From NCBI RefSeq assembly GCF_021389935.1, contig NZ_CP089979.1:5747001-5811000 (forward strand): 64,000 nucleotides of DNA, given 5' to 3'. The notes beneath the pieces were generated by a model. It saw only the letters and a program-made list of their open reading frames with translations, did not search any database and was not told where the DNA came from. This stretch comes from Fulvivirga ligni. Its GTDB lineage: Bacteria; Bacteroidota; Bacteroidia; Cytophagales; Cyclobacteriaceae. The position numbers and the translations under genes are program-made. Shown here in pieces: positions 1-64,000 of this stretch (the first letter of the stretch is position 1; the number at the start of each line of letters is the position of its first letter).

Positions 1-66
1 GCCCTAAGAAATCCTGAATCAATGGATTTTTTCATTAATCTATCTCAAGAATTGAAGGAGGATTAA
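1..66 (+). CDS. C-terminal end of an unidentified protein (partial)
   Basis: Only the last 21 codons are present, followed by a TAA stop at 64-66; the encoded tail ends FFINLSQELKED. It lies 41 nt upstream of gldC on the same strand. In several gliding Bacteroidota the gene before gldC is gldB, so gldB is a reasonable guess, but the tail is too short to recognise. The reading frame is open from the first base of the window and no other frame is as plausible. Confidence 0.5.
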   Translation, partial: ALRNPESMDFFINLSQELKED

Positions 67-107
67 AGCATATGCATACCTTTGTAGTTTGATAAAACAA
101 AATATAG

Positions 108-446
108 ATGAAGAAGTCAGAAATCAATTTCACTGTAGAGTTAGATGCAGATAATATACCTGAGAGAATAAAATGGGATGCTACAGAAAAGCCTGATGGT
201 CAGATTGACGATACTAAAAGCATAAGCGTTTCTTTATGGGACGATGTTCAGAAAAATACTATGCGTATAGATTTATGGACTAAAGATATGCCTGTAGACG
301 AAATGAAAAGATTTTACGTTGACTGCCTGGGTGGAATGGCTCAGACTATTTTAAGAAGCACTGGTGACGAATTTATGTCAACAGAAATCAATGATCTTTG
401 CGAAAAACTAGTGGAACATCTTAAAAGAGAGGCAGAAGGAAACTAA
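108..446 (+). CDS. gldC: Gliding motility protein GldC
   Basis: This 112-residue soluble protein matches my memory of GldC across its length: N-terminal MKKSEINFTVELD, then a stretch around residues 38-75 with KNTMRIDLWTKDMP and MKRFYVDCLGGMAQ. GldC is a small accessory of the gliding and type IX secretion machinery of Bacteroidota and is reported to stabilise GldB; it has no signal peptide or membrane segment here, consistent with a cytoplasmic location. The ATG lies 41 nt after the preceding stop codon, so it is probably the last gene of an operon. A strong hairpin at 537-566 could end the transcript. Family assignment is strong; the motility phenotype of this organism is inferred. Confidence 0.9.
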   Translation: MKKSEINFTVELDADNIPERIKWDATEKPDGQIDDTKSISVSLWDDVQKNTMRIDLWTKDMPVDEMKRFYVDCLGGMAQTILRSTGDEFMSTEINDLCEKLVEHLKREAEGN

Positions 447-536
447 ACTGCCAGTATTAAAAATCCGCAACCGTTTCCGAAAAAATATTATGCATGCTTA
501 ATATTTAAGAGAAATTCTTGTACATTGAGTTAGATT

Positions 537-566
537 TAGCTGAGCTACACCCCTCAGCTATTTTTT
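537..566 (+). terminator. Hairpin with T-run between gldC and the TonB receptor gene
   Basis: The arms TAGCTGAG (537-544) and CTCAGCTA (553-560) pair perfectly over 8 bp around an 8-nt loop and are followed by six T. This is a good intrinsic terminator for gldC. It ends only 25 nt before the next start codon, so either the receptor gene has a promoter overlapping the hairpin (a weak -7 candidate TATTTTTT sits at 559-566) or the hairpin lies in the receptor's leader. Confidence 0.7.
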
Positions 567-591
567 CTCATGATAACCTATCATTAACTCA

Positions 592-3429
592 ATGACTATG
601 AAAAAAATTTTTACTCAGGGAATACTTCTCATTCTCTGCTTTTTAGGGAGTATTCATTTCTCTTTGGCACAAAGCACCACTATATCAGGTAAGGTAACTG
701 ATGGTGAAACAGGTGATCCTTTGGCCGGTGTAAACATTATTGTAAAAGGTAAGGTAATTGGTACCATCACATCTACAGATGGTAGTTATTCTTTAACAGT
801 GAATGAAGCCCCTCCTTTTACATTAGTATATTCATTTATCGGATATTCTTCTCAGGAAAAAGAAGTGACAGGAGGAGTCTCCACTATAGACATTTCACTT
901 ACATCCGGTACTATGCTAGGCCAGGAGGTGGTGGTATCTGCATCCAGGGTCGAAGAAAACATTCTGGAATCTCCTGTTTCCATTGAAAAAATGGACATCA
1001 GAGCGATTCAGGAAACTGCAGCCCCAAGTTTCTACGATGCCATTGCCAATCTAAAAGGTATAGATGTAAGTACTCAAAGTATGACTTTTAAATCAATTAA
1101 CCCTCGGGGTTTTGGTGCCAATGGTAATAATAGAATTGTTCAGCTTATAGACGGTATCGATAACCAAGCTCCAGGACTTAACTTCCCTGTGGGAAATATC
1201 GTGGGTATAAGTGATTTGGATTTGGAGAGTGTGGAAATACTTCCAGGTGCCGCCTCTGCATTATATGGGCCTAATGCTATCCAGGGTATAATACTTATGA
1301 ATAGTAAAAGTCCTTTTGAATATCAAGGACTTAGCGCCATGGCTAAAGTGGGTGTAAACCATGTTGATGGTGAAGACGATGATATGTCAGTGTATAATGA
1401 CTATTCATTCCGCTATGCAAAGGCTTTTAACAATAAGTTCGCTTTCAAAGTAACCGCTTCATATTTAAGAGCTAACGACTTCAGAGCGGTAGATTACAGA
1501 GACCAAAGCAACATTGTAGAAACTAGTGCTAACTATGATCCAAGCCAGCCTGGATACAGAGATAACAATAGAGTTTATGATGGAGTAAACGTATATGGTG
1601 AGCCTTTAGTAAACTTAGGTAGCGTAGCTGATGGCGTAATTGCAGGAGGCGGCGCAACCGGTGCTCAAATTGCAGCAATAAGACCTTTAATTCCTAATGG
1701 TGAAGAGGGAAACTTCACTCCACTAGGATTCTCTGAAAGAGAGTTTGCTGACAATACTACTGAAAGTTTAAAATTTGGTGCGGCTTTGCATTACAGACTT
1801 ACTGATGAATTAGAGCTAATTGGCCAATATAACATTGGATTTGGTAGTACGGTGTACACCGCAAATGACAGATTCGTTCTTGATGACTTTTCTATCTGGA
1901 CAGGTAAATTAGAACTTAGAGGATCTAACTTCTTCTTAAGAGCATATACCACACAAGAAGATGCTGGAGACAGCTATGCAGCTAACACTCTAGCTTCTCT
2001 CATCAATGCTGAAACTTATATACCAGCTTATTTCCAAAACTGGGTTGGTGCTCGTACGTCAGGTCAATCTGTTGAAGCGTCTCATCAATACGCAAGAGCT
2101 AATACTGATAGATTAACCGTTGGTTCTGCAGAATATAATGAAGCCTTTGATAGATTAAGAGAAACACCAATTTCTGAAGGTGGAGCTAGATTCCTGGACG
2201 AAACAAGCCTCTATCATGTAGAGGGTATGTATAACTTTGCCAATCAGATCAAATTCGCTGAAATCATTGTTGGGGGTAACTACAGACAATATTCACTAAG
2301 CTCTGGAGGAACCTTATTTGCTCTGGAAAATATTGATTCAGGTGATGAATTCGGAATCAGCGAATTTGGCGGATACATTCAAGTGAAAAAATCAGTTGCC
2401 GATGAGAGGTTAGATTTAACTGGCTCAATGAGATATGACAAAAATGAGTATTTCGACGGACAGATATCACCAAGACTATCAGCTGTTTACTCCTTAGGTG
2501 AAAAGAAAAACCACAATCTTAGAGCTTCTTATCAAAGAGGATTTAGAATACCTACCACACAAGATCAATTTATCAATCTTGATGTAGTAAGCAGAAGGTT
2601 AGTAGGTAGTAATGAGTCTTTGGTAGATCAGTTCAATTTCAGAACAAATTCAGTTTATAACCTAAAAGACATTCAGGCAGTAAGAAACGGTGAGATGTCA
2701 ATCGATCAGCTTCAGCCATGGGATGATTTTGAATTTGAAACAGAGAAAGTGAGCACTTATGAATTGGGCTACAAGAGCTTAATTAGCAATAAGCTAATGG
2801 TAGATGCTTATTACTATTATAGTAGCTATACAGACTTTATCACAGAGGTTGATCTCATTCAAACAGCTAGCGGAAACACTAATACAGGAGGAGCTACACC
2901 TTTATATTCTGGCCCTGCAGCATCAAAGCAAGAAATTGTAGATGGTTCTGTCGCTACAGCAAGATATGGCTTTGACGTTAATTCTGATGAAACAGTGAAT
3001 GCTCAAGGCTTTGCTATTGGAGTTGATTACTCTTTACCAAAAGGATACCAAATAGGTGGTAACGTAGCTTACAATGAATTAATTAATGCTGATGAATTAC
3101 AAGAGAAGGGCTTTAATGCATTCTTCAATACACCTGAATGGAGATACAACATTAAATTTGCTAACAGAAGAGTAACTGACCATTTTGGATTTTCTGTTAA
3201 CTACAGGTGGCAAGATGCATTCTTCTGGGAAGCTTCGTTTGGAGAGGGTGTAATCCCTGCATTTGGAACAGTTGACGCTCAGGTGAGCTACAAGCTACCA
3301 AGCCTTAAGTCTACCCTAAAATTAGGAGGATCTAACATTCTTAATAAGAGGTATACTACTTCATTTGGCAACCCAAGAGTTGGTGGTATTTACTACCTAA
3401 GCTTAACGTTTGACCAATTTTTCAACTAA
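592..3429 (+). CDS. TonB-dependent outer-membrane receptor with CarboxypepD_reg-like domain
   Basis: The 945-residue product has a signal peptide ending near residue 27 (LAQ), a CarboxypepD_reg-like beta-sandwich at about 30-112 (GKVTDGETGDPLAGVNI), a plug domain at about 118-240 (SPVSIEKMD, VQLIDGIDNQAPG, VEILPGAASALYGPNAIQG) and a 22-strand-type barrel ending in an aromatic residue-containing strand (LSLTFDQFFN). Such receptors import ligands across the outer membrane with TonB/ExbBD energy. The next gene, 15 nt downstream, encodes an SGNH lipoprotein rather than a SusD protein, so this is not a classic SusCD pair. An in-frame ATG at 598 (MKKIF) is an equally good start. Substrate unknown. 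Confidence 0.9.
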   Translation: MTMKKIFTQGILLILCFLGSIHFSLAQSTTISGKVTDGETGDPLAGVNIIVKGKVIGTITSTDGSYSLTVNEAPPFTLVYSFIGYSSQEKEVTGGVSTIDISLTSGTMLGQEVVVSASRVEENILESPVSIEKMDIRAIQETAAPSFYDAIANLKGIDVSTQSMTFKSINPRGFGANGNNRIVQLIDGIDNQAPGLNFPVGNIVGISDLDLESVEILPGAASALYGPNAIQGIILMNSKSPFEYQGLSAMAKVGVNHVDGEDDDMSVYNDYSFRYAKAFNNKFAFKVTASYLRANDFRAVDYRDQSNIVETSANYDPSQPGYRDNNRVYDGVNVYGEPLVNLGSVADGVIAGGGATGAQIAAIRPLIPNGEEGNFTPLGFSEREFADNTTESLKFGAALHYRLTDELELIGQYNIGFGSTVYTANDRFVLDDFSIWTGKLELRGSNFFLRAYTTQEDAGDSYAANTLASLINAETYIPAYFQNWVGARTSGQSVEASHQYARANTDRLTVGSAEYNEAFDRLRETPISEGGARFLDETSLYHVEGMYNFANQIKFAEIIVGGNYRQYSLSSGGTLFALENIDSGDEFGISEFGGYIQVKKSVADERLDLTGSMRYDKNEYFDGQISPRLSAVYSLGEKKNHNLRASYQRGFRIPTTQDQFINLDVVSRRLVGSNESLVDQFNFRTNSVYNLKDIQAVRNGEMSIDQLQPWDDFEFETEKVSTYELGYKSLISNKLMVDAYYYYSSYTDFITEVDLIQTASGNTNTGGATPLYSGPAASKQEIVDGSVATARYGFDVNSDETVNAQGFAIGVDYSLPKGYQIGGNVAYNELINADELQEKGFNAFFNTPEWRYNIKFANRRVTDHFGFSVNYRWQDAFFWEASFGEGVIPAFGTVDAQVSYKLPSLKSTLKLGGSNILNKRYTTSFGNPRVGGIYYLSLTFDQFFN

Positions 3430-3444
3430 TTAATAATTGAGAAA

Positions 3445-4935
3445 ATGAAAAACATTAAAAATATTGCTATTGCTACAATGGCAGCCACACTCATTTTTTC
3501 TTGCGACACGGAAGAAGATTTGATCGAAAAAAGGATTCAAGATAATACCATAGAGATAAGCTATTCAAGTGGAGACGCAGACTTCTCAAATTATATTTCG
3601 TTGGGAAATTCTCTGACAGCGGGTTTAATGGATGCGGCCTTATACACTGAAGGCCAAAACAGTTCATTTCCAAATATCATTGGTAACCAGTTGATTAAGG
3701 CCGGTTTTAGTTCAGAATTTAATCAGCCAGATATTAATGCTGTGAATGGTTATAATATCAGTTTGAATAGTGACCCTCAAACTGCCACATTTGGAAAGTT
3801 TATTCTGGATACATCAATTCCAGGTCCGGTACCCACAACACCTGGAGATGTAATAACAGCCTTCGGTGGCGATAAGACATCCCTTAATAACTTTGGTGTT
3901 CCTGGAGCTAGAACAGCAGACTTACTAACTCCAGCATTAGCTGCTAACGGATTTTATGCAAGATTTGCTACTGTACCTGGTCAATCAACCGTATTAGGTG
4001 ATGCATTGGCTACTGATCCAACTTTCTTCACTTTATGGATAGGGAACAATGATGTGCTTAACTACGCTTCAAGCGGTGGTGTTGGAGATGCTCCTCTTGC
4101 ATTCTATTCCCAATCACAATTTACTGCAGACTATTCATCAATCATTGGACAATTGGCAGGTAAAGGAGCAAAAGGAGTTGTGATAAACATACCTCCAGTC
4201 CTTTTGATTCCATATTTCAGGGCTGTGCCTTACAATCCCGTTCCATTGGATGAAGCCACGGCAGGACAGTTAAATGCAGGTTATGCAGAATATAACGGAG
4301 GTCTCCAGTTAGCTAAAATGGGTGGCTTCATCGATGAGGCGGAAGCTGAAAGACGTACTATCACTTTTGCAGCTGGTCAGAATGCCTTTGTAATGGTAGA
4401 TGAAGATTTAACGGATTTATCAGCATTAGGACTTCCAAACTATCGTCAGACAGAACCCACTGATTTAGTTCCACTACCTACTTCTACTGCACTACAAAGT
4501 GGTATAGGTACCCAGCAACCTGCTGGGGATCAGTATGTACTTACGCTAGAGGAACAAACTGCAATTATTACAGCAAGGGCAACCTATAATGGAGTAATCC
4601 AAGGTATAGCTGCTTCGGTTGATGGGGTGGATATGTTTGACATTCAGCCTTTATTCGCTGATCTTGCCGGTCTTACGCCTGAACTTGCCGCCCAGCTAGC
4701 GCTATCAACGGAAGCTCAAGCTGCATCTGATGGAGTACAAGGAATCTCTTATGAAAGCGTTACCATAGCTCCTGATTTCAGCCCCTCTGGATTGTTTTCA
4801 ACGGATGGCATACATCCTAACCCACGTGGTCATGCCATCTTAGCAAACTATCTGATCGACTTCATTAATGAAAAGCATGATTCCAATATTCCAAAAGTTA
4901 ATTCCACAACATATAGGACAGTGTTATTCCAATAA
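3445..4935 (+). CDS. GDSL/SGNH-family hydrolase lipoprotein
   Basis: The 496-residue protein begins with a lipoprotein signal (lipid-anchor Cys20 in TLIFSC). The SGNH blocks are visible: block I as SLGNSLTAG (Ser56 the expected nucleophile, with Asn in place of the usual Asp of GDSL), block III as GNND (200-203), and block V as DGIHPNPRGH (Asp454, His457). These predict an esterase or lipase on the periplasmic or outer face of the outer membrane. It is cotranscribed with the upstream TonB receptor, so it probably prepares or handles that receptor's ligand, an inference. A strong terminator follows at 4960. Confidence 0.88.
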   Translation: MKNIKNIAIATMAATLIFSCDTEEDLIEKRIQDNTIEISYSSGDADFSNYISLGNSLTAGLMDAALYTEGQNSSFPNIIGNQLIKAGFSSEFNQPDINAVNGYNISLNSDPQTATFGKFILDTSIPGPVPTTPGDVITAFGGDKTSLNNFGVPGARTADLLTPALAANGFYARFATVPGQSTVLGDALATDPTFFTLWIGNNDVLNYASSGGVGDAPLAFYSQSQFTADYSSIIGQLAGKGAKGVVINIPPVLLIPYFRAVPYNPVPLDEATAGQLNAGYAEYNGGLQLAKMGGFIDEAEAERRTITFAAGQNAFVMVDEDLTDLSALGLPNYRQTEPTDLVPLPTSTALQSGIGTQQPAGDQYVLTLEEQTAIITARATYNGVIQGIAASVDGVDMFDIQPLFADLAGLTPELAAQLALSTEAQAASDGVQGISYESVTIAPDFSPSGLFSTDGIHPNPRGHAILANYLIDFINEKHDSNIPKVNSTTYRTVLFQ

Positions 4936-4959
4936 GGAGTCTTAGTTATACACAAAAGA

Positions 4960-4990
4960 GCCCTCACCCAAAAAGTGAGGGCTTTTTGTT
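4960..4990 (+). terminator. Intrinsic terminator of the receptor/SGNH operon
   Basis: GCCCTCAC (4960-4967) and GTGAGGGC (4975-4982) form a perfect 8-bp stem with a 7-nt loop, followed by TTTTTGTT. Confidence 0.93.
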
Positions 4991-5139
4991 TATAAAGCGG
5001 AAAAAACATGCATGGAGGAACTAATGATACGGCATATTAATTAAGGAGTAGGCTATTCTTTCAATCCAATAAAATATTAAGAGAAGTTAATATTACATCT
5101 TCTAATATCTCAGTAGCCAAATTGATATCTTAATTATTA

Positions 5140-7989
5140 ATGACAGGAAACACCAAAATTCCATCAGTCCCTTCAAGCTTTGAAGAAATAGTCGAATCAC
5201 TGGAAGATATGATCTATGAACTGGATCATGCCGGGTGTTTTAAATATGCCAATAATAGTTTAGCCAAGTACTCTGGATACTCGAAAGAAGAGCTTAAGAA
5301 AATAAGGTATTTTGATATTGTAAAGGAAGACCAAAGAAATGACCTGGTTCAATTCTACAAACGCCAAAGAGATACCAAAACCAAAGACTCATATTACGAG
5401 TTTGCCATGGTGGCCAAAGATGGCAGCCTCATTTGGGTAGGTCAGAATGTAAGGATGATTTTTCAAGATGATATCGTTCTATCCATTCGGGCTGTGGCCA
5501 GAAACATTAATCAACTGAAAGTTACTGAAGATAAGCTGAAGCATAACGAGAGTCAACTAGACGAGCTGCTGGCTCATATAGACCTCTTCAACCAGATCAC
5601 CTTATCTAATCACATTAATGATACCGAGCAGATCAATAGAGCCATAGAAATATTGGCTACCTATTTTAACATGCCTTTGGCTGTGATCAGCAAAATAGAA
5701 AATAATATACTAGAGGTCATTGATTCTTACGCCACACACCCGAGTATGGCCATTGATAAAAATAAGATCTATGACTTAAATGATACATATTGCCATATCC
5801 CCTACCAAGAGAAGAAGATAGTAACCATTGAAAATATTTCTGCCTCCAACCACACGATCAGACCTGGGATTGCAGATTTTAAAATAGAATGTTTTATAGG
5901 AGTACCAATATGGGTCAATGGCATGTGTTATGGCACCTTTAGTTTACTTTCTCCAGATAAAAGACCTCTCCCCTTCAACAAGAGAGAAATTGAGTTTATT
6001 TGGCTTGTATGTAACTGGCTAGGTAATACCATTGAAAAGTTAGCCTATGAAACTCAGCTACAAAAGCAATCAGCTCTACTTAGCCAGGCTCAATCCATGG
6101 CTAATATAGGTCACTGGGAGATTGATTTAATTAAAAACACTATGTTCTGGTCGAGCATAACCAAGCAAATTCATGATGTATCGCTAGATTATATACCAAC
6201 ACTGGAAAAAAGTATCGACTTCTACGATGAGCAGTCAAAGCCCATTATGAAAGAGCTACTTTCCAGAGCCATCAAAACTGGTGAAGGTTGGGATATTAAA
6301 TTAGGAATTATCTCAGCCAAAAAAAATCGGACCTGGGTACGTTCCATTGGCACTGTAGAATGGAAGGGAGATCATGCAGTAAAAATTGTTGGTGTCTTCC
6401 AGGATTTCACCAGAGAAAAAGTGCAGGAAGAAGAACTTCTATATGCTAAGGAAGAGGCAGAAAAAGCTTCCCAGGCAAAGGCCGACTTTCTTTCGGTGAT
6501 GAGTCATGAAATACGTACACCGCTGAATGCAGTAATAGGCCTGAGCCATATTCTACTAGAAGAGGAGCCTCAAAAACATCAGCTGGAGAATTTAAATACC
6601 TTGAAATTTTCTGCTGAAAATCTGCTGGCCTTAATTAATGACATCCTCGATTTTAATAAAATAGAGGCTGGCAAGGTGTCTCTTGAGTTAATAGATTTTA
6701 ATCTTTTAAATATACTTAATGGCATAAAGCAATCTTTGGTTTTAAGGGCTAAGAAGCAAAAGGTGGATATCCACCTACGGATCGATCCTAAAGTTCCGGA
6801 GTATGTAGTGGGTGATTCCACCAGGCTCAGTCAAATTCTCAATAACCTTTCGGGTAATGCCATTAAGTTCACCAATGAAGGTTCCATTACTCTATCCGCC
6901 CATGTTACCGAAGATCATGGTGATACCGTAGACATTGAATTTTCAGTGAAAGACACTGGTATTGGTATAGCTCCTGATAAGATCAATAACATTTTTGATC
7001 AGTTTACACAAGCTGAGAAAGAAACCACCAGAAAGTATGGCGGCACTGGTCTGGGCCTAGCTATCACAAAAAAACTGACTCATCTCATGAACAGCGAAAT
7101 AAAGGTAGATAGCACACTTGGAGAAGGCTCTAATTTTCATTTTACCATAAGTTTTAGAAAGAGCGATTATGGTATTCAGAAAGAGTCTTTCAATAATTCT
7201 GAAGATATTGATGCCCAGTTAAAGGACCTGAAGGTTTTGCTGGTTGAAGACAACATGATCAATCAGATGGTGGCTATGAAGTTTCTTAGAATGTGGGGAA
7301 TAGCCGTAGACCAGGCTGAAAATGGTAAAGAAGCACTTTACATGGTGGCCAACAATGCGTATGACCTGATTTTGATGGATTTGCAAATGCCTGAAATGGA
7401 TGGTTATACCGCTAGCCGACAGATTAGAAGAATGAGTGAGAAGCATGAAGAGATACCTATCATTGCGCTTACTGCCTCAGCCCTTTCAGATATTCGGACA
7501 GATGTTATGAACGCCGGGATGAATGACTTCGTATCTAAACCATTTAATCCCAGAGACCTGCAAGAGAAAATATTATTTAATATTAACAGAGAGTTTAGAC
7601 AACCGCCACTTACCGAAACTACAAAGGCTCCAGCAAAACCCCAGTTTATTAATTTAAATAAGCTAGAAGCCCTGGCGGACAAGAATATTCCTCTAATGAT
7701 CAAGCTATTACAAACCTTTATCATAGAATTAGGGAAGTTTAGAGATCAGTATATTAAGGCATTAGTTAATAAAGACCTCGAGGATATTGAAGCCACTCAC
7801 CATAGAATATTGCCTACCTTAAAAATGCTGGAAATCAGGCTACTAGATGAGCAGATCAATAAAGGCAGAGAGCTTCTTCAAGACAAAAAGTATGATAAAA
7901 AAGCTGCTAATAACAATGCTAGAAATGTAAAGCAGCTCAGCAACACTATTATTGATCTGTGTGAAAAAAGATTAAAGGCCCTTATATAA
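5140..7989 (+). CDS. Hybrid sensor histidine kinase (PAS-GAF-PAS-HisKA-HATPase-REC-Hpt)
   Basis: The 949-residue protein has no membrane segment, so it senses inside the cell. Order of domains: PAS (about 10-130), GAF (about 150-305), a second PAS (about 315-430), HisKA with the H-box MSHEIRTPLN (His456), HATPase_c with N-box (NNLSGNAIKF), DTGIGIA and GGTGLGLAIT, then a receiver domain (VLLVEDN, phospho-acceptor Asp747 in LILMDLQMPEMDG, KPF) and a C-terminal Hpt-like helical domain. The Hpt histidine is probably His888 in HHRILP, a non-classical form lacking HxxKG. The phosphorelay output regulator is not in the window. The 3' end overlaps the convergent gene by 8 bp. Confidence 0.92.
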   Translation: MTGNTKIPSVPSSFEEIVESLEDMIYELDHAGCFKYANNSLAKYSGYSKEELKKIRYFDIVKEDQRNDLVQFYKRQRDTKTKDSYYEFAMVAKDGSLIWVGQNVRMIFQDDIVLSIRAVARNINQLKVTEDKLKHNESQLDELLAHIDLFNQITLSNHINDTEQINRAIEILATYFNMPLAVISKIENNILEVIDSYATHPSMAIDKNKIYDLNDTYCHIPYQEKKIVTIENISASNHTIRPGIADFKIECFIGVPIWVNGMCYGTFSLLSPDKRPLPFNKREIEFIWLVCNWLGNTIEKLAYETQLQKQSALLSQAQSMANIGHWEIDLIKNTMFWSSITKQIHDVSLDYIPTLEKSIDFYDEQSKPIMKELLSRAIKTGEGWDIKLGIISAKKNRTWVRSIGTVEWKGDHAVKIVGVFQDFTREKVQEEELLYAKEEAEKASQAKADFLSVMSHEIRTPLNAVIGLSHILLEEEPQKHQLENLNTLKFSAENLLALINDILDFNKIEAGKVSLELIDFNLLNILNGIKQSLVLRAKKQKVDIHLRIDPKVPEYVVGDSTRLSQILNNLSGNAIKFTNEGSITLSAHVTEDHGDTVDIEFSVKDTGIGIAPDKINNIFDQFTQAEKETTRKYGGTGLGLAITKKLTHLMNSEIKVDSTLGEGSNFHFTISFRKSDYGIQKESFNNSEDIDAQLKDLKVLLVEDNMINQMVAMKFLRMWGIAVDQAENGKEALYMVANNAYDLILMDLQMPEMDGYTASRQIRRMSEKHEEIPIIALTASALSDIRTDVMNAGMNDFVSKPFNPRDLQEKILFNINREFRQPPLTETTKAPAKPQFINLNKLEALADKNIPLMIKLLQTFIIELGKFRDQYIKALVNKDLEDIEATHHRILPTLKMLEIRLLDEQINKGRELLQDKKYDKKAANNNARNVKQLSNTIIDLCEKRLKALI

Positions 7990-9649
7990 GGACCTTTTTC
8001 AAGATTGCTTCTGTGATCATATAAGTAGGCTTCACCCCTTCTAATCCAAGACTACCTGAAGCCAAAGTGCTTCCCGTAACCAACGGATTATCAGATGCAT
8101 AGTAGGCGTACCTCACTTTTACATTCTCATCTATACTTTTTCTTATTCTGGCAGCAGATTGTATTGCCTTTTGATAATGGGCACCTTCCATTTCAAGACC
8201 CACCGCATTCCAAGTAGAGGTAAGGAAGTGGTTAAGTACATCTCTGTTTTGTAAAGAGGTACCTAGCACGGTGATCATTGTTCCTACATAAGTAGAAATC
8301 TTACCCTTAAACTCATCCGGATCCAGATCATTCTCGATTGGATAGTTATCTGCAGTACCTTCAAAAACATGTGCTGTTGGCAACATAATATCACTCTTGT
8401 TTCCTGTAAGGATACCTGCTTTACCCATAATAGAAACAGACTTAATATTTAAATCATGAACCTTTGTACCTTCTTCATAAGGCTTTAGCAATTCGTCCAT
8501 ACACTCAAATGCCTGCTCGCCAAAAGCATAATCCATTACGATAAGAACCGGAGGCTCAATCATAGATGCCGGCCTGATGGCTTTTGGCAATTTCTCCAAA
8601 TCAAATTTCTCCAGGTCAAAAATCTGTACAGAAAGATTAGTTCCTGACTGATCCTGAATTTCATGCATACCATGTTCAAGAGCATGTTCATGAATGCTCC
8701 TTCTCATATCACCATTCTCTTCTTTACTAGTAAGTGTGGCCAGTTCTTCTAAGGAAGAGAAGTTTTCATCTTCTAAAGCACTCTCTCCATAAATAGCGTT
8801 GAGGAAACTGTGCAGGTTGGCACTAATAATATGGATTGGCCTTTTATGCAAGCCTTTTCCATGGATATAAGATTTAATTTTCCTTGCCCATTTCTCACCA
8901 TAAATATGATGACCAATGATCTCTCTGAGCTTAGAGCTAAATGTAATTTCTTTATCAAGCCCCTCAAGAGCTTCATTTATAGCTGTTTGGCCTAACCAAT
9001 AAACCAAATGGTAAAGGCTATTACAGTTTTTACAGCTATTAAATTTCTCAATAGCCACTTGTGTTTCTTTGATGGTTCTACCCAGGAAGTTACTCAGGTA
9101 AACAGCAGCCTTTTTCTCGTCAAACTCCTCTCCTGCCTCTTCAAGTTTTACTATTTCTTCCAGACGATACCAGTCATCTATAATCCTTCCTTTTTGATCT
9201 AAAGAGTGGTTTTTAATTTTCTCGCCTTCAATGAATAAGAATGTAAGGTGGGTAAGAATATCATAAATATCACTCTTCCCTCTGGTCATTTCTATGTACA
9301 TTCTTTCCTCATCTATTCGGAAGCAGTTTCTTCGTCTTTTCACAGGAATCATAGCCACATGCCCAGCCTCCTCGTAACCTTCTCTGGCCACAAGCTTAAT
9401 GAACCGACATTCTTCTATGCCTTTCGGCAATCTTTCAATTACATATAATAATCCATCTAATTCCACCTTGCTTGGGTCTGCCACCGTACCGTATATTTCC
9501 GGCTTCAGTGTATAAAGTGCCTCAATCAGTGACTTACCTGAAACCCCTAATGGCTTATAACTTCCTCTAATGAGAAAATGCCTCATGGTGATATATAATC
9601 TTTCTATGGCTGCGCGCGATTCTCTTGTTCTTTCTTTTGATCCTGTCAT
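7982..9649 (-). CDS. Nucleoside-phosphorylase-like protein, probably DUF6909 family
   Basis: A 555-residue soluble protein. The C-terminal third carries nucleoside phosphorylase/nucleosidase hallmarks: GKAGILTG, GLEMEGAHYQKA (MEGA at about 487-490, the ribose/phosphate-contacting motif of this fold) and YYASDNP (Asp520, the position of the purine-contacting acid). The N-terminal 350 residues contain a lone CxxC (CKNC) and match no domain I know. AMP nucleosidase is the nearest named analogue in size and layout, but the substrate is unknown; the DUF6909 label is from memory. The ATG at 9649 has a good -7 element (TAACTTTG on this strand, 9721-9728) about 70 nt upstream. Confidence 0.6.
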   Translation of the reverse strand: MTGSKERTRESRAAIERLYITMRHFLIRGSYKPLGVSGKSLIEALYTLKPEIYGTVADPSKVELDGLLYVIERLPKGIEECRFIKLVAREGYEEAGHVAMIPVKRRRNCFRIDEERMYIEMTRGKSDIYDILTHLTFLFIEGEKIKNHSLDQKGRIIDDWYRLEEIVKLEEAGEEFDEKKAAVYLSNFLGRTIKETQVAIEKFNSCKNCNSLYHLVYWLGQTAINEALEGLDKEITFSSKLREIIGHHIYGEKWARKIKSYIHGKGLHKRPIHIISANLHSFLNAIYGESALEDENFSSLEELATLTSKEENGDMRRSIHEHALEHGMHEIQDQSGTNLSVQIFDLEKFDLEKLPKAIRPASMIEPPVLIVMDYAFGEQAFECMDELLKPYEEGTKVHDLNIKSVSIMGKAGILTGNKSDIMLPTAHVFEGTADNYPIENDLDPDEFKGKISTYVGTMITVLGTSLQNRDVLNHFLTSTWNAVGLEMEGAHYQKAIQSAARIRKSIDENVKVRYAYYASDNPLVTGSTLASGSLGLEGVKPTYMITEAILKKVLI

Positions 9650-9720
9650 AGCTAATAATTCATCTTTAACGAAACTACTTAAAATTCCACTAGATCACTC
9701 TATGAAACCTTAAAAGCATG

Positions 9721-9752
9721 CAAAGTTAATAATGCCGTAATTCTTTGGCATT
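9721..9752 (-). promoter_or_regulatory. -7 element and inverted repeat before the nucleosidase-like gene
   Basis: On the minus strand TAACTTTG (9721-9728) fits the Bacteroidota -7 consensus TAnnTTTG exactly. No TTG is found 19 nt upstream; instead a perfect inverted repeat AATGCC-N10-GGCATT (9731-9752) occupies the -33 region. That layout suggests an activator-dependent promoter, which is inference. Confidence 0.4.
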
Positions 9753-9772
9753 GTTTTTAAAGTTAATAGCGC

Positions 9773-10255
9773 ATGGAACCAACAATTATTTACCCCAGCA
9801 AGTCTAGAAGTGACATTCAACATATAGAAAGCATCGCTAATTTATTAGATAGCAAATTCACCATTCCCGGCACCAAAATTAGATTTGGACTAGATCCTAT
9901 ACTCAGCCTATTTCCAGTGGCCGGTGATCTTATTACCTTTCTCATCAGTGGTATGCTCGTGTGGCACATGTCTAACCATGGAGCCAGCCAAAAGGTGGTA
10001 GTGAAAATGGTAAGAAACATTGCTCTCGACACCCTGATAGGTGCCATACCTATTGTAGGAACCGTATTTGATGTATTCTACCGATCTAATAATAAGAACG
10101 TTAAGCTCTTAAAGGAATACTATGAAGAAGGGAAGCACCAGGGATCCGGTAAAGGAATAATTACCACATGGTTAATTATCGGGAGCATAGTTTTACTGAT
10201 CGTATTATTCGCCGTAGTGAAATTAATGGTAGAATTCTTCGAATGGTTATTCTAA
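9773..10255 (+). CDS. DUF4112 membrane protein
   Basis: A 160-residue protein with the DUF4112 pattern: IESIANLLDSKFTIPG at the N-terminus, FGLDPILSLFPVAGDL, then DTLIGAIPIVGTVFDVFYR at about 85-103. There are hydrophobic stretches around residues 55-70 and 85-100 and a strong C-terminal transmembrane helix at about 130-152. Function is unknown for the family. It is transcribed divergently from the nucleosidase-like gene and its stop codon overlaps the convergent App1-type gene by 4 bp. Confidence 0.85.
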   Translation: MEPTIIYPSKSRSDIQHIESIANLLDSKFTIPGTKIRFGLDPILSLFPVAGDLITFLISGMLVWHMSNHGASQKVVVKMVRNIALDTLIGAIPIVGTVFDVFYRSNNKNVKLLKEYYEEGKHQGSGKGIITTWLIIGSIVLLIVLFAVVKLMVEFFEWLF

Positions 10256-11295
10256 ACCCAGCTCTTCTCTTTCAGGTGAGCAATAGCTTCTTTAGAATGT
10301 TCCATTACGAGAAAATCTATTGGTAGTTTAGCTCCAATAGCTTCCACTTCCTTTAGTCTTTCATCACCATCTACATGCCTTATGTAGATGGCTTTCACCT
10401 GCTTGGGGTATTTTTCATATATCGAAGCATAAATTTCAGGATCCTTTTGTCCGCTATCTCCTATGAGTATAAATGGTAGCTCAGGATACATAGCAAGAAT
10501 ATCTTCAATATAGCCGATCTTATATTTATCGGTACTGTGCTTGAACCACTTATCGTTATCTAAACCCAGATTTCTCAATAAAAACGGGGCCTTTGGAATA
10601 TTATGATGCTTACAGAATTTAACCAGCAAATCATAAAGGTTATAAGAGCTACCGGAGATGAAAAACAACGGATTCTTATTCTCTTTAACGATTAGATTAT
10701 AAAGCTCTTCTACCCCTTTAAATGGCGTTCTGCTTTCAGAATTATACTTTAAGAGCGTGTATATCTTCTTTAGTGAGTTAGTAGCATGCGACTGAATAAT
10801 AGTATCATCAACATCGGATATAACACCAAAATCAGCTTCCTGATTACAAACCAATATTTCGCCCCTGGCCGATTTCATAAAGTCTAAATCAAACGGCATA
10901 GACTCAATCTCCAGGATCACCTCATTCCAACCGTTTTCCAAATCTCCCTGCTCATGGTGCATGCAAAGTTCGAAGTAACCGTCTTCATCTGCATAGGTAT
11001 GTGCCTGATTGCCAGCCATAGTAGCGCTAATCTGCACATGCGGAATCTCATCACTTTCATAGCGAGATACTATCTTTTTCAGATTCGTCCAAAGGCTATC
11101 ACTTTCCTCATGATCATCATGAATAATAGGCTTCTTCTCCATCACCCGGCCTCGTATCAGACTTTTCTCGCCATTGCTATAACCCAAAAAAGGATATATT
11201 ATGACTTTATCAAACAAGCCAAGCTTCTCTTTAGCACTTAGCTTTGCTTCATCTAACTTATTTTCGAATTGGTTGGCCTTTGCTTTCTTACTCAT
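10252..11295 (-). CDS. App1-type phosphatidate phosphatase domain protein (DUF2183)
   Basis: A 347-residue soluble protein with a HAD-like catalytic core of the App1/DUF2183 family: DVDDT at 161-165 supplies the two catalytic aspartates, LFFISGSSYN the second motif, and FILIGDSGQKDPEIY the acidic third motif. The region before it (about 30-130) resembles the beta-sandwich usually found N-terminal in these proteins. Yeast App1 dephosphorylates phosphatidate; bacterial substrates are not established. It converges on the DUF4112 gene with a 4-bp overlap, and 389 nt of non-coding DNA follow its start. Confidence 0.85.
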   Translation of the reverse strand: MSKKAKANQFENKLDEAKLSAKEKLGLFDKVIIYPFLGYSNGEKSLIRGRVMEKKPIIHDDHEESDSLWTNLKKIVSRYESDEIPHVQISATMAGNQAHTYADEDGYFELCMHHEQGDLENGWNEVILEIESMPFDLDFMKSARGEILVCNQEADFGVISDVDDTIIQSHATNSLKKIYTLLKYNSESRTPFKGVEELYNLIVKENKNPLFFISGSSYNLYDLLVKFCKHHNIPKAPFLLRNLGLDNDKWFKHSTDKYKIGYIEDILAMYPELPFILIGDSGQKDPEIYASIYEKYPKQVKAIYIRHVDGDERLKEVEAIGAKLPIDFLVMEHSKEAIAHLKEKSWV

Positions 11296-11684
11296 ATTCT
11301 TTCAACACACCAAGTACGTGGATGTTTGACTATGTGGAAGCCACTATTCAATTATGAGGTAGTATTTTCCCATTAGGTAACATTAAAATATAAAGATTTC
11401 ACAGAGGAGAGAGATTATGACACATGGTTTGGAAGGATCTGAACTTCTGCTCAGTAGTCTCTCTGTATAGATTACAATAAAAAAAATTAAAATACTTTTT
11501 TCACCCATAAATTAGGGCAGTGTTCAAGTTGAAAAAGTGATTTTTCATTACAATTTCCAAGATCATATTCATGCGTTTGTAAGTAAAAACACCTACAAAA
11601 TTAGGTAAAAACACCTACTATAATACCGGAATCAATTATAGAAAAAAAGCTTTATTTTACGTAAATTCATAGAAAAGGCAGTGT
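11296..11684. other. Intergenic region of 389 nt with operator-like repeats
   Basis: No convincing coding frame. The stretch proximal to the downstream orphan gene holds two copies of GTAAAAACACCTAC and a perfect palindrome TTTACGTAAA (11656-11665), 20 nt before its start codon. The left half (11296-11500) shows nothing I can name. Confidence 0.6.
11583..11618 (+). repeat. Tandem operator-like repeat, two copies of GTAAAAACACCTAC
   Basis: The 14-mer GTAAAAACACCTAC occurs at 11583-11596 and 11605-11618, identical and exactly 22 bp apart, i.e. about two helical turns. The second copy is embedded in the inverted repeat TAGGT-N6-ACCTA (11602-11617). The pair sits about 67 bp before the ATG of the orphan gene, which fits a transcription-factor binding site. 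Confidence 0.6.
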
Positions 11685-11987
11685 ATGGATGGACCTTATA
11701 ATTCAATAAATCTCCCAGAGAACCAATCAGAATCGTCAAGATCTGAGTTGATGCAATCAAATATTGTGAAAGACAAAATCCAATACATATTAGAAAACAC
11801 ACTACAGCGTGAAACTTACAAAAAGCTAGGTTCGGTAGATGAAAAAGTAGCCTTTTTCAAAGAGCACTTTATTTTGAGAGACCATGAGTCAAAGCATCTA
11901 CTAAGTTATTTCGATTGCAAGCACGCAGAGGATTTTGTAGATCAGGTTGAAAAAATGATTCTTGATATAGAAAGTGAAACTGCCTAG
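11685..11987 (+). CDS. Small protein of unknown function
   Basis: A 100-residue acidic soluble protein that I do not recognise. It has no signal peptide or membrane helix. The centre (about 27-95) is rich in predicted helix, with VKDKIQYILENTL, DEKVAFFKEHF and DFVDQVEKMILDIE. It stands alone between convergent and divergent neighbours, with a repeated operator-like site upstream. That regulatory signature and ordinary codon use support a real gene; the start ATG is the first in frame. Confidence 0.65.
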   Translation: MDGPYNSINLPENQSESSRSELMQSNIVKDKIQYILENTLQRETYKKLGSVDEKVAFFKEHFILRDHESKHLLSYFDCKHAEDFVDQVEKMILDIESETA

Positions 11988-12025
11988 TCCTTCTTGCTCC
12001 TATCCTCGATCTGTTTTAAATCAAT

Positions 12026-12051
12026 AAAAAAACCGCATCAAAATAATGCGG
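12026..12051 (-). terminator. Intrinsic terminator of galK
   Basis: CCGCAT (12033-12038) pairs with ATGCGG (12046-12051) over a 7-nt loop; on the minus strand the stem is followed by a run of seven T. It lies just beyond the galK stop. Confidence 0.85.
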
Positions 12052-12079
12052 CTTAGTTTCTCTTTATGAAGTTTACATC

Positions 12080-13246
12080 TTAACTCATAACGTGAGCACC
12101 ATCACTGATATTCACATCATAAAAGTCTATATCAATATCAAACTTAGCTTTATACTGAGCTGATAATTCTTTTTTAAAGGTTTCTCTGTATTCGTTCTTC
12201 ACAATATTGATAGTGCAGCCGCCGAAACCACCACCCATCATTCTTGAGCCTTTTACCTCCTCTTTTTCATTGGCAAAATCAGCCATAAAATCTATCTCCG
12301 GACAAGTGATTTCATACTCAGTTTTCATAGCATGCTGAGCTGAAGCCAAAATATCAGAAACTTCATCCAAATCATGTCTTTTCAAGGCATCACAAAAGTT
12401 TTCTACTCTTTCATTCTCTTCTACCACATACTTGCATCGCAAATAAACCACACTGTCAAACTCTGCTTTATGCTCCTCTAACATTTCCATAGTAACATCT
12501 CGCAAAGAAGTTACTTGTGGGTAATGCTTTTTAAGAATTGCCACACCTTCCTCACACTGTGCTCTGCGCACATTATATTCAGAGCTTGCCAAGTTATGAC
12601 TCACATTGCTATTGCAGAGTAAAAGGCTGTAGGCATTTAATTCCAAAGGAAAGTAATCATACTCTAGAGAACGACAATCCAGCAGTATTACCTGATCCTC
12701 TTTGCCCATGGTGCTAGCAAACTGATCCATAATTCCACACATTACACCTACATAATTATGCTCAGCTTTCTGAGATGCTTTAATCAATTCTTCTTTAGAA
12801 AGGTTTAGATCAAATAATGTATTCAAACCTATAGCCGTACCACACTCTAATGCCGCTGAAGAAGACATACCTGCACCTTGAGGAAGATCACCGCTGAAAA
12901 CCATGTTAAAACCTTCTACTTCGGCTCCCAATCCAATCAACTCTGAGGAAGTGCCTATGATGTAGTTATACCACTGCTGCTCTACCTTGAAAGTGGGCTG
13001 TTTTATATCAAAACTAAAATCCTCCTGCTGATCTACTGATACTAACCTTGAAGTATCGCCTTCGCTTTTACCAAAGGCCATGTAAATTCCTTTATCTACG
13101 GCTGCAGGAAGTACAAATCCCAAGTTATAATCAGTGTGCTCACCTATTAAATTAATACGTCCTGGTGATCTCACAATGAGCTGAGGAGCCTCACCAAACT
13201 CTTTTTCATAAGTAGATTTAATTTTTTCTAGTATTGTTGGATTCAT
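12080..13246 (-). CDS. galK: Galactokinase
   Basis: A 388-residue GHMP kinase that phosphorylates galactose to galactose-1-phosphate, the first step of the Leloir pathway. The galactokinase signature is at residues 29-41 (GRINLIGEHTDYN), the ATP-binding loop is DLPQGAGMSSSAALE, and the C-terminal GHMP motif is MMGGGFGGCTI. I place the start at 13246 (MNPTILEKIK) because it matches the usual galactokinase N-terminus; the frame is open 54 nt further, to an ATG that would add an unlikely hydrophobic leader. galT and galE are not in the window. It is divergent from a Nudix-type regulator and has a recognisable promoter at 13271-13300. Confidence 0.95.
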   Translation of the reverse strand: MNPTILEKIKSTYEKEFGEAPQLIVRSPGRINLIGEHTDYNLGFVLPAAVDKGIYMAFGKSEGDTSRLVSVDQQEDFSFDIKQPTFKVEQQWYNYIIGTSSELIGLGAEVEGFNMVFSGDLPQGAGMSSSAALECGTAIGLNTLFDLNLSKEELIKASQKAEHNYVGVMCGIMDQFASTMGKEDQVILLDCRSLEYDYFPLELNAYSLLLCNSNVSHNLASSEYNVRRAQCEEGVAILKKHYPQVTSLRDVTMEMLEEHKAEFDSVVYLRCKYVVEENERVENFCDALKRHDLDEVSDILASAQHAMKTEYEITCPEIDFMADFANEKEEVKGSRMMGGGFGGCTINIVKNEYRETFKKELSAQYKAKFDIDIDFYDVNISDGAHVMS

Positions 13247-13270
13247 GAGTGTAGTTTTAACAATTATAGC

Positions 13271-13300
13271 CAATATTAGCAATTTAAAGCTGAAACCCAA
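13271..13300 (-). promoter_or_regulatory. galK promoter
   Basis: On the minus strand TTG (13298-13300), a 19-nt spacer and TAATATTG (13271-13278) fit the Bacteroidota promoter with one mismatch. Transcription would begin about 20 nt before the galK ATG at 13246. Confidence 0.6.
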
Positions 13301-13303
13301 TTA

Positions 13304-13350
13304 TTTTAAACGTATTTTTTACGCTTATTTTTTAAAACCGTTTTTCACGC
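13304..13350. promoter_or_regulatory. Paired operator-like repeats between galK and the Nudix regulator
   Basis: Two 21-bp units, 13304-13324 and 13330-13350, match at 16 of 21 positions and are spaced 26 bp apart; both start TTTTAAA and end ACGC. The first contains an imperfect palindrome AAACGTA-N5-TACGCTT. They lie immediately upstream of the galK -33 element and about 25 bp before the regulator's start, the expected place for that regulator to bind. Confidence 0.6.
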
Positions 13351-13374
13351 GTAGTTTAAAGATCAACAAAATTA

Positions 13375-14073
13375 ATGACTATGTATAATGCCGACCAGAT
13401 GTGGGTAGCGATTGACTGCCTGGTATTTGGATATGATGTACAAGAAGAAAAATTAAAAGTCTTACTGTTCAAAAGAAAAATAGAACCCTTCGCGGGTCAG
13501 TGGTCACTTATAGGTGGCCTGGTGCACTATGGTGAAGATATTTACTCATGTGCTGAGCGTGTACTTAAAGAGTTTACCGGCTTGGAAAATGTATTTCTAG
13601 AGCAACTACACACCTACGGAAAGGCCCAAAGAGATCCGGGAGGTAGAGTAATTTCTATACTTTATTGGAGCTTGATTAAACTAGATCAGCTTTTTAAAGA
13701 TATAGCGCAGGCGCACGGTGCAAAATGGTTTGATGTAGATAAACTACCAGAAATGATTTTGGACCACCCCAGAATGGTGGAAAATGGAAAGGACAAACTT
13801 AAATTTCAGGCTAAGAATGCGCCTTTGGGATTTGAATTGCTGCCTGAAAACTTCACCATGCCGCAATTACTACAATTGTATCAAGCCATTTATGGTCAAC
13901 CGTTAGATGATAGGAACTTTAGAAAGAAGATTTTATCTACCAAACTTTTGGTAAAGCAAGATAAGAAGGATAAATCCGGATCAAAGAAAGGGGCCTTTTT
14001 CTACCAATTTGATAAAGAGAAATATCAAGAGCTAAGAGATAAGGGCTATCATATAGAATTTGCCTTGAAGTAA
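13375..14073 (+). CDS. Nudix-domain transcriptional regulator (NrtR/AraR-like)
   Basis: A 232-residue protein with an N-terminal Nudix-fold domain (about 8-135) and a C-terminal winged-helix region (about 155-232, MPQLLQLYQAIYGQPLDDRNFRKKIL). The Nudix box is degenerate: after G-x5-E the catalytic REUxEE segment reads RVLKEF, so hydrolase activity is probably lost. Families with this layout are sugar- or NAD-metabolite-responsive repressors; Bacteroides AraR is one example. Its divergent position next to galK, with repeated sites between them, suggests it controls galactose use. The effector is not known. A second in-frame ATG lies two codons in. Confidence 0.82.
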   Translation: MTMYNADQMWVAIDCLVFGYDVQEEKLKVLLFKRKIEPFAGQWSLIGGLVHYGEDIYSCAERVLKEFTGLENVFLEQLHTYGKAQRDPGGRVISILYWSLIKLDQLFKDIAQAHGAKWFDVDKLPEMILDHPRMVENGKDKLKFQAKNAPLGFELLPENFTMPQLLQLYQAIYGQPLDDRNFRKKILSTKLLVKQDKKDKSGSKKGAFFYQFDKEKYQELRDKGYHIEFALK

Positions 14074-14077
14074 AGCA

Positions 14078-15151
14078 TTATCTGATATCCATTACACACC
14101 TAAACCCAGTATGGTTAAGCCCTGAATCCCGGCTAGATTTCATTCGTCGGGCTACACGGTATCCGCTACAGTAGCTGTCATTGCAAAGAAAAGAGCCTCC
14201 ACGCATGACATATTTAGGCACTAAAGGCTCATCTGGATCAAAGGATTCTCTAGGTCCGGTAGGGTTGGAAGCCAATCCCTCATTTTTCATAGCCTGATAA
14301 GTATTTACATGATATTTATCTGAGCACCATTCCCATACATTTCCCGCCATATCATATAAACCATAACCATTCGCTGGGTAAGACTTTACGGGTGCAGATT
14401 CTTCATACCCATCTTCCTTGCGGTTTTCGTATGGGAAAAACCCTTGCCAGAAATTCGCTTTATCATAAGCCTTCTCTACGGATACATTACCCCAAGGGTA
14501 TTTTACGTCATCTAGTCCACCCATTGAAGCCCACTCCCACTCTGCCTCTGTTGGTAATCTCTTTCCGGCCCATTGGGCATAAGCCTGAGCGTCCTCCCAG
14601 GCAACATGCACTACGGGATAATTCATTTTATCTTCAATATCACTTCCCGGCCCATGCGGATGTTGCCAGTTGGCTCCAATTACCCATTTCCACCAAAGAG
14701 AATAGTTGGTTAAGTCTACTGGCCCATCTGTGGATTGAAATACCAGGGAGCCGGCCTTCAGTAAGGAATCTGCTGGTTTTGGCGTGCCGGGTGCAAGTTG
14801 ACCTTTCAGCTCTTCCCAATCAATGTCTCGCTCTGCAATAGTTTTATATCCGGTGGCGTCAACAAATGCTTTAAATTCAGCATTGGTCACTTCCGTTTCA
14901 TCCATGAAGAAGGCTGAAACCTGAACATCATGTCTTGGAAATTCATCTTTATCTGCCTGATCTGACTTACCACCCATCTCAAAAGTACCGTTGGGAATAA
15001 ATACCATCCCTTCTGGAACCGAGTCTGGCTTTATGACTTTTTTGTTCTGTGCGTGTTGACTTATCGTATTGTGCTTACTTTCTTTCTTTTCATTAGTGCT
15101 ACAAGAAAGAAGTAATACAGATATGCTAATTAGTGCAAGAATCTTACTCAT
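14078..15151 (-). CDS. Formylglycine-generating-enzyme-like lipoprotein (SUMF1 family)
   Basis: A 357-residue protein with a lipoprotein signal (LLLSC, Cys17) and a full FGE-sulfatase domain from about residue 48 (EGMVFIPNGTFEMGG) to the C-terminus (GLYDMAGNVWEWC, GGSFLCNDSYC). Both cysteines that bind copper in true formylglycine-generating enzymes are present with the right spacing, Cys323 and Cys328, and the flanking sequence resembles human FGE. It may therefore be a genuine exported sulfatase activator rather than one of the cysteine-less SUMF1-fold relatives such as GldJ or GldK. No sulfatase gene is in the window. It is 4 nt from the convergent Nudix regulator. Confidence 0.85.
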   Translation of the reverse strand: MSKILALISISVLLLSCSTNEKKESKHNTISQHAQNKKVIKPDSVPEGMVFIPNGTFEMGGKSDQADKDEFPRHDVQVSAFFMDETEVTNAEFKAFVDATGYKTIAERDIDWEELKGQLAPGTPKPADSLLKAGSLVFQSTDGPVDLTNYSLWWKWVIGANWQHPHGPGSDIEDKMNYPVVHVAWEDAQAYAQWAGKRLPTEAEWEWASMGGLDDVKYPWGNVSVEKAYDKANFWQGFFPYENRKEDGYEESAPVKSYPANGYGLYDMAGNVWEWCSDKYHVNTYQAMKNEGLASNPTGPRESFDPDEPLVPKYVMRGGSFLCNDSYCSGYRVARRMKSSRDSGLNHTGFRCVMDIR

Positions 15152-15182
15152 ATTCCAAAACTATCAAACAGCTGGCTTATAC

Positions 15183-16298
15183 TTAAAGATTTACACTGGT
15201 TTTATCAGATAGCTTTTGAAGCGCAATGGCATAGGCTCCTAATGCAATGGCCTTACTGGTACCCAACCTGGATTTACCAATGGGTATTCTTTTATCCGCC
15301 ATGTAAGTGACCTTTCGACCTGAGAATGGCACTTCTACTTCTTTCACATTATCTCGAAGGAATTTTTTAAGAAGGTCTGGCTGTTCCACATCATAAACCT
15401 TAGAGGCCAATCTCGGCATTTGATCGCCACTGACGTTTTCAATAGTTCCATTCATGTGCTGAAGAATTTTATCAGCTATTAATGAATAAGCACCTGAGAT
15501 TCCTCCTCCAATTACAATTACCCCATCAATCAAGGTGATGGCATTAGCCAGTGATTCGGCTATGGCAATGGCCATTTCATCAAATGCAAACAAAGCAGCC
15601 TCCTGATCACCTTCAGTTTTACCTGTGGCAATGTCATAAATATCTTTTGGGGTATGCAGTTCTTCGATTCCCGTTTTCTCGGAATAAACGCGCTGTACCG
15701 CTCTTATACTCACTCCTTCTTCGGCTGTAAGCCTGGTATTCTTAAAGTTACGCATCGCCCAGATTTCTCCAGCGGCAGAGTTATCCCCTTCACAAAGTTG
15801 GTTATTCACCACTATTCCTCCACCAAATCCGGTGCCCAGGGTGATGCCAAGCAAGTTTTGATATTTCTTACTGATACCCTCATTACACAATTGCTCATTG
15901 ATATAAGGGAGAAATCCAGCCATAGCTTCTCCATAAGCAAACAGATCACCATCATTACTAATAAAGGCTGGTATTTTAAAATGATCTTCCAACATAGGAC
16001 CCAGCGCTACTCCACCGCGAAAGGCCGGTAAGTTGGCTAAGTCACCAATTACACCAGATTTATAGTCTGAAGGCCCCGGAAAGGCAAAACTAATGGCTGC
16101 CGGCTCATTTGGAAGCGCCGCCTTCACCTGTTCGAATCCTTTTATTAGGGTTTTGAGACATAGCTCCAGATTTAGAGCATTTGAAGGCAATACGATATCC
16201 TTCACCACTTGTTCTCCATATTGAATAGCAGAAAAAACAAAATTTGTCCCCCCTGCATCCAGAGTCATCACCGTCCTGTCATCATGAGATATGTCCAT
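15183..16298 (-). CDS. ROK-family sugar kinase-like protein
   Basis: A 371-residue protein of the ROK fold: phosphate-binding loop LDAGGTNFVFSA near the N-terminus, ISNDGDLFAYGEA with the candidate catalytic Asp116, GITLGTGFGGGIV and a late VIGGGISGAY. It probably phosphorylates a hexose. Two usual ROK features are missing: ExGH is replaced by EIWA (178-181) and the zinc motif CxCGxxGCxE is absent, so the substrate pocket differs from classic glucokinases. It is divergent from a LacI regulator, the likely controller, and 31 nt downstream on the same strand lies the FGE-like gene. Confidence 0.8.
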   Translation of the reverse strand: MDISHDDRTVMTLDAGGTNFVFSAIQYGEQVVKDIVLPSNALNLELCLKTLIKGFEQVKAALPNEPAAISFAFPGPSDYKSGVIGDLANLPAFRGGVALGPMLEDHFKIPAFISNDGDLFAYGEAMAGFLPYINEQLCNEGISKKYQNLLGITLGTGFGGGIVVNNQLCEGDNSAAGEIWAMRNFKNTRLTAEEGVSIRAVQRVYSEKTGIEELHTPKDIYDIATGKTEGDQEAALFAFDEMAIAIAESLANAITLIDGVIVIGGGISGAYSLIADKILQHMNGTIENVSGDQMPRLASKVYDVEQPDLLKKFLRDNVKEVEVPFSGRKVTYMADKRIPIGKSRLGTSKAIALGAYAIALQKLSDKTSVNL

Positions 16299-16351
16299 CA
16301 GAGTAGTTGCTTTTCAAAGGTTAATGTAAACTAGACCCAAATTTAATCAAA

Positions 16352-16361
16352 AAATCGATTT
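16352..16361. promoter_or_regulatory. Candidate LacI-type operator
   Basis: AAATCGATTT is a perfect 10-bp palindrome with a central CG, the form typical of LacI-family operators. It lies between the divergent ROK and LacI-family genes, 54 bp from the ROK start and 94 bp from the regulator start. Confidence 0.4.
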
Positions 16362-16454
16362 AGCATGAATAATTTTATACAACTTCACTCCACAGAAACC
16401 TCTATGAGGCAAAATGATTTTAATAATGGTATATTTGGGTTATATTGAAGTAAC

Positions 16455-17477
16455 ATGAAGAAAGACAAATTCTCTATTAAGGACATTGCAACCAGCTTAA
16501 ACATTTCAAAAACTACTGTTTCATTTATTTTAAATGGAAAAGCCAAGGAAAAAAGAATAAGCGAGGCTTTGGTAGAAAAAGTGTTAAAATTTGTGGACGA
16601 AGTTGGGTACACGCCTAACCAATTTGCCCAGAGCTTACGTACTGGTAAAACGAAAATACTCGGATTGATGGTAGAAGATATCAGCAACCAGTTTTTTGCC
16701 AGCATAGCCAAGCAAATAGAGGAAAAAGCATATGAGCATGGTTATAAAATCATCTATTGCAGTACCGAAAACAACAGTCAAAAAGCACAGGAATTTCTTC
16801 AGATGTTTCACCGCTTAGGTGTAGATGGCTACATCATTACTCCTACTCTAGCCCTTACTGATGATATTAAAAAATTGGTAGATGGTGGTGAAAACATCAT
16901 TTTGCTAGATAGAAATATTGAAAGTATTGAGGTAGACTATGTGATGGTAAACAATGACCATAGTACCTACGAAGGTACCAAGCACCTGATAACAAATGGG
17001 TACAGAAAAATAGCCTTTGTAACCATACAGTCTAACCAGCCACAAATGCTCAGCCGTAAAGAAGGTTACGAGCGTGCTATGACGGACTATGCCCTAAAAC
17101 CTGTCACCCATGCCATCCCATTCCGACAGGACTATGTAGAGTCAGTAGAGGATTTAAAGAAAATTTTCCAAAAGGAATCAGACATCGATGCTATCCTTTT
17201 CGGCACTAACTACTTGGGAGTGAGCGGACTAGAAGCCATCGCACAGCTTGACCTTAAGATCCCAGAAGATTTGGCCGTGGTCTCTTTTGATGATAATGAC
17301 CTTTTTAGAGTAAGTAAGCCATCCATTACAGCCATAGCTCAACCTATAGATACAATCTCTGAAACTATCATTGGTAAATTATTAGAGAAAATAGACAGCA
17401 AGGATAAGAATAATGGCAGCGAAGGCACCTTCCTTCCTACCAAGCTGATCATCCGGGAATCATCTGCCAAAAAATAA
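16455..17477 (+). CDS. LacI-family transcriptional regulator
   Basis: A 340-residue protein with an N-terminal LacI helix-turn-helix (FSIKDIATSLNISKTTVSFILNG), a hinge region ending around YTPNQFAQSLRTGKT, and a periplasmic-binding-protein-like sugar-sensing domain (about 62-335: GLMVEDISNQFF, GVDGYIITPTL, VSFDDNDLFR). It is a DNA-binding repressor or activator that responds to a sugar. Divergent transcription from the ROK kinase gene points to that gene as target. The effector cannot be read from the sequence. Confidence 0.92.
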   Translation: MKKDKFSIKDIATSLNISKTTVSFILNGKAKEKRISEALVEKVLKFVDEVGYTPNQFAQSLRTGKTKILGLMVEDISNQFFASIAKQIEEKAYEHGYKIIYCSTENNSQKAQEFLQMFHRLGVDGYIITPTLALTDDIKKLVDGGENIILLDRNIESIEVDYVMVNNDHSTYEGTKHLITNGYRKIAFVTIQSNQPQMLSRKEGYERAMTDYALKPVTHAIPFRQDYVESVEDLKKIFQKESDIDAILFGTNYLGVSGLEAIAQLDLKIPEDLAVVSFDDNDLFRVSKPSITAIAQPIDTISETIIGKLLEKIDSKDKNNGSEGTFLPTKLIIRESSAKK

Positions 17478-17553
17478 GACATTTTACAGGTTAGCGTTCC
17501 AACGATCTTTCAAGATAAAGGGTCATATTAAATGAACGCTAAATTAACCTAGA

Positions 17554-18252
17554 ATGCAAACTCATAGTCTCAGATCATATTTAATGATCTGTTCAATATT
17601 ATTTATCTCATTGTCTCTTACGGCTTGTCTTGACACTGATGATCCTACAATTGATTATACTCCCGTAAGTGGCATTGCCATATATCAGGGTGTGCCTGAT
17701 GTATCGATGACCATTAAGCTTGATAGTCAGAAAATTTCTACCTCTGAGTTTAAATTTGGCAGCTATTCTAACTACTACCGCTACGAAGCCGGCACCAGAA
17801 AATTTGAATTTTTGAATTTCAGTAATAATGATTCACTTACCAGCTTAACCTACTTCTTCGATGAAGGTAAATTTTATTCTATTTATCTCACAGGTGAAGA
17901 TGACGACATAAGACCTTTATTGCTTAAAGATGAAGCTATTGAAGACGGACAAGGAAAGGCCATTATCAGATTTGTAAATCTTATCCCTGATGCTGATCGC
18001 TTAAGCCTAAAGATCAAGGCTGATGAGAGTAATTTATACAACAACGTGGTGTTCAGAGGCTACACTTCCTTTGCTCCTGTCGATAGTCAACCAGCGATTT
18101 TTGAAGTATTGAATGAAAATGATGAAGTTGTAGCCACCGCTACCAGCACTCAGCTCTTAGTAGGAAAGTATTACACTATTATTTGCCAGGGCTATGAAAA
18201 TCCTGAAGATGACCAACCTGAAGCAAGCATTAAAATCTTGACTAATAGCTAA
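17554..18252 (+). CDS. DUF4397 lipoprotein
   Basis: A 232-residue lipoprotein: the signal peptide ends at a lipobox (SLTACLDTDD, Cys25). The mature part fits the DUF4397 pattern of two beta-rich repeats, one around GIAIYQGVPDVSMTIKLD and one around AIIRFVNLIPDADRLSLKI, each followed by a phrase about 'size' and 'effect' strands (FYSIYLTG, YYTIICQG). Such proteins are outer-membrane or periplasmic and of unknown role, common in Bacteroidota. It ends with its own terminator at 18281. Confidence 0.8.
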   Translation: MQTHSLRSYLMICSILFISLSLTACLDTDDPTIDYTPVSGIAIYQGVPDVSMTIKLDSQKISTSEFKFGSYSNYYRYEAGTRKFEFLNFSNNDSLTSLTYFFDEGKFYSIYLTGEDDDIRPLLLKDEAIEDGQGKAIIRFVNLIPDADRLSLKIKADESNLYNNVVFRGYTSFAPVDSQPAIFEVLNENDEVVATATSTQLLVGKYYTIICQGYENPEDDQPEASIKILTNS

Positions 18253-18280
18253 GTGTACACAAAGATTATAGCACGATCGA

Positions 18281-18310
18281 GGGGGCAGGCATTATGTTTG
18301 CTCCCTTTTT
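18281..18310 (+). terminator. Intrinsic terminator after the DUF4397 gene
   Basis: GGGGGCA (18281-18287) pairs with TGCTCCC (18299-18305), one G-U pair, followed by five T. It overlaps an upstream in-frame ATG of the next gene and so argues for the later start at 18315. Confidence 0.75.
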
Positions 18311-18314
18311 CATT

Positions 18315-18725
18315 ATGAAATATCTAGCAATCATAACCGCCCTGTTCATCACATCGGCATGCACCTCTAAAAAAGATATTAGTGGATGCTATGAAGGTAA
18401 TATTAAAAAAGACACTGTAGCGCTAACTTTAAACACAGATGAGCAGTATACAGGAACTTTAACCTATAACTTCTTTGAAAAAGATGATAACACAGGAACT
18501 GTAAAAGGTGAGCTGCACGGTGACTCCCTGCTTCTCATGGATTATACTCATAATTCTGAAGGCCAAGAATCTGTTAGGCAAGTAGCTTTTATCATTAATT
18601 CTGATGGAAGCCTTACCGAGGCGCATGGTGAGATGATCAACGAAGGAGAGAAGTTAATATTTAAGGATAAATCTCAATTAAATTCAGAACATTCCTTTAC
18701 TTTAAGAAAAAAAGACTGCGAATGA
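18315..18725 (+). CDS. Small lipoprotein of unknown function
   Basis: A 136-residue protein with a clear lipoprotein signal (MKYLAIITALFITSAC). The remainder is beta-rich and carries a CYEG motif after the anchor and a C-terminal cysteine; I know no family. The start at 18315 is preferred over an ATG at 18294, which would lie inside the preceding terminator and place charged-free residues before the signal. The stop codon overlaps the start of the phosphopantetheinyl transferase (ATGA), so the two are translationally coupled. Confidence 0.7.
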   Translation: MKYLAIITALFITSACTSKKDISGCYEGNIKKDTVALTLNTDEQYTGTLTYNFFEKDDNTGTVKGELHGDSLLLMDYTHNSEGQESVRQVAFIINSDGSLTEAHGEMINEGEKLIFKDKSQLNSEHSFTLRKKDCE

Positions 18726-19372
18726 TTCTCATTCTGTATGCATCTGTTGCAGATCCTATAGAAACCCAGGTATTTGATCATTATTTCTTTCAACTGAACA
18801 GTACTGACCAACATCGTGTAAAGCGGTTCATACGCTGGCAAGATGCTCATGCCACCTTGGGAGGGCGAATCTTATTAAAATTAGGGGCTGAGCAACTTGG
18901 CATCACTAACCTTCAATTATCTGATCTTCAGGCCACAAAGAATGGAAAGCCCTTCTTAAAAGAGCTACAATTCAACATTTCACACTCCGGAGATTATGTG
19001 GTTTGTGCTTTATCTCTAGCCACTGGTATGGGTGTGGATATAGAACAAGCCAAGCCCATGTCATTCGAAGATTTTCATAGGCAATTCACACCTAGCGAAT
19101 GGAATAAAATAAATAATCAACCTGAGACTTTCTTTGAACACTGGTGCGCTAAGGAGGCCTTTATTAAGTTGGAAGGGAGAGGTCTTGAAATACCATTAAC
19201 TCAAGTAGAGCTCAAGGGAAATGAAATATTCTATGATGGTGTTGCCCATCCAGTACAATTCTTTAATCACCTTGATGGTTATAAAATGGCTATGGTAACG
19301 GAAGAAGTAGAGGCATTTGAGCTAAAAGAAATCGATTTTAACGATCTTCGCAAGTCAATTAAACATCAATAA
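18722..19372 (+). CDS. 4'-phosphopantetheinyl transferase (Sfp type)
   Basis: A 216-residue enzyme that transfers phosphopantetheine from CoA to a carrier protein serine. Hallmarks are FNISHSGDYVVCAL, the Mg-binding GVDIE motif and WCAKEAFIKLEGRG, the W-x-x-KE-x-x-x-K signature. Length and motif order fit the Sfp/Gsp group rather than AcpS. It is coupled to a small lipoprotein gene by a 4-nt overlap. No polyketide or peptide synthetase is in the window, so its carrier protein is elsewhere, possibly the fatty-acid ACP. Confidence 0.9.
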   Translation: MILILYASVADPIETQVFDHYFFQLNSTDQHRVKRFIRWQDAHATLGGRILLKLGAEQLGITNLQLSDLQATKNGKPFLKELQFNISHSGDYVVCALSLATGMGVDIEQAKPMSFEDFHRQFTPSEWNKINNQPETFFEHWCAKEAFIKLEGRGLEIPLTQVELKGNEIFYDGVAHPVQFFNHLDGYKMAMVTEEVEAFELKEIDFNDLRKSIKHQ

Positions 19373-19414
19373 ACAAGTACACGTTAACTTGTTAATAATA
19401 CAAATCAACAAACC

Positions 19415-20686
19415 ATGAGAAAGATATTACTCTTCATATTTCTGGCATTACCAGTAGCTATGACTCTGGCCGCCCATAACGAGCCAGGAGATAAAGATAA
19501 GCCATCTAAAAAAGCTGAACTTAAAATGCCTGCGGGATTCACAGCTTCAATAATGGCTGAAAACATAGGTCAGGCAAGACATATTGCCGTAACACAATCC
19601 GGCCAGGTGTATGTAAAACTCAATAGACCTGTGAATGGTAAAGGTATATTATTACTGGATGACAAAGACAAAGATGGGACCATGGAAACTGTCATGTCTT
19701 TTGGAAACTATGGAGGCACAGGCATCTACCTGGACAACAACTATTTATACGCTTCATCTAATAGTGAGGTATTTAGATATAAGCTTGATAAAAATCAGGT
19801 GGTGACTAACCCTGATTCTCCGGAGAAAATTGTAACTGGCTTGAAAGATAAGAGACAGCACAACTCAAAATCTATAGTACTAGATGGCGCCGGCAATATC
19901 TATGTAAATATAGGTGCTTACTCTAATGCCTGCCAGGAAAAAGACCGAACTAAAGGATCTCCAGGTATGGAGCCATGCCCCATTCTTGATTCTGCTGGTG
20001 GCATCTGGCAGTTTAAGGCTGACCAGCTTGACCAGTCTTATGGTGAAGGCACGCGATATGCTACCGGCCTAAGAAATGTAGTAGGACTTGACTGGAACAA
20101 GGAAACGAACAGCCTTTTCGTGACGCAACACGGCAGAGATCAGCTTCATGATCTATTCCCAGAAATGTATACCACAGAACAATCAGCGGTTTTACCAGCG
20201 GAAACTTTGTACGAAATGGAAAAGGGTGACGATGCCGGTTGGCCATATGTTTACTATGATCAGATACAAAAGAAGAAAATTTTGGCTCCTGAGTTTGGTG
20301 GTGATGGTAAAAAAACCGGAGCTAAGAATGCTATTGATCCTGCTTTAGCCTTTCCCGGGCACTTAGCACCTAATGGCCTAGTATTCTACACAGGTGATCA
20401 GTTCCCTGAAAAATATCAAAACGGCGCATTTATAGCTTTCCATGGCTCATGGAACAGAGCTCCTGAGCCTCAGGAAGGATATTATGTAGTATTTGCTCCA
20501 TTTAAAAATGGGAAGCCTACCGGAGAATGGGAAGTATTTGCTGATGGTTTTGCAGGTGCAGATAATATAGCTTCTCCTGGTGATGCTAAGCACCGCCCAT
20601 GTGGACTTGCCATAGGACCAGATGGCTCCCTTTATGTATCGGACGATGTGAAAGGCAATATTTATAAAATTGAATACAAGAAATAA
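19415..20686 (+). CDS. PQQ-dependent sugar dehydrogenase-like protein, exported
   Basis: A 423-residue protein with a signal peptide (cleavage near LAAHN, about residue 20) and a six-bladed propeller of the soluble glucose/sorbosone dehydrogenase family. Typical segments are ARHIAVTQSGQVYVKL, NSKSIVLDGAGNIYVNIG, GLRNVVGLDWN, VTQHGRDQLHDLFP, GWPYVYYD and AFHGSWNR. The family oxidises sugars or related alcohols in the periplasm using PQQ. A cytochrome c gene follows 4 nt after the stop and is the natural electron acceptor. PQQ synthesis genes are not here. Confidence 0.85.
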   Translation: MRKILLFIFLALPVAMTLAAHNEPGDKDKPSKKAELKMPAGFTASIMAENIGQARHIAVTQSGQVYVKLNRPVNGKGILLLDDKDKDGTMETVMSFGNYGGTGIYLDNNYLYASSNSEVFRYKLDKNQVVTNPDSPEKIVTGLKDKRQHNSKSIVLDGAGNIYVNIGAYSNACQEKDRTKGSPGMEPCPILDSAGGIWQFKADQLDQSYGEGTRYATGLRNVVGLDWNKETNSLFVTQHGRDQLHDLFPEMYTTEQSAVLPAETLYEMEKGDDAGWPYVYYDQIQKKKILAPEFGGDGKKTGAKNAIDPALAFPGHLAPNGLVFYTGDQFPEKYQNGAFIAFHGSWNRAPEPQEGYYVVFAPFKNGKPTGEWEVFADGFAGADNIASPGDAKHRPCGLAIGPDGSLYVSDDVKGNIYKIEYKK

Positions 20687-20690
20687 ACGA

Positions 20691-21116
20691 ATGAAGAGAA
20701 ATATAGGATTTACCGCTGTAGTAGCGCTTTTTGGCCTATTAATATTAACAGCTATGAAAACTCATCCTCAGCAAGAAGGAGGCTTAGAGAAGAGTATAGC
20801 AAGGGGAAAATTGGTTTATGAGCAAAACTGTCTTTCTTGCCATCAGGCAAATGGTGGTGGAGTGCCGAACATTGCACCCACACTAAGCCAGACCACCTAC
20901 GTGTTGGAAGATAAAAAGAAGTTGATCCATATTGTTTTAGATGGGTTTAATGAAGATGTAGAGATTAACGGTATGTATTTCTCTAACCCGATGCCTTCTT
21001 TTGATGCACTATCTGATCAGCAAGTGGCTGATGTGCTTACTTATATTAGAAACAATTTTGAGAACAAAGCTGAAGCTATTACAACCGCCGAAGTGAAAGC
21101 TGAAAGAGGAAAGTAA
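20691..21116 (+). CDS. c-type cytochrome
   Basis: A 141-residue protein with an N-terminal signal or anchor helix (residues 7-22), one haem site CLSCH (Cys47, Cys50, His51) and a likely axial methionine, Met101, in NPMPSF. It is a class I cytochrome c of the kind that accepts electrons from periplasmic dehydrogenases. The ATG at 20691 is only 4 nt after the dehydrogenase stop; an in-frame ATG at 20670 inside that gene is less likely. The operon ends at the hairpin 21136-21170. Confidence 0.9.
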   Translation: MKRNIGFTAVVALFGLLILTAMKTHPQQEGGLEKSIARGKLVYEQNCLSCHQANGGGVPNIAPTLSQTTYVLEDKKKLIHIVLDGFNEDVEINGMYFSNPMPSFDALSDQQVADVLTYIRNNFENKAEAITTAEVKAERGK

Positions 21117-21135
21117 CCTCAATTATAATATACTG

Positions 21136-21170
21136 AAGTCATGTTAAAATATTTCAACATGGCTTTTTTT
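21136..21170 (+). terminator. Intrinsic terminator of the dehydrogenase/cytochrome operon
   Basis: AAGTCATGTT (21136-21145) pairs with AACATGGCTT (21156-21165), one G-T wobble, then five more T. Confidence 0.85.
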
Positions 21171-21175
21171 ATATC

Positions 21176-22090
21176 CTAACCTCTAGGCTGCTGTCTTCGG
21201 CGTCCCAACAGTCTCCCCTCTCTAAACGCTTCAGATAAAGCAACCGGTATTTCAGCTTCTGCTTGTATCACCTTCGCTTTAGCCTCCTGAATGCGCGCGA
21301 TCATTTCCTGCTCCTGGGCTATAGCCATGGCTCTTCTCTTTTCAGCCTTTGCATTAGCTACGCTAAGATCTGCCTGTGCCTGATCTATCTGTAGTTTTGC
21401 TCCTATATTCTGACCTATATTGATATCTGCAATATCAATTGATAATATTTCAAAAGCAGTACCTGCATCTAATCCATTGGCTAATACCCTTTTAGAAATT
21501 TCTTCCGGCCTCTCCAATACTTCCAGATAACTGGCAGTGGCACCTATTCTGGAAATAATTCCCTGTCCCACTCTGGCCTGAATGGTGGCTTCACCAGCAC
21601 CACCCACCAGGGTTTGAATGTTTGTTCTAACGGTAACCCTGGCCTCCGCTATCAGCTGAATACCATCAATAGAAACAGCTGTGATGGCCGGGACCACGAT
21701 AATATACGGTGTAACCGACACCTGTACAGCCTGCAACACATCCCTACCAGCCAGATCGATAGCCGCGGCCTGCTTAAAGTTCATTTCAAGATTTGCCTTA
21801 TCTGCAACAATCAAAGCTTTAATAACATTTTCCAGATTGCCATGAGCCAGATAGTGCGTCTCCAACTGACTGGTAGTCACATCCTTTATGCCTGCCTTCG
21901 TTGCCAGTATTAATGATCTGACGATGAGTTTAGGAGGCACCTTTCTGAACCTCATAAATACCATATCAAAGAGATTCACCTTTACTCCGGAAAAAGTAGC
22001 TGTAATCCAAAGGTCAATAGGGAAGATGAAAAACAATAACCACAGCCCAAACAGGATACTGCCAATAATAATTAAAGTAAAAGTGGTCAT
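21176..22090 (-). CDS. floA: Flotillin-like protein FloA
   Basis: A 304-residue membrane scaffold of the SPFH class, matching FloA/YqfA (UPF0365) along its length. An N-terminal membrane hairpin (about 4-26, [20 protein letters not shown]) is followed by [21 protein letters not shown], the SPFH core ([27 protein letters not shown] split over about 128-155) and a C-terminal Glu/Ala coiled coil ([22 protein letters not shown]). FloA organises membrane microdomains. The usual NfeD-type partner is not adjacent. Confidence 0.93.
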
Positions 22091-22230
22091 ATAAGTAAAT
22101 TCTTAAAACAGATACCTAATGTAATTGAAGTTATTTTACTTTTGGTTAAAAAAGTGAACTATATTGTTAAGTCTTAGTAAACTCGCTAAATAAATAATTA
22201 TTTCAGTTTCTTTATTATTGCTCAACTGGT

Positions 22231-22740
22231 TTGAAAAAACGAAAACTAATTTTCCTAATTCTTCTAGTGGTATTAATCATTGGATTTATTATACCTCAGA
22301 ATCTACAGATGCCAGTGCAAGGCGCCAGTAGTTCTGATTATAACTCTAAATCATTTTGGTATTATCCATGGGGCAAATCTGTTACCCATAAAGGAGTGGA
22401 TATCTTTGCCAAAGATGGCACTAAAATTAATTCCTCAACTAAGGGATTAGTGCTATATTCTGGAGAGATTATGATGGGAGGAAAGACTGTTTTGGTGCTT
22501 GGCCCAAAATGGAGGGTTCACTATTATGCTCACCTCAAAGATATTAAAACAAGTATTTTTTCTTTAGTTGGTACACAAGATGAAATAGGAACAGTTGGTA
22601 CAAGCGGAAATGCTAAAGGAAAATCTCCCCACTTACATTATTCCATTGTTACATTATTGCCATACATCTGGAGAATTGACGATGACAGGCAAGGATGGAA
22701 AAAAATGTTTTATTTGAACCCAATTGAGTATCTGCAATAA
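22231..22740 (+). CDS. M23-family metallopeptidase, membrane anchored
   Basis: A 169-residue protein starting at TTG (no earlier ATG in frame; the first in-frame ATG falls after the anchor). Residues 5-22 form a signal anchor. The LytM/M23 zinc site is visible as HKGVDIF (His and Asp ligands) and HLHYS (general base and third ligand), with YYAHL between. Such enzymes usually cut peptidoglycan peptides. It is monocistronic and divergent from floA. Confidence 0.88.
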   Translation: MKKRKLIFLILLVVLIIGFIIPQNLQMPVQGASSSDYNSKSFWYYPWGKSVTHKGVDIFAKDGTKINSSTKGLVLYSGEIMMGGKTVLVLGPKWRVHYYAHLKDIKTSIFSLVGTQDEIGTVGTSGNAKGKSPHLHYSIVTLLPYIWRIDDDRQGWKKMFYLNPIEYLQ

Positions 22741-22784
22741 TTCTTTAATGGCAGTGCCAAAATAACACTGCCACCTTAAAATGT

Positions 22785-23813
22785 TTACTTAGGCACATGC
22801 CTGGCCATAAACTTTTCAGAGTCTTTATTCCACTCATCAAGTAAGTCAGATCTCTTTTTGTTGAGTTCTTCATTAACGGCATTCACCTTATTTACCTGCG
22901 CATTGTAGTCCTTAAGCATGGAGTTATACTTATCAACATCTTCCTGCGTGCGATTTGCTGGCTTTTTAGCTTCTACGTATTTAGATATTTTCTCAAACTT
23001 CTCCTGAATCAACACCATATCCGAATACACCTCTAGCTTTTTATCGGATTCATCCTGGTAAAACCTCATCAGTTTGGCACCAATCAACTTAATGGCAGGA
23101 TCTCCCTTATAGCTTCCGATTTCTTCAATCTGTTTGAGGCCTTCGGTAGAGAATGTATTTAAAGTATTTTTATCCTGTTCAAAAGCTCCAATATCGTCAT
23201 CTTTATAGTCTCTGAGCACGTACATCTCTTGCTTATAGCTCTTAAAGAAGATGAGGTATATTTTATTATAATAATCCATGGTCTCAGATGCCTCCTCTAT
23301 CTTCTGCGATTTTTTAGACTGCTCCCCTTCAACAAGATTAATATTATGCTTCTGCGCAAATACTGACTGAGCACTATCCAGCTCATCAAAAACGGCCGAC
23401 AATTTCTCACCAGCCTCCTTCTTGGCTCTTAAATAAGCTTCCATAGCATCATAAGACTCTTCAGCTATTTTTTCAAGATCTACAATCTTTCCATAGTTTT
23501 CCTGCAGAATCAGCTGAGACATTGTGAGGTACTTCACAAGAGCATCACGGAGGGTAGCATCTCCTTCATAGGTACCCGCCTTTTTTATACTGTAACTTGC
23601 CTTTTTCATGGTAGCAATGAGTTCTTGCCTTCGTTTATCTACCTTCCGAGCATTTCTACCGTGTGCAGAAGCCTTTAGATAACTCCACGTATCATTTTGA
23701 ATACTACCGTTCTCCTCTGCCAGTCTTGACATATATTCACCAGCACTTTCCTGAGCATTTACCTGAAAGGCTATAAATAAAAATACCAGAACATAAACAT
23801 GTCTTGCGTTCAT
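22785..23813 (-). CDS. Exported coiled-coil protein of unknown function
   Basis: A 342-residue protein with a signal peptide (cleavage after VNAQ, residue 21). The mature chain is almost entirely charged and helical, with a strong coiled-coil look in about 115-190 and 265-330 (ANRTQEDVDKYNSMLKDY). It recalls the LIC11966-type surface protein family, a weak memory-based match. Its start overlaps the stop of the upstream Prc-type protease by one nucleotide (TAATG), so the two are coupled and may act together in the periplasm. Confidence 0.65.
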   Translation of the reverse strand: MNARHVYVLVFLFIAFQVNAQESAGEYMSRLAEENGSIQNDTWSYLKASAHGRNARKVDKRRQELIATMKKASYSIKKAGTYEGDATLRDALVKYLTMSQLILQENYGKIVDLEKIAEESYDAMEAYLRAKKEAGEKLSAVFDELDSAQSVFAQKHNINLVEGEQSKKSQKIEEASETMDYYNKIYLIFFKSYKQEMYVLRDYKDDDIGAFEQDKNTLNTFSTEGLKQIEEIGSYKGDPAIKLIGAKLMRFYQDESDKKLEVYSDMVLIQEKFEKISKYVEAKKPANRTQEDVDKYNSMLKDYNAQVNKVNAVNEELNKKRSDLLDEWNKDSEKFMARHVPK

Positions 23814-25819
23814 TATTTGTTAGTTTTTAAATTGATAAAGTCAGATAATATATTGAATGATTCCCAAACGTAAAGATCAGTTTCTACGTCATCTTTAGCT
23901 TCATTATAACGCCTCCGCAGTACTTCATCCAGCGAGACATCAAAGGCTGCAAATTCAGGGATTTTCACGTCAAATGAATTATGATAGTAGATGGCTCCGG
24001 CACTAGTCAATTGTACTATCCATTGATTAAGATTTTTGATATCTTCCTCATAATGACTCTCATCCAGCCTAATAGCAAACTGTCTTCCTTCTTTCAGATT
24101 CTCATTGAAGGCCAATATACTGTCATATGCTGGCAGAGCAGATAGTCTCATCGCGCTACTATCTTCTAGCTGTCTTAGAGAAAGATCAGCCCTTTCTACA
24201 GTTAAAGAGGTGAGTTTCCTCAATCGTAAATAATTCTTAAGCTCATTTTCCTTTATAATCAAATGCTTGAAAACATCTTCCATAGGAATGTCCGGAATTA
24301 CACCTTCACCCTGATAGCTGTACCCTGTTACTCTATGCAATACTTCGCGCGTAACATTTACAAAGTGCTTGTTTCCTGTACCTATCACAGGCATAGTTTG
24401 CTGTGAAGTAGACTTACCATAAGTTTCAGAACCTACAATAATGGCTCGTCCGTAATCTTGCAAAGTACTAGCAAAAACCTCTGATGCTGAAGCACTTGCT
24501 TCATTCACTAATATTAGCAAAGGTCCATCATAAGCCATCCCTCGGGTAGGGTCTTTAACCTTGTTTACTTCACGATCTCTATTTTCCAAAGTGAAAAGTG
24601 GCCCCTCATTAATGAATAATCCGGACAAACGAATGGCCTCTTCAATGGCTCCTCCTCCATTAAATCGTAAATCCAAAATTAAACCCTCAATCTTCTCATC
24701 CCTCAGACTAATTAGCTCTTTGGCCATATCATCGGTAAGGCCTCTGATCCGCTGTCTATCATCCATAGCGGTATAGAATGAAGGAATAGCGATGTAGGCC
24801 ATCTTTCTATTTTTTTCTAAAATCAGAGTATTTAAAGTATTATCATATTGCTCAATTACTCCTCTTTCTAACTTAATTTCTCGTTTTTCATTATCATGAC
24901 TTAAACTCACAACAATGTTTTTATAAGAACTTTGAAGTAATGTAGCATTTAGCTCATCTACATCAATGCAATCTAGATTTATGACCTCTCCATCGGCAAT
25001 AATTCTGAACACAATGTCCCCTTTTTTAATTTTTCCCTCAGCCCAAACTTGAGTACCAGGAATAGTCTCATCTACCTGCAGTTGATCCAGCATATTCCAA
25101 TCTAAAGTAAAACCATACCCGAGCACTTCTGTACTTAAGTCAAAATTAAAGAGCTCTTTATCGTCTGGACTTAAATAAAGTGAATGAGGATCATAGGATA
25201 AGGCAATGGCCATGAGGTAATCTGAAAAGAGCTTTTCCTCCAGACCTTTATCTGGTGATTTCAACTGCTCATATTCACACAAAATTCCTTCTTTAGCTGC
25301 TTCAAATAAGGCATGATCAGATAACTTCTGTAGAGGATCATTATTCAGCTTCGCCTGTAAATATTGTTGCTTGATATTAATATCTATCACTTCATTTATA
25401 TCAGCACTTCGCTCATGATTGGTAGGTATGCTAAACGTGGCTTTATCAAATCTGGACACATCAGCCAGCTGTAGATTTTTGATATGAATTATAATATCAG
25501 ACAGTCTTTTATCATAAGCATTCAAAATCTCATTAAACGGGTAGCAATCATCAGCCAGGATGGCCTCATCCAGCTGATCCTTCAGGTGCCCCAACTTCAT
25601 AATATCATGCGATGAAAAGACCACTTCATCCGGATCTAAATTCTGAATAAAAAGCTCGAAAATATCCTGTGATAGGCGATCATCCAGCGTTCTAGGCTGG
25701 TAATGATTAGCTTCAAATGTTTTCACCACCTTACCGGGAAGGGTACACTTATCCTGCGCTTGCAGAAAATAAGGAATGAAGAGAGTAAAGAATAATAAAA
25801 TTCGCTTCGAGATCAACAA
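23813..25819 (-). CDS. S41-family (Prc/CtpA-type) periplasmic protease
   Basis: A 668-residue protein with a signal peptide (YFLQAQ) and the architecture of tail-specific protease Prc: N-terminal helical domain (about 25-225), a PDZ-like region (about 228-315) and the S41 domain. The catalytic dyad is inferred as Ser444 (in EASASASEVFA) and Lys469 (SETYGKS), 25 residues apart as in E. coli Prc. It degrades or trims periplasmic proteins. No ATG exists in frame upstream, so translation starts at TTG 25819 (or the adjacent TTG). It leads a two-gene operon with the coiled-coil protein. Confidence 0.88.
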   Translation of the reverse strand: MLISKRILLFFTLFIPYFLQAQDKCTLPGKVVKTFEANHYQPRTLDDRLSQDIFELFIQNLDPDEVVFSSHDIMKLGHLKDQLDEAILADDCYPFNEILNAYDKRLSDIIIHIKNLQLADVSRFDKATFSIPTNHERSADINEVIDINIKQQYLQAKLNNDPLQKLSDHALFEAAKEGILCEYEQLKSPDKGLEEKLFSDYLMAIALSYDPHSLYLSPDDKELFNFDLSTEVLGYGFTLDWNMLDQLQVDETIPGTQVWAEGKIKKGDIVFRIIADGEVINLDCIDVDELNATLLQSSYKNIVVSLSHDNEKREIKLERGVIEQYDNTLNTLILEKNRKMAYIAIPSFYTAMDDRQRIRGLTDDMAKELISLRDEKIEGLILDLRFNGGGAIEEAIRLSGLFINEGPLFTLENRDREVNKVKDPTRGMAYDGPLLILVNEASASASEVFASTLQDYGRAIIVGSETYGKSTSQQTMPVIGTGNKHFVNVTREVLHRVTGYSYQGEGVIPDIPMEDVFKHLIIKENELKNYLRLRKLTSLTVERADLSLRQLEDSSAMRLSALPAYDSILAFNENLKEGRQFAIRLDESHYEEDIKNLNQWIVQLTSAGAIYYHNSFDVKIPEFAAFDVSLDEVLRRRYNEAKDDVETDLYVWESFNILSDFINLKTNK

Positions 25820-25955
25820 AACGTGAGATTTAAAACCAAAACATAGACAACGGGCCGCAACTAACTCAATTATAAGTAAAAAAATAAATTATAGAGGAAT
25901 TATTTCATTAATTTAACCAGGCTGGCTCATAATTAAAATAGCTCTCCCCCATTTT

Positions 25956-26351
25956 ATGCCGATAAAATTCATGTTCAAATTCTTCAGTGTGCTAATCATA
26001 GCCCTTATTCATTTGATATGGTGTTATTTCACGGACTATCATCTTTCATTATGGATTGCGAGTAATACCCAAAATGTAGACCTACTCACTAGTGCCTTTG
26101 ATCATTTACACTTGAATACATGGAACTCTATTTATAGCGGGCCTAATAATTCCTTGCATATAATAAAGACCATTATCATTGCCTTAGGCACGGGTTCTTT
26201 CACCTATTTTACTATTAATAGAATTTATATTGGTAAAAAAACTGAGTGGTTTGTAGTAATTGGATTAGTATTCCTATGGTTTGGAAAAATACCTATTCCT
26301 GTAGAAGAATCGACATTTATAGCTACCTATAGTGCTTTGTTGGTTTGGTAA
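25956..26351 (+). CDS. Small membrane protein of unknown function
   Basis: A 131-residue protein with about three hydrophobic helices (roughly 6-24, 66-86 and 96-112). It matches no family I know. It is divergent from the protease gene and converges on another small membrane protein, with only 6 nt between the two stop codons. Codon use looks ordinary for the window. Confidence 0.6.
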   Translation: MPIKFMFKFFSVLIIALIHLIWCYFTDYHLSLWIASNTQNVDLLTSAFDHLHLNTWNSIYSGPNNSLHIIKTIIIALGTGSFTYFTINRIYIGKKTEWFVVIGLVFLWFGKIPIPVEESTFIATYSALLVW

Positions 26352-26357
26352 TATAAA

Positions 26358-26645
26358 CTATGCCATCTGCATAACCGTCAAAGCTACTAATACCGCTACT
26401 GTAGAAGAACTAAGAAGTAATATGGTCACGATTCTTTTAGAGCCCTGTCGTTTCGCCATGCGAATAATGGAAAAAATAAGGCTAAAAACCAGAATCAGAA
26501 TTAGTGGTATAGTGATCAATTCTGCCATTGAATTGAACAAAATTGAATGAATCTGATAATATGAAAATGATACCAGAACAGCAAAAAAGACAACTGTCAA
26601 TGCCAGTATCGTCATTAATGATCTTTCAAATTTCTGTGTATTCAT
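26358..26645 (-). CDS. Small two-helix membrane protein of unknown function
   Basis: A 95-residue protein with hydrophobic helices at about 11-33 and 42-60, and a third stretch at the C-terminus (about 75-93). Between helices is a basic loop (RMAKRQGSKR), which should face the cytoplasm. No family recognised. It starts at ATG 26645, after the sodB terminator, so it needs its own promoter or read-through. Confidence 0.55.
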   Translation of the reverse strand: MNTQKFERSLMTILALTVVFFAVLVSFSYYQIHSILFNSMAELITIPLILILVFSLIFSIIRMAKRQGSKRIVTILLLSSSTVAVLVALTVMQMA

Positions 26646-26689
26646 TATTTATTGACGGGTTAAAACCGTATTGATTGAATTCAATATAT

Positions 26690-26720
26690 AAAAAAAACCG
26701 CACCAATAAAATTGATGCGG
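26690..26720 (-). terminator. Intrinsic terminator of sodB
   Basis: A 23-bp hairpin (26698-26720, CCGCA...TGCGG with inner CAAT/ATTG) is followed on the minus strand by seven T (A-run at 26691-26697). Confidence 0.85.
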
Positions 26721-26746
26721 CTCTCCTTAAGATATTTAATACCTAA

Positions 26747-27358
26747 TTAAGCAGTTGCTTTTGCATAGTTTGCTTCCACTGCTTTCCAGTCTAGTACATT
26801 CCAGAATGCGCTGATGTAATCAGGTCTTTTGTTTTGGTATTTTAGGTAGTAAGCATGCTCCCAAACGTCAAGTCCTAAGATAGGAGTTCCTTGCTGCTCA
26901 GCTACATCCATCAAAGGATTGTCCTGATTTGGAGTAGATGATACTGCTAGCTCACCGCTTGCATCTACTGATAGCCATGCCCAGCCTGATCCAAATCTTG
27001 TAGATGCTGCGTTAGCAAACTCTTCTTTGAAAGCCTCAAGGCTACCAAATTTCTTATCAATAGCTTCTTTCAAAGCTCCGCTTGGTGCTGTAGCCGGAGA
27101 TGGAGATAGGATGTTCCAGAACAATGAATGGTTGAAGTGACCACCACCATTGTTTCTTACCCCTCCACCAAACTTGCTTACATTTTTCATTAAATCTTCT
27201 AAAGACTTTCCTTCAGCATCAGTTCCTTCTACTGCTGCATTAAGTTTAGCCACATAACCACCATGGTGCTTAGAATGGTGGATTTCCATAGTTTGTGCGT
27301 CTATATTGGCGTCCAATGCATCATATGCATATGGTAATGCCGGTAATTCGAATGCCAT
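26747..27358 (-). CDS. sodB: Superoxide dismutase (Fe/Mn type)
   Basis: A 203-residue enzyme that dismutates superoxide. Metal ligands and family motifs are all visible: [13 protein letters not shown] (first His), [10 protein letters not shown] (second His), [21 protein letters not shown] (split; Asp and third His). There is no signal peptide, so it is cytoplasmic. The start at 27358 ([16 protein letters not shown]) is the classic N-terminus; the frame extends 48 nt further, which would add an atypical leader. Expression is driven from a promoter at 27439-27468 that carries an inverted repeat shared with the divergent HTH regulator. Confidence 0.95.
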
Positions 27359-27438
27359 AATTACAATCTTTTTATGTTTTACAATGTTATAACTTATCAA
27401 AGGCAAGCATTTTCAGTATTATGCTTGCTTCATATAGA

Positions 27439-27468
27439 CAAAATTATTTAATTTGAATAATTAAACAA
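27439..27468 (-). promoter_or_regulatory. sodB promoter
   Basis: On the minus strand TTG (27466-27468), 19 nt, then TAATTTTG (27439-27446), an exact match to the Bacteroidota consensus. Start of transcription is expected near 27432, about 75 nt before the sodB ATG. Confidence 0.75.
27442..27462. promoter_or_regulatory. Inverted repeat covering both divergent promoters (sodB / HTH regulator)
   Basis: AATTATT (27442-27448) and AATAATT (27456-27462) are perfect 7-bp arms around a 7-nt spacer. The repeat lies between the -33 and -7 elements of sodB and covers the regulator's own -7 candidate (TTAATTTG, 27448-27455, with TTG at 27425-27427). A protein bound here would block both. Confidence 0.6.
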
Positions 27469-27476
27469 GTAATCAC

Positions 27477-28139
27477 TTGGAAAAATATTTAAATTTAGAC
27501 GCATATCATCTGAACCAGGCTCAGCAGCAGATCCTCATCTCGCTTAAGCTCAATGGACCGCAAACCGCGGCCGCGTTGGCTAAAGAGCTGAAGATCACCA
27601 ATGAAGGTGCTAGGCTGCACTTATTGAAACTGGCTGAGAGCAATCTGGTAATCGCTGAGCAGGAGTCTAAAGGTGTAGGTCGTCCTACTTCCATTTTTAA
27701 AATTACCGACAGAGGTTCCATTCTTTTCCCGGATGCGCACGCTGACCTTACCGTGCAGCTGCTGCACACCATTAAAGAAGAGCTGGGAACTGAAGCGCTG
27801 AACAAGCTGATCTCTGCCCGAGAAAAGGATTTTACCAAAAAGTATAACAGCGCCATGCAACATGAGAAATCACTGGAGCAGAAGCTAAACACACTGGTAA
27901 ACATGAGAACTCAGGAAGGATATATGGCCACCTGGGAGAAAAATGCCGATGAATATTTACTGGTAGAAAACCACTGCCCTATCTGCTCTGCGGCTAAAGA
28001 ATGTGAAGGCCTCTGCCGGGCAGAACTGAATAACTTTAAAAATGTGCTTGGCGATCAGGTAAATATTGAAAGAGCCGAACACATTGTGAAAGGCGACAGA
28101 CGCTGTGCCTACCGAATAAAGCCTAAAAGTCAGAATTAG
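27477..28139 (+). CDS. HTH regulator with a cysteine cluster (SufR-like)
   Basis: A 220-residue regulator: winged helix at about 15-85 (QQILISLKLNGP, AAALAKELKITNEGARLHLLKL, GRPTSIFKITDRG), a central helical linker, and five cysteines near the C-terminus, Cys167, Cys170, Cys176, Cys180 and Cys210. The layout resembles SufR-type repressors that hold a Fe-S cluster. Translation starts at TTG 27477. It is divergent from sodB and shares an inverted repeat with it, so control of sodB in response to iron or oxidants is a sound inference. Its 3' end overlaps the convergent gene by 17 bp. Confidence 0.8.
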   Translation: MEKYLNLDAYHLNQAQQQILISLKLNGPQTAAALAKELKITNEGARLHLLKLAESNLVIAEQESKGVGRPTSIFKITDRGSILFPDAHADLTVQLLHTIKEELGTEALNKLISAREKDFTKKYNSAMQHEKSLEQKLNTLVNMRTQEGYMATWEKNADEYLLVENHCPICSAAKECEGLCRAELNNFKNVLGDQVNIERAEHIVKGDRRCAYRIKPKSQN

Positions 28140-29619
28140 TTACAAAAGCAATTTTCTTACTATCGGGCGACCAGCTCGGCACATTCATGGTTCCCTGTCC
28201 ACCATAGATATAGCCAATCACCTTGGGTTCGCCACCTTCATAAGGCATTAAGCGCAGTAAACAGTGTTTATAAAAAGGATGATCTCCCGGATCTATGTCT
28301 TTAGGAAAAGAAATGAAAACAATCCACTTTTTGTCCGGGCTAATATGTGGAAACCAGTCATTATATTCATCAAAAGTGAGCTGTGTTTGGTTCTTGCCAT
28401 CGGCATCCATTCTGTATAATTGCATGCGCCCACTTCTGGCTGAGTTAAAAAAAATGTACTTGCCATCAGGGCTGTATTCCGAGCCATCATCCAGCGTTTT
28501 ATAGTTGGTCAATTGAGTTTCTTTGCCTGATGAAACTTCTACCTTATAAAGATCAAATTGCCCCTTTCTCTCCCCCGTGAAGAGCATGAATTTCTTATCC
28601 GGTGACCAGCCATGAAAGTAAGAGGCACCCAGCCCAAGTTTAGTAACTCTTTGAGGTGTAGAGTCTCCCTTTACCGGTAGATGATAAATAGTAGAAGCCC
28701 CTTTATTTTCCTCCGCATGATGGCTGATACCAATCTCTTGGCCATCAAAAGTGAGGACGTGATCATTATTGTTATTGGTGGCAAAGCCTGTATTTAACAG
28801 TGAAATAGAATTATCTTCCAGATGATATTTATACAATCTACCCTTACTGTTATAGATCAAGTCTTCACCATCTATTGTCCAGTTCGGAGCCTGGATAGAA
28901 TGTGCCGAGGAATATAATATTTGTCTGGATCCAGTTTCTACATCCATCACCTCCAAATGACTGCCGATGTAGTCTTTATAAGCCGTCCACCCTTCTTCTA
29001 CGGGTTTAACAATTCTCACATTTCTAAATACCGCTGTTTCCACAATTTCAGGATCGTGAGAGCATACATATAACCCTACATAAACCTCTTTATCCAGGCT
29101 CACATCGGTTAGCTCCACTACCTGCAACTCTTTACCAAACTGAGCGGTAGACATAATGAACTTGCCGCCTCTCCTTTCTAACTGAATCACCTGAGGCATA
29201 GTATCCGGAGATTTTACTTCATCCGTTTCACCATCTGTAGTTTTTCTGTATTGTAAAGAAGTGAGTCCATCTCCATGAACAGCTGCATTTACCTGAGGAG
29301 TATTCCCGGCCAGGTCATTCTTTATTATCCATCCGGCTTTTCTATGCTCATTCACACCACTTCCCATAAAAGAAACTTCAGCCCGAAGTATAAAATCACC
29401 CTGCAAAGTGGTCCATAAGAAATGAAATTCATCATGATCTCCCCACATATTAGTGCCAGAGCCACCGATGGTATAAGTCTGATCCTTAGCATTATAACTA
29501 GCAAAACCATGATTCTTCACGGCACCGACATCTCCATGAGCATCAAAAAGGCCTATTTTATTTTGGGCAGTAGCCCAGGAAGTTGCGAACAGGAAAAGGG
29601 TGATCAGGTAGAGTTTCAT
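28123..29619 (-). CDS. Exported TolB-like propeller protein
   Basis: A 498-residue protein with a signal peptide (SWATAQ, about residue 19). Residues 22-205 look like a concanavalin-type or DUF1349-like domain (FHFLWTTLQGDFILRAEV); residues 235-495 are WD40-like PD40 repeats of the TolB type, e.g. SPDKKFMLFTGERKGQFDLY, YSPDGKYIFFNSARSGRMQLY and SWSPDSKKIAFVTN. It probably binds protein or sugar in the periplasm; enzymatic activity is not evident. Its start codon sits inside a long hairpin (29615-29674). Confidence 0.75.
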   Translation of the reverse strand: MKLYLITLFLFATSWATAQNKIGLFDAHGDVGAVKNHGFASYNAKDQTYTIGGSGTNMWGDHDEFHFLWTTLQGDFILRAEVSFMGSGVNEHRKAGWIIKNDLAGNTPQVNAAVHGDGLTSLQYRKTTDGETDEVKSPDTMPQVIQLERRGGKFIMSTAQFGKELQVVELTDVSLDKEVYVGLYVCSHDPEIVETAVFRNVRIVKPVEEGWTAYKDYIGSHLEVMDVETGSRQILYSSAHSIQAPNWTIDGEDLIYNSKGRLYKYHLEDNSISLLNTGFATNNNNDHVLTFDGQEIGISHHAEENKGASTIYHLPVKGDSTPQRVTKLGLGASYFHGWSPDKKFMLFTGERKGQFDLYKVEVSSGKETQLTNYKTLDDGSEYSPDGKYIFFNSARSGRMQLYRMDADGKNQTQLTFDEYNDWFPHISPDKKWIVFISFPKDIDPGDHPFYKHCLLRLMPYEGGEPKVIGYIYGGQGTMNVPSWSPDSKKIAFVTNSDF

Positions 29620-29674
29620 GATTGAAAGATTTTTTATAAACAGTAGTGTTTAAATTTAATCCTTCAATCATGAA
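29615..29674 (-). promoter_or_regulatory. Long hairpin covering the start codon of the propeller gene
   Basis: The 17-nt arm at 29615-29631, which includes the ATG (29617-29619), is the reverse complement of 29658-29674 except for one position that forms a G-U pair in the transcript. The 26-nt loop holds a second stem, TAAACA (29637-29642) with TGTTTA (29647-29652). The fold would bury the ribosome binding region of the minus-strand gene. It has no T-run, so it is not a terminator. Confidence 0.65.
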
Positions 29675-29694
29675 TAAACTAATCTAAAGATAAG

Positions 29695-30813
29695 TTAACT
29701 GGCCTTTCTGTAGTTAAGAATAGCCCACGCATTAAATACAATGGCAAAACCCGCTACCACCAAAAGCTGAAAGCCGATATCAGCCAATCCACTTCCTTTC
29801 AACACTACCAATCTCATCACCTCAATAAAATAGGTTAACGGATTGGCGTGTGCAATGACCTGCGCCCACTCTGGCATACTCTCAATAGGCGTAAACAGCC
29901 CGCTCAGCAGATTGAAGATCATGATAAAGAAAAACGACAATGACATGGCCTGCTGCTGTGTGGAAGAGTAAGTAGAAATCAATAACCCAAGTCCTAAAAC
30001 GGCCACCAGATATACAAACAAGAATAAGTATAACACGGCAATATTGCCTAAAGGCACTATTCCATAGACCAGCCAGGCGATCAACAGACCTAAGCTAAAT
30101 ACCACAAAACCAATAACTAAAAATGGTATTAGCTTACCTAAAATAAAATGATGCTTCCTCACCGGAGTAACATTGATCTGCTCAATGGTGCCTATCTCCT
30201 TTTCCTTCACAATATTCAGAGAACACATAATAGTTCCCACCATGGTAACCAGAAAAACCAGGATTCCTGGAACCATAAAGAACTTATAATTCATCAATGG
30301 ATTATACCAGTTGATAGTTTCCACACCGATAGTGGTTGCCTGACTAAATCTGCCCGGCTGGCTCCAGTCAAGCCGGATTTCATTGTTGAAATCGCGAATG
30401 ATATTGTTCAAATAGCCACTGCCCACCAGAGCTTTGGTGCCGTTGATGGCATTGGCCGCCAGAAACAGCTGCTCTTTGTTATCGCGAATAAGGTTTTTCT
30501 CAAAATGCGGTGGAATCTCCAGCACAATATCGGCATCATCGGTCTCCACCAAATCCAGCGCCTGAACGTAAGTAGCCGTTTCTTCGGCCAGCTCAAAATA
30601 CCCTGACGATAATATCTTATCTGTTATCTGATGCGAATAGTCAGAATGATCATGATCTACCACCGCTAGCTGAATGTGCTTCACTTCATAATCGGCCGCC
30701 TGAGGTAAGATGAGCAACTGCATTAAAGGAGCCACCAGAATCATGCGTAAAATGGCAGGGTCTCTGAAGATCTGCCTGAATTCCTTTTGTAGTAAGAATC
30801 TTAATATCCTCAT
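29695..30813 (-). CDS. ABC-2 type transporter permease (YbhR-like)
   Basis: A 372-residue inner-membrane protein of the ABC-2 permease family: first helix at about 20-38, a large extracytoplasmic domain (about 40-175), then five helices from about 180 (FMVPGILVFLVTMVGTIM) to the end. FKEKEIGTIEQI-type segment VKEKEIGTIEQINVTPVRK is the family's coupling motif. It is the last gene of a six-gene TolC-HlyD-ATPase-ATPase-permease-permease operon and overlaps its sister permease by 4 bp, so the two probably form the membrane heterodimer. Confidence 0.9.
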   Translation of the reverse strand: MRILRFLLQKEFRQIFRDPAILRMILVAPLMQLLILPQAADYEVKHIQLAVVDHDHSDYSHQITDKILSSGYFELAEETATYVQALDLVETDDADIVLEIPPHFEKNLIRDNKEQLFLAANAINGTKALVGSGYLNNIIRDFNNEIRLDWSQPGRFSQATTIGVETINWYNPLMNYKFFMVPGILVFLVTMVGTIMCSLNIVKEKEIGTIEQINVTPVRKHHFILGKLIPFLVIGFVVFSLGLLIAWLVYGIVPLGNIAVLYLFLFVYLVAVLGLGLLISTYSSTQQQAMSLSFFFIMIFNLLSGLFTPIESMPEWAQVIAHANPLTYFIEVMRLVVLKGSGLADIGFQLLVVAGFAIVFNAWAILNYRKAS

Positions 30814-31916
30814 GACAATCTGATTTTGAATTTTTTAATACTTAGCAACAATAGAAAAACAGTCATACCTACCAGTATCAGGGTTTCCTTCCAGAGATCG
30901 GCTATGCCCAGCCCTTTGATCATGATAGACTTCACTATGATGTAAAACCACCTGGATGGCACCACATTGGAAACCACCTGCAACGCTACCGGCATATTTT
31001 CTACCGGAAACATAAACCCACTGAGTAAGAGCGTGGGTAGCATGGTGGCCATGAGCGACCCAAACATGGCCGTTTGCTGCGAATCTGAAATAATTGAAAT
31101 CAGTAGCCCTAAAGCCAATGAAGTAAGAATAAACAACAGGCTTTCAGCATAAAGCAAAAAAATGCTGCCTCTCACACCCAGCCCCAGAAACACCCAACTG
31201 AGCACCAGAATGGAGGTCACATTCACCAAAGCGATGACCAGATAAGGAATAAATTTTGACACGATAACCATCAACGGCTTAAATGGTGAAACCAGCAATA
31301 TTTCCATAGTCCCCATTTCCTTTTCCTTTACAATGGCAATGGCCGTCATCATTACACAAACCAACATCATGATCATGGCCATCATGCCAGGAATAAAAGT
31401 ATATTCACCCTTTAACTGCGGATTATAAAGCATTCTCTGATCTGGTATGATCTGATAGGGCACGGATGAATTCTTCATCAAATCCAGTTGGTAGTCACTA
31501 ATTATGGAAGTGAGATAATTACTGATTGTATTTGCCGTATTGATGTCGGAAGCATCGGTAATCACCTGAATATGAGCCGAATTCAAATGTTTCAGGTCTC
31601 CTGAAAAGTTCTCAGGAAACACGAGTGCCGCTTTAATTTCACCTCTTTTAAAAACATCTTCCAGCTCCTTTTCAGAAGATAAGTTGATGGCAATATCAAA
31701 ATAATCGCTGGCCGCTACTTTGTCTACAATCTCCTTAGTATCAGCATCTTTAGAGTAATCTATTACGGCCAATTTAGCATTTTTCACTTCTGTGCTTAGC
31801 GCAAAACCAAATAATACGATCTGAGCAATAGGAAGCCCAAACAGCATGAGTAATGTTTTTCTATCGCGAAAAACGTGATAGAATTCTTTTCTTATAAATG
31901 ATAATAGCTGCTTCAT
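30810..31916 (-). CDS. ABC-2 type transporter permease (YbhS-like)
   Basis: A 368-residue permease with the same plan as its downstream sister: helix at about 22-40, periplasmic domain about 45-170, then helices from about 178 (FIPGMMAMIMMLVCVMMTAI). The coupling segment reads VKEKEMGTMEILLVSPFKP. It follows the ATPase gene by 9 nt. Together with its sister it would form the channel of a YbhFSR-type multidrug or lipophilic-compound exporter; the transported substrate is unknown. Confidence 0.9.
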   Translation of the reverse strand: MKQLLSFIRKEFYHVFRDRKTLLMLFGLPIAQIVLFGFALSTEVKNAKLAVIDYSKDADTKEIVDKVAASDYFDIAINLSSEKELEDVFKRGEIKAALVFPENFSGDLKHLNSAHIQVITDASDINTANTISNYLTSIISDYQLDLMKNSSVPYQIIPDQRMLYNPQLKGEYTFIPGMMAMIMMLVCVMMTAIAIVKEKEMGTMEILLVSPFKPLMVIVSKFIPYLVIALVNVTSILVLSWVFLGLGVRGSIFLLYAESLLFILTSLALGLLISIISDSQQTAMFGSLMATMLPTLLLSGFMFPVENMPVALQVVSNVVPSRWFYIIVKSIMIKGLGIADLWKETLILVGMTVFLLLLSIKKFKIRLS

Positions 31917-31925
31917 TTTTCTTAA

Positions 31926-32669
31926 TTAATCATCTCCTCTTTTTGCTCCACGTGCCAGCGTACGGAATACTTCGTCCATAGAGTCCGCGTTAAACTGCTT
32001 CTTCAAACCTGTGGGTGTGTCCAGCGCTTTAATATCACCATCTACCATGATGGAAATGCGATTACAATATTCTGACTCATCCATGTAGTGGGTAGTCACA
32101 AATATGGTGGTGCCTTTGGAGGCGGTTTCATAAATCAGGCTCCAGAACTGACGGCGGGTTACGGGGTCTACGCCACCGGTGGGCTCATCCAGGAACACTA
32201 TTTTGGGTTCGTGAATAACGGCCACTGAAAAAGCCAGCTTCTGCCTCCACCCCAGAGGTAGTTCCTTCACCAGCTTTTTCGCCTCTTTTTCCAGATTAAG
32301 CTGATCAATCAACTGCTGACTTTTTTGCTTTATCTGCTGATTGGAAAGGCCGTAAATACCAGCATACAATCGAATATTTTCCAGCACCGTAAGGTCTTCG
32401 TAGAGGGAGAATTTCTGGCTCATATAACCAATATTTCTTTTTATTTCATTGCGCTGGTGGTAAACATCAAAGCCTGAAACTATGGCACTACCAGAGGTAG
32501 GAATAGAAAGGCCGCATAACATTCTCATGGCGGTGGTCTTGCCTGCTCCATTCGCGCCTAAAAAGCCAAAAACCTCGCCTTTATACACTTCGAATGTTAA
32601 AGCATTAGCTGCTGTGAAGTCACCGAATTTTTTGGTGAGCTGCTCCGTTTTAATTACTGCTTCTGCCAT
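31926..32669 (-). CDS. ABC transporter ATP-binding protein (YbhF half-like)
   Basis: A 247-residue ATPase with Walker A GANGAGKTTAMR, Walker B IVFLDEPTGGVDP and the H-loop TTHYMDE. The ABC signature is degenerate (LPLGWRQKLA instead of LSGGQ), while its partner upstream keeps LSGGMKQK, a split often seen between the two halves of YbhF. I place the start at 32669 (MAEAVIKTEQL), just 2 nt after the partner's stop codon; an in-frame ATG at 32702 lies inside that gene. It powers the two permeases downstream. Confidence 0.92.
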   Translation of the reverse strand: MAEAVIKTEQLTKKFGDFTAANALTFEVYKGEVFGFLGANGAGKTTAMRMLCGLSIPTSGSAIVSGFDVYHQRNEIKRNIGYMSQKFSLYEDLTVLENIRLYAGIYGLSNQQIKQKSQQLIDQLNLEKEAKKLVKELPLGWRQKLAFSVAVIHEPKIVFLDEPTGGVDPVTRRQFWSLIYETASKGTTIFVTTHYMDESEYCNRISIMVDGDIKALDTPTGLKKQFNADSMDEVFRTLARGAKRGDD

Positions 32670-32671
32670 GG

Positions 32672-33610
32672 TTATTGGGTTTTTAAAAGTTGAATGAAAC
32701 AATCTTCAATACCTGCATCTATCTTTTTGATTTCAATATCATGATGCCCCTTATCTTCCAGGAATTTTTGTAAGCCCTGCTCCGGCTGCGCTGCTTCGTC
32801 TTTAAAGGTGAGGTGCACATATTCGCCAAAAGCATAGCTGCTGCCAGTGTTTTCATATTGCTCCAAATCCTGAAGCAGCTGGTATTTGGCATTGGGGCTA
32901 TTGTCTATCTCTGACTTTACCGCATACAGTATTCCCTGGTACGATTTCGAAATATTATCAGGTGTATCAATAGACAAGATCTTACCGTTTTGTATCAGGG
33001 CAATTCTATCGCAGAGGTTAGCTTCATCCATATAGGGTGTAGAAACTAATATGCTGATGCCCTGTGCTTTTAACTTTTTCAGCATTTCCCAAAACTCTTT
33101 CCTTGAGACGGCATCCACACCTGTAGTTGGCTCATCCAAAAACAGTACGGAAGGCTTATGAATAAGCGCACAACACAGTGCCAGCTTCTGTTTCATACCC
33201 CCCGAGAGCTTGCCTGCCCTTCTATTTTTAAAAGGCTCCAGCTGCTTGTAAATATCCTCCACCAAATGATAGTTCTGCTCTATGGTAGTATTAAATACCG
33301 TAGCGAAAAAATTAAGATTCTCTTCAATGGTAAGATCCTGATAGAGAGAGAATTTACCGGGCATGTAACCCACACGCTTTCTTATCTCCTTATAGTCTTT
33401 TACCACATCATACTCATCTACAGAAGCCTGCCCGTCATCTGCCAGCACCAGGGTGGTAAGCACGTGGAAAATACTGGTTTTCCCGGCACCATCCGGCCCA
33501 ATCAACCCGAATAACTCCCCACGATCTATTTCAAAAGACGCCTGATCCACCGCAGTGACTGTGCCTTTTTCATAGGTGAGGGTAATATCCTTTAAGACTA
33601 TACTTTTCAT
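32672..33610 (-). CDS. ABC transporter ATP-binding protein
   Basis: A 312-residue ATPase: Walker A GPDGAGKTSIF, signature KLSGGMKQKLALC, Walker B VLFLDEPTTGVDA, and a C-terminal extension of about 80 residues (DUF4162-like position) ending ECFIQ-type DCFIQLLKTQ. In E. coli the two ATPase domains are one YbhF chain; here they are separate adjacent genes. It lies 6 nt after the HlyD-family adaptor gene. Confidence 0.92.
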   Translation of the reverse strand: MKSIVLKDITLTYEKGTVTAVDQASFEIDRGELFGLIGPDGAGKTSIFHVLTTLVLADDGQASVDEYDVVKDYKEIRKRVGYMPGKFSLYQDLTIEENLNFFATVFNTTIEQNYHLVEDIYKQLEPFKNRRAGKLSGGMKQKLALCCALIHKPSVLFLDEPTTGVDAVSRKEFWEMLKKLKAQGISILVSTPYMDEANLCDRIALIQNGKILSIDTPDNISKSYQGILYAVKSEIDNSPNAKYQLLQDLEQYENTGSSYAFGEYVHLTFKDEAAQPEQGLQKFLEDKGHHDIEIKKIDAGIEDCFIQLLKTQ

Positions 33611-33616
33611 AGTCCT

Positions 33617-34528
33617 TTAATCTTTCTGCGTACCTGGAAGATTCACGCCACCGTACATGCCTATTTTAAGGTATCCGTCATTTTTCACCTTCACCTTCAC
33701 AGCGTAAACCAAATTGGCCCTTTCCTCTTTTGTCTGAATGGTCTTTGGAGTAAACTCCGCCTTATCGCTGATCCAGGTGATCTCCCCTTTATACTGTCTG
33801 TAATCATCTTCATCCTTATCGATAAACACATCCACCTGCTGATTTAATTTAATTTGGCTCAACTGAGTACCTGAAACATAGGCCCTTAGAAAAAGTGAGC
33901 TGATGTCTGCTATTCTATATAGCGGCTTGCCTGAGTTGACCACTTCCTTTTCTTCTGCGTAAGTAGTAAGCACTGTACCATTCACCGGATTGATCAGTCT
34001 GCATTTTTCCAGTTGGTCATCCATCTGATCAATCTGCACCTGCAATGGATTTGCCTGAGCATTAATACTTTCCGTAGTAATGTTGAGCGAAGATCGCTGT
34101 GCATGGATCTGTTTTTTCAGCACATCCACTCTGGAGTTTGCATCATCTAGCTGTTGCTCAGTAGCGGCGTTTTCTTTAGCCATGTTAGCTATTCGCTTCT
34201 GGTCTTTAATGGCAGCTTCTAATTGTATCTGTAATGATGCCAACTGCGCACTAACATCCGGTCTTTGAGCCAGAGCGGTTTGTATTTGAGCTTCCAACTG
34301 CTTCTTTTTAAGATATAGCTGGGTACTATCTACATATCCAATGTACTGATTAGCCTTCAACTTCATTCCTTCTTCCACAGTAAACTTTTCCAGCACACCA
34401 TTGGCTTCCGCCGAAATAACGGTTTCCGTAGCCTCAAAAGAGCCCGATGCATCAAATTCTGTATCGTTATTAGCACAAGAACCAAGCAGTAATGTAGCTG
34501 TGATTGCAAATAAAAAATATCCTTTCAT
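33617..34528 (-). CDS. HlyD-family periplasmic adaptor lipoprotein (YbhG-like)
   Basis: A 303-residue membrane-fusion protein with a lipoprotein signal (LLLGSCANND, Cys18). A biotinyl-lipoyl half (VISAEANGVLEKFTVEEG) flanks a long coiled-coil hairpin at about 75-170, followed by the second lipoyl half (LINPVNGTVLTTYAEEKEVV) and a beta-barrel domain. It should bridge the ABC permeases to the TolC channel encoded just upstream (11 nt). Confidence 0.9.
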   Translation of the reverse strand: MKGYFLFAITATLLLGSCANNDTEFDASGSFEATETVISAEANGVLEKFTVEEGMKLKANQYIGYVDSTQLYLKKKQLEAQIQTALAQRPDVSAQLASLQIQLEAAIKDQKRIANMAKENAATEQQLDDANSRVDVLKKQIHAQRSSLNITTESINAQANPLQVQIDQMDDQLEKCRLINPVNGTVLTTYAEEKEVVNSGKPLYRIADISSLFLRAYVSGTQLSQIKLNQQVDVFIDKDEDDYRQYKGEITWISDKAEFTPKTIQTKEERANLVYAVKVKVKNDGYLKIGMYGGVNLPGTQKD

Positions 34529-34539
34529 TGGTATTAAAA

Positions 34540-35829
34540 TTAATTTCCTGATGTTGTTTTAAAGTCGTATTGAGCTTGTAAAAGCTGTATTTCGTGTAGC
34601 ACCTTATTCTGACGTGCCTTGTCAGCTGCATTGGCTTGCTGCAAAAAGTCCGTTACCGTAATGGCTCCATTTTGCAACTGCACCTCAGCGGTATGCGCCA
34701 CCTCCTGTCTGAGTTCAATGATGGTATCATCAGAGGCAATGAAGTTTTCAAGCTTTTCTATTTCAGCATCCTTCTGCTGCAGGTTGAGCTGAGTATTAAA
34801 AAGAAATGCATGTTTCTGAGTATCAGTCACCTCGCTTTGAATTGTGAGGAGCTGTCTTTTATTAGAAGAGGTGTAAAAATTAGTAAGATTCCACGTGAGC
34901 TTAAGCCCTCCTAAATAGTAGGATGAAAAGTCTGGCGAAAGCATATTTACCGGAGAAGGACTACCGAAACCACCCTGAAAGAAGAGGCCGAACTTAGGCA
35001 GATTATTAGCCGAAATAAGGTCATTTTGAATCAATAGGCTTTCCTGCTGAGTTTTATAAACCGCCAACTCCGGACGCTGAATTTCAAATGAATTATTTAA
35101 AGGCTGTGGCTTCACTAAATGAACTGTGGAGTCCAGCGGCATGGCAATAAAAAGTGCGAGCATATCAGCATAACCTTTTTTATTGGCAAGCAACTCAATG
35201 ATCTTCTGATCTACCTCCAGTAGCTCCGCCTTCAGCTCCGAGCCACTACTCTTCAGCGACATACCATTTTTTATACCCGAATTAGTTCTGTCTAATGCCG
35301 AGCGGATGTCACTCCGTAAAATACCGGTTTGTGATATCTGCTCATCGATAAGCAGTATCCCGAAATAAAGCTGGTTAACGCGCTCCTTCAATTTATACAG
35401 CTCTACTTCCAGATTTTGAGCGTCCATGGCCGATTTTACTTCTTCCGATTTCTTATTCAACGAAACCGTTTTTAAATCCGTAAGTGGCTGATAAACTTCC
35501 GCATAGATCTTATACTGATCTTTATTCAAGGTAGGAATATCTGCTCCTGGTGCGCTAATAGGAATCTGAGTTACCTCAGATTGATAAGTAGCCTGCCCGT
35601 TTACCGATACCTGTGGCAAATATCCTTTAGCCGCATTCTCAACGGTGTACTCTTCCGTTTTTGCCAGCAGTTCTCGCTGTTTGGTTAGCGGATAATTCTT
35701 TTCCGCCAAGTCATAGCATTCGGCCAGGGTCAAAGTACTTGCCTGACCATAGCTTAACATTGGGGCCATCAGCATAATGCAGGTGTACCATAGCAAAATG
35801 GCCTTGTTTGTATTATTGTTTGATTTCAT
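34540..35829 (-). CDS. TolC-family outer-membrane efflux protein
   Basis: A 429-residue protein with a signal peptide (MLSYGQA) and the repeated helical plan of outer-membrane efflux proteins (TLAECYDLAEKNYPLTKQRE, then YLPQVSVNGQATYQSE). It would form the exit duct of the export system. It is the first gene of the six-gene operon and has a TetR-type operator 15 nt upstream of its ATG (35844-35861). Confidence 0.88.
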   Translation of the reverse strand: MKSNNNTNKAILLWYTCIMLMAPMLSYGQASTLTLAECYDLAEKNYPLTKQRELLAKTEEYTVENAAKGYLPQVSVNGQATYQSEVTQIPISAPGADIPTLNKDQYKIYAEVYQPLTDLKTVSLNKKSEEVKSAMDAQNLEVELYKLKERVNQLYFGILLIDEQISQTGILRSDIRSALDRTNSGIKNGMSLKSSGSELKAELLEVDQKIIELLANKKGYADMLALFIAMPLDSTVHLVKPQPLNNSFEIQRPELAVYKTQQESLLIQNDLISANNLPKFGLFFQGGFGSPSPVNMLSPDFSSYYLGGLKLTWNLTNFYTSSNKRQLLTIQSEVTDTQKHAFLFNTQLNLQQKDAEIEKLENFIASDDTIIELRQEVAHTAEVQLQNGAITVTDFLQQANAADKARQNKVLHEIQLLQAQYDFKTTSGN

Positions 35830-35843
35830 AATTAAATTAATGA

Positions 35844-35861
35844 TTTAATCATTTGATTAAA
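35844..35861. promoter_or_regulatory. TetR operator, copy 1 (tolC side)
   Basis: TTTAATC-ATTT-GATTAAA, a perfect 7+4+7 palindrome, 15 nt before the efflux operon's first ATG. It is the exact reverse complement of copy 2 at 36588-36605 and overlaps the end of a -7 candidate (TAAATTTA on the minus strand). Confidence 0.85.
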
Positions 35862-35949
35862 TTTAGTGCAAAAAATTTTTATTTTAAATCCAATTATTAA
35901 AATTTATTGGCCATTTTCCTTATGCTATCTGTGTTGACCAATAAATTTG

Positions 35950-36567
35950 TTATTTCATATTAAACATACGAGTCATCCACACTGGAATGAGCTCTTTACG
36001 CTCTCCAACCAGTTTTTCAAATTCGTCATCTTCCAAACCAATAACTCTTTTTAAAATGGGCGCTCCTAAAAATGGAAACAGGATTAAACCAATGCAGTTG
36101 GCCATCACATGCATCTGGTGAGTAGCATCCATTTTACCATTTTCAATCTCTTCAACCAGCTGCTTTTTAAGGAAAGAGTTACGAGGATCCACACCTTGCT
36201 TCATCTTACTAAAAAAATCACTCTGCGGATTTCTACCCTCATTAATAATGAATAACGGCAAATCAGGATTATTCTTAATCAGATCGAAATATTCAGTAGT
36301 CATTCTACCAAACTTTTCTTCCAAGGTAGTGGTCTCATCATTCACCACCAGCGCCATTCGCGAAAAGAATTCACCCATGCTTTCCATAATAATCATATTA
36401 AAAAGCATCTCTTTACTGCGATAGTAGTAATTTAGCAAAGCCAGGTTTAAGCCTGCCTCCTCGGCAATGTCTCTGGTCTTAGTAGCAGCAAACCCCTTCT
36501 GCATGAATAACTTACGTGCTGCTTCTTTGATTTTTAATTCTGTTGTAAGATCCTTCTTTTTTGCCAT
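35950..36567 (-). CDS. TetR-family transcriptional repressor
   Basis: A 205-residue repressor. The N-terminal TetR helix-turn-helix is clear (LKIKEAARKLFMQKGFAATK, TRDIAEEAGLNLALLNYYYRSKEMLFN); the C-terminal ligand domain is generic. It precedes the efflux operon on the same strand. The same 18-bp palindrome sits 20 nt before its own start and 15 nt before the operon, so it very likely represses both and is released by an exported compound. The inducer is unknown. Confidence 0.92.
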   Translation of the reverse strand: MAKKKDLTTELKIKEAARKLFMQKGFAATKTRDIAEEAGLNLALLNYYYRSKEMLFNMIIMESMGEFFSRMALVVNDETTTLEEKFGRMTTEYFDLIKNNPDLPLFIINEGRNPQSDFFSKMKQGVDPRNSFLKKQLVEEIENGKMDATHQMHVMANCIGLILFPFLGAPILKRVIGLEDDEFEKLVGERKELIPVWMTRMFNMK

Positions 36568-36587
36568 AACAGGCCAAAGGTAATAGA

Positions 36588-36605
36588 TTTAATCAAATGA
36601 TTAAA
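36588..36605. promoter_or_regulatory. TetR operator, copy 2 (own promoter)
   Basis: TTTAATC-AAAT-GATTAAA lies between a -33 candidate (TTTG on minus strand, 36607-36610) and an exact -7 element TACCTTTG (36575-36582). The 24-nt spacer is longer than the 19 nt seen elsewhere in the window. The -7 box is so near the ATG at 36567 that the mRNA may be almost leaderless. Confidence 0.8.
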
Positions 36606-36640
36606 ACAAAGAACTAGAAATATCTTTACGAATTTCTTTT

Positions 36641-36686
36641 ATGTAACTTTTGAGTTACATATATTTACGTAACCCAAAAGTTACAT
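36641..36686. promoter_or_regulatory. Two ArsR-type operator sites
   Basis: Site 1, ATGTAACTTTTGAGTTACAT (36641-36660), is a perfect 8+4+8 palindrome. Site 2 at 36667-36686 matches its reverse complement at 18 of 20 positions and is offset by 26 bp. Site 2 ends 3 nt before the first ATG of the SRPBCC-ArsR-VOC operon, so binding would block transcription start. Confidence 0.85.
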
Positions 36687-36689
36687 AAT

Positions 36690-37136
36690 ATGAAAAAGGA
36701 GATTATTCAAACCTGGCACTTTCCACATCCGCCCGAAGTCATATGGGAATACCTTACTACCCCGGAACTACTGGCGCAGTGGTTGATGAAAAATGATTTT
36801 AAAGCTGAAGTGGGCCATAAGTTTCAGTTCAATGCCGAACCCAGAGTTAAAGTCGGTTTCGATGGCATTATCTATTGTGAAGTTTTGAAAATAATTCCTA
36901 ACCAATTTCTATCTTACTCCTGGAAAGGTGGTCCTGGCAAAGGCAAAATAACGCTTGATTCCGTGGTAAGCTGGACCTTAACCGCTAAAGATGGAGGCAC
37001 CGAACTACTTCTTGAACATAAAGGCTTTAAGGGCGTAGGCAATTTTATTACTTACCTTATCATGAACAAGGGCTGGGCCGTTAAGGTAAAAGGAAGATTA
37101 ACCGATCTTTTAAAAACCATAGACCATGAAGCGTAG
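36690..37136 (+). CDS. SRPBCC (AHSA1-like) domain protein
   Basis: A 148-residue protein with the START/Bet v1-like fold of the AHSA1 family: IIQTWHFPHPPEVIWEYLTTPELLAQWLM at the N-terminus (split), then FDGIIYCEVLKIIPNQFLSYSW and a C-terminal helix. Such proteins bind hydrophobic ligands and commonly sit next to an ArsR repressor, as here. It overlaps the ArsR gene by 11 bp. The ligand is unknown. Confidence 0.88.
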   Translation: MKKEIIQTWHFPHPPEVIWEYLTTPELLAQWLMKNDFKAEVGHKFQFNAEPRVKVGFDGIIYCEVLKIIPNQFLSYSWKGGPGKGKITLDSVVSWTLTAKDGGTELLLEHKGFKGVGNFITYLIMNKGWAVKVKGRLTDLLKTIDHEA

Positions 37137-37455
37137 TATAACGGACCCTTTCCATGCCATTTCAGACCCAAGTCGCAGGGAAATGCTTATGCTGCTTTCT
37201 AAAGACAGTATGAGCATCAATAGCCTGGCCAATAACTTCGACATGAGTAGGCCAGCAGTTTCAAAGCATATTAAAGTACTGTACTCATCTGGCTTTATTT
37301 CCATTGAAGATATTGGCAGAGAGCGATATTGCATCCTTAATCAGGAAGGATTCACACAACTCCAGGAATGGATCAATTACTTTGACGAGTTCTGGAATAG
37401 CAAGCTTAAAAAGCTGGAAATTTTATTACAACAAAAATCAAAAGACCAAAAATAA
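37126..37455 (+). CDS. ArsR-family HTH repressor
   Basis: A 109-residue winged-helix protein (FHAISDPSRREMLMLLSKDS, NNFDMSRPAVSKHIKVLYSSG, GRERYCIL). It lacks the cysteine pairs of metal-sensing ArsR members, which fits the AHSA1-associated subgroup. It is the second gene of an operon whose leader holds two matching 20-bp palindromic sites; autoregulation is the simple reading. Confidence 0.9.
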   Translation: MKRSITDPFHAISDPSRREMLMLLSKDSMSINSLANNFDMSRPAVSKHIKVLYSSGFISIEDIGRERYCILNQEGFTQLQEWINYFDEFWNSKLKKLEILLQQKSKDQK

Positions 37456-37457
37456 AT

Positions 37458-37811
37458 ATGCAATCAATAGAATTACTTTCTGTTCCCGTAACAGACCAAC
37501 AACGAGCCAAGGAGTTTTACCTTAAGATGGGACTTGAATTAGTAACAGAAGCTCCTTTTCAGAACGATCAACTATGGATACAACTCAAATTTCCTAATGG
37601 GGGTCCGGATATCACCCTGGTAAACTGGTTTGAAAAAATGCCAGCTGGCAGCTTACAGGCCGTAGTGATAAAAACGGATGACATAGTTAGCGATGTGGAA
37701 GCCTTAAATGGTAAAGGCATTGAAACAGGAACCATTGATGACACCCCCTGGGGTAAATTTGCTTCTGTTAAAGATCCTGATGGCAACTCATGGAGCCTAC
37801 ATCAGGGTTAA
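37458..37811 (+). CDS. VOC-family protein (glyoxalase/dioxygenase superfamily)
   Basis: A 117-residue protein with the paired beta-alpha-beta-beta-beta units of the vicinal oxygen chelate fold: IELLSVPVTDQQRAKEFYLK at the start and FASVKDPDGNSWSLHQ at the end. The family includes glyoxalases and antibiotic-binding proteins; one metal-ligand position is not obvious, so enzyme activity is uncertain. It starts 2 nt after the ArsR stop. Confidence 0.88.
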   Translation: MQSIELLSVPVTDQQRAKEFYLKMGLELVTEAPFQNDQLWIQLKFPNGGPDITLVNWFEKMPAGSLQAVVIKTDDIVSDVEALNGKGIETGTIDDTPWGKFASVKDPDGNSWSLHQG

Positions 37812-37824
37812 ATAAAATGACAAC

Positions 37825-37854
37825 AAAAAAGGTGACAGCTTCACAGCTATCACC
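37825..37854. terminator. Bidirectional terminator
   Basis: GGTGACAGC (37831-37839) and GCTATCACC (37846-37854) pair with one mismatch over a 6-nt loop. An A6 run on the left serves the minus-strand gene; the right flank is T-rich for the plus-strand operon. Confidence 0.75.
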
Positions 37855-37888
37855 TTCCTTGTTTGTTTTGTATAGGTTTTAATTACTT

Positions 37889-38758
37889 CTATTGCACCGC
37901 CTCTAACAACTTCACACCAGTGTCTCCCAAATGCTTAGTTAAAATCTTCTTATAAGAAACACTATTGGTATAACCACCATTAGCAGAAAAGAATTCCTCC
38001 ATCAATGGTTGCCAATCGCTATTCATAGGCATAATAAATCCGAACTGCTCTGATGATTTATCACCTACAGGATGACGCTTCAATGGCTTTCTATGTGCCA
38101 CTGCATCAAGATAGAAGGCTAAATCAAGATACGAAAAAGATTTTGGATCTTGTAATACTTTTTCTTCGGCCTCTAAACTGGAAGAAACATAAGCTATTTT
38201 CATAGCCGAAAAATATTGCTGCTTGATCGTCAATAATCTCTTCTCATTCAAAGTACCTTTTGCCGTATAAGCCGTTAAGCCAGCAAAAGTTGTAGAAATG
38301 TTGCTCAGGTTAGTCAACGTAGGCACATTAGGCTGAGTGATAAGAATAGCATTGTTCGTGATGAACGGAGGGCTATACTTTAACACCTTTTTTCTAGCAT
38401 CAGTAATAGTAATATTACCTAAGCCAAATACACCACCTGAGCTGGCTTTTACCTTATCAAACATGCCGCTAAAACTGGCTCCATCTCCCACATATTTTGC
38501 AGTTAGATTTACGCCTTTAGTTTTATTTACATAGTCTACAAAGTCTTTCATAATGTCGATACAAATACCAGTAAGATGTCCTGACTGATCTTTGTATACA
38601 AATCCCGGAGTTTCCACATAGGCCAATGATATTGTTCCTGCTCCAGATGCTTTTACCTGTTTAAAGGTATCTCCTTTGTACTGGGCCTGCACCGCAGAAC
38701 TCAATACTAAAAGAACGACCAAAAGGCCGATTTCACGTAGGTTCAAAATTCGTTTCAT
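37889..38758 (-). CDS. Exported solute-binding protein (SBP_bac_3-like)
   Basis: A 289-residue protein with a signal peptide (SSAVQAQ, residue 25) and a type II periplasmic-binding fold (GTISLAYVETPGFVYKDQSG, GICIDIMKDFVDYVN, GVFGLGNITITDARKK, then ITQPNVPTL). The pattern is that of polar amino-acid binding proteins. No transporter genes are adjacent, so it may be a stand-alone receptor or a partial amino-acid-binding enzyme fold. It has its own terminator. Confidence 0.8.
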   Translation of the reverse strand: MKRILNLREIGLLVVLLVLSSAVQAQYKGDTFKQVKASGAGTISLAYVETPGFVYKDQSGHLTGICIDIMKDFVDYVNKTKGVNLTAKYVGDGASFSGMFDKVKASSGGVFGLGNITITDARKKVLKYSPPFITNNAILITQPNVPTLTNLSNISTTFAGLTAYTAKGTLNEKRLLTIKQQYFSAMKIAYVSSSLEAEEKVLQDPKSFSYLDLAFYLDAVAHRKPLKRHPVGDKSSEQFGFIMPMNSDWQPLMEEFFSANGGYTNSVSYKKILTKHLGDTGVKLLEAVQ

Positions 38759-38883
38759 AGGTAGAGTTGTAAGTAAAATAAACAGCCATATTAATTAATA
38801 AGGTCTTACAAACCTACTTTTTAGCGATGAAAACGATTTAAAGAGGGTTGAACCTCAAAATATACCTACCCCACCTAATTTTA

Positions 38884-39657
38884 TCACCATTTTAGAGTTT
38901 CCTTATTTAAAAATGAAGCTATCCCTTTCTTGCAATCGTCGCTACCTCTGGCCTTGGCATTTTTTTCAGCCGCATAGTCCAATCCTTCTCTTAATTCCAT
39001 CTCTTGCACTTCGGCAATCATCTGCTTAGTGAGCCCCATAGAATGGCCACTATTTTTAGTGATCAGCAGCTCGCAAAAGGCCTCCACTTCAGCATCTAAA
39101 GATTCTGCTGGTATCACTTTATTTAATAAGCCAAAGTCCTTAGCCTCCTCTGCTGAATACAGTTCACCCGTAAGCAATAATTCTTTACTTTTCATCTCGC
39201 CTATCTTCCTTAGCAAAAACACTTTTACTATGGCCGGGATAAAGCCAATCCTAACCTCAGTGTAACCAAACTTAGCTTCAGGAACCGCAAAAGTAAAATC
39301 ACATACAGCTGCTAGCCCACAACCACCGGCTATAGCGTGACCCTGCACTTTAGCTATAACTACTTTTTTAAGCGTATATATCTGGTAGAAAAGCTCCTTG
39401 AGGTGATTAGAATCATTTAGATTTTCCGTGTAGGTATTATTTTGCAACTGCTGAATATAGGCCAAATCTGCTCCGGCACAGAAAGCTTTGCCCTCAGCAC
39501 CCAGCACGATCACTTTAACTTCAGCATCTTCATCAGCCATTTTAAATGCCTTTTTCAATTCAGTTACTACGTCATAACTTAAAGCATTCCTTTTCTCTGG
39601 GCGGTTAAGAATGATATTCCCTACCCTACCAGACTTTTCATATTTTATAAATTCCAT
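38884..39657 (-). CDS. Enoyl-CoA hydratase/isomerase family protein
   Basis: A 257-residue crotonase-fold enzyme: RVGNIILNRPEKRNALSYDV at the start, the oxyanion-hole segment AFCAGADLAYIQ, the second HAIAGGCGLAAVCDF, and FGYTEVRIGFIPAI with the glutamate used by methylglutaconyl- or enoyl-CoA hydratases. It acts on an acyl-CoA in fatty-acid or amino-acid breakdown. It follows the ComEC gene by one nucleotide. Confidence 0.9.
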   Translation of the reverse strand: MEFIKYEKSGRVGNIILNRPEKRNALSYDVVTELKKAFKMADEDAEVKVIVLGAEGKAFCAGADLAYIQQLQNNTYTENLNDSNHLKELFYQIYTLKKVVIAKVQGHAIAGGCGLAAVCDFTFAVPEAKFGYTEVRIGFIPAIVKVFLLRKIGEMKSKELLLTGELYSAEEAKDFGLLNKVIPAESLDAEVEAFCELLITKNSGHSMGLTKQMIAEVQEMELREGLDYAAEKNAKARGSDDCKKGIASFLNKETLKW

Positions 39658-39658
39658 T

Positions 39659-41731
39659 TTACAGTATTATTTCAAGAGCTCCATTTTGCTTTACAGAATA
39701 ATAATCAAGACCGAGTTCGTCCGCATCTTTTATCATTTCCGTATGCTTTCTATTACTTAAAGAGCCGTCTAGCACTAATTGTTTATAATCAAAATTATCA
39801 ATTAGCCACTGTAAACCAAGGTTAAAGTCTCTACCAATTACAACATAATCAACATTAAGTCTTTTTGGCGTGCTGGTCTTTCCGTCTAGTTTCTTGTTAA
39901 GAATCAAAAAAGTGTGTTGATCCCAGCTTATCATTTCAAGATTAGCATGTTTACGATACCCACTTTCTAATCTGCTGGGTTCCAATTTATGATGAAATAT
40001 CTGATTGCCTGATGTATGAAAATTAACCTCTGAAGGATTTAACAAACTGTCCCTGTAAACACATAGCGCATTGCCTTGCATAAAATCTATGGCTGTTCCT
40101 TCCTTAATATGGTAAACAAATACTTTTGACTGCTGTGCCTGATGAATCAGCACTATTCTCACCACACCAAACGCCAAAGCCATAAATAACCCGAAGCGAG
40201 CATATTTTAGCTTTTTAAAGTGAAAGAAGAGCAATACACTCAATATAATTACAATTAACAGAAGTACCTCAACCCCAGATAATTGTATATTTTGAATCTG
40301 CGAAAAGGGCCATTTTTTCATACTTAAAAGCGCTGCATTTAAACCAAACACAAGCCAATAGGTAGCCTGCCCCACCAGAGCAGCTACAGCAGACCACCAA
40401 CTTACGGCCAAAATTAAAAGCGTACCACTTAGTATAAGAAATGCGGCTGGAATAACTATTAAATTAGAAAGGAAGAAGTACGAAGGAAACTGATGAAAAT
40501 AATATAAACCTAAAGGAAAAGTAGCCAGTTGTGCGGCGAGAGAAACTGCGGTTATACCCCAGATCTTATCGACCAGCCAACTATCTGGAAGGTATAGATT
40601 GTAGAGCCTTGGTTGCAAATACACTATACCTAACACTGCCAGATATGACAATTGAAAACCCACCGTAAATAAAAGAAATGGATTAAATAGCAACAGAAAA
40701 AACGCCGATGCAGCCAGTGAATTATAAATATTGGTCTGCCTTTTCATGGCATTGCCTAGAATAATGAAGGTAAACATAGTGACAGTTCTAAGCACAGAGG
40801 CTGAAAAACCTGTGACCATAGCATAACTCCAAAGCACCAGCAAACTGATAACTGCAAGAATCCATTTACCAGCTTTATAATGCTGTAATTTCCCCAGCAG
40901 GGTAAGAAGAATAAGATAAATAATACCCACATGCAATCCCGACACTGCCAACACATGCATGGCCCCTGAAGCAGCATAAGCTTCTTTCACCTCGTTATCA
41001 ATATCATCCTTTAGCCCCAAAGCCAGCGCTCTGACGATAGCACGCTCTCTATCTCCCACCACATATAATTTTAGCTGCTCATCAGCCCATGTTCTAATAT
41101 CGTAGCTGTATTTCAGAAAGAAGTTGGGAACCTGTTGATTTATCAACCAGTAGCTGCCTCTTTCCACAAAGCTTTGATGGTAAATATTCTGATAGGCAAG
41201 AAACTGTTTATAGTTAAACGCATGTGGATTTTTAGGACCTTCAACTATATGAGGTCTGCCTTTGATCAAAAGCCTATCTCCATAGTGAAGTAAAGTGTCC
41301 TTTCGGAGATATAGCAAAATGGTAGCCTCACCCGCCTGCCAACCATGATCGGTTCTATATTGAAGCAGCTCAGCTTCGTATTGAAAAGTATTTGTTTTCT
41401 CTTCCGCAGGGCCATTGATTTGAACGGTGTAATAGCTGATATCATTTTGATTATGAAGCAGATGATCAGCATTCAGACTTTCATTATACATGACCACAGT
41501 TAACCAACCCAGAAAAAAGGTAGCACTAAAACCAGTCAGAGCCTGCCATTGATGATAATAAAAGAAGTTCTTACGGATAGTGACATTTAAAATAATATAT
41601 AGCCCCATGGATAGCAGCACAAAAAGAAAGATAAGCTCTCTATCCAGATCAGTGGCATAAATACCAAAAAGTATCCCGATGATGAAGCTGATAGTTAGTC
41701 TGACGAAAGCATAGGGTATCCACTGGAGCAT
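39659..41731 (-). CDS. comEC: ComEC/Rec2-family DNA-uptake channel protein
   Basis: A 690-residue polytopic membrane protein with the N-terminal DUF4131 region (about 1-190) and the Competence domain, recognisable from ALGLKDDIDNEVKEAYAASG and AMHVLAVSGLHVGIIYL. At least ten hydrophobic helices follow. The C-terminal part lacks the metallo-beta-lactamase HxHxDH motif, i.e. it is a short-form ComEC. It is the inner-membrane pore for imported single-stranded DNA in natural transformation; competence of this organism is inferred only. Confidence 0.88.
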   Translation of the reverse strand: MLQWIPYAFVRLTISFIIGILFGIYATDLDRELIFLFVLLSMGLYIILNVTIRKNFFYYHQWQALTGFSATFFLGWLTVVMYNESLNADHLLHNQNDISYYTVQINGPAEEKTNTFQYEAELLQYRTDHGWQAGEATILLYLRKDTLLHYGDRLLIKGRPHIVEGPKNPHAFNYKQFLAYQNIYHQSFVERGSYWLINQQVPNFFLKYSYDIRTWADEQLKLYVVGDRERAIVRALALGLKDDIDNEVKEAYAASGAMHVLAVSGLHVGIIYLILLTLLGKLQHYKAGKWILAVISLLVLWSYAMVTGFSASVLRTVTMFTFIILGNAMKRQTNIYNSLAASAFFLLLFNPFLLFTVGFQLSYLAVLGIVYLQPRLYNLYLPDSWLVDKIWGITAVSLAAQLATFPLGLYYFHQFPSYFFLSNLIVIPAAFLILSGTLLILAVSWWSAVAALVGQATYWLVFGLNAALLSMKKWPFSQIQNIQLSGVEVLLLIVIILSVLLFFHFKKLKYARFGLFMALAFGVVRIVLIHQAQQSKVFVYHIKEGTAIDFMQGNALCVYRDSLLNPSEVNFHTSGNQIFHHKLEPSRLESGYRKHANLEMISWDQHTFLILNKKLDGKTSTPKRLNVDYVVIGRDFNLGLQWLIDNFDYKQLVLDGSLSNRKHTEMIKDADELGLDYYSVKQNGALEIIL

Positions 41732-41798
41732 ACCTTAAGTTAGCACCTGTGATGAGCAGAATATTAGCAATATCGCCCTATTTCTGACACGGGTATAA

Positions 41799-42254
41799 TT
41801 AAAAGTGCAGCTTCATACCTTCATGCGAAGCCACAAAGCCAATGGACTCATAAAACTTTAACGCTTCCGGCCTTCTTTTATCGGTAGTGAGCTGAAGCAG
41901 ATGCGCTCCTTTTTGCTTTGATCGGACAATAGCATAATCGAACATTTTGCGGCCTATACCCATTCCCCTGTGTGTTGATTTTACCCTCACAGCCTCAATT
42001 TGAGCTCTGAGGCCTCCTTTATAGGTGAGGTATTGAAGAAAGCTGAGTTGGAAGGTGCCTATAATTTCACCTTCCAGCTCAGCTACATATAATTCTTGAT
42101 TGGTATCGGATTGAATTTTCTCAAAGGCACTAATATATATTTCATCTAGCTCCCCTGAGAAAGATTCACGCTGAGCTCCAAGTTCATCCTGAAAAAGAAG
42201 TTGCACAATGTCATGTAAGTCCTTCCTTTCAGCCTGCCTGTAGCTCAAATCCAT
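41799..42254 (-). CDS. GNAT-family N-acetyltransferase
   Basis: A 151-residue acetyltransferase with the acetyl-CoA loop visible as VKSTHRGMGIGRKMFDYA (Q/RxxGxG/A variant) and a C-terminal FYESIGF. The substrate is unknown. Its start overlaps the stop of another GNAT gene by one nucleotide. Confidence 0.88.
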   Translation of the reverse strand: MDLSYRQAERKDLHDIVQLLFQDELGAQRESFSGELDEIYISAFEKIQSDTNQELYVAELEGEIIGTFQLSFLQYLTYKGGLRAQIEAVRVKSTHRGMGIGRKMFDYAIVRSKQKGAHLLQLTTDKRRPEALKFYESIGFVASHEGMKLHF

Positions 42255-42682
42255 TACTTCACCATTTTTTGGTGCTCAATGTCGCATTCCATAAATCGCT
42301 CACCCTCAGGCTTAAAGCTGAACTTTTCGTACAAGGGCATCGCCGTTATTTGTGCGTTGAGGTAAACCTTTTTACCACTTGTTTCTGGGATTGTGGCCAC
42401 ATGATCTAACACTGCTTGCATCAGGCAACTACCCACTCCTTTTCCTCTAAAAGGCTTTCTCACCGCAAATCTTTCCAGCTTCACACCATCAGTAGTTTGC
42501 CTCCAACGGGCCGCTCCACAAGGCTCTCCGTCATACCGGGCTATAAAGTGATATGATGTCTCTTCAAATTCGTCATACTCTTCATCGCTCGGCACATTTT
42601 GTTCATCTATAAAAACCTCTTGTCTTATAGCATACGCCTGATTAAGCGTCTCTTTGTCTTCTATCAACTCCGCTTTTAGCAT
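42254..42682 (-). CDS. GNAT-family N-acetyltransferase (ElaA-like)
   Basis: An acetyltransferase of 142 residues (from 42682) with RQEVFIDEQNVPSDEE at the N-terminus, typical of the ElaA/YjcF group, and the acetyl-CoA loop RFAVRKPFRGKGVGSCLM. The start at 42682 (MLKAELI) matches the family; an ATG at 42709 is possible. Either start lies inside the 3' end of phoH, so phoH and both GNAT genes form one overlapping operon. Confidence 0.82.
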   Translation of the reverse strand: MLKAELIEDKETLNQAYAIRQEVFIDEQNVPSDEEYDEFEETSYHFIARYDGEPCGAARWRQTTDGVKLERFAVRKPFRGKGVGSCLMQAVLDHVATIPETSGKKVYLNAQITAMPLYEKFSFKPEGERFMECDIEHQKMVK

Positions 42683-43628
42683 TCTCTTCTTTCTTTTCGT
42701 AGGCATCATATGCCGAAATAATACTCTTAACTATTTTATGACGAACCACATCCTTGCCGTCAAGCGCTACAAACCCAATTCCTTCGATATCCTTAAGTAC
42801 TCTCACAGACTCTATGAGCCCGGACTTTTGCTTCTTAGGCAAATCTATTTGAGATGTATCACCAGTGATGATCACCTTAGAATTAGGGCCCATCCTGGTA
42901 AGAAACATCTTGATCTGCATAGGTGTGGTATTCTGAGCTTCATCCAAAAGTATGAAGGCATTATTCAGCGTTCTACCACGCATGTAGGCTAATGGCGCAA
43001 TTTCGATGACATTATTCTCCATGTAGTACTTCAGCTTTTCTGAAGGCACCATATCAAACAGCGCATCATAAATTGGCCTTAAGTAAGGATCTAGTTTTTC
43101 TTTCAAGTCACCTGGTAAGAACCCGAGGGTCTCCCCTGCCTCCACAGCCGGTCTGGTAATGATGATTTTCTTTACCTGCTTATTTTTTAAAGCCTTCACG
43201 GCTAATGCCACAGATATATAAGTTTTACCGGTACCGGCAGGTCCTAAAGCAAATACTAAATCATTATTCTTAACGGCATATACCAGCTTTTGCTGATTTA
43301 AGGTCTTAGGTTTTATAATGAAGCCTTTAGTACCATAAATGAGCACTTCATCTTCGTCTGGAAGCTTGTCTTCAGCCTCCTTGGTGAGGTAAGTCTGAAC
43401 GTTCTCTTCCGTAACTTTTCCATACTTATGATAGTGGGCTATGAGCGAATTGAGGATATCATTGATTTGAAGAATTTCTGTAGTACTTCCTTTTATTCTG
43501 ATCTCATTTCCTCTTGAAACAATCTTGCTTTTTGGGAAAGCTGAAGCAACTTCAGTGATGTTTCTATTTTGTACTCCCAGGAAATCTATGAGGGAGATGT
43601 TTTCCAGCGTAATGACTTTTTCTACCAA
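42642..43628 (-). CDS. phoH: PhoH-like ATPase
   Basis: A 328-residue protein with a short N-terminal KH-like region (about 5-75) and the PhoH AAA-like domain: Walker A GPAGTGKTYISVAL, Walker B NAFILLDEAQN, and VIITGDTSQIDLP. PhoH/YbeZ proteins are linked to ribosome and RNA metabolism. An in-frame stop two codons upstream forces initiation at TTG 43628. A near-perfect promoter lies at 43689-43719. Confidence 0.92.
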   Translation of the reverse strand: MVEKVITLENISLIDFLGVQNRNITEVASAFPKSKIVSRGNEIRIKGSTTEILQINDILNSLIAHYHKYGKVTEENVQTYLTKEAEDKLPDEDEVLIYGTKGFIIKPKTLNQQKLVYAVKNNDLVFALGPAGTGKTYISVALAVKALKNKQVKKIIITRPAVEAGETLGFLPGDLKEKLDPYLRPIYDALFDMVPSEKLKYYMENNVIEIAPLAYMRGRTLNNAFILLDEAQNTTPMQIKMFLTRMGPNSKVIITGDTSQIDLPKKQKSGLIESVRVLKDIEGIGFVALDGKDVVRHKIVKSIISAYDAYEKKEENAKSGVDRRQRDA

Positions 43629-43688
43629 ATGCTAATTAATTTTAAATCGAATTTTTAATGGTTAAATTTTACGTAATTTTGCCCTATA

Positions 43689-43719
43689 CAAAAATACACA
43701 ATAACAATTGTCGTTCAAA
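43689..43719 (-). promoter_or_regulatory. phoH promoter
   Basis: On the minus strand TTTG (43716-43719), 19 nt, TATTTTTG (43689-43696): both elements match the Bacteroidota consensus exactly. Confidence 0.8.
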
Positions 43720-43790
43720 ACAGGTTGTTTACAATTAATTATTGTTAAAAATAACATAACCTACAGAATACTAAAAACCCTTATGCTTTT

Positions 43791-44564
43791 ATGGCAATAA
43801 TCACCTTTTTGTCAGATTTTGGAGAGAGTGACCACTATGTATCAGCCGTTAAAGCGAAAATTTTATCCATCAATTCGGGGATAAATATTGTAGACATAAG
43901 CCACCAAATCACTTCTTGTGATATAGCCCATGCCGCTTATGTTTTGAAAGCCGTGTTTAGAGATTTTCCAAAAGGCACTGTGCACCTGGTTGCCGTTAAT
44001 ACCATAGGCCAGGCCGGGGATAAATACCTGGCAATAGAGCTGGATGGACACTTCTTCATTGGTACAGACAATGGCCTTTTTGGTTTGATTAGTGAATCAG
44101 AACCAAGGTTTCAGGTGGATATCAATTCTATAGCATCCATTCAAACTACTTTCCCTGAAAAACAGGTATTTGCGCCAGCAGCAGCCAAGCTGGCCAGCGG
44201 TAAATCTTTACAGGACCTGGGCCGACCGCTACCGCAAATCAAGCGCATGCTGGGAAGACATTTAAAGGCCAATAAAAAGCAAATAGCCGGGAATATTATC
44301 CGTGTAGATCATTATGGCAACCTGATAACCAATATTGATAAGCGAACTTTTGATATATTGAGCAAAGATAAACGCTATAGTGTTCACTTTAGCCGTGAGA
44401 GTGTAAGCCGTATTAATGAAAGCATGAACCTGGTAGAAGCCGGTGACGTATTCACCATATTTAATGATCAGGGATATTTGGAAATAGGCATTAACCAGGG
44501 CATAGCATCAGAACTTCTGGGCTTAGGCTATGACAGCCCGGTCATCATCAACTTTGAAGAATAA
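43791..44564 (+). CDS. SAM hydrolase/adenosyltransferase of the DUF62 family
   Basis: A 257-residue protein of the family that includes SAM hydroxide adenosyltransferases and the fluorinase. Its N-terminus MAIITFLSDFGESDHYVSAV with the essential Asp, IVDISHQI and HFFIGTDNGLFGL are diagnostic; the C-terminal domain has GNIIRVDHYGNLITNI. It likely converts SAM and water to adenosine and methionine. The next gene starts 4 nt after the stop. Confidence 0.9.
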   Translation: MAIITFLSDFGESDHYVSAVKAKILSINSGINIVDISHQITSCDIAHAAYVLKAVFRDFPKGTVHLVAVNTIGQAGDKYLAIELDGHFFIGTDNGLFGLISESEPRFQVDINSIASIQTTFPEKQVFAPAAAKLASGKSLQDLGRPLPQIKRMLGRHLKANKKQIAGNIIRVDHYGNLITNIDKRTFDILSKDKRYSVHFSRESVSRINESMNLVEAGDVFTIFNDQGYLEIGINQGIASELLGLGYDSPVIINFEE

Positions 44565-44568
44565 CGCT

Positions 44569-44862
44569 ATGCTGATACGAATAGTAAGAATGACTTTTAA
44601 ACCTGAGTCAGTAGAGACTTTTTTAGAAGTTTTCAATAGCAGCAAAAACAAGATAAGATCATTCCCGGGCTGCAAACACCTGGAATTACAAAGAGATTAC
44701 CATAACCCAAATGTTTATGCCACATATAGTCATTGGGAAGATGATCAGGCATTAGAAAACTACAGGCATTCGGAATTATTTAAAGGCGTATGGGCACAGA
44801 CCAAAATTCATTTTGATGATAAGCCGATAGCCTTTTCACATAAGGTAGTCGAGAAATTATAA
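44569..44862 (+). CDS. Antibiotic biosynthesis monooxygenase (ABM) domain protein
   Basis: A 97-residue single-domain ABM protein (dimeric ferredoxin-like fold) with LIRIVRMTFKPESVETFLE, FPGCKHLELQRD and YATYSHWEDDQALENYRHS. I set the start at ATG 44569; the frame is open further upstream but only within the preceding gene. Members degrade haem or oxidise quinones, or are of unknown role. It is cotranscribed with the DUF62 gene. Confidence 0.85.
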   Translation: MLIRIVRMTFKPESVETFLEVFNSSKNKIRSFPGCKHLELQRDYHNPNVYATYSHWEDDQALENYRHSELFKGVWAQTKIHFDDKPIAFSHKVVEKL

Positions 44863-44865
44863 AGT

Positions 44866-45054
44866 CTACTTTTTAGGAGGTTTTTGATCACCGCCATGGA
44901 AAAATTTGAGATAAATAATGATTCCACTGATGGCCACAATAATACCAAGCAAGGTGAACTGCACAGGGCTGAACTGATAGCCTAACATCATTACCGCTCC
45001 AACAATACAAATGGCTCCCAGTATTACTGCCACCACACCTAACGCATCCTTCAT
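44866..45054 (-). CDS. Small two-helix membrane protein
   Basis: A 62-residue protein with helices at about 5-24 and 30-48 and a basic tail (HGGDQKPPKK). It converges on the ABM gene with 3 nt between stops. No family recognised; length and two clean helices suggest a real product. Confidence 0.55.
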   Translation of the reverse strand: MKDALGVVAVILGAICIVGAVMMLGYQFSPVQFTLLGIIVAISGIIIYLKFFHGGDQKPPKK

Positions 45055-45106
45055 AGTAACCCCAACAGGATGGGTATAATTTTGTTAACCAAAAAGCAGA
45101 TAAATA

Positions 45107-45137
45107 TTGGGAAATATGAAATCTTTAAACATCTTTG
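45107..45137 (+). promoter_or_regulatory. Possible tRNA-Leu promoter
   Basis: TTG (45107-45109), 20 nt, CATCTTTG (45130-45137), one mismatch from the -7 consensus; about 45 nt before the tRNA. Low certainty. Confidence 0.35.
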
Positions 45138-45181
45138 CATCCCAATTCCGAAAGCCGTTTTAGAACAGCTTTTACAAAAAT

Positions 45182-45263
45182 GCCCAGATGGCGGAATTGG
45201 TAGACGCGTTGGTCTCAAACACCAATGTCTTCGGACGTGCCGGTTCGACTCCGGCTCTGGGTA
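45182..45263 (+). tRNA. tRNA-Leu (anticodon CAA)
   Basis: An 82-nt class II cloverleaf. The acceptor strands are GCCCAGA and TCTGGGT, with a G-U first pair and discriminator A. The D arm is GCG-loop-CGC, the anticodon stem TTGGT/ACCAA closes loop CTCAAAC (U33 present, anticodon CAA), the variable arm is TGTCTTCGGACGT and the T arm is GCCGG/CCGGC around TTCGACT. CCA is not encoded. Confidence 0.95.
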
Positions 45264-45266
45264 CTG

Positions 45267-45302
45267 AAAAGCCTGATAATCTACTGATTGTCAGGCTTTT
45301 GT
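45267..45302 (+). terminator. Terminator after tRNA-Leu
   Basis: AAAAGCCTGA (45267-45276) pairs with TCAGGCTTTT (45291-45300), extended inside by TAATC/GATTG. The T-run is part of the stem end. Confidence 0.8.
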
Positions 45303-45403
45303 GTTTTAAAGGGGGACACTTTAGGGGAAATATTTCAGCAGCTCTTCTGATTTATAATTTCTTTTTTTCGTACTCTTACGAAAAATTTCCATTTATATAA
45401 CAT

Positions 45404-46189
45404 ATGCAAAAAGTCATATTACTCCTGACGGCTCTATTTATTTCGAGCGCATCATTCGGTCAAAAAATTAAAGTTTTAAATTTCGGCACCTTCCACATGG
45501 GGGGCACTACCGATGCTCATAAGGTAGATTTCGACGAAGCGAATAAAAAAAATAAGGAAGAGACCTATAAAATAGCTACTATGCTGGCCGAATTTAAACC
45601 CACAGTAATCTGTGTGGAAGTGGTGCCATCTGAAAGTGAAGGTATTAACAAAGATTATCAGGCGTACTTGAAAGACCCTAAGCATAAAGCTAATTATTTT
45701 GGTGAAATAGCACTCATCGCCTATCCTTTGGGCAAATTAAGCCGTGTTAAAACCATATATGGTATAGATGAACAGACAACAGCTCCATATAATTATAACA
45801 TAGGCAATGAACTACAAAATCAGGTAGATAGCACTACCTCTCAAGAATATTTTGACATGGTAATTAAGGAGTTCTATAGCAGTGATTCCTTGTCAACCCT
45901 TGATAAACTTAGATATTACAATACGCAAGATTTCTGGGATAAGTCTATCAATATTAATGCTGACATGCTAACACACAGCTCTACCCCTGGTCATTTTGAA
46001 GGTGCTGATGAAGCTGCCAAGTTCTACAGAAGAAATTTGAGAATCTACAGTAATCTAAATCAAATACCTCTAACCGAGAAGGACAGGGTATTTATCATTA
46101 TGGGCAATACACACACAGCATTTCTAAATGAATTTCTGAAAAGAAGTCCGAAGTATGAATTAGTTGAGGTCCAGGATTATCTAAAATAA
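45404..46189 (+). CDS. Exported DUF5694-like protein
   Basis: A 261-residue protein with a signal peptide (SSASFGQ, residue 19). The pattern VLNFGTFHMGG, FKPTVICVEVVPSE and a late FIIMGNTHTAFLNEFL fits DUF5694, distantly like TraB/ChaN haem-binding or protease folds with conserved His and Glu. The biochemical role is unknown. Two lipoprotein genes follow closely on the same strand. Confidence 0.7.
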   Translation: MQKVILLLTALFISSASFGQKIKVLNFGTFHMGGTTDAHKVDFDEANKKNKEETYKIATMLAEFKPTVICVEVVPSESEGINKDYQAYLKDPKHKANYFGEIALIAYPLGKLSRVKTIYGIDEQTTAPYNYNIGNELQNQVDSTTSQEYFDMVIKEFYSSDSLSTLDKLRYYNTQDFWDKSININADMLTHSSTPGHFEGADEAAKFYRRNLRIYSNLNQIPLTEKDRVFIIMGNTHTAFLNEFLKRSPKYELVEVQDYLK

Positions 46190-46195
46190 GACAGC

Positions 46196-46723
46196 GTGAG
46201 ACCTTTCTTACTTACGTTTACCTGTTATTTGCTTTGTTCATGCGGTACAGGTTTAAAAGTAAAAAAAGAGAAACTACAACCCATTCAGGGCCAATTTTCC
46301 CTCACCTTAGTTAACCAGGCCAATAAAACCAGTAAGTCAAAAGATGGGCCAATTGAAGGCCCATCCTTTTTAAAATTCTTTGGTTTACCCAATAGCCCTT
46401 GCGACTCAGTGAAATTGACTCTTGATAATAATCAGCAACTCACCATCAGCTATCAGGATAGCACCGTAATCAGGACACTATCATATAACACCAAACTCCG
46501 GAAAGGCTACCTTGAAATCTCCAGCGTAGATAAAAAAATTAATATTCCACCACTACTACCCATCTTCTATAGTCGTGTGAAAACTGACAGAAAAAGGATA
46601 GGGATAACCACCCAGCATGAACTTGTTTTAGATCATAAATGGGAGGACTTTGGAAGCATTTTATTTCTATTAGGTGGCGCAGGAGGCAGAACTCAGTACT
46701 TTTTCCCATACAACGACCATTAA
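46196..46723 (+). CDS. Lipoprotein of unknown function
   Basis: A 175-residue protein translated from GTG 46196, 6 nt after the previous stop. The lipobox is LLCSCGTG (Cys16). The rest is beta-rich with LRKGYLEISSVDKKINIPPL-type segments and a Gly-rich C-terminal region (LLGGAGGRTQYFF). No family known to me. Confidence 0.65.
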   Translation: MRPFLLTFTCYLLCSCGTGLKVKKEKLQPIQGQFSLTLVNQANKTSKSKDGPIEGPSFLKFFGLPNSPCDSVKLTLDNNQQLTISYQDSTVIRTLSYNTKLRKGYLEISSVDKKINIPPLLPIFYSRVKTDRKRIGITTQHELVLDHKWEDFGSILFLLGGAGGRTQYFFPYNDH

Positions 46724-46737
46724 CACCCTAATCTCAT

Positions 46738-47640
46738 ATGAAACAGTTTTCACTATTCATTTTAGCCTTAGTCCTCCTTCAGTCATGTACACCTTCAGAA
46801 AAGGTACAACCTCAGGTGCTGGAAGAAAATGCCTACTTCGATCTAAAAAAAGCTGATTTCAATGAGAATGTGCCCAAGCTATATTCTAAAAATATTGAAT
46901 TTGATGATGTTAAATATGACAGTGCCAGAGACGGTGCTTACACGGACGACACCCTCCGATATAAGATTGTTAATCAATTTTTGAATGAAAATAAATTAAC
47001 TATACCCGAGAAGCATTTCGGCTTTCTTTACAAAAGTCCTGAGATGGATAGCATGGCCTTTTTTAATGACATTTACTTCAAGAAGATAAATATTCTAACA
47101 GATACAGCGAAAAAACCCATAGCATATTACGCTGAAGCTAAGCTGAAAAAGAAAAAGCAGCAACGAGCATTTATCGATTCACTGAAATCTGAATATGGCA
47201 AACCCATACACTCATTCTGGATAAGCAGTGAATTTAATCTTTGTGTCTATGAATGGCGATTAAAGGACCGCACCATTCAGGTTGAAACTTCTTATGGAAG
47301 AAGTTATGAGACCGATTTCGACTCTAAATCCATGGTGCAAAACGATTATTTTTTGATAGACATGGTCATCATGCGAAACAGCCAAAGGAAAAATATCCAG
47401 CAAGCCCACTACTTTGTACTGCCTGAAAAAGTCTTATTCTATGGTGAATATTATAAACCGAAAGATCTAAAACTAGACTCGGCTGTTTACTTTAATGATG
47501 ACTTCCTTCTCTATTCTACCGATGAAAAAATCTTATCAGAAGAGGACAATCTTCATAGCATAACACGATCTGAAGATTATGAGTATGATGACTCGGAAGA
47601 TGCTGATAACTCTGAGGAGATTGAAGATGCTGTAATGTAA
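46738..47640 (+). CDS. Lipoprotein of unknown function with acidic tail
   Basis: A 300-residue lipoprotein (LVLLQSCTPSEK, Cys17). The C-terminal 35 residues are strongly acidic (SEDYEYDDSEDADNSEEIED). I recognise no domain. It is the last of three same-strand genes with small gaps (15 nt before it) and ends at a strong terminator, so the trio is likely an envelope operon. Confidence 0.65.
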   Translation: MKQFSLFILALVLLQSCTPSEKVQPQVLEENAYFDLKKADFNENVPKLYSKNIEFDDVKYDSARDGAYTDDTLRYKIVNQFLNENKLTIPEKHFGFLYKSPEMDSMAFFNDIYFKKINILTDTAKKPIAYYAEAKLKKKKQQRAFIDSLKSEYGKPIHSFWISSEFNLCVYEWRLKDRTIQVETSYGRSYETDFDSKSMVQNDYFLIDMVIMRNSQRKNIQQAHYFVLPEKVLFYGEYYKPKDLKLDSAVYFNDDFLLYSTDEKILSEEDNLHSITRSEDYEYDDSEDADNSEEIEDAVM

Positions 47641-47651
47641 GAAGGTATTTG

Positions 47652-47697
47652 AAGAGCATATTATAACATCAAAAGACTATTATAATATGCTCTTTTA
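47652..47697 (+). terminator. Intrinsic terminator of the lipoprotein trio
   Basis: A perfect 15-bp stem (47652-47666 with 47680-47694, both ending in GAGCATAT/ATATGCTC) followed by T's. AT-rich but long. Confidence 0.8.
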
Positions 47698-47704
47698 TAA
47701 ATGA

Positions 47705-48898
47705 TTAGACTTTTAACTCCGGATAATCCCCCCAATGCTTCACCTCCTCATCCCATACTGCATCTAATGCAATGGCCACACACTTTGCAGTAGTACCGCC
47801 AGTGATTACATTAGACTCGGGCTGTTTTTCATTATGAATGGAATCTCTAAAATCTACGAGTGCCTGCCTGGTGGGATCATCTCCATTGGCTTTGATGGGA
47901 ACGCTTTCACCTTGCTCCCAGGCTTTTAAGGTGGCTCCTGAAACTCCATCTACTAAACCCAGCTCTTGGGGATTTCTTGATTCCAGATAGATTTTTCCGG
48001 TGGTGTAATTCAATAACATGGTGCCTTTGCTGCCCAGTACTTTGATTTGATAATCTTCAAAGCCGTTGGTAGTAGTGCAAGAGAAGTTAGCATCAAGGCC
48101 GTTGGCATATTCCATGGAGAGGTGAATGTTATCATAAGTCTCCCGGCCGTCATTCCAGTGATCTATACCTCCGAAACCAACTATCTTAGCCGGCAAAGAA
48201 CCTGAAGTCCAGTTGACGAAGTCTATTTGATGAGACATTAATTCTGCGATCAAACCACCAGAGTATTCCTTATACATCCTCCAGTTGATCAGTCGCTCCC
48301 ATTTTGGATCGGGCACCTGCCTGCGCCAATCGCCATTACGGTTCCACTGGCAGCGATAGGCTGTAATATCACCAATATAACCAGACCTGATGATCTCACG
48401 CGCTTTGCGATAAAGCTCGGAGCTATGATACTGATGCCCCGTCTGGAAGATCAATTTTGGGTTAGCCTGTGCTTTAGTGATAGTTTTCTGAATCATATCA
48501 ATGCCTCGCATCATGGTTTTCTCACAATACACATGCTTGCCGGCATCCAGGGCATCGTAGGCCATATTCCCATGTAAGGCGAAGGGTGTGGAGATGATCA
48601 CTGCCTCCACATTTTTATCGTTCAATAATGCCTTATAATCAGTATAACTCCTGGCCTTTGGAGCCAGCGCTAGACCTTCCTTCAGTCGGAAAGGAATGAC
48701 ATCACAGCAGGCGACAATCTCCATCCCATCAATACTATTGACCAGACTTTGTAGCCCCTGCCCTCTCGATCCTGTTCCTATAATACCTATTTTCAGTGGC
48801 TTAGCGGCCGCCCTAAATGACGACAAGCCAAGACTTAACCCGCCTAATGCCAAACCACTGCCTATTACAAATTTTCTTCTATTGATTTTACTATTCAT
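47705..48898 (-). CDS. Gfo/Idh/MocA-family oxidoreductase, Tat-exported
   Basis: A 397-residue protein with a twin-arginine signal (NRRKFVIGSGLALGGLSLG), then a Rossmann NAD(P) motif IGIIGTGSRGQGL and the family's HVYCEKTM and substrate-domain segments. It oxidises or reduces sugar-like rings. I use ATG 48898; the frame also has GTG one codon upstream. It is the last gene of a three-gene operon whose first member has two DUF1080 domains, a combination used in 3-keto-sugar metabolism. Confidence 0.88.
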   Translation of the reverse strand: MNSKINRRKFVIGSGLALGGLSLGLSSFRAAAKPLKIGIIGTGSRGQGLQSLVNSIDGMEIVACCDVIPFRLKEGLALAPKARSYTDYKALLNDKNVEAVIISTPFALHGNMAYDALDAGKHVYCEKTMMRGIDMIQKTITKAQANPKLIFQTGHQYHSSELYRKAREIIRSGYIGDITAYRCQWNRNGDWRRQVPDPKWERLINWRMYKEYSGGLIAELMSHQIDFVNWTSGSLPAKIVGFGGIDHWNDGRETYDNIHLSMEYANGLDANFSCTTTNGFEDYQIKVLGSKGTMLLNYTTGKIYLESRNPQELGLVDGVSGATLKAWEQGESVPIKANGDDPTRQALVDFRDSIHNEKQPESNVITGGTTAKCVAIALDAVWDEEVKHWGDYPELKV

Positions 48899-48911
48899 CA
48901 CAATCCTTTTC

Positions 48912-50222
48912 TTAAACCTTTGGCTCCCATCCTGGCTCGTAAGTTCTGCCCCACATCTGCATGGCCTCCTTCAATTTACCTTTCCCATCAAGGTGAATCA
49001 CCTTGCCCAGCTTCTGAGACATATTCCCCAAGTGACAAAGCATATTACTCTTAGCTCCATCTTCAATAGGAGAATTGAGCGTTTCACCTTTTCTTATTCC
49101 ATTCAAAAAGTTAGTCATGTGATAAACATCCAGGGCACCGGCACCTACAGTATTGGTGGTAGCACTGGTCTTCTCTTCCTTCATTACTTTCATTTCTTTA
49201 CCATCATTGGAATAAAGAGTAGAACCGTTTCTGGTGAGAATAGCATAACCGTCTTTACCATAAATGGCCGCACCTCTATCCAAACCGTACAATTTGGATG
49301 GGTTGCAACTTTTCCCTTCCCATGAGATCATCTTATCTTCTCCAAATTCAAAATTGGCTATCTGAGTATCATAAAACTGCCAGTCGTCATGAAAATGGTA
49401 GCGACCACCTGATGACGAGGCCTTTGTGGGATATTCTACGCCCAATGCCCAGCGGCAGATATCCAGCTCATGGGTTCCGTTATTATTGATTTCACCTGTA
49501 CCCCAGTTCCAGTTCCAATGCCAATTGTAATGCACCCAGATATCTTCAAAATCCTGCCTTGGAGCTGGTCCTTGCCATAATTCCCAGTTGAGCCAATCAG
49601 GAGTAGGCACTTTTTTAGCTTTTCCGATAGGACCACGAGCATTAGCATACCAGGCCTTACCATAATATACATCGCCAATGGCGCCACTATGAATATCTGA
49701 AATGCACTCAATGGAGGTAGGTGCGCTTCGTTGCTGGTTTCCCATCTGCACCAGGTGCTTATATTTCTTCTGCGCCTCCACGATCAGCTCACCTTCCCTG
49801 CAGTCATAACCACATGGCTTTTCTACATACACATTTTTGCCTGCCTCAAGCGCCATAATGGCCATAGGAGCATGCTGATGATCAGGGGTAGCAATGGCTA
49901 CAGCATCAATATCTTTGTTCTTGATCATTTCGCGGAAATCCTCTATTTCTTTAGGCTTATCCTTGGAGCCTACACTGGCAAGAACTCCTTTGTAATCAGC
50001 AAATTGACGCTTATCTACATCACAAATATATCTGATGGCTGTATTGGGAGAATCTGAAATGGCAACGCCGAGCGCTTTCCCTCTACCATGCAACCCTGCC
50101 ACGCCAAAATTGATTCGGTCATTGGCACCTATTATTCTATTATAACTAGACGCGGAAAATGCCAGTGAGAGCCCAGCTGTTCCTAATGCGCTTTTTTTGA
50201 TAAATGTTCTTCTGGACTCCAT
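48912..50222 (-). CDS. Gfo/Idh/MocA-family oxidoreductase, Tat-exported
   Basis: A 436-residue enzyme with a Tat signal (SRRTFIKKSALGTAGLSLAF), the nucleotide-binding FGVAGLHGRGKALG and the characteristic KNVYVEKPCGYDCREGE with the active-site Lys. It is more like the larger Bacteroidota members that end GRTYEPGWEP. It follows the DUF1080 gene by 2 nt and precedes a second exported oxidoreductase by 10 nt. The cofactor must be carried or tightly bound, since export by Tat keeps folded proteins with cofactors. Confidence 0.9.
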   Translation of the reverse strand: MESRRTFIKKSALGTAGLSLAFSASSYNRIIGANDRINFGVAGLHGRGKALGVAISDSPNTAIRYICDVDKRQFADYKGVLASVGSKDKPKEIEDFREMIKNKDIDAVAIATPDHQHAPMAIMALEAGKNVYVEKPCGYDCREGELIVEAQKKYKHLVQMGNQQRSAPTSIECISDIHSGAIGDVYYGKAWYANARGPIGKAKKVPTPDWLNWELWQGPAPRQDFEDIWVHYNWHWNWNWGTGEINNNGTHELDICRWALGVEYPTKASSSGGRYHFHDDWQFYDTQIANFEFGEDKMISWEGKSCNPSKLYGLDRGAAIYGKDGYAILTRNGSTLYSNDGKEMKVMKEEKTSATTNTVGAGALDVYHMTNFLNGIRKGETLNSPIEDGAKSNMLCHLGNMSQKLGKVIHLDGKGKLKEAMQMWGRTYEPGWEPKV

Positions 50223-50224
50223 AA

Positions 50225-51577
50225 TTATAATTCTCTGATTTTAATACTTCTGAAACTTACTCTATTGCCATGATCCTGCAGCAGAATGCTACCTTCAGGC
50301 CATTTCCCGAAGTTATCCCACTTTTGATATTTGCTGTAGTTTACCAGCGCCTGGAACATTTGAGAGAACCTGTCATATTCCACTACTTTTTCATTGTTCA
50401 GCCAGTGCTCTACTTTACCGTTTCTAGAGACAATACGAGCCTTATTCCATTGGCCTACTCCTTTAAATTGTTTCCCTCTACCGGGTGTAGTAAGGTTATC
50501 TGCAGCGATGAGATCATACAGGGAACCAACAGTTCTGTTTCCCATAACTCCAAGCTTAGCATCTGGATGTTTTTCATCATCGAGTACTTGAAACTCACAG
50601 CCAATGGCAGAACCTGCGCCTTTATTTAAGGCCGGATCTACAAAATATTTAATGCCGCTGTTGGCTCCTTCTGTTATCTTAAACTCTACCTCCAGTTCAA
50701 AATCACCATATTTCTTTTTGGTGACAATATCTCCACCTCCGGTAGATTCACCACCGTCTGAGGCCAAGACAGTAAGCTCACCATTTTCCATTTGCCATCC
50801 TTTTTCAGGAAACTCATCCAGTTTGGCACCTCTCCAACCAGAAGTAGTTTTACCATCCCACAGCAAATACCAGCCATGAGATTTTTCCCAGTCTGTAAGT
50901 TGATTTTTTAGATAACTGATCTGTGGTACCGTGGGGTCTGCATCCCATACATGGTCTGCCACATCCGTGGTTAAGATTTTGATATTCTTCCATTTCACCA
51001 GAAAGCCTTTTTCAGCTTCACCTATGCTATGCACCTGCAAGCCGATGTGGCCTTCCGAATCAACATCATCGATAAGGTAGCTGCACATTTTGCCATTGAT
51101 GTAGGTTCTTATTTCATTATCAAGACATTCAATGCGTATTTTATTCCAGGCTGCAAGTACGAAAGCATCCTGAGCCTGCTGATTCATACTTAAAGGATAA
51201 AGCCAGCCTCTCCGCTGCTCGTCATAAATTCCTCCTGAGAAATTACGAGCACTTGGATCGATCTCGAATTGGTAGCCATAAGTAACATCATTGTCTTTTA
51301 GATGGCTTCTTATCTGAATTCCTGAATTAAGATGGTTTGGAAGAAGTACCTCCAGCTCTAAGATGAAATCGGAATAGGTTTCTTTAGTAAATAGGAAAGT
51401 ATTGGGCGAGTTGGTAACGGCAGTTCCCGTAATCACACCATCCTCTAAAGCATAGGTGGCATTACCGCCATGTTTTTCCCAGTTTTTTAGGTTTTTGCCG
51501 TCAGACAGTGATTGCCAATTTTGACAGAACGCACCATAGGCGATCAGTTGACAGAGCAACAGTAGTTTAAGTTTCAT
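50225..51577 (-). CDS. Double DUF1080 (3-keto-disaccharide hydrolase) protein
   Basis: A 450-residue exported protein (signal MKLKLLLLCQLIAYGAFCQ) with two tandem DUF1080 beta-sandwich domains. The first, about 19-205, contains WQSLSDGKNLKNWEKHGG and FILELEVLLPNHLNSGIQIR; the second, about 228-450, contains WYLLWDGKTTSGWRGAKLD and FELEVEFKITEGANSGIKYF. The family includes 3-keto-glucoside hydrolases. It heads an operon with two exported oxidoreductases, suggesting a periplasmic oxidise-then-cleave route for glycosides. Confidence 0.88.
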   Translation of the reverse strand: MKLKLLLLCQLIAYGAFCQNWQSLSDGKNLKNWEKHGGNATYALEDGVITGTAVTNSPNTFLFTKETYSDFILELEVLLPNHLNSGIQIRSHLKDNDVTYGYQFEIDPSARNFSGGIYDEQRRGWLYPLSMNQQAQDAFVLAAWNKIRIECLDNEIRTYINGKMCSYLIDDVDSEGHIGLQVHSIGEAEKGFLVKWKNIKILTTDVADHVWDADPTVPQISYLKNQLTDWEKSHGWYLLWDGKTTSGWRGAKLDEFPEKGWQMENGELTVLASDGGESTGGGDIVTKKKYGDFELEVEFKITEGANSGIKYFVDPALNKGAGSAIGCEFQVLDDEKHPDAKLGVMGNRTVGSLYDLIAADNLTTPGRGKQFKGVGQWNKARIVSRNGKVEHWLNNEKVVEYDRFSQMFQALVNYSKYQKWDNFGKWPEGSILLQDHGNRVSFRSIKIREL

Positions 51578-51715
51578 AGATTGATTAGCGTTTTTAATGA
51601 GACTCTTAATTTAGATAAAATATGTCTCAATTGCTTAACCAATCAGAAATAATCGTACATAATACGGTTAACTATAGTACAAACTGAAAACTGATCCCCG
51701 AAATACGTCTTTTAG

Positions 51716-52621
51716 TTATTCCTTATTTTCAGCCTTAGCTTCAATCATCGCGACCTGCTCTAACGCATTCTCATTTTTCGGTTCTAATTCCAACACCTTC
51801 TTATAATAAGTTAATGCCTTATCTTCATACCCCATCTTAAGCAAAACCTCCGCGTAGCTATCATAAACATTTGGGTTATGCTTGTACAAATAAGTATTTA
51901 GCATGAACACGAAAGAGGCTCTATCCAGATCTGAATCCATATATACATATCCAAGAGTATTCAGTTCGTTTACTTTACCCACCAAATGATATATTTCATA
52001 GAAGTGATCATTGATGTGAGCATTAATAGAATCCATAGATTGCGTATTCAATAAATTCATGATGTATGTGGCGGCTCTGTAATTTGGCTGTGAAGGGTAT
52101 CCCAAAGCAATCTGCGCCACATCCGTTACCATATCAGTAGCAGGACTCTCTACAATTCGGCCAATTTCTTTTCCATCTCTTTTAAATAAGAATACTGGCA
52201 CCCGGTGTATATCCAAGCCCTTCTCTTCTCCATTAGGTCCTTGCTTATATTTGCCCTCAATATCAGAATCATATAAAGCTGTAAAGGTGAGCTGACTACG
52301 TTTGAGCCCAAGCTCATCCCATAGTTTCACAAATTTGGGCAACCAGTTTCTACTATCTCCGCACCAGGTTCCCATGAATATATCTACGTTCACCTTTTGC
52401 AGATTCTTTTTCCAGCTAGTATCCTTCAGGGCAGGATCGAATTCATTGTAATTAGAGACATACCATTTATTGTAAGTGGTGTCGTTTTCGAGATCTGAAA
52501 TTTCAAATCGACCGCACAGGTGTTTTTCGCCTTCGTCATTTTTATAAGTACAGGTTTGCGCTGTGACTTGCTGAATTGATATAAAAAGAACAATGCAGAA
52601 TAAGGTGATTTTTGATGTCAT
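51716..52621 (-). CDS. Thioredoxin-fold protein with TPR-like tail, exported
   Basis: A 301-residue protein with a signal peptide (QQVTAQ, residue 22). A thioredoxin-like domain (about 65-175) has MGTWCGDSRNWLPKFVKLWDEL; where CxxC is expected it reads CGDS, so only the first Cys remains. The C-terminal 90 residues contain TPR-like helices (SYAEVLLKMGYEDKALTYYKKVLELEP). It may bind or deliver a ligand rather than act as a disulfide reductase. Monocistronic. Confidence 0.8.
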   Translation of the reverse strand: MTSKITLFCIVLFISIQQVTAQTCTYKNDEGEKHLCGRFEISDLENDTTYNKWYVSNYNEFDPALKDTSWKKNLQKVNVDIFMGTWCGDSRNWLPKFVKLWDELGLKRSQLTFTALYDSDIEGKYKQGPNGEEKGLDIHRVPVFLFKRDGKEIGRIVESPATDMVTDVAQIALGYPSQPNYRAATYIMNLLNTQSMDSINAHINDHFYEIYHLVGKVNELNTLGYVYMDSDLDRASFVFMLNTYLYKHNPNVYDSYAEVLLKMGYEDKALTYYKKVLELEPKNENALEQVAMIEAKAENKE

Positions 52622-52851
52622 GTAATTAAGGTATAGATGATTAACTGCCTCAATATGACTTCAATTCATTAAAAAACTATTACTTTTTATGAGATTAACA
52701 CATTATTAACACCTTTGCCTGGTATTTAAAGAATGATGCTTTGAAAATATGTCAATTATGTAGCCTCTCAAACAATCATTTTAACAACATTTCAATAAAT
52801 CAATTGAAATTTTAAAAACCATTTAAATATTCAATCAAATCATTGATAAAA
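52622..52851. other. Intergenic region before the tRNA-like gene
   Basis: Very AT-rich, no coding frame and no named element between the thioredoxin-fold gene and the promoter at 52852. Confidence 0.6.
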
Positions 52852-52882
52852 TTTGACAATATAGGCCGTTTAGTTAACTTTG
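52852..52882 (+). promoter_or_regulatory. Promoter of the tRNA-like gene
   Basis: TTTG (52852-52855), 19-nt spacer, TAACTTTG (52875-52882): both boxes match exactly. Transcription should start near 52888, about 22 nt before the folded RNA. Confidence 0.8.
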
Positions 52883-52910
52883 AAATATCAATTAACGAAT
52901 TGATCTACAC

Positions 52911-53042
52911 TGTAGGGTGATGAAACAGGCAGACATGCCCTCCGGTCTCGAGGGTGGGGGTCACGGGATAAATTCTTTTAGAGTATCCAATAACACTATA
53001 AGTACTAACCGCTCCGTGGAGGTTCGAATCCTCCCTCTACAG
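52911..53042 (+). ncRNA. Class II tRNA-like RNA with aberrant anticodon loop and giant variable arm
   Basis: About 132 nt that align base for base with tRNA-Leu at the ends. Acceptor TGTAGGG (52911-52917) pairs with CTCTACA (53035-53041), one wobble; C52910/G53042 can add an eighth pair. The D arm is ATG-loop-CAT with GG in the loop (AAACAGGCAGA). The anticodon stem CCCTC/GAGGG closes loop CGGTCTC. The T arm GGAGG/CCTCC around TTCGAAT is perfect. Unlike a decoding tRNA, position 33 is G, position 37 is T and the variable region (52955-53017) is about 63 nt, with possible stems GGGG/CTCC, CGG/CCG and GGATA/TATCC. A promoter and terminator flank it. Function unknown; annotation tools may call it a pseudo-tRNA. 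Confidence 0.75.
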
Positions 53043-53046
53043 CAAC

Positions 53047-53078
53047 AAAAAAGGCAGCTCAATGAGCTGCCTTTTTTT
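53047..53078. terminator. Strong bidirectional terminator after the tRNA-like gene
   Basis: GGCAGCTC (53053-53060) and GAGCTGCC (53064-53071) form a perfect 8-bp stem with an AAT loop, flanked by A6 and T7. It ends the tRNA-like transcript 10 nt after its 3' end and also serves the convergent lipoprotein gene. Confidence 0.95.
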
Positions 53079-53093
53079 ATGGCGTCGATTTAG

Positions 53094-53594
53094 TTATTTC
53101 ACAATTTGAAAGGCTCTGGCAGATGATTGCACATTCCATTTCTCTTCTCCATTATACCATACCTTAGTGCAGATCTCAAAGTTTTCTCCTCTCTGTATTT
53201 CACAGGCCAGCGTGCCCCTGTCATCTTCACCCCATTGAATATAGGTCACAGGATCATCCTCAGAAATAGCAGTATTAGGAAAAACTCTCATTACATATCC
53301 TTCACCCACCTCATTTTTATAAATTTTGAAACCCTTTGGAGCATCCATATTAGCGTTAAAATAGACTTCTTCTTCTCCATCTATCAAAAAGACTAAATCA
53401 ATATCACTTTCTGAATATGCATTAGGATTACTAGGGTCTAGCAGGTCGTTTCCATCCATATCTACCACTGTCATGGTTATATCTATATCTACTACCGCAG
53501 CATCTTGTCCTCCTGGCTCATCTTCTGAGCAGGAACTCAATATTAGTAAGGTTAGCATACTAAGAATGAGCGAGTGTTTGAGTATTTTTTTCAT
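53094..53594 (-). CDS. Small lipoprotein of unknown function
   Basis: A 166-residue lipoprotein (LLILSSCSEDEPGG, Cys22). The mature region carries a beta-sandwich-like sequence (VVDIDITMTVVDMDGNDLLD, DLVFLIDGEEEVYF) with no family I know. ATG 53594 gives a normal signal peptide; the frame extends 42 nt further but that adds a non-signal leader. An 8-bp inverted repeat lies 47 nt upstream. Confidence 0.7.
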   Translation of the reverse strand: MKKILKHSLILSMLTLLILSSCSEDEPGGQDAAVVDIDITMTVVDMDGNDLLDPSNPNAYSESDIDLVFLIDGEEEVYFNANMDAPKGFKIYKNEVGEGYVMRVFPNTAISEDDPVTYIQWGEDDRGTLACEIQRGENFEICTKVWYNGEEKWNVQSSARAFQIVK

Positions 53595-53640
53595 AGTTGT
53601 ATAAATTGATGATTGTAAGCTAATGAATTTCCGCATTAAA

Positions 53641-53665
53641 AACTGTGTGCAAATTCAACACAGTT
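53641..53665. repeat. Inverted repeat upstream of the lipoprotein gene
   Basis: AACTGTGT (53641-53648) and ACACAGTT (53658-53665), perfect arms with a 9-nt spacer. No T-run; an operator or leader hairpin. The rest of the 273-nt gap to the YARHG gene shows nothing else I can name. Confidence 0.5.
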
Positions 53666-53867
53666 CCATTTTAGTATAGACCCCAAAATGAATAAAAAAG
53701 TTGGAATTAAAACTATTCCCCCTTAAAATAATCACATAACCACATTTAACATAAAACACACTAAAAATCTACGGCTAAGTGAACAACAAGTACACAATCG
53801 TTTGTTATGATGGTATAATTGTGGCGGATTATTGTTAAATTAATTAGCTTCGTACAAACTACTGTTA

Positions 53868-54590
53868 ATGAAAGTATTATATCTGGTTCTTATTTTCACT
53901 GTTTCGTTGATATTTTCAGGACAAAGCCAGCAAATCGGCTTTAAGGATATAGACGAAAGCCAGGTGAGTCCATGGTATCCTAACATTGATTTAGAGTACC
54001 AGGGCACCTATCATTTCGGTGATTCAGAACTGGAATCCACATTGGTTATTGTAATCACGTCGGAAGATAGCTATGCTCAGATCAGATCCAAAACATGGTC
54101 AGTAGCTAAAAAGCAGTATTATTACGAATTCAGGAATCTTGACAGCGTTAAAATCATTGAAAACCGCTTTTTCTCTTCTCAAACTAAAGGCGAATTTGTA
54201 ATCTACAAGCAGGACAATCAGATGATTCGTACGCTAAAAGTGGATAACCCTTGGAGTGAGGTGGTAGAGCCCGGCAACTATGAGCTAGGCTATAAATACG
54301 GATCTGTCAAGCGGTATTATGATGGCGATTATATCAAAGGATCCACTGAACTGCTCACCACAAGAGAACTTGAAGCCCTACCTACCGCAGAACTTGAGCT
54401 GCTTAAAAACGAGATCTACGCCAGATACGGCATGAAATTTAGCGACAGAAATCTCAAAAAGCACTTCAAACAAAAAGAATGGTATACAGAGCAATATGAC
54501 GATGTAAATCAATTCTTAACAGAGCTTGAGAAGAAGAATCTGAGGAGTATAGAAGCCGTTGAAACTCGCAACACTGCACAAATAGACTAG
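53868..54590 (+). CDS. YARHG-domain exported protein
   Basis: A 240-residue protein with a signal peptide (SLIFSGQSQ, about residue 20) and a C-terminal YARHG domain (about 165-232, LELLKNEIYARYGMKFSDRN, then WYTEQYDDVNQFLTELEKKN). YARHG domains are extracellular or periplasmic modules of unknown ligand. The PhzF gene starts 2 nt after its stop, so they are cotranscribed. Confidence 0.82.
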   Translation: MKVLYLVLIFTVSLIFSGQSQQIGFKDIDESQVSPWYPNIDLEYQGTYHFGDSELESTLVIVITSEDSYAQIRSKTWSVAKKQYYYEFRNLDSVKIIENRFFSSQTKGEFVIYKQDNQMIRTLKVDNPWSEVVEPGNYELGYKYGSVKRYYDGDYIKGSTELLTTRELEALPTAELELLKNEIYARYGMKFSDRNLKKHFKQKEWYTEQYDDVNQFLTELEKKNLRSIEAVETRNTAQID

Positions 54591-54592
54591 AC

Positions 54593-55372
54593 ATGATCAC
54601 ATTATATCAGGTAGATGCTTTTGCTGAAAAGGTATTTACAGGCAACCCCGCGGGAGTTTGCATTTTAGAGCATTGGCTTGAAGATAAGCTCATGCAAAAT
54701 ATTGCAGCTGAAAATAATCTGGCAGAGACCGCCTTTGCTGTTAAAAACCCTGACGGGTATGATATTAGATGGTTTACTCCAATGGTAGAAGTAGATCTGT
54801 GCGGGCACGCTACTATGGCTACTGCCCATGTAATTTTCAATTACTATGATCACCCTACTGATATCATCAAGTTCCAATCTAGAAACAGCGGATCTCTGGA
54901 AGTGGCAAAAAATCATGATCAGTTGACTCTTAATTTCCCTGTGGATGAGCTCCATGAGATTGAACCACTGCCTGAATTCAAGAAATGGCTGGGCAAAACT
55001 CCGTTAGCCTTTAAAGGGAAATCAGACTATTTGTTGGTCTTGGATAGCCAACAAGAAGTTATAGATGTAGTGCTGAATAAAGAATTGATGAGCACCGTAG
55101 ATGCAAGAGGATTTATTGTTACCGCACCTGGAGATTCTACAGATTTTGTTTCTCGCTGGTTCGGTCCATTAGTGGGTGTGGACGAAGATCCGGTAACAGG
55201 TTCAGCTCACACAACACTTACACCCTACTGGGCTAAAAGGCTAGGTAAAACAGATCTTAGTGCCAGACAACTATCTAAACGAGGAGGCTCTTTACAATGC
55301 AAGCTTGATGGTGACAGAGTATACATGAGCGGCAAAGCCATCACCTACTTAAAAGGGGAAATTTACGTTTAG
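54593..55372 (+). CDS. PhzF-family isomerase/epimerase
   Basis: A 259-residue enzyme with the PhzF fold: YQVDAFAEKVFTGNPAGVCI, NLAETAFAV with the catalytic Glu, CGHATMATAHVIF and DPVTGSAHTTLTPYWA. Members isomerise small carbon acids; natural substrates are mostly unknown. It converges on the cyclotransferase gene with 5 nt between stops. Confidence 0.92.
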   Translation: MITLYQVDAFAEKVFTGNPAGVCILEHWLEDKLMQNIAAENNLAETAFAVKNPDGYDIRWFTPMVEVDLCGHATMATAHVIFNYYDHPTDIIKFQSRNSGSLEVAKNHDQLTLNFPVDELHEIEPLPEFKKWLGKTPLAFKGKSDYLLVLDSQQEVIDVVLNKELMSTVDARGFIVTAPGDSTDFVSRWFGPLVGVDEDPVTGSAHTTLTPYWAKRLGKTDLSARQLSKRGGSLQCKLDGDRVYMSGKAITYLKGEIYV

Positions 55373-55377
55373 GCGAT

Positions 55378-56193
55378 TTACTTATCGAGTAATGTGACTT
55401 CATAAATCTTTGGCCACATCTTACCTGTTATAAGCATTTTCTTAGTCTCAGGATTATAGGCTATGCCATTCATTTCCTGAGCTTTAGGGTTAATGGCTCT
55501 AGCTTCCTGAGCGAAGGCATCGAACTTGAGAACACCTTTTACCTCGCCATTAGAAGGATCGATTTTTACTATTTTATTAGACAACCAAATATTAGCATAA
55601 ACAAAGCCATTGATATACTCTAGCTCGTTGAGACTATCTCTAGGCACTCCGTTTTGCATCACTCCGATGGTCTTCTTCACCTTTAAAGATTCAGGATCAA
55701 GCACTTTAAGATAGCTGGTACCATCACTCATGTAGAGGTCGGTGCTATCTGAAGTAAGCCCCCAGCCTTCCTGACCTGGAATTTGGAATCGGCCTAGCTC
55801 CTCAAAGGTGTTGAAATCATAGATAAAGCCAACCCTTGATTTATAAGTGAGTTGATAAAGCTTGTCATTTAAAACACATATGCCTTCTCCAAAAAACTGA
55901 GTCTTATCCAGCTCTACCTTCACATCAATTTCACCGGTTTGCATATTCACCACACCAAAAAGAGATCTGGTGTTTGATAAAGATTTTGGCGAACCGGTGC
56001 TTTCAAAAAGCTGACCATCATAATATTGAAGACCTTCTGTAAAGGCATTCACATCATGTGGATAGAAGCCTGAGTATACTGTTTCTAAAGTGGGCACTGC
56101 ATTGACTACAGTCTGGGTTTTCTTCTCCTCACTTTTTTTATTTTCACAAGACAGTAAACCAAGCACACACAACGCAACTAATATTCTCTTCAT
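55378..56193 (-). CDS. Glutaminyl-peptide cyclotransferase (bacterial/plant type) lipoprotein
   Basis: A 271-residue lipoprotein (LGLLSCENKK, Cys16) with the five-bladed propeller of plant-type glutaminyl cyclase: FYPHDVNAFTEGLQYYDGQLFESTG, FGEGICVLNDKLYQLTYKS, GWGLTSDSTDLYMSDG, LNELEYINGFVYANIW and MNGIAYNPETKKMLITGK. It cyclises N-terminal glutamine to pyroglutamate on exported proteins, a useful step for many Bacteroidota lipoproteins and secreted enzymes. Confidence 0.9.
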   Translation of the reverse strand: MKRILVALCVLGLLSCENKKSEEKKTQTVVNAVPTLETVYSGFYPHDVNAFTEGLQYYDGQLFESTGSPKSLSNTRSLFGVVNMQTGEIDVKVELDKTQFFGEGICVLNDKLYQLTYKSRVGFIYDFNTFEELGRFQIPGQEGWGLTSDSTDLYMSDGTSYLKVLDPESLKVKKTIGVMQNGVPRDSLNELEYINGFVYANIWLSNKIVKIDPSNGEVKGVLKFDAFAQEARAINPKAQEMNGIAYNPETKKMLITGKMWPKIYEVTLLDK

Positions 56194-56248
56194 AGGGCTT
56201 AACTCATTGAAATTAAGCCCTGAAATTAAGCCAGTGGGTTGAAAAAGA

Positions 56249-56662
56249 CTAGTGTGGCAGCTTATCTTTTACTAAACCATAGAAAAAGGTGCCGAAAACA
56301 GCAGATATCATTACTACTATGAATACAGTAAAACCTTTACCAATTAGAATATACATAGGTCCAGGACATGCTCCTGTTAGCGCCCAGCCTAATCCGAAGA
56401 AAATACCACCGAACAAATAGCGCTTCCAGCCTTTATCTTTTGGTGGCACATGAATGAAGTTGCCATACATATCCTTTGACTTCAACTTTTTAGCTAAAGC
56501 CAACAATATCATTCCCGTAACCACAGCAGAACCAATCACGCCATACATGTGAAATGACTGAAACCTGAACATTTCGTATATTCTATACCATGAGATTACC
56601 TCAGCCTTTATGAGAACTAGACCAAACGCGATTCCTAGAATTAAAAACTTTAAGTATTTCAT
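56249..56662 (-). CDS. YeeE/YedE-type sulfur transporter subunit (short, DUF6691-like)
   Basis: A 137-residue membrane protein with four helices and the conserved GLGWALTGACPGPMYILIGKG, which includes the thiosulfate-pathway cysteine. It pairs with the next gene (1-nt overlap), forming a split YeeE-like channel. The two halves together should import thiosulfate or a related sulfur species. Confidence 0.87.
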   Translation of the reverse strand: MKYLKFLILGIAFGLVLIKAEVISWYRIYEMFRFQSFHMYGVIGSAVVTGMILLALAKKLKSKDMYGNFIHVPPKDKGWKRYLFGGIFFGLGWALTGACPGPMYILIGKGFTVFIVVMISAVFGTFFYGLVKDKLPH

Positions 56663-57228
56663 TATAAAGACACGAAAATTGGGATTAGAAAATAAGTACT
56701 AATAAGGCCGCCGATAAAAAAGCCAATCACAGCAATTAATGAAGGTAATTGCAAGCTACTCAGCCCAGTGATAGCATGTCCGGAAGTACATCCACCAGCA
56801 TAGCGAGCTCCAAAACCAACTAAAAATCCTCCAAACACCATAAAAATGATTCCTCTCAAAGTAAGAAGTTGATCCCAGTCGAAAATTTCGGCAGGCTCCA
56901 TCGTAACACCTGGGTTACTGATACCCATGGCTTTAAACTCCTGAACCACAGTTTCATCCAGCACCATTGCATTAGGATTATTAAGCCAAACTGCGGCTAT
57001 TATACCACCCAGAAACGCTCCCAGAACAAATACTAAATTCCAGTTTTGCGCTTTCCAATCGAACCTGAAAAAATCTGCAAATCGTCCTGCTCCACCAATA
57101 CTACACATGGAACGGAAGGTAGATGAAACTCCAAAAGTTTTGCCCGAATAAAACATCAGATACATGATAACGGCAATCAAAGGTCCGGCCACATACCAGG
57201 GCCAGGGACTAACTAAATATTCAACCAT
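56662..57228 (-). CDS. YeeE/YedE-type sulfur transporter subunit (long)
   Basis: A 188-residue membrane protein with [23 protein letters not shown], the signature cysteine motif of the YeeE/YedE family, and about five helices. The short partner follows it directly and a TauE/SafE gene precedes it by 8 nt. Confidence 0.9.
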
Positions 57229-57236
57229 TCTTAATA

Positions 57237-58034
57237 TTAAATTTCAAAAAATACTTCAGCCAGTATAATGTATACCCCCATACATAATACAAACCATCCA
57301 AAAATTGCTTTCAAATGTTTATTAGAGATTTTTTTGGCAATGGCCATTCCTATGAAGATCCCCGCCACAGCAATGAGGGAGAACTCCAACAGAAAGACCC
57401 AATCAATGACTCTTTCAGTGACATCACCTAAAAACCCTATTAAAGACTGACTTGAAATGATAAGTAATGAAGTGCCAACGGCTGATTTCATGGGAATACC
57501 CGCTAATAACACCAATGCAGGAATAATCAGAAAGCCGCCTCCTGCACCTACTATTCCGGCTATTAAACCTACCACTAACCCCACTACAACCAACATATAC
57601 GGGTGAGTGTGAGTGGCTTTTTGTTGATAACCATCTCCTCCAGCCCGGATCATAGAAAAGGCAGCTAATATCATAAGTACAGCAAATAATATCATCACTG
57701 CGACTTCTTTAGTAAGCTCAAATCCGTTTATTTCTAATATCTGACTGGGAATAGCTGGAACAATAAACTTACGGGTTATAAAAACCGATATCATGGAAGG
57801 GATAGCAAAGGTGAATGCAGACTTAAACTCCAACATGCCCTTTTTAATAGCATTAATAGCGCCTACACCCGCTGAAACTCCAACCACAAATAAAGAATAG
57901 GCCGTTGCCAAAATAGGGTTAATGCCAATAACGTACACCAGTAATGGCACTGTTAAGATTGAGCCTCCTCCCCCGGTAAGACCTAAGCTTAAGCCTATAA
58001 GAACGGCTGATAAATAACCTAAGAATATTTCCAT
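57237..58034 (-). CDS. TauE/SafE-family sulfite exporter (TSUP)
   Basis: A 265-residue membrane protein with eight helices and two TSUP repeats, each opening with a Gly/Pro-rich loop (SLGLTGGGGSILTVPLLVYV; GIVGAGGGFLIIPALVLL). The start is ATG 58034; the frame also has a TTG three codons upstream. It heads a three-gene sulfur-transport operon. Confidence 0.9.
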   Translation of the reverse strand: MEIFLGYLSAVLIGLSLGLTGGGGSILTVPLLVYVIGINPILATAYSLFVVGVSAGVGAINAIKKGMLEFKSAFTFAIPSMISVFITRKFIVPAIPSQILEINGFELTKEVAVMILFAVLMILAAFSMIRAGGDGYQQKATHTHPYMLVVVGLVVGLIAGIVGAGGGFLIIPALVLLAGIPMKSAVGTSLLIISSQSLIGFLGDVTERVIDWVFLLEFSLIAVAGIFIGMAIAKKISNKHLKAIFGWFVLCMGVYIILAEVFFEI

Positions 58035-58101
58035 ATCATTCAAATCTAATTCAAAGGTAGTAGGCCGTTAGTTATAGTTTAGTAACAAAAATCACATAGC
58101 C

Positions 58102-59178
58102 TTAATAGCTGGTATCAGTAATCTTTGTTACTCCTCTATAAGTCCAGTAAATGATTGATGTGTAACCCAATACGAAGGGTAACCCAATACAAGCAAGGAT
58201 GAACATGGTCTTTAAAGTATAATCAGAAGAGGCCGAATTATAGATATCCAGATTGTACTCTGGAGAAAGGTTTGAAACCATCATATTCGGAAATAAACCT
58301 AAGGCAAAGAATAAGATAATCGCCATCATCATCAGCGCTGAAGATACAAAGGCATTTAGAGGCTTACTTTTAACCAGAGATCTATGAATATTTAGTATGG
58401 CCAAGGCGTTTAATACCACCACGATCCACGCAATTACAGACACAATTATTTGATTATGAGCAATTAGCGGATGTGGCTCATCAATGTGTTCTATCAACCC
58501 GAAAGAGAAATTTGCCAGCATTTCAGGCCTTTTTAGCATAGTAAAGAAGGTGGTGATGGCATAGAAGGGCACAAAAATATAGTACGCTCTGAAAGCCCAT
58601 CTTTTCACTCTTTCTTTCAATTGGCCTTCTGTTTTTAAGTTGAGATAGATGGCCCCATGCATACTGAACATAATAAGATTAAATACGCCAGTGAGCACCG
58701 TGTACGGACTTATCAAATCAAGAAAAGAGCCCTGATACTCCATGTCACTCCCAATTTTGAAGCCCATAATAACATTTCCGATGGCTACGCCGAATAAAAG
58801 GGCAGCAAAGATAGACCCTATGGAAAAGGCCACGTCCCAGAATTTACGCCAACCTTTCATATCTTCTTTGCTCCTGAACTCAATAGAAACAGCCCTAAAA
58901 ATAAGTGCGAACAGCAAAATCATAAAAGGCAAATAAAACCCTGAAAATGCAGTAGCATATACATGCGGAAATGCCGCAAATAAAGCTCCTCCAGCTGTTA
59001 CTAACCACACCTCATTCCCATCCCACACAGGGCCAATGGAGTTCAACAAAATTCTTCTGTCATGATCTCCTTTCGCAAAAAGATGCAATGCTCCTACTCC
59101 AAGGTCAAAGCCATCCAGAATAGCATAACCGGTTAGCAAGAAACCAACGATAATAAACCATAGAACCTGATAATCCAT
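58102..59178 (-). CDS. cydB: Cytochrome bd ubiquinol oxidase subunit II
   Basis: A 358-residue inner-membrane protein (GFLLTGYAILDGFDLGVGALHLF at the start, about nine helices). It forms the bd oxidase with the preceding cydA, from whose stop it is separated by 1 nt. Confidence 0.95.
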   Translation of the reverse strand: MDYQVLWFIIVGFLLTGYAILDGFDLGVGALHLFAKGDHDRRILLNSIGPVWDGNEVWLVTAGGALFAAFPHVYATAFSGFYLPFMILLFALIFRAVSIEFRSKEDMKGWRKFWDVAFSIGSIFAALLFGVAIGNVIMGFKIGSDMEYQGSFLDLISPYTVLTGVFNLIMFSMHGAIYLNLKTEGQLKERVKRWAFRAYYIFVPFYAITTFFTMLKRPEMLANFSFGLIEHIDEPHPLIAHNQIIVSVIAWIVVVLNALAILNIHRSLVKSKPLNAFVSSALMMMAIILFFALGLFPNMMVSNLSPEYNLDIYNSASSDYTLKTMFILACIGLPFVLGYTSIIYWTYRGVTKITDTSY

Positions 59179-59179
59179 A

Positions 59180-60568
59180 TTATTTAAGGCTTTCGTTTAG
59201 TGAATCAAACTGTTCATGTCTTTCTCTATAATCTGTCTCCATTTGAGCATGAGACTCAGGACCATGCTTTATCTCCTTATTTAGCACATAAAGCCATACA
59301 AAAAGCAAGAGTAAGTATACAAGTCCGAAAAGGATCAAAGAGGTCCATACTTCAGGGGCTGAGACAGCTTTGGAAATTCCATCTTCCGTTCTGAGTAATC
59401 CATATACTAACCAGGGCTGCCTGCCTCTTTCCGCAGAATACCAACCAGCCTGATTGGCTATTACCGGAAGGATTACGGAAGCTACAAAAAGCTTTAGAAG
59501 CCATCGTTTGTTGAACAGGCTTTTCCTCCACCTGAAGAATAGTGCCAATAAGGTTATCCCAATAAAAAACATTCCAAGTGCTATCATGATATGATAACTC
59601 TGAAATACATGGTTTACCGGCGGCCTATCTTCTTTTGCAAACTGATCTAACCCTTTCACCTCATAATCAAAATCCCAGCTTAGCAGGTAACTCAAAGCTC
59701 CAGGCACCGCTATCCCATGAGTGGTCTCTGTTTCCTCATCTACATAACCCATCAGATACATGGGGGCATTTTCTTGGGTCTCATACAAACCTTCAAAAGC
59801 GGCCATTTTTGCCGGCTGATGTTCATAGGCCACATGCGCACTGATATGCCCTACCCATGGTTGTAACAGAGAAGCGCAGGCCGCTACTATTAGCGCTATG
59901 GTGAAAGACTTTTGAGCGAACTCCAAATGTTTTTTCTTCAATAAGAAATAGGCAGAAACAGAAAGCACCAAAAAGGCTCCTTGAATAAATGCGCCTACAA
60001 TAGAATGCGCAAAGCGCGACATGGATGATGGACTGAATATCACCTGCCAGAAATCGGTGATCACGGCTCTTGTAAAGCCATTCATATCCTGTACCAGCTC
60101 ATAGGCCACAGGTGTTTGCTGCCAAGAATTAGCCACTATTATCCAAAAACCAGACATGATAGAGCCTAAGGCAACCATCATGGTGGCAAAAAGATGAAAA
60201 CCTGGCTTTACCTTATTCCAACCAAAAAGTAAAACTGCCAAAAATCCTGACTCAAGGAAAAAGGCAAAAATACCTTCGGCAGCCAACGGCGAACCAAAGA
60301 CATCACCCACAAAACGTGAATAAGTAGCCCAGTTAGTTCCAAACTCAAACTCCAGAACAATGCCAGTGGCCACCCCCACTGAAAAGTTAGCAGCAAAGAT
60401 TTTAATCCAAAACCTGGTGATTACTTCATACACTTTCTTTTTCGTGAAGTAGTATAAAGATTCAAACACCACCAGCAACAAGCCCAGGCCTATACTAAAA
60501 GGTGGAAATATGTAATGAAACATGGCTGTGAATGCAAACTGCAGTCTGGATAAGTCTTCTACACTCAT
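59180..60568 (-). CDS. cydA: Cytochrome bd ubiquinol oxidase subunit I
   Basis: A 462-residue subunit with the haem-ligand histidine region [17 protein letters not shown] and the GRQPW motif ([16 protein letters not shown]). The Q-loop is short, as usual outside E. coli. The oxidase reduces oxygen to water with quinol at high affinity and supports microaerobic growth. A small membrane-protein gene overlaps its start by 4 bp. Confidence 0.95.
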
Positions 60569-60753
60569 GATCTGGACTTTTTGAGGTAAATAAAAAGGGC
60601 TCCTATCCCAAATAGAAGCCCAATAATGCCTTTTATGATTTTTTTCGAGGGTACCGCCCCAATGGTGTCGGGCAATAGCGGCAACCGAACCAAGACATAG
60701 TATATAACTATCATGGCTAACACATAGATAAACAAGGTTTTATGCTTCTCCAC
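60565..60753 (-). CDS. Small two-helix membrane protein coupled to cydA
   Basis: A 62-residue protein read from GTG 60753, with helices at about 8-25 and 38-57 and a basic end (LKKSRS). Its stop overlaps the cydA start (ATGA), so translation is coupled. It is larger than CydX (about 35 residues, one helix) and does not resemble the DUF4492 protein I recall near other cydA genes. It may be an accessory or assembly subunit of the bd oxidase. Confidence 0.6.
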   Translation of the reverse strand: MEKHKTLFIYVLAMIVIYYVLVRLPLLPDTIGAVPSKKIIKGIIGLLFGIGALFIYLKKSRS

Positions 60754-60908
60754 TATACTCGAAATTTATTACACGCCTCTAATTTAGACCTCAACTCTTG
60801 AAACACATTCTATTTTCAGGATTTAATTCACATAAATTTAATTGGCCAAATTTTTAGCTAAACCCAACTGCTTTTTAACTTGCAAACGCATTTATTTAAT
60901 CAGGAAAA

Positions 60909-61946
60909 ATGAAGAAAAACATACTATATCTAGCAGCAACAATTCTACTTATTAGCTGTGGAAAAAAGACTGAAGAGAAACACGAAGAAACAGTAGCTAA
61001 AGCACCAGAAATAACCATCTCAAAAATTGCTTTTGGCTCATGTACACATCAGCATGATAGGCTTCAGATGTGGGATGAGATAAGAGAACAAAATCCAGGT
61101 CTGATAATTCTTACCGGAGATAACATCTACTGCGACACCCATAGTATGGACACTTTAAAGAAAGAATATGACTTTCAAAAAAACAGACCTGATTATCAGG
61201 CCATGGTAAAAAGCGCCCCTACCATTGGTATATATGACGATCATGACTTTGGAGTTAATGATGGTGGAAAGATGTATCCGCAGAAAAAAGAGAGTAAGGC
61301 ATTGCTGCTAGATTTCCTCGATGTGCCCAAGGATAATGAAGTATACAACCATGAAGGTGCCTATCAGTCATATACCTATAATGATGGGAAGCTAAAAGTG
61401 ATCTTATTGGATACTCGCTATTTCAGAGATACCCTGGAGATTGACACCCAAACCGCTGCTCGCTATCTGGCCAATGCTGAGGGTGATATTTTAGGTGAAG
61501 AGCAATGGACATGGCTAGAGAAAGAGCTCAAAGAAAGTAAAGCCGACATTAACCTGATCATCAGCAGCATACAGATTATACCTGAGGAGCATCTTTATGA
61601 AAAATGGGCCAATTTCCCATCTGCCAGAAAAAGATTTTTCGATTTGATCAGTGCTACTCAACCGAAAGGAGCCATACTAATCAGCGGTGACAGGCATATG
61701 GCTGAAATATCGAAAATAGAACTGGAGAATTTACCTTATCCACTATACGAAATCACCTCTAGTGGCCTCACTCACACCTGGTCAAAAGAGAATCCTGAAG
61801 CCAACAAATATAGGGTTGAGAACAAGATAGTGAAGAAAAACTATGGTGTGTTGGAATTTAAATACCAAGATAATAAAGTTCAGACAACGATTGAAATTAA
61901 AGGAAACGCAGATAGTACGTTTTTAAGACATTCTTTCCTTTTGTAA
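60909..61946 (+). CDS. PhoD-like phosphatase lipoprotein
   Basis: A 345-residue lipoprotein (ILLISCGKK, Cys17) with the PhoD/calcineurin-like core: IAFGSCTHQHDRLQMWDEI, LIILTGDNIYCD, TIGIYDDHDFGVNDGG and LISGDRHMAEI. It cuts phosphodiesters or monoesters outside the inner membrane. It is divergent from the cyd operon. Confidence 0.9.
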   Translation: MKKNILYLAATILLISCGKKTEEKHEETVAKAPEITISKIAFGSCTHQHDRLQMWDEIREQNPGLIILTGDNIYCDTHSMDTLKKEYDFQKNRPDYQAMVKSAPTIGIYDDHDFGVNDGGKMYPQKKESKALLLDFLDVPKDNEVYNHEGAYQSYTYNDGKLKVILLDTRYFRDTLEIDTQTAARYLANAEGDILGEEQWTWLEKELKESKADINLIISSIQIIPEEHLYEKWANFPSARKRFFDLISATQPKGAILISGDRHMAEISKIELENLPYPLYEITSSGLTHTWSKENPEANKYRVENKIVKKNYGVLEFKYQDNKVQTTIEIKGNADSTFLRHSFLL

Positions 61947-61954
61947 ATATTTGA

Positions 61955-62007
61955 AATGAGTTAAATAATGGTTATAATGGGTTATTGTAAATTAATCATT
62001 AACCCAT
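61955..62007 (+). repeat. Repeats and hairpin before the ATP-grasp gene
   Basis: AATGAGTTA (61955-61963), AATGGTTA (61967-61974) and AATGGGTTA (61976-61984) follow one another. The last overlaps ATGGGTTA, which pairs with TAACCCAT (62000-62007) to make an 8-bp hairpin only 6 nt before the start codon. There is no T-run. Confidence 0.5.
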
Positions 62008-62013
62008 TTCACC

Positions 62014-63441
62014 ATGCTCTTCAGTACATATCAAAGTGGTGGAAATTATGACGAAATGTTCACCACGGAAGGTGAATGCAGAGACCACTATGTAGCTTTT
62101 AAAACGGCCTTAGAAAACATCCCTAAAAAGAAGCTTTATAGGCTTCAGCATTCTACCGACAAAGCCCAGATGGCCATGGGTATGACCTTTAATGTATACC
62201 ATGACCAGGAAGGCTTAGAGAAAATTCTTCATTTAGACATCGTGCCCAGAATTATAAGCGGCAGCGAATGGAAGAAACTAGAAATAGGCTTGGAGCAACG
62301 TATCTGCGCCCTCAACCTATTTCTCCAGGACATTTATAATGATCGGAAGATTCTTAAAGACGGAATTGTTCCGAAAGAGCTCATTCTTTCCAGCAAAGAC
62401 TATCTTGAACCACTAGTTGGCTTTACCCCTCCTAAATCTATCTGGTGCCATATTACAGGAACCGATTTGGTAAGAGACCAAAAAGGAAACTTTTATGTTT
62501 TAGAAGATAATCTTAGATGTCCCTCTGGCGTCTCCTATTTATTGGAGAGTAGGGAAATTGTGAAAAGAGCATTCCCGGAGTTATTTAATAAACTGGGTGT
62601 AAGGCCGGTATCTGATTACCCTATCAAGTTATTAAACATGCTACAGTCACTCACAGGCAAAGAGAGACCGACTGTAGGATTACTTACACCTGGAGTTTAC
62701 AACTCTGCTTATTTCGAGCACTCATATCTGGCTCAGCAAATGGGAGTAGAACTAGTAACCGGAGCCGACTTGCTAGTGCAGGACAAAAAGGTTTATATGC
62801 AAACCACCAAGAACCTACAGCAAGTAGACGTTCTCTACCGCCGCGTAGATGATACCTTCCTGGATCCGCTTACTTTTAACCCTGCCTCTATGCTTGGAGT
62901 ACCCGGACTATTCGATGCCTACAAGGCCGGGAATATTGCCCTGGCAAATGCACCCGGCACCGGCGTGGCCGATGACAAGGCTGTGTATTCATATGTACCT
63001 CAAATCATAAAATATTATCTGGATCAAGATCCTATTTTAGAAAATGTACCTACTTACTTGTGTGAGCAACAAGACCACAGGCAGTATGTACTGGATAACA
63101 TCCATGATCTGGTAGTGAAAGAAACCAATGCAGCAGGCGGCTACGGCATGCTCATAGGTCCTAAGTCCACCAAGCAAGATCATGCAAGATTCAGAGATCT
63201 TATTAAAAATAATCCGCGAAACTATATCGCACAACCCACACTCTCGCTATCTACTGTTCCAACTATTTCTGACGAAAATATAGAACCTCGTCATGTTGAC
63301 CTAAGACCATACATTCTCTACGGAGATAAAATAGAGGTTTTACCAGGTGCACTCACCAGAGTGGCATTGGTAAAAGGCTCTCTTGTGGTAAACTCGTCAC
63401 AAGGTGGGGGCAGTAAAGATACCTGGGTGTTATATGATTAA
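62014..63441 (+). CDS. Circularly permuted type 2 ATP-grasp protein
   Basis: A 475-residue protein of the family with DUF404/DUF407 domains: FHTQHST-type opening YRLQHSTDKAQM, FNVYHDQEGLEK, FYVLEDNLRCPSGVSYLLE, VTGADLLVQDKKVY and a late YGGYGM-like GGYGMLIGPKS. These enzymes probably join a carboxylate to an amine using ATP, but no product is known. The alpha-E protein gene begins 4 nt later, the usual partner. Confidence 0.92.
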   Translation: MLFSTYQSGGNYDEMFTTEGECRDHYVAFKTALENIPKKKLYRLQHSTDKAQMAMGMTFNVYHDQEGLEKILHLDIVPRIISGSEWKKLEIGLEQRICALNLFLQDIYNDRKILKDGIVPKELILSSKDYLEPLVGFTPPKSIWCHITGTDLVRDQKGNFYVLEDNLRCPSGVSYLLESREIVKRAFPELFNKLGVRPVSDYPIKLLNMLQSLTGKERPTVGLLTPGVYNSAYFEHSYLAQQMGVELVTGADLLVQDKKVYMQTTKNLQQVDVLYRRVDDTFLDPLTFNPASMLGVPGLFDAYKAGNIALANAPGTGVADDKAVYSYVPQIIKYYLDQDPILENVPTYLCEQQDHRQYVLDNIHDLVVKETNAAGGYGMLIGPKSTKQDHARFRDLIKNNPRNYIAQPTLSLSTVPTISDENIEPRHVDLRPYILYGDKIEVLPGALTRVALVKGSLVVNSSQGGGSKDTWVLYD

Positions 63442-63445
63442 AAAT

Positions 63446-64000
63446 ATGTTAAGCAGAGTTGCAGACTCCATCTACTGGCTAGGTAGGTATTTGGAAAGAG
63501 CCGAGAATTATGCACGTTTTATTGATGTAAACTATAACCTGATGCTAGACCTGCCTCCAGGTATGGATGAGCAGTGGGAGCCTCTTATAGCAGTAACGGG
63601 CGATCTGGAAAATTACAAAAACAGATACACCCAGTCTGATCGGAAAAATGCCATTTATTTTCTAGCCTTTGATGAAGAAAACCCCAACTCCTTACTTTCC
63701 AGCATTACCCGAGCCAGGGAAAATGCCAGGGTGGTTAGAGAAAACCTTACCAAGGAAACATGGGAGAAACTGAATGAGGTTTACCTGCAAGCCAAACAAG
63801 GTTATAAAGCCAAAATATGGAAAATGGATGATCCCAGAGGTTTTTTCATTCATATAAAATACTCCATCCAGCTGCTCTACGGTATCGCTGATAACAGCGT
63901 GGCCAGAACAGAGGGCTGGTACTTTAACAAGCTGGGACATTATTTAGAAAGAGCTGACAAAACTTCGAGGGTTTTAGATGTAAAATACCATATCCTACTT
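63446..64000 (+). CDS. Alpha-E domain protein (DUF403), partial
   Basis: The first 185 residues of a helical DUF403 protein, open to the end of the window: MLSRVADSIYWLGRYLERAEN, then DDPRGFFIHIKYSIQLL and LGHYLERADKTSRVLDV. I start it at 63446 to match the family N-terminus; an in-frame ATG at 63434 is possible and overlaps the ATP-grasp stop. It pairs with the ATP-grasp protein, and a transglutaminase-like gene often follows beyond the edge. Confidence 0.88.
   Translation, partial: MLSRVADSIYWLGRYLERAENYARFIDVNYNLMLDLPPGMDEQWEPLIAVTGDLENYKNRYTQSDRKNAIYFLAFDEENPNSLLSSITRARENARVVRENLTKETWEKLNEVYLQAKQGYKAKIWKMDDPRGFFIHIKYSIQLLYGIADNSVARTEGWYFNKLGHYLERADKTSRVLDVKYHILL

Follow-up and report, generated by a model that had tools for sequence, protein, structure and literature searches.

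The window analysed here, a stretch of 64 000 nucleotides of the Fulvivirga ligni genome, carries on its forward strand a tRNA-like RNA that extends from position 1 at 52911 to C74 at 53043, delimited from its sequence, conservation and covariation. Upstream of it lies a promoter TTTG-N19-TAACTTTG (52852..52882), with TTTG at 52852-52855, a 19-nt gap and TAACTTTG at 52875-52882, which we take to be the -33/-7 promoter form of Bacteroidetes. Downstream, sequence and fold indicate an intrinsic terminator hairpin at about 53047..53077. The two flanking signals suggest that the RNA is expressed independently. Between promoter and RNA there is an inverted repeat, ATCAATT-AACG-AATTGAT (52887..52904); the leader repeats of three copies from the same genus (L041-L043) have other letters and the same form (TCGAT-AACG-ATCGA).

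The first-pass annotation had described a tRNA-Leu-like frame with a 7-8-bp acceptor, a 3-bp D stem, a 5-bp anticodon stem and a T arm, interrupted by an odd anticodon loop and a 63-nt variable region and set between a promoter with a 19-nt spacer and a terminator. Re-reading the sequence recovers all of these elements. The acceptor stem has 7 bp (52911-52917/53035-53041), beginning with U1-A72 and G2-C71, and is followed by G73 at 53042 and C74 at 53043; an eighth pair is possible between the C at 52910 and G73. U8 and G9 connect it to the D arm (52920..52936), which combines a 3-bp stem (52920-52922/52934-52936) with a tRNA-Leu-like loop. In the anticodon arm (52938..52954; stem 52938-52942/52950-52954), the loop CGGTCTC (52943-52949) reads C32 G33 G34 U35 C36 U37 C38 and holds the identity letters of tRNA-Asp. 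The enlarged variable arm (63 nt, 52955..53017) was resolved by alignment and covariation into an outer helix (52956-52959/53012-53015) and an inner helix (52964-52966/53009-53011). The T arm (53018..53034) has 5 bp and the loop TTCGAAT.

The RNA is called neither by ARAGORN nor by Rfam, including the tRNA family RF00005, at gathering cut-offs, the sole entry being a tRNA-Leu(CAA) at 45182. When the Rfam search is relaxed to E<=10, there is no tRNA match spanning the RNA as a whole; the tRNA-Sec model covers part of it (12.8 bits, E 7.8). The folding energy of the RNA alone equals that of shuffled sequences (z -0.03), and the z of -3.57 for the complete unit was computed with the terminator included. 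Since the RNA folds no better than its shuffles, the case for it rests on comparison and not on energy.

The genome of this strain (one contig, 6.52 Mb) contains four copies of the RNA. Besides the one in the window there are two that form a pair, at 6397051 and 6397483, and a fourth on the minus strand at 2176367. DNA matches at E <= 0.001 were found in 109 of 145 relatives, with as many as ten in a single genome (G045). A covariance model was then available from 37 full copies, aligned with a structure given by hand, and a phylum-wide draw of 392 genomes was searched with it under stricter filters, eight candidates being scored per genome. The best match reaches E <= 1e-21 in 42 of the 392 genomes. 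The best match of G098 (E 1.5e-15, 68 bits) lacks the variable arm, and this genome was counted as RNA-positive; the remaining genomes of the draw reach at most 63.3 bits. RNA status was assigned throughout by the covariance model, or by DNA matches that the model confirmed. The G098 copy (L129:1501-1578, minus strand) has an altered anticodon stem, CTAGC/GCTAG, and keeps the acceptor, G73 C74 and UCUC at positions 35-38.

The family was characterized on 101 matches (99 distinct) that score 87-150 bits and come from 71 loci located by searches not keyed on the anticodon loop; further full copies score down to 75 bits. Loci obtained by pattern scan, whose search key contains TCTC, are omitted from the anticodon counts. 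When the 99 distinct sequences are aligned by fitting to the model, 95.1% of cells are paired, against 83.9% in shuffles, and pairing falls to 52-57% when the partner columns are offset by one to three positions. Both sides have changed in 20 of the 32 pairs, with at least two such pairs in every helix; these counts use the model-fitted alignment, one earlier pair count having been made on a MAFFT alignment. The outer helix of the variable arm, for example, occurs as GGAG/CUCC, GAAG/CUUC, GGGG/CCCC and GAGG/CCUC. The first-pass annotation had proposed a covariance search of Bacteroidota, and the conserved family and compensatory changes that it brought to light agree with what was anticipated. 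Conservation of the variable arm, also raised there, holds for the outer and inner helices and for an internal loop, AUAAA/CUAAC, and does not extend to the distal hairpin, which is free in sequence; the region as a whole spans roughly 40-125 nt across the family. U8 is present in 101/101 matches and the T loop TTCGANY in all 100 listed of 101; with the 7/5 acceptor-T stack and the GG of the D loop, the RNA has the features expected of a tRNA body. The comparison supports its assignment to a conserved class II tRNA-like family distinct from a decaying tRNA-Leu gene.

Of 77 first-in-array copies (78, less one too near the end of its locus), 57 have the sequence TAnnTTTG in the 90 nt before them, compared with 108 of 1540 random windows. 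Neighbouring copies are often close together, 19 of 30 pairs being spaced by 20-65 nt. At such a spacing separate promoters would hardly fit, and this, together with phage copies that stand right after tRNA genes, points to cutting from longer transcripts. The 30 tRNA genes examined in this genome encode C74 without CCA, as does the RNA, which ends in G73 C74 in 101/101 matches. Judging from the tandem arrays and this 3' end, the RNA is probably made like a tRNA, by RNase P and RNase Z processing and CCA addition.

Six features are fixed in all 101 matches, U1-A72, G2-C71, G73, C74, C36 and C38; U35 is found in 100 and G34 in 95, position 34 being C, A or U in the other six. According to the available text of PMC9976931, the strong determinants of aspartate identity are G73, G34, U35, C36 and C38, with a minor role for the second pair, U1-A72 is the pair that allows Asp-tRNA-Asn to be amidated, and bacterial tRNA-Asp strictly keeps G1-C72. 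The letters of an AspRS substrate so described, including G2-C71, are all present in the RNA (G34 in 95/101), with the exception of G1-C72, which is replaced by U1-A72 in 101/101. This pair is what a GatCAB substrate should have, and the D loop GGCAG of the 37 aligned copies shows, in our own numbering, that U20a is absent. Among 30 tRNAs examined in this genome (a partial set, with no tRNA-Ile), U1-A72 is found only in tRNA-Asn and tRNA-Gln; the four Leu tRNAs have A73, and an ordinary tRNA-Asp is present. On account of its fixed Asp letters and its U1-A72, the RNA looks like the loop of tRNA-Asp and the acceptor of tRNA-Asn mounted on a tRNA-Leu-like body.

The remaining positions of the anticodon loop are of another kind. 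Position 33 is U in 62 matches, G in 30, C in five and A in four, and position 37 is U in 97, C in three and a gap in one, so that U33 accompanied by a purine at 37, as in a decoding loop, does not occur. Because 33 varies and 37 is never a purine, the RNA should not decode. The first-pass annotation is upheld in regarding it as probably non-decoding, and mistaken in expecting a constant loss of U33. Of the functions offered there, an aminoacyl donor comes closest; the Asp and Asn identity letters on the Leu-like body had been missed. Two further candidates were rejected. Charging with serine, considered because of the long arm and G73, would leave the fixed U35, C36 and C38 unexplained, SerRS being described in the accessible part of PMC7609411 as not recognizing anticodons. 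A translation helper or decoy was dropped when the conserved positions turned out to be those that AspRS and GatCAB read.

The relationship with GatCAB was followed through GatB, the subunit searched. The search was made after the hypothesis linking the RNA to GatCAB had been set down, in 66 genomes hand-chosen from the RNA-scored relatives and the phylum draw. GatB is present in all 36 RNA-positive genomes and in 15 of 30 RNA-negative ones. A held-out set consisted of the 71 remaining listed same-family, same-order and same-class genomes of the draw, with 25 match-less genomes standing outside it; here GatB was found in 21/21 RNA-positive and 2/50 RNA-negative genomes, the two exceptions being weaker matches (351-354 bits) that lie in frames 1117-1123 aa long. 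All 57 RNA-positive genomes thus have GatB.

A split by GlnRS was planned after the GatB counts and before the GlnRS search. AsnRS exceeds its cut-off in 64 of the 66 genomes and GlnRS in 42, among them 26 of the 36 RNA-positive genomes. Where both synthetases are present, GatCAB is not needed for decoding. In such genomes GatB is found in 26/26 RNA-positive and 1/16 RNA-negative cases (Fisher 1.6e-10, a value that ignores kinship); one of the 16, G022 (83% complete), shows an AsnRS match that is only partial, and the single one with GatB is G007. The other 14 GatB-bearing RNA-negative genomes of the first set are all without GlnRS over the cut-off. RNA and GatB are also absent together from several genera of three families (f1, f23 and f24) that otherwise have both. 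These counts point to a strong link between the RNA and GatCAB. The impression of a broken gatB in G007 proved wrong, the gap being a run of N; its asnC-like gene runs into a contig end at the expected site of the RNA, which makes this genome an unreliable negative. G022 and G055, which have no GatB, were counted as negative; each retains at the asnC-like locus only a reduced form of the RNA in which acceptor and T arm survive.

AsnA and the Escherichia coli type of AsnB are scarce in the RNA-positive genomes. AsnA exceeds its cut-off in five of the 36 RNA-positive genomes (G018, G044, G045, G098 and G115), and G003 has a partial AsnA match with stops. Of the genomes with motif-confirmed AsnB of the E. 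coli type, one is RNA-positive (G044) and nine are RNA-negative. One or the other enzyme is present in 5/36 RNA-positive genomes, against 11/15 genomes that lack both RNA and GatB; the 11 include G069, whose AsnA scores 292.0 bits for a cut-off of 292.8, and neither enzyme was found in G022, G099, G189 and G238. Two of the 15 GatB-bearing RNA-negative genomes have AsnA or E. coli-type AsnB (G041 and G102). The type of AsnB was determined by sequence motif for fetched loci and otherwise by the pattern of profile matches; the assignment of G103, G147 and G238 to the E. coli type by match pattern was not confirmed by the motif. The 31 RNA-positive genomes without AsnA over the cut-off and E. coli-type AsnB do have other AsnB-like proteins. 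That of the present genome (631 aa) scores 343 bits against the asnB equivalog (cut-off 499), compared with 940 bits for the protein of G044, and appears to be of a kind other than the E. coli type; it or similar proteins might make asparagine.

Protein clustering placed an AsnC/Lrp-like family in 37 of 61 loci of about 3 kb, and of 20 longer loci (12-16 kb) selected by hand 15 have an AsnC-like gene. The gene is divergent from the RNA, at a distance of about 120-200 nt, and remains its neighbour in other families and in another class, in which the rest of the clustered neighbourhood is not shared. The protein has HTH and ligand domains; five proteins score 161-170 bits with the NCBIfam AsnC model NF008384, the best of the Lrp/AsnC models, and fall below its cut-off of 227. 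An ortholog is present in 15/15 RNA-positive genomes tested; among 14 RNA-negative genomes, seven have one, an eighth has a weaker match of 150 bits, and the remaining six have nothing at this level. Within the stretches of 325-610 nt examined, only five of the 15 RNA-positive genomes have the RNA beside the gene; in the others, the copies lie elsewhere. The idea of a broken AsnC-like gene in G055 was not kept. At several asnC-like loci (L052, L056, L060, L061 and L064), the RNA is followed by a trailer close to TTTTGGGTTWATGTTGTTTATT and then by a terminator-like hairpin. The same trailer and hairpin occur upstream of the asnC-like genes of G018, G043 and G076 (L320, L323 and L326), where no RNA was seen, and possibly represent a separate small RNA.

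A pattern scan of named genomes returned at least 120 stretches, titles being taken from the 80 among the matches listed. These include Algoriphagus, Cyclobacterium, Echinicola, Hymenobacter, Pontibacter, Dyadobacter and Fulvivirga, as well as Chitinophaga, Niabella, Terrimonas, Neolewinella, Portibacter, Saprospiraceae and Pedobacter. U1-A72 is present in 99/100 of the named-genome copies and G73 in 100/100. A search of plasmids with the window copy gave no match. The same pattern was found in 59 IMG/VR contigs, where U1-A72 is present in 55 of the 57 readable phage copies (two of the 59 being cut off) and G2-C71 and G73 in 57/57; the two exceptions are near-identical and have A1-U72. ARAGORN finds genes in 36 of the 59 phage stretches, at least five in 24 of them, and none in 23; one stretch has as many as 25 tRNA genes. 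A tmRNA is present in eight, a ninth, permuted one being doubtful. Several phage copies of the RNA stand directly after a tRNA gene. Ten proteins examined from eight of the contigs comprise one terminase large subunit, five other phage-family matches and four without a match. Two phage copies, representing two variants, found no match among named phage records. The 26 complete low-scoring model matches in phage loci correspond in ARAGORN to 18 tRNA-Leu, three tRNA-Asp, one tRNA-SeC and four without a call.

Several peculiarities of the phage loci were noted, the first two by eye. The distal variable arm often contains a short palindrome (L260, L262, L263, L265, L270 and L291), with a self-complementary middle that differs in sequence between copies (GGCC, TGCA, AGCT, GCGC) and could let two RNAs pair. 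Other phage copies, among them L275 and L281, have an extra hairpin inside the D loop. A second odd phage RNA with a tRNA-Leu body (L307:5064-5186, L310:7478-7600, L269:7682-7831 and L271:9979-10113, all on the minus strand) has the acceptor AGTCAGG/CCTGACT and A73 C74, and a long stretch in place of the anticodon arm; it has no ARAGORN call.

The fixed letters for aspartylation and amidation, the way the RNA tracks GatB, the AsnC-like neighbour and the scarcity of AsnA and E. coli-type AsnB lead us to favour, as the probable though by no means assured reading, a non-decoding tRNA dedicated to carrying aspartate while it is converted to asparagine. The one AspRS looked at in this genome is of the bacterial type and contains a GAD domain. 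Once the precursor had been cut and given its CCA, as for a tRNA, AspRS would charge it with aspartate through G34, U35, C36, C38 and G73, and GatCAB would read U1-A72 and amidate Asp-RNA to Asn-RNA. The pyrimidine at 37 and the free position 33, perhaps with the very large variable arm, would keep the Asn-RNA away from Asp codons. Asparagine would then leave the RNA, either by release or by transfer; in the simplest case it would become free asparagine that AsnRS loads onto tRNA-Asn. The AsnC-like regulator, divergent from the probably ancestral copy, may tune expression to amino-acid supply, and phages with their own set of tRNAs would bring the RNA too.

Some observations count against the RNA as an aspartate carrier: AsnA is present in five RNA-positive genomes, other AsnB-like amidotransferases exist, and letter 34 varies in 6/101 matches. 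The AsnC-like protein is below its cut-off, the RNA is seen beside the gene in only five of the 15 RNA-positive genomes examined for it, and the gene is kept in seven of 14 RNA-negative genomes. Since G1-C72 is strict in tRNA-Asp, as given in the text available of PMC9976931, an RNA with U1-A72 may be a poorer substrate for AspRS. The same pair occurs in the tRNA-Asn of this genome, so that a relaxed AspRS acting on tRNA-Asn could do the same job, as reported for Bdellovibrio in the consulted portion of PMC4206432; this route would leave the existence of the RNA unexplained.

The same conserved letters and the same link with GatB would be expected if Asn-RNA were not a source of free asparagine but, like the tRNA-Gly of Staphylococcus, a donor for a non-ribosomal ligase acting on cell wall, lipid or natural product, and the large conserved variable arm could bind such a partner. 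No ligase recurs beside the RNA, however, the neighbour that recurs outside the order being the AsnC-like gene, and phages carry the RNA; we consider this alternative unlikely, if the most serious. Slightly less likely again is a sensor, in which the Asp/Asn charging state of the RNA would report amino-acid supply, perhaps to the AsnC-like protein: the divergent position of that gene would suit it, but up to ten matches per genome (G045), tandem arrays and phage copies better fit a bulk substrate.

An odd-shaped but ordinary decoding tRNA-Asp with anticodon GUC is improbable. The loop is CUGUCUC, with U33-G34-U35-C36, in 38/101 matches, and phages keep the RNA in tRNA arrays; against this, no match has a purine at 37, 39/101 lack U at 33, an ordinary tRNA-Asp exists in this genome, and a decoding tRNA-Asp would have no reason to track GatB. 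U1-A72 would moreover mark the Asp form for amidation, which in a decoding RNA would place asparagine at Asp codons. Charging by GluRS, with GatCAB producing Gln-RNA, is very improbable: it can draw on C34 U35 C36 in 3/101 matches, but G2-C71, U1-A72 and the pyrimidine at 37 clash with the bacterial Glu set as far as PMC9976931 presents it in the text at hand, and 26 of the 36 RNA-positive genomes have GlnRS. Last, a decaying or selfish tRNA-Leu copy, in spite of the several copies per genome and the reduced forms in G022 and G055, can hardly account for covariation in every helix, invariant determinants of synthetase and amidotransferase recognition, positions 33 and 37 that are free or wrong, and the tight GatB link; the first-pass annotation was right to doubt decay, against which the evidence is strong for the family as a whole, and single copies could still decay.

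If the aspartate-carrier reading is true, a tRNA has been kept only for making an amino acid, its synthetic role split from the decoding role; this would explain why Bacteroidota with both AsnRS and GlnRS possess GatCAB, and phage tRNA arrays would gain a member with a metabolic job. The RNA in any case adds a family missed here by ARAGORN and Rfam, and no description of such an RNA was found in the open-licence PMC literature. We hold in even balance the broader proposal that, in a whole branch of bacteria, much or all of the free asparagine is produced by way of a non-decoding chimeric RNA cofactor that replaces asparagine synthetase, under an Asn-sensing regulator sited where E. coli has asnA, and important enough for large phages to pack the RNA beside tRNAs and tmRNA.

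In E. coli, asnC is divergent from asnA. The present locus resembles that arrangement in having an AsnC-type gene divergent from a putative asparagine-making function, and differs from it in that the RNA would replace the synthetase gene and that the regulator is AsnC-like, below the curated cut-off. The dedicated tRNA-Gly of Staphylococcus is of class I and serves as donor for cell-wall peptides. Cited for its non-canonical function, with altered D and T loops and charging by the normal synthetase (PMC8007984, in the text available), it parallels the role proposed for the RNA, and differs in its class, its role as a cell-wall donor and the lack of amidation. Allo-tRNAs and selC* tRNA-Cys also have long variable arms, were found by comparison and are in some cases polycistronic. 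According to the accessible part of PMC7609411, however, allo-tRNAs have 8/4 or 9/3 acceptor/T stems, allo-tRNAs and selC* have Ser or Cys identity where the RNA has a 7/5 stack and Asp letters, and the phyla given there do not include Bacteroidota. Compared with the tRNA-Leu of its own genome, the RNA shares the D arm, U44, the long variable arm and the class II body, and differs in having G73 in place of A73, a GUC loop with C38, U1-A72 and a variable region of roughly 40-125 nt. A functional parallel is the tRNA-dependent synthesis of asparagine by a non-discriminating AspRS and GatCAB in Deinococcus, Thermus and Bdellovibrio, which, in the consulted portion of PMC4206432, has the same amidation signal U1-A72 and the same co-occurrence of GatCAB with AsnRS and GlnRS, there without an Asn synthetase. 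In the survey of 547 genera presented there, 18, Bacteroidetes among them, have AsnRS, GlnRS and GatCAB and no Asn synthetase, and bacteria so equipped were proposed to use a relaxed AspRS on tRNA-Asn. The carrier in that system is the decoding tRNA-Asn with a relaxed synthetase, whereas here it would be a separate, probably non-decoding RNA; as this RNA bears the Asp identity letters itself, an ordinary AspRS might do, and the relaxed partner in these Bacteroidota may be the RNA instead of AspRS.
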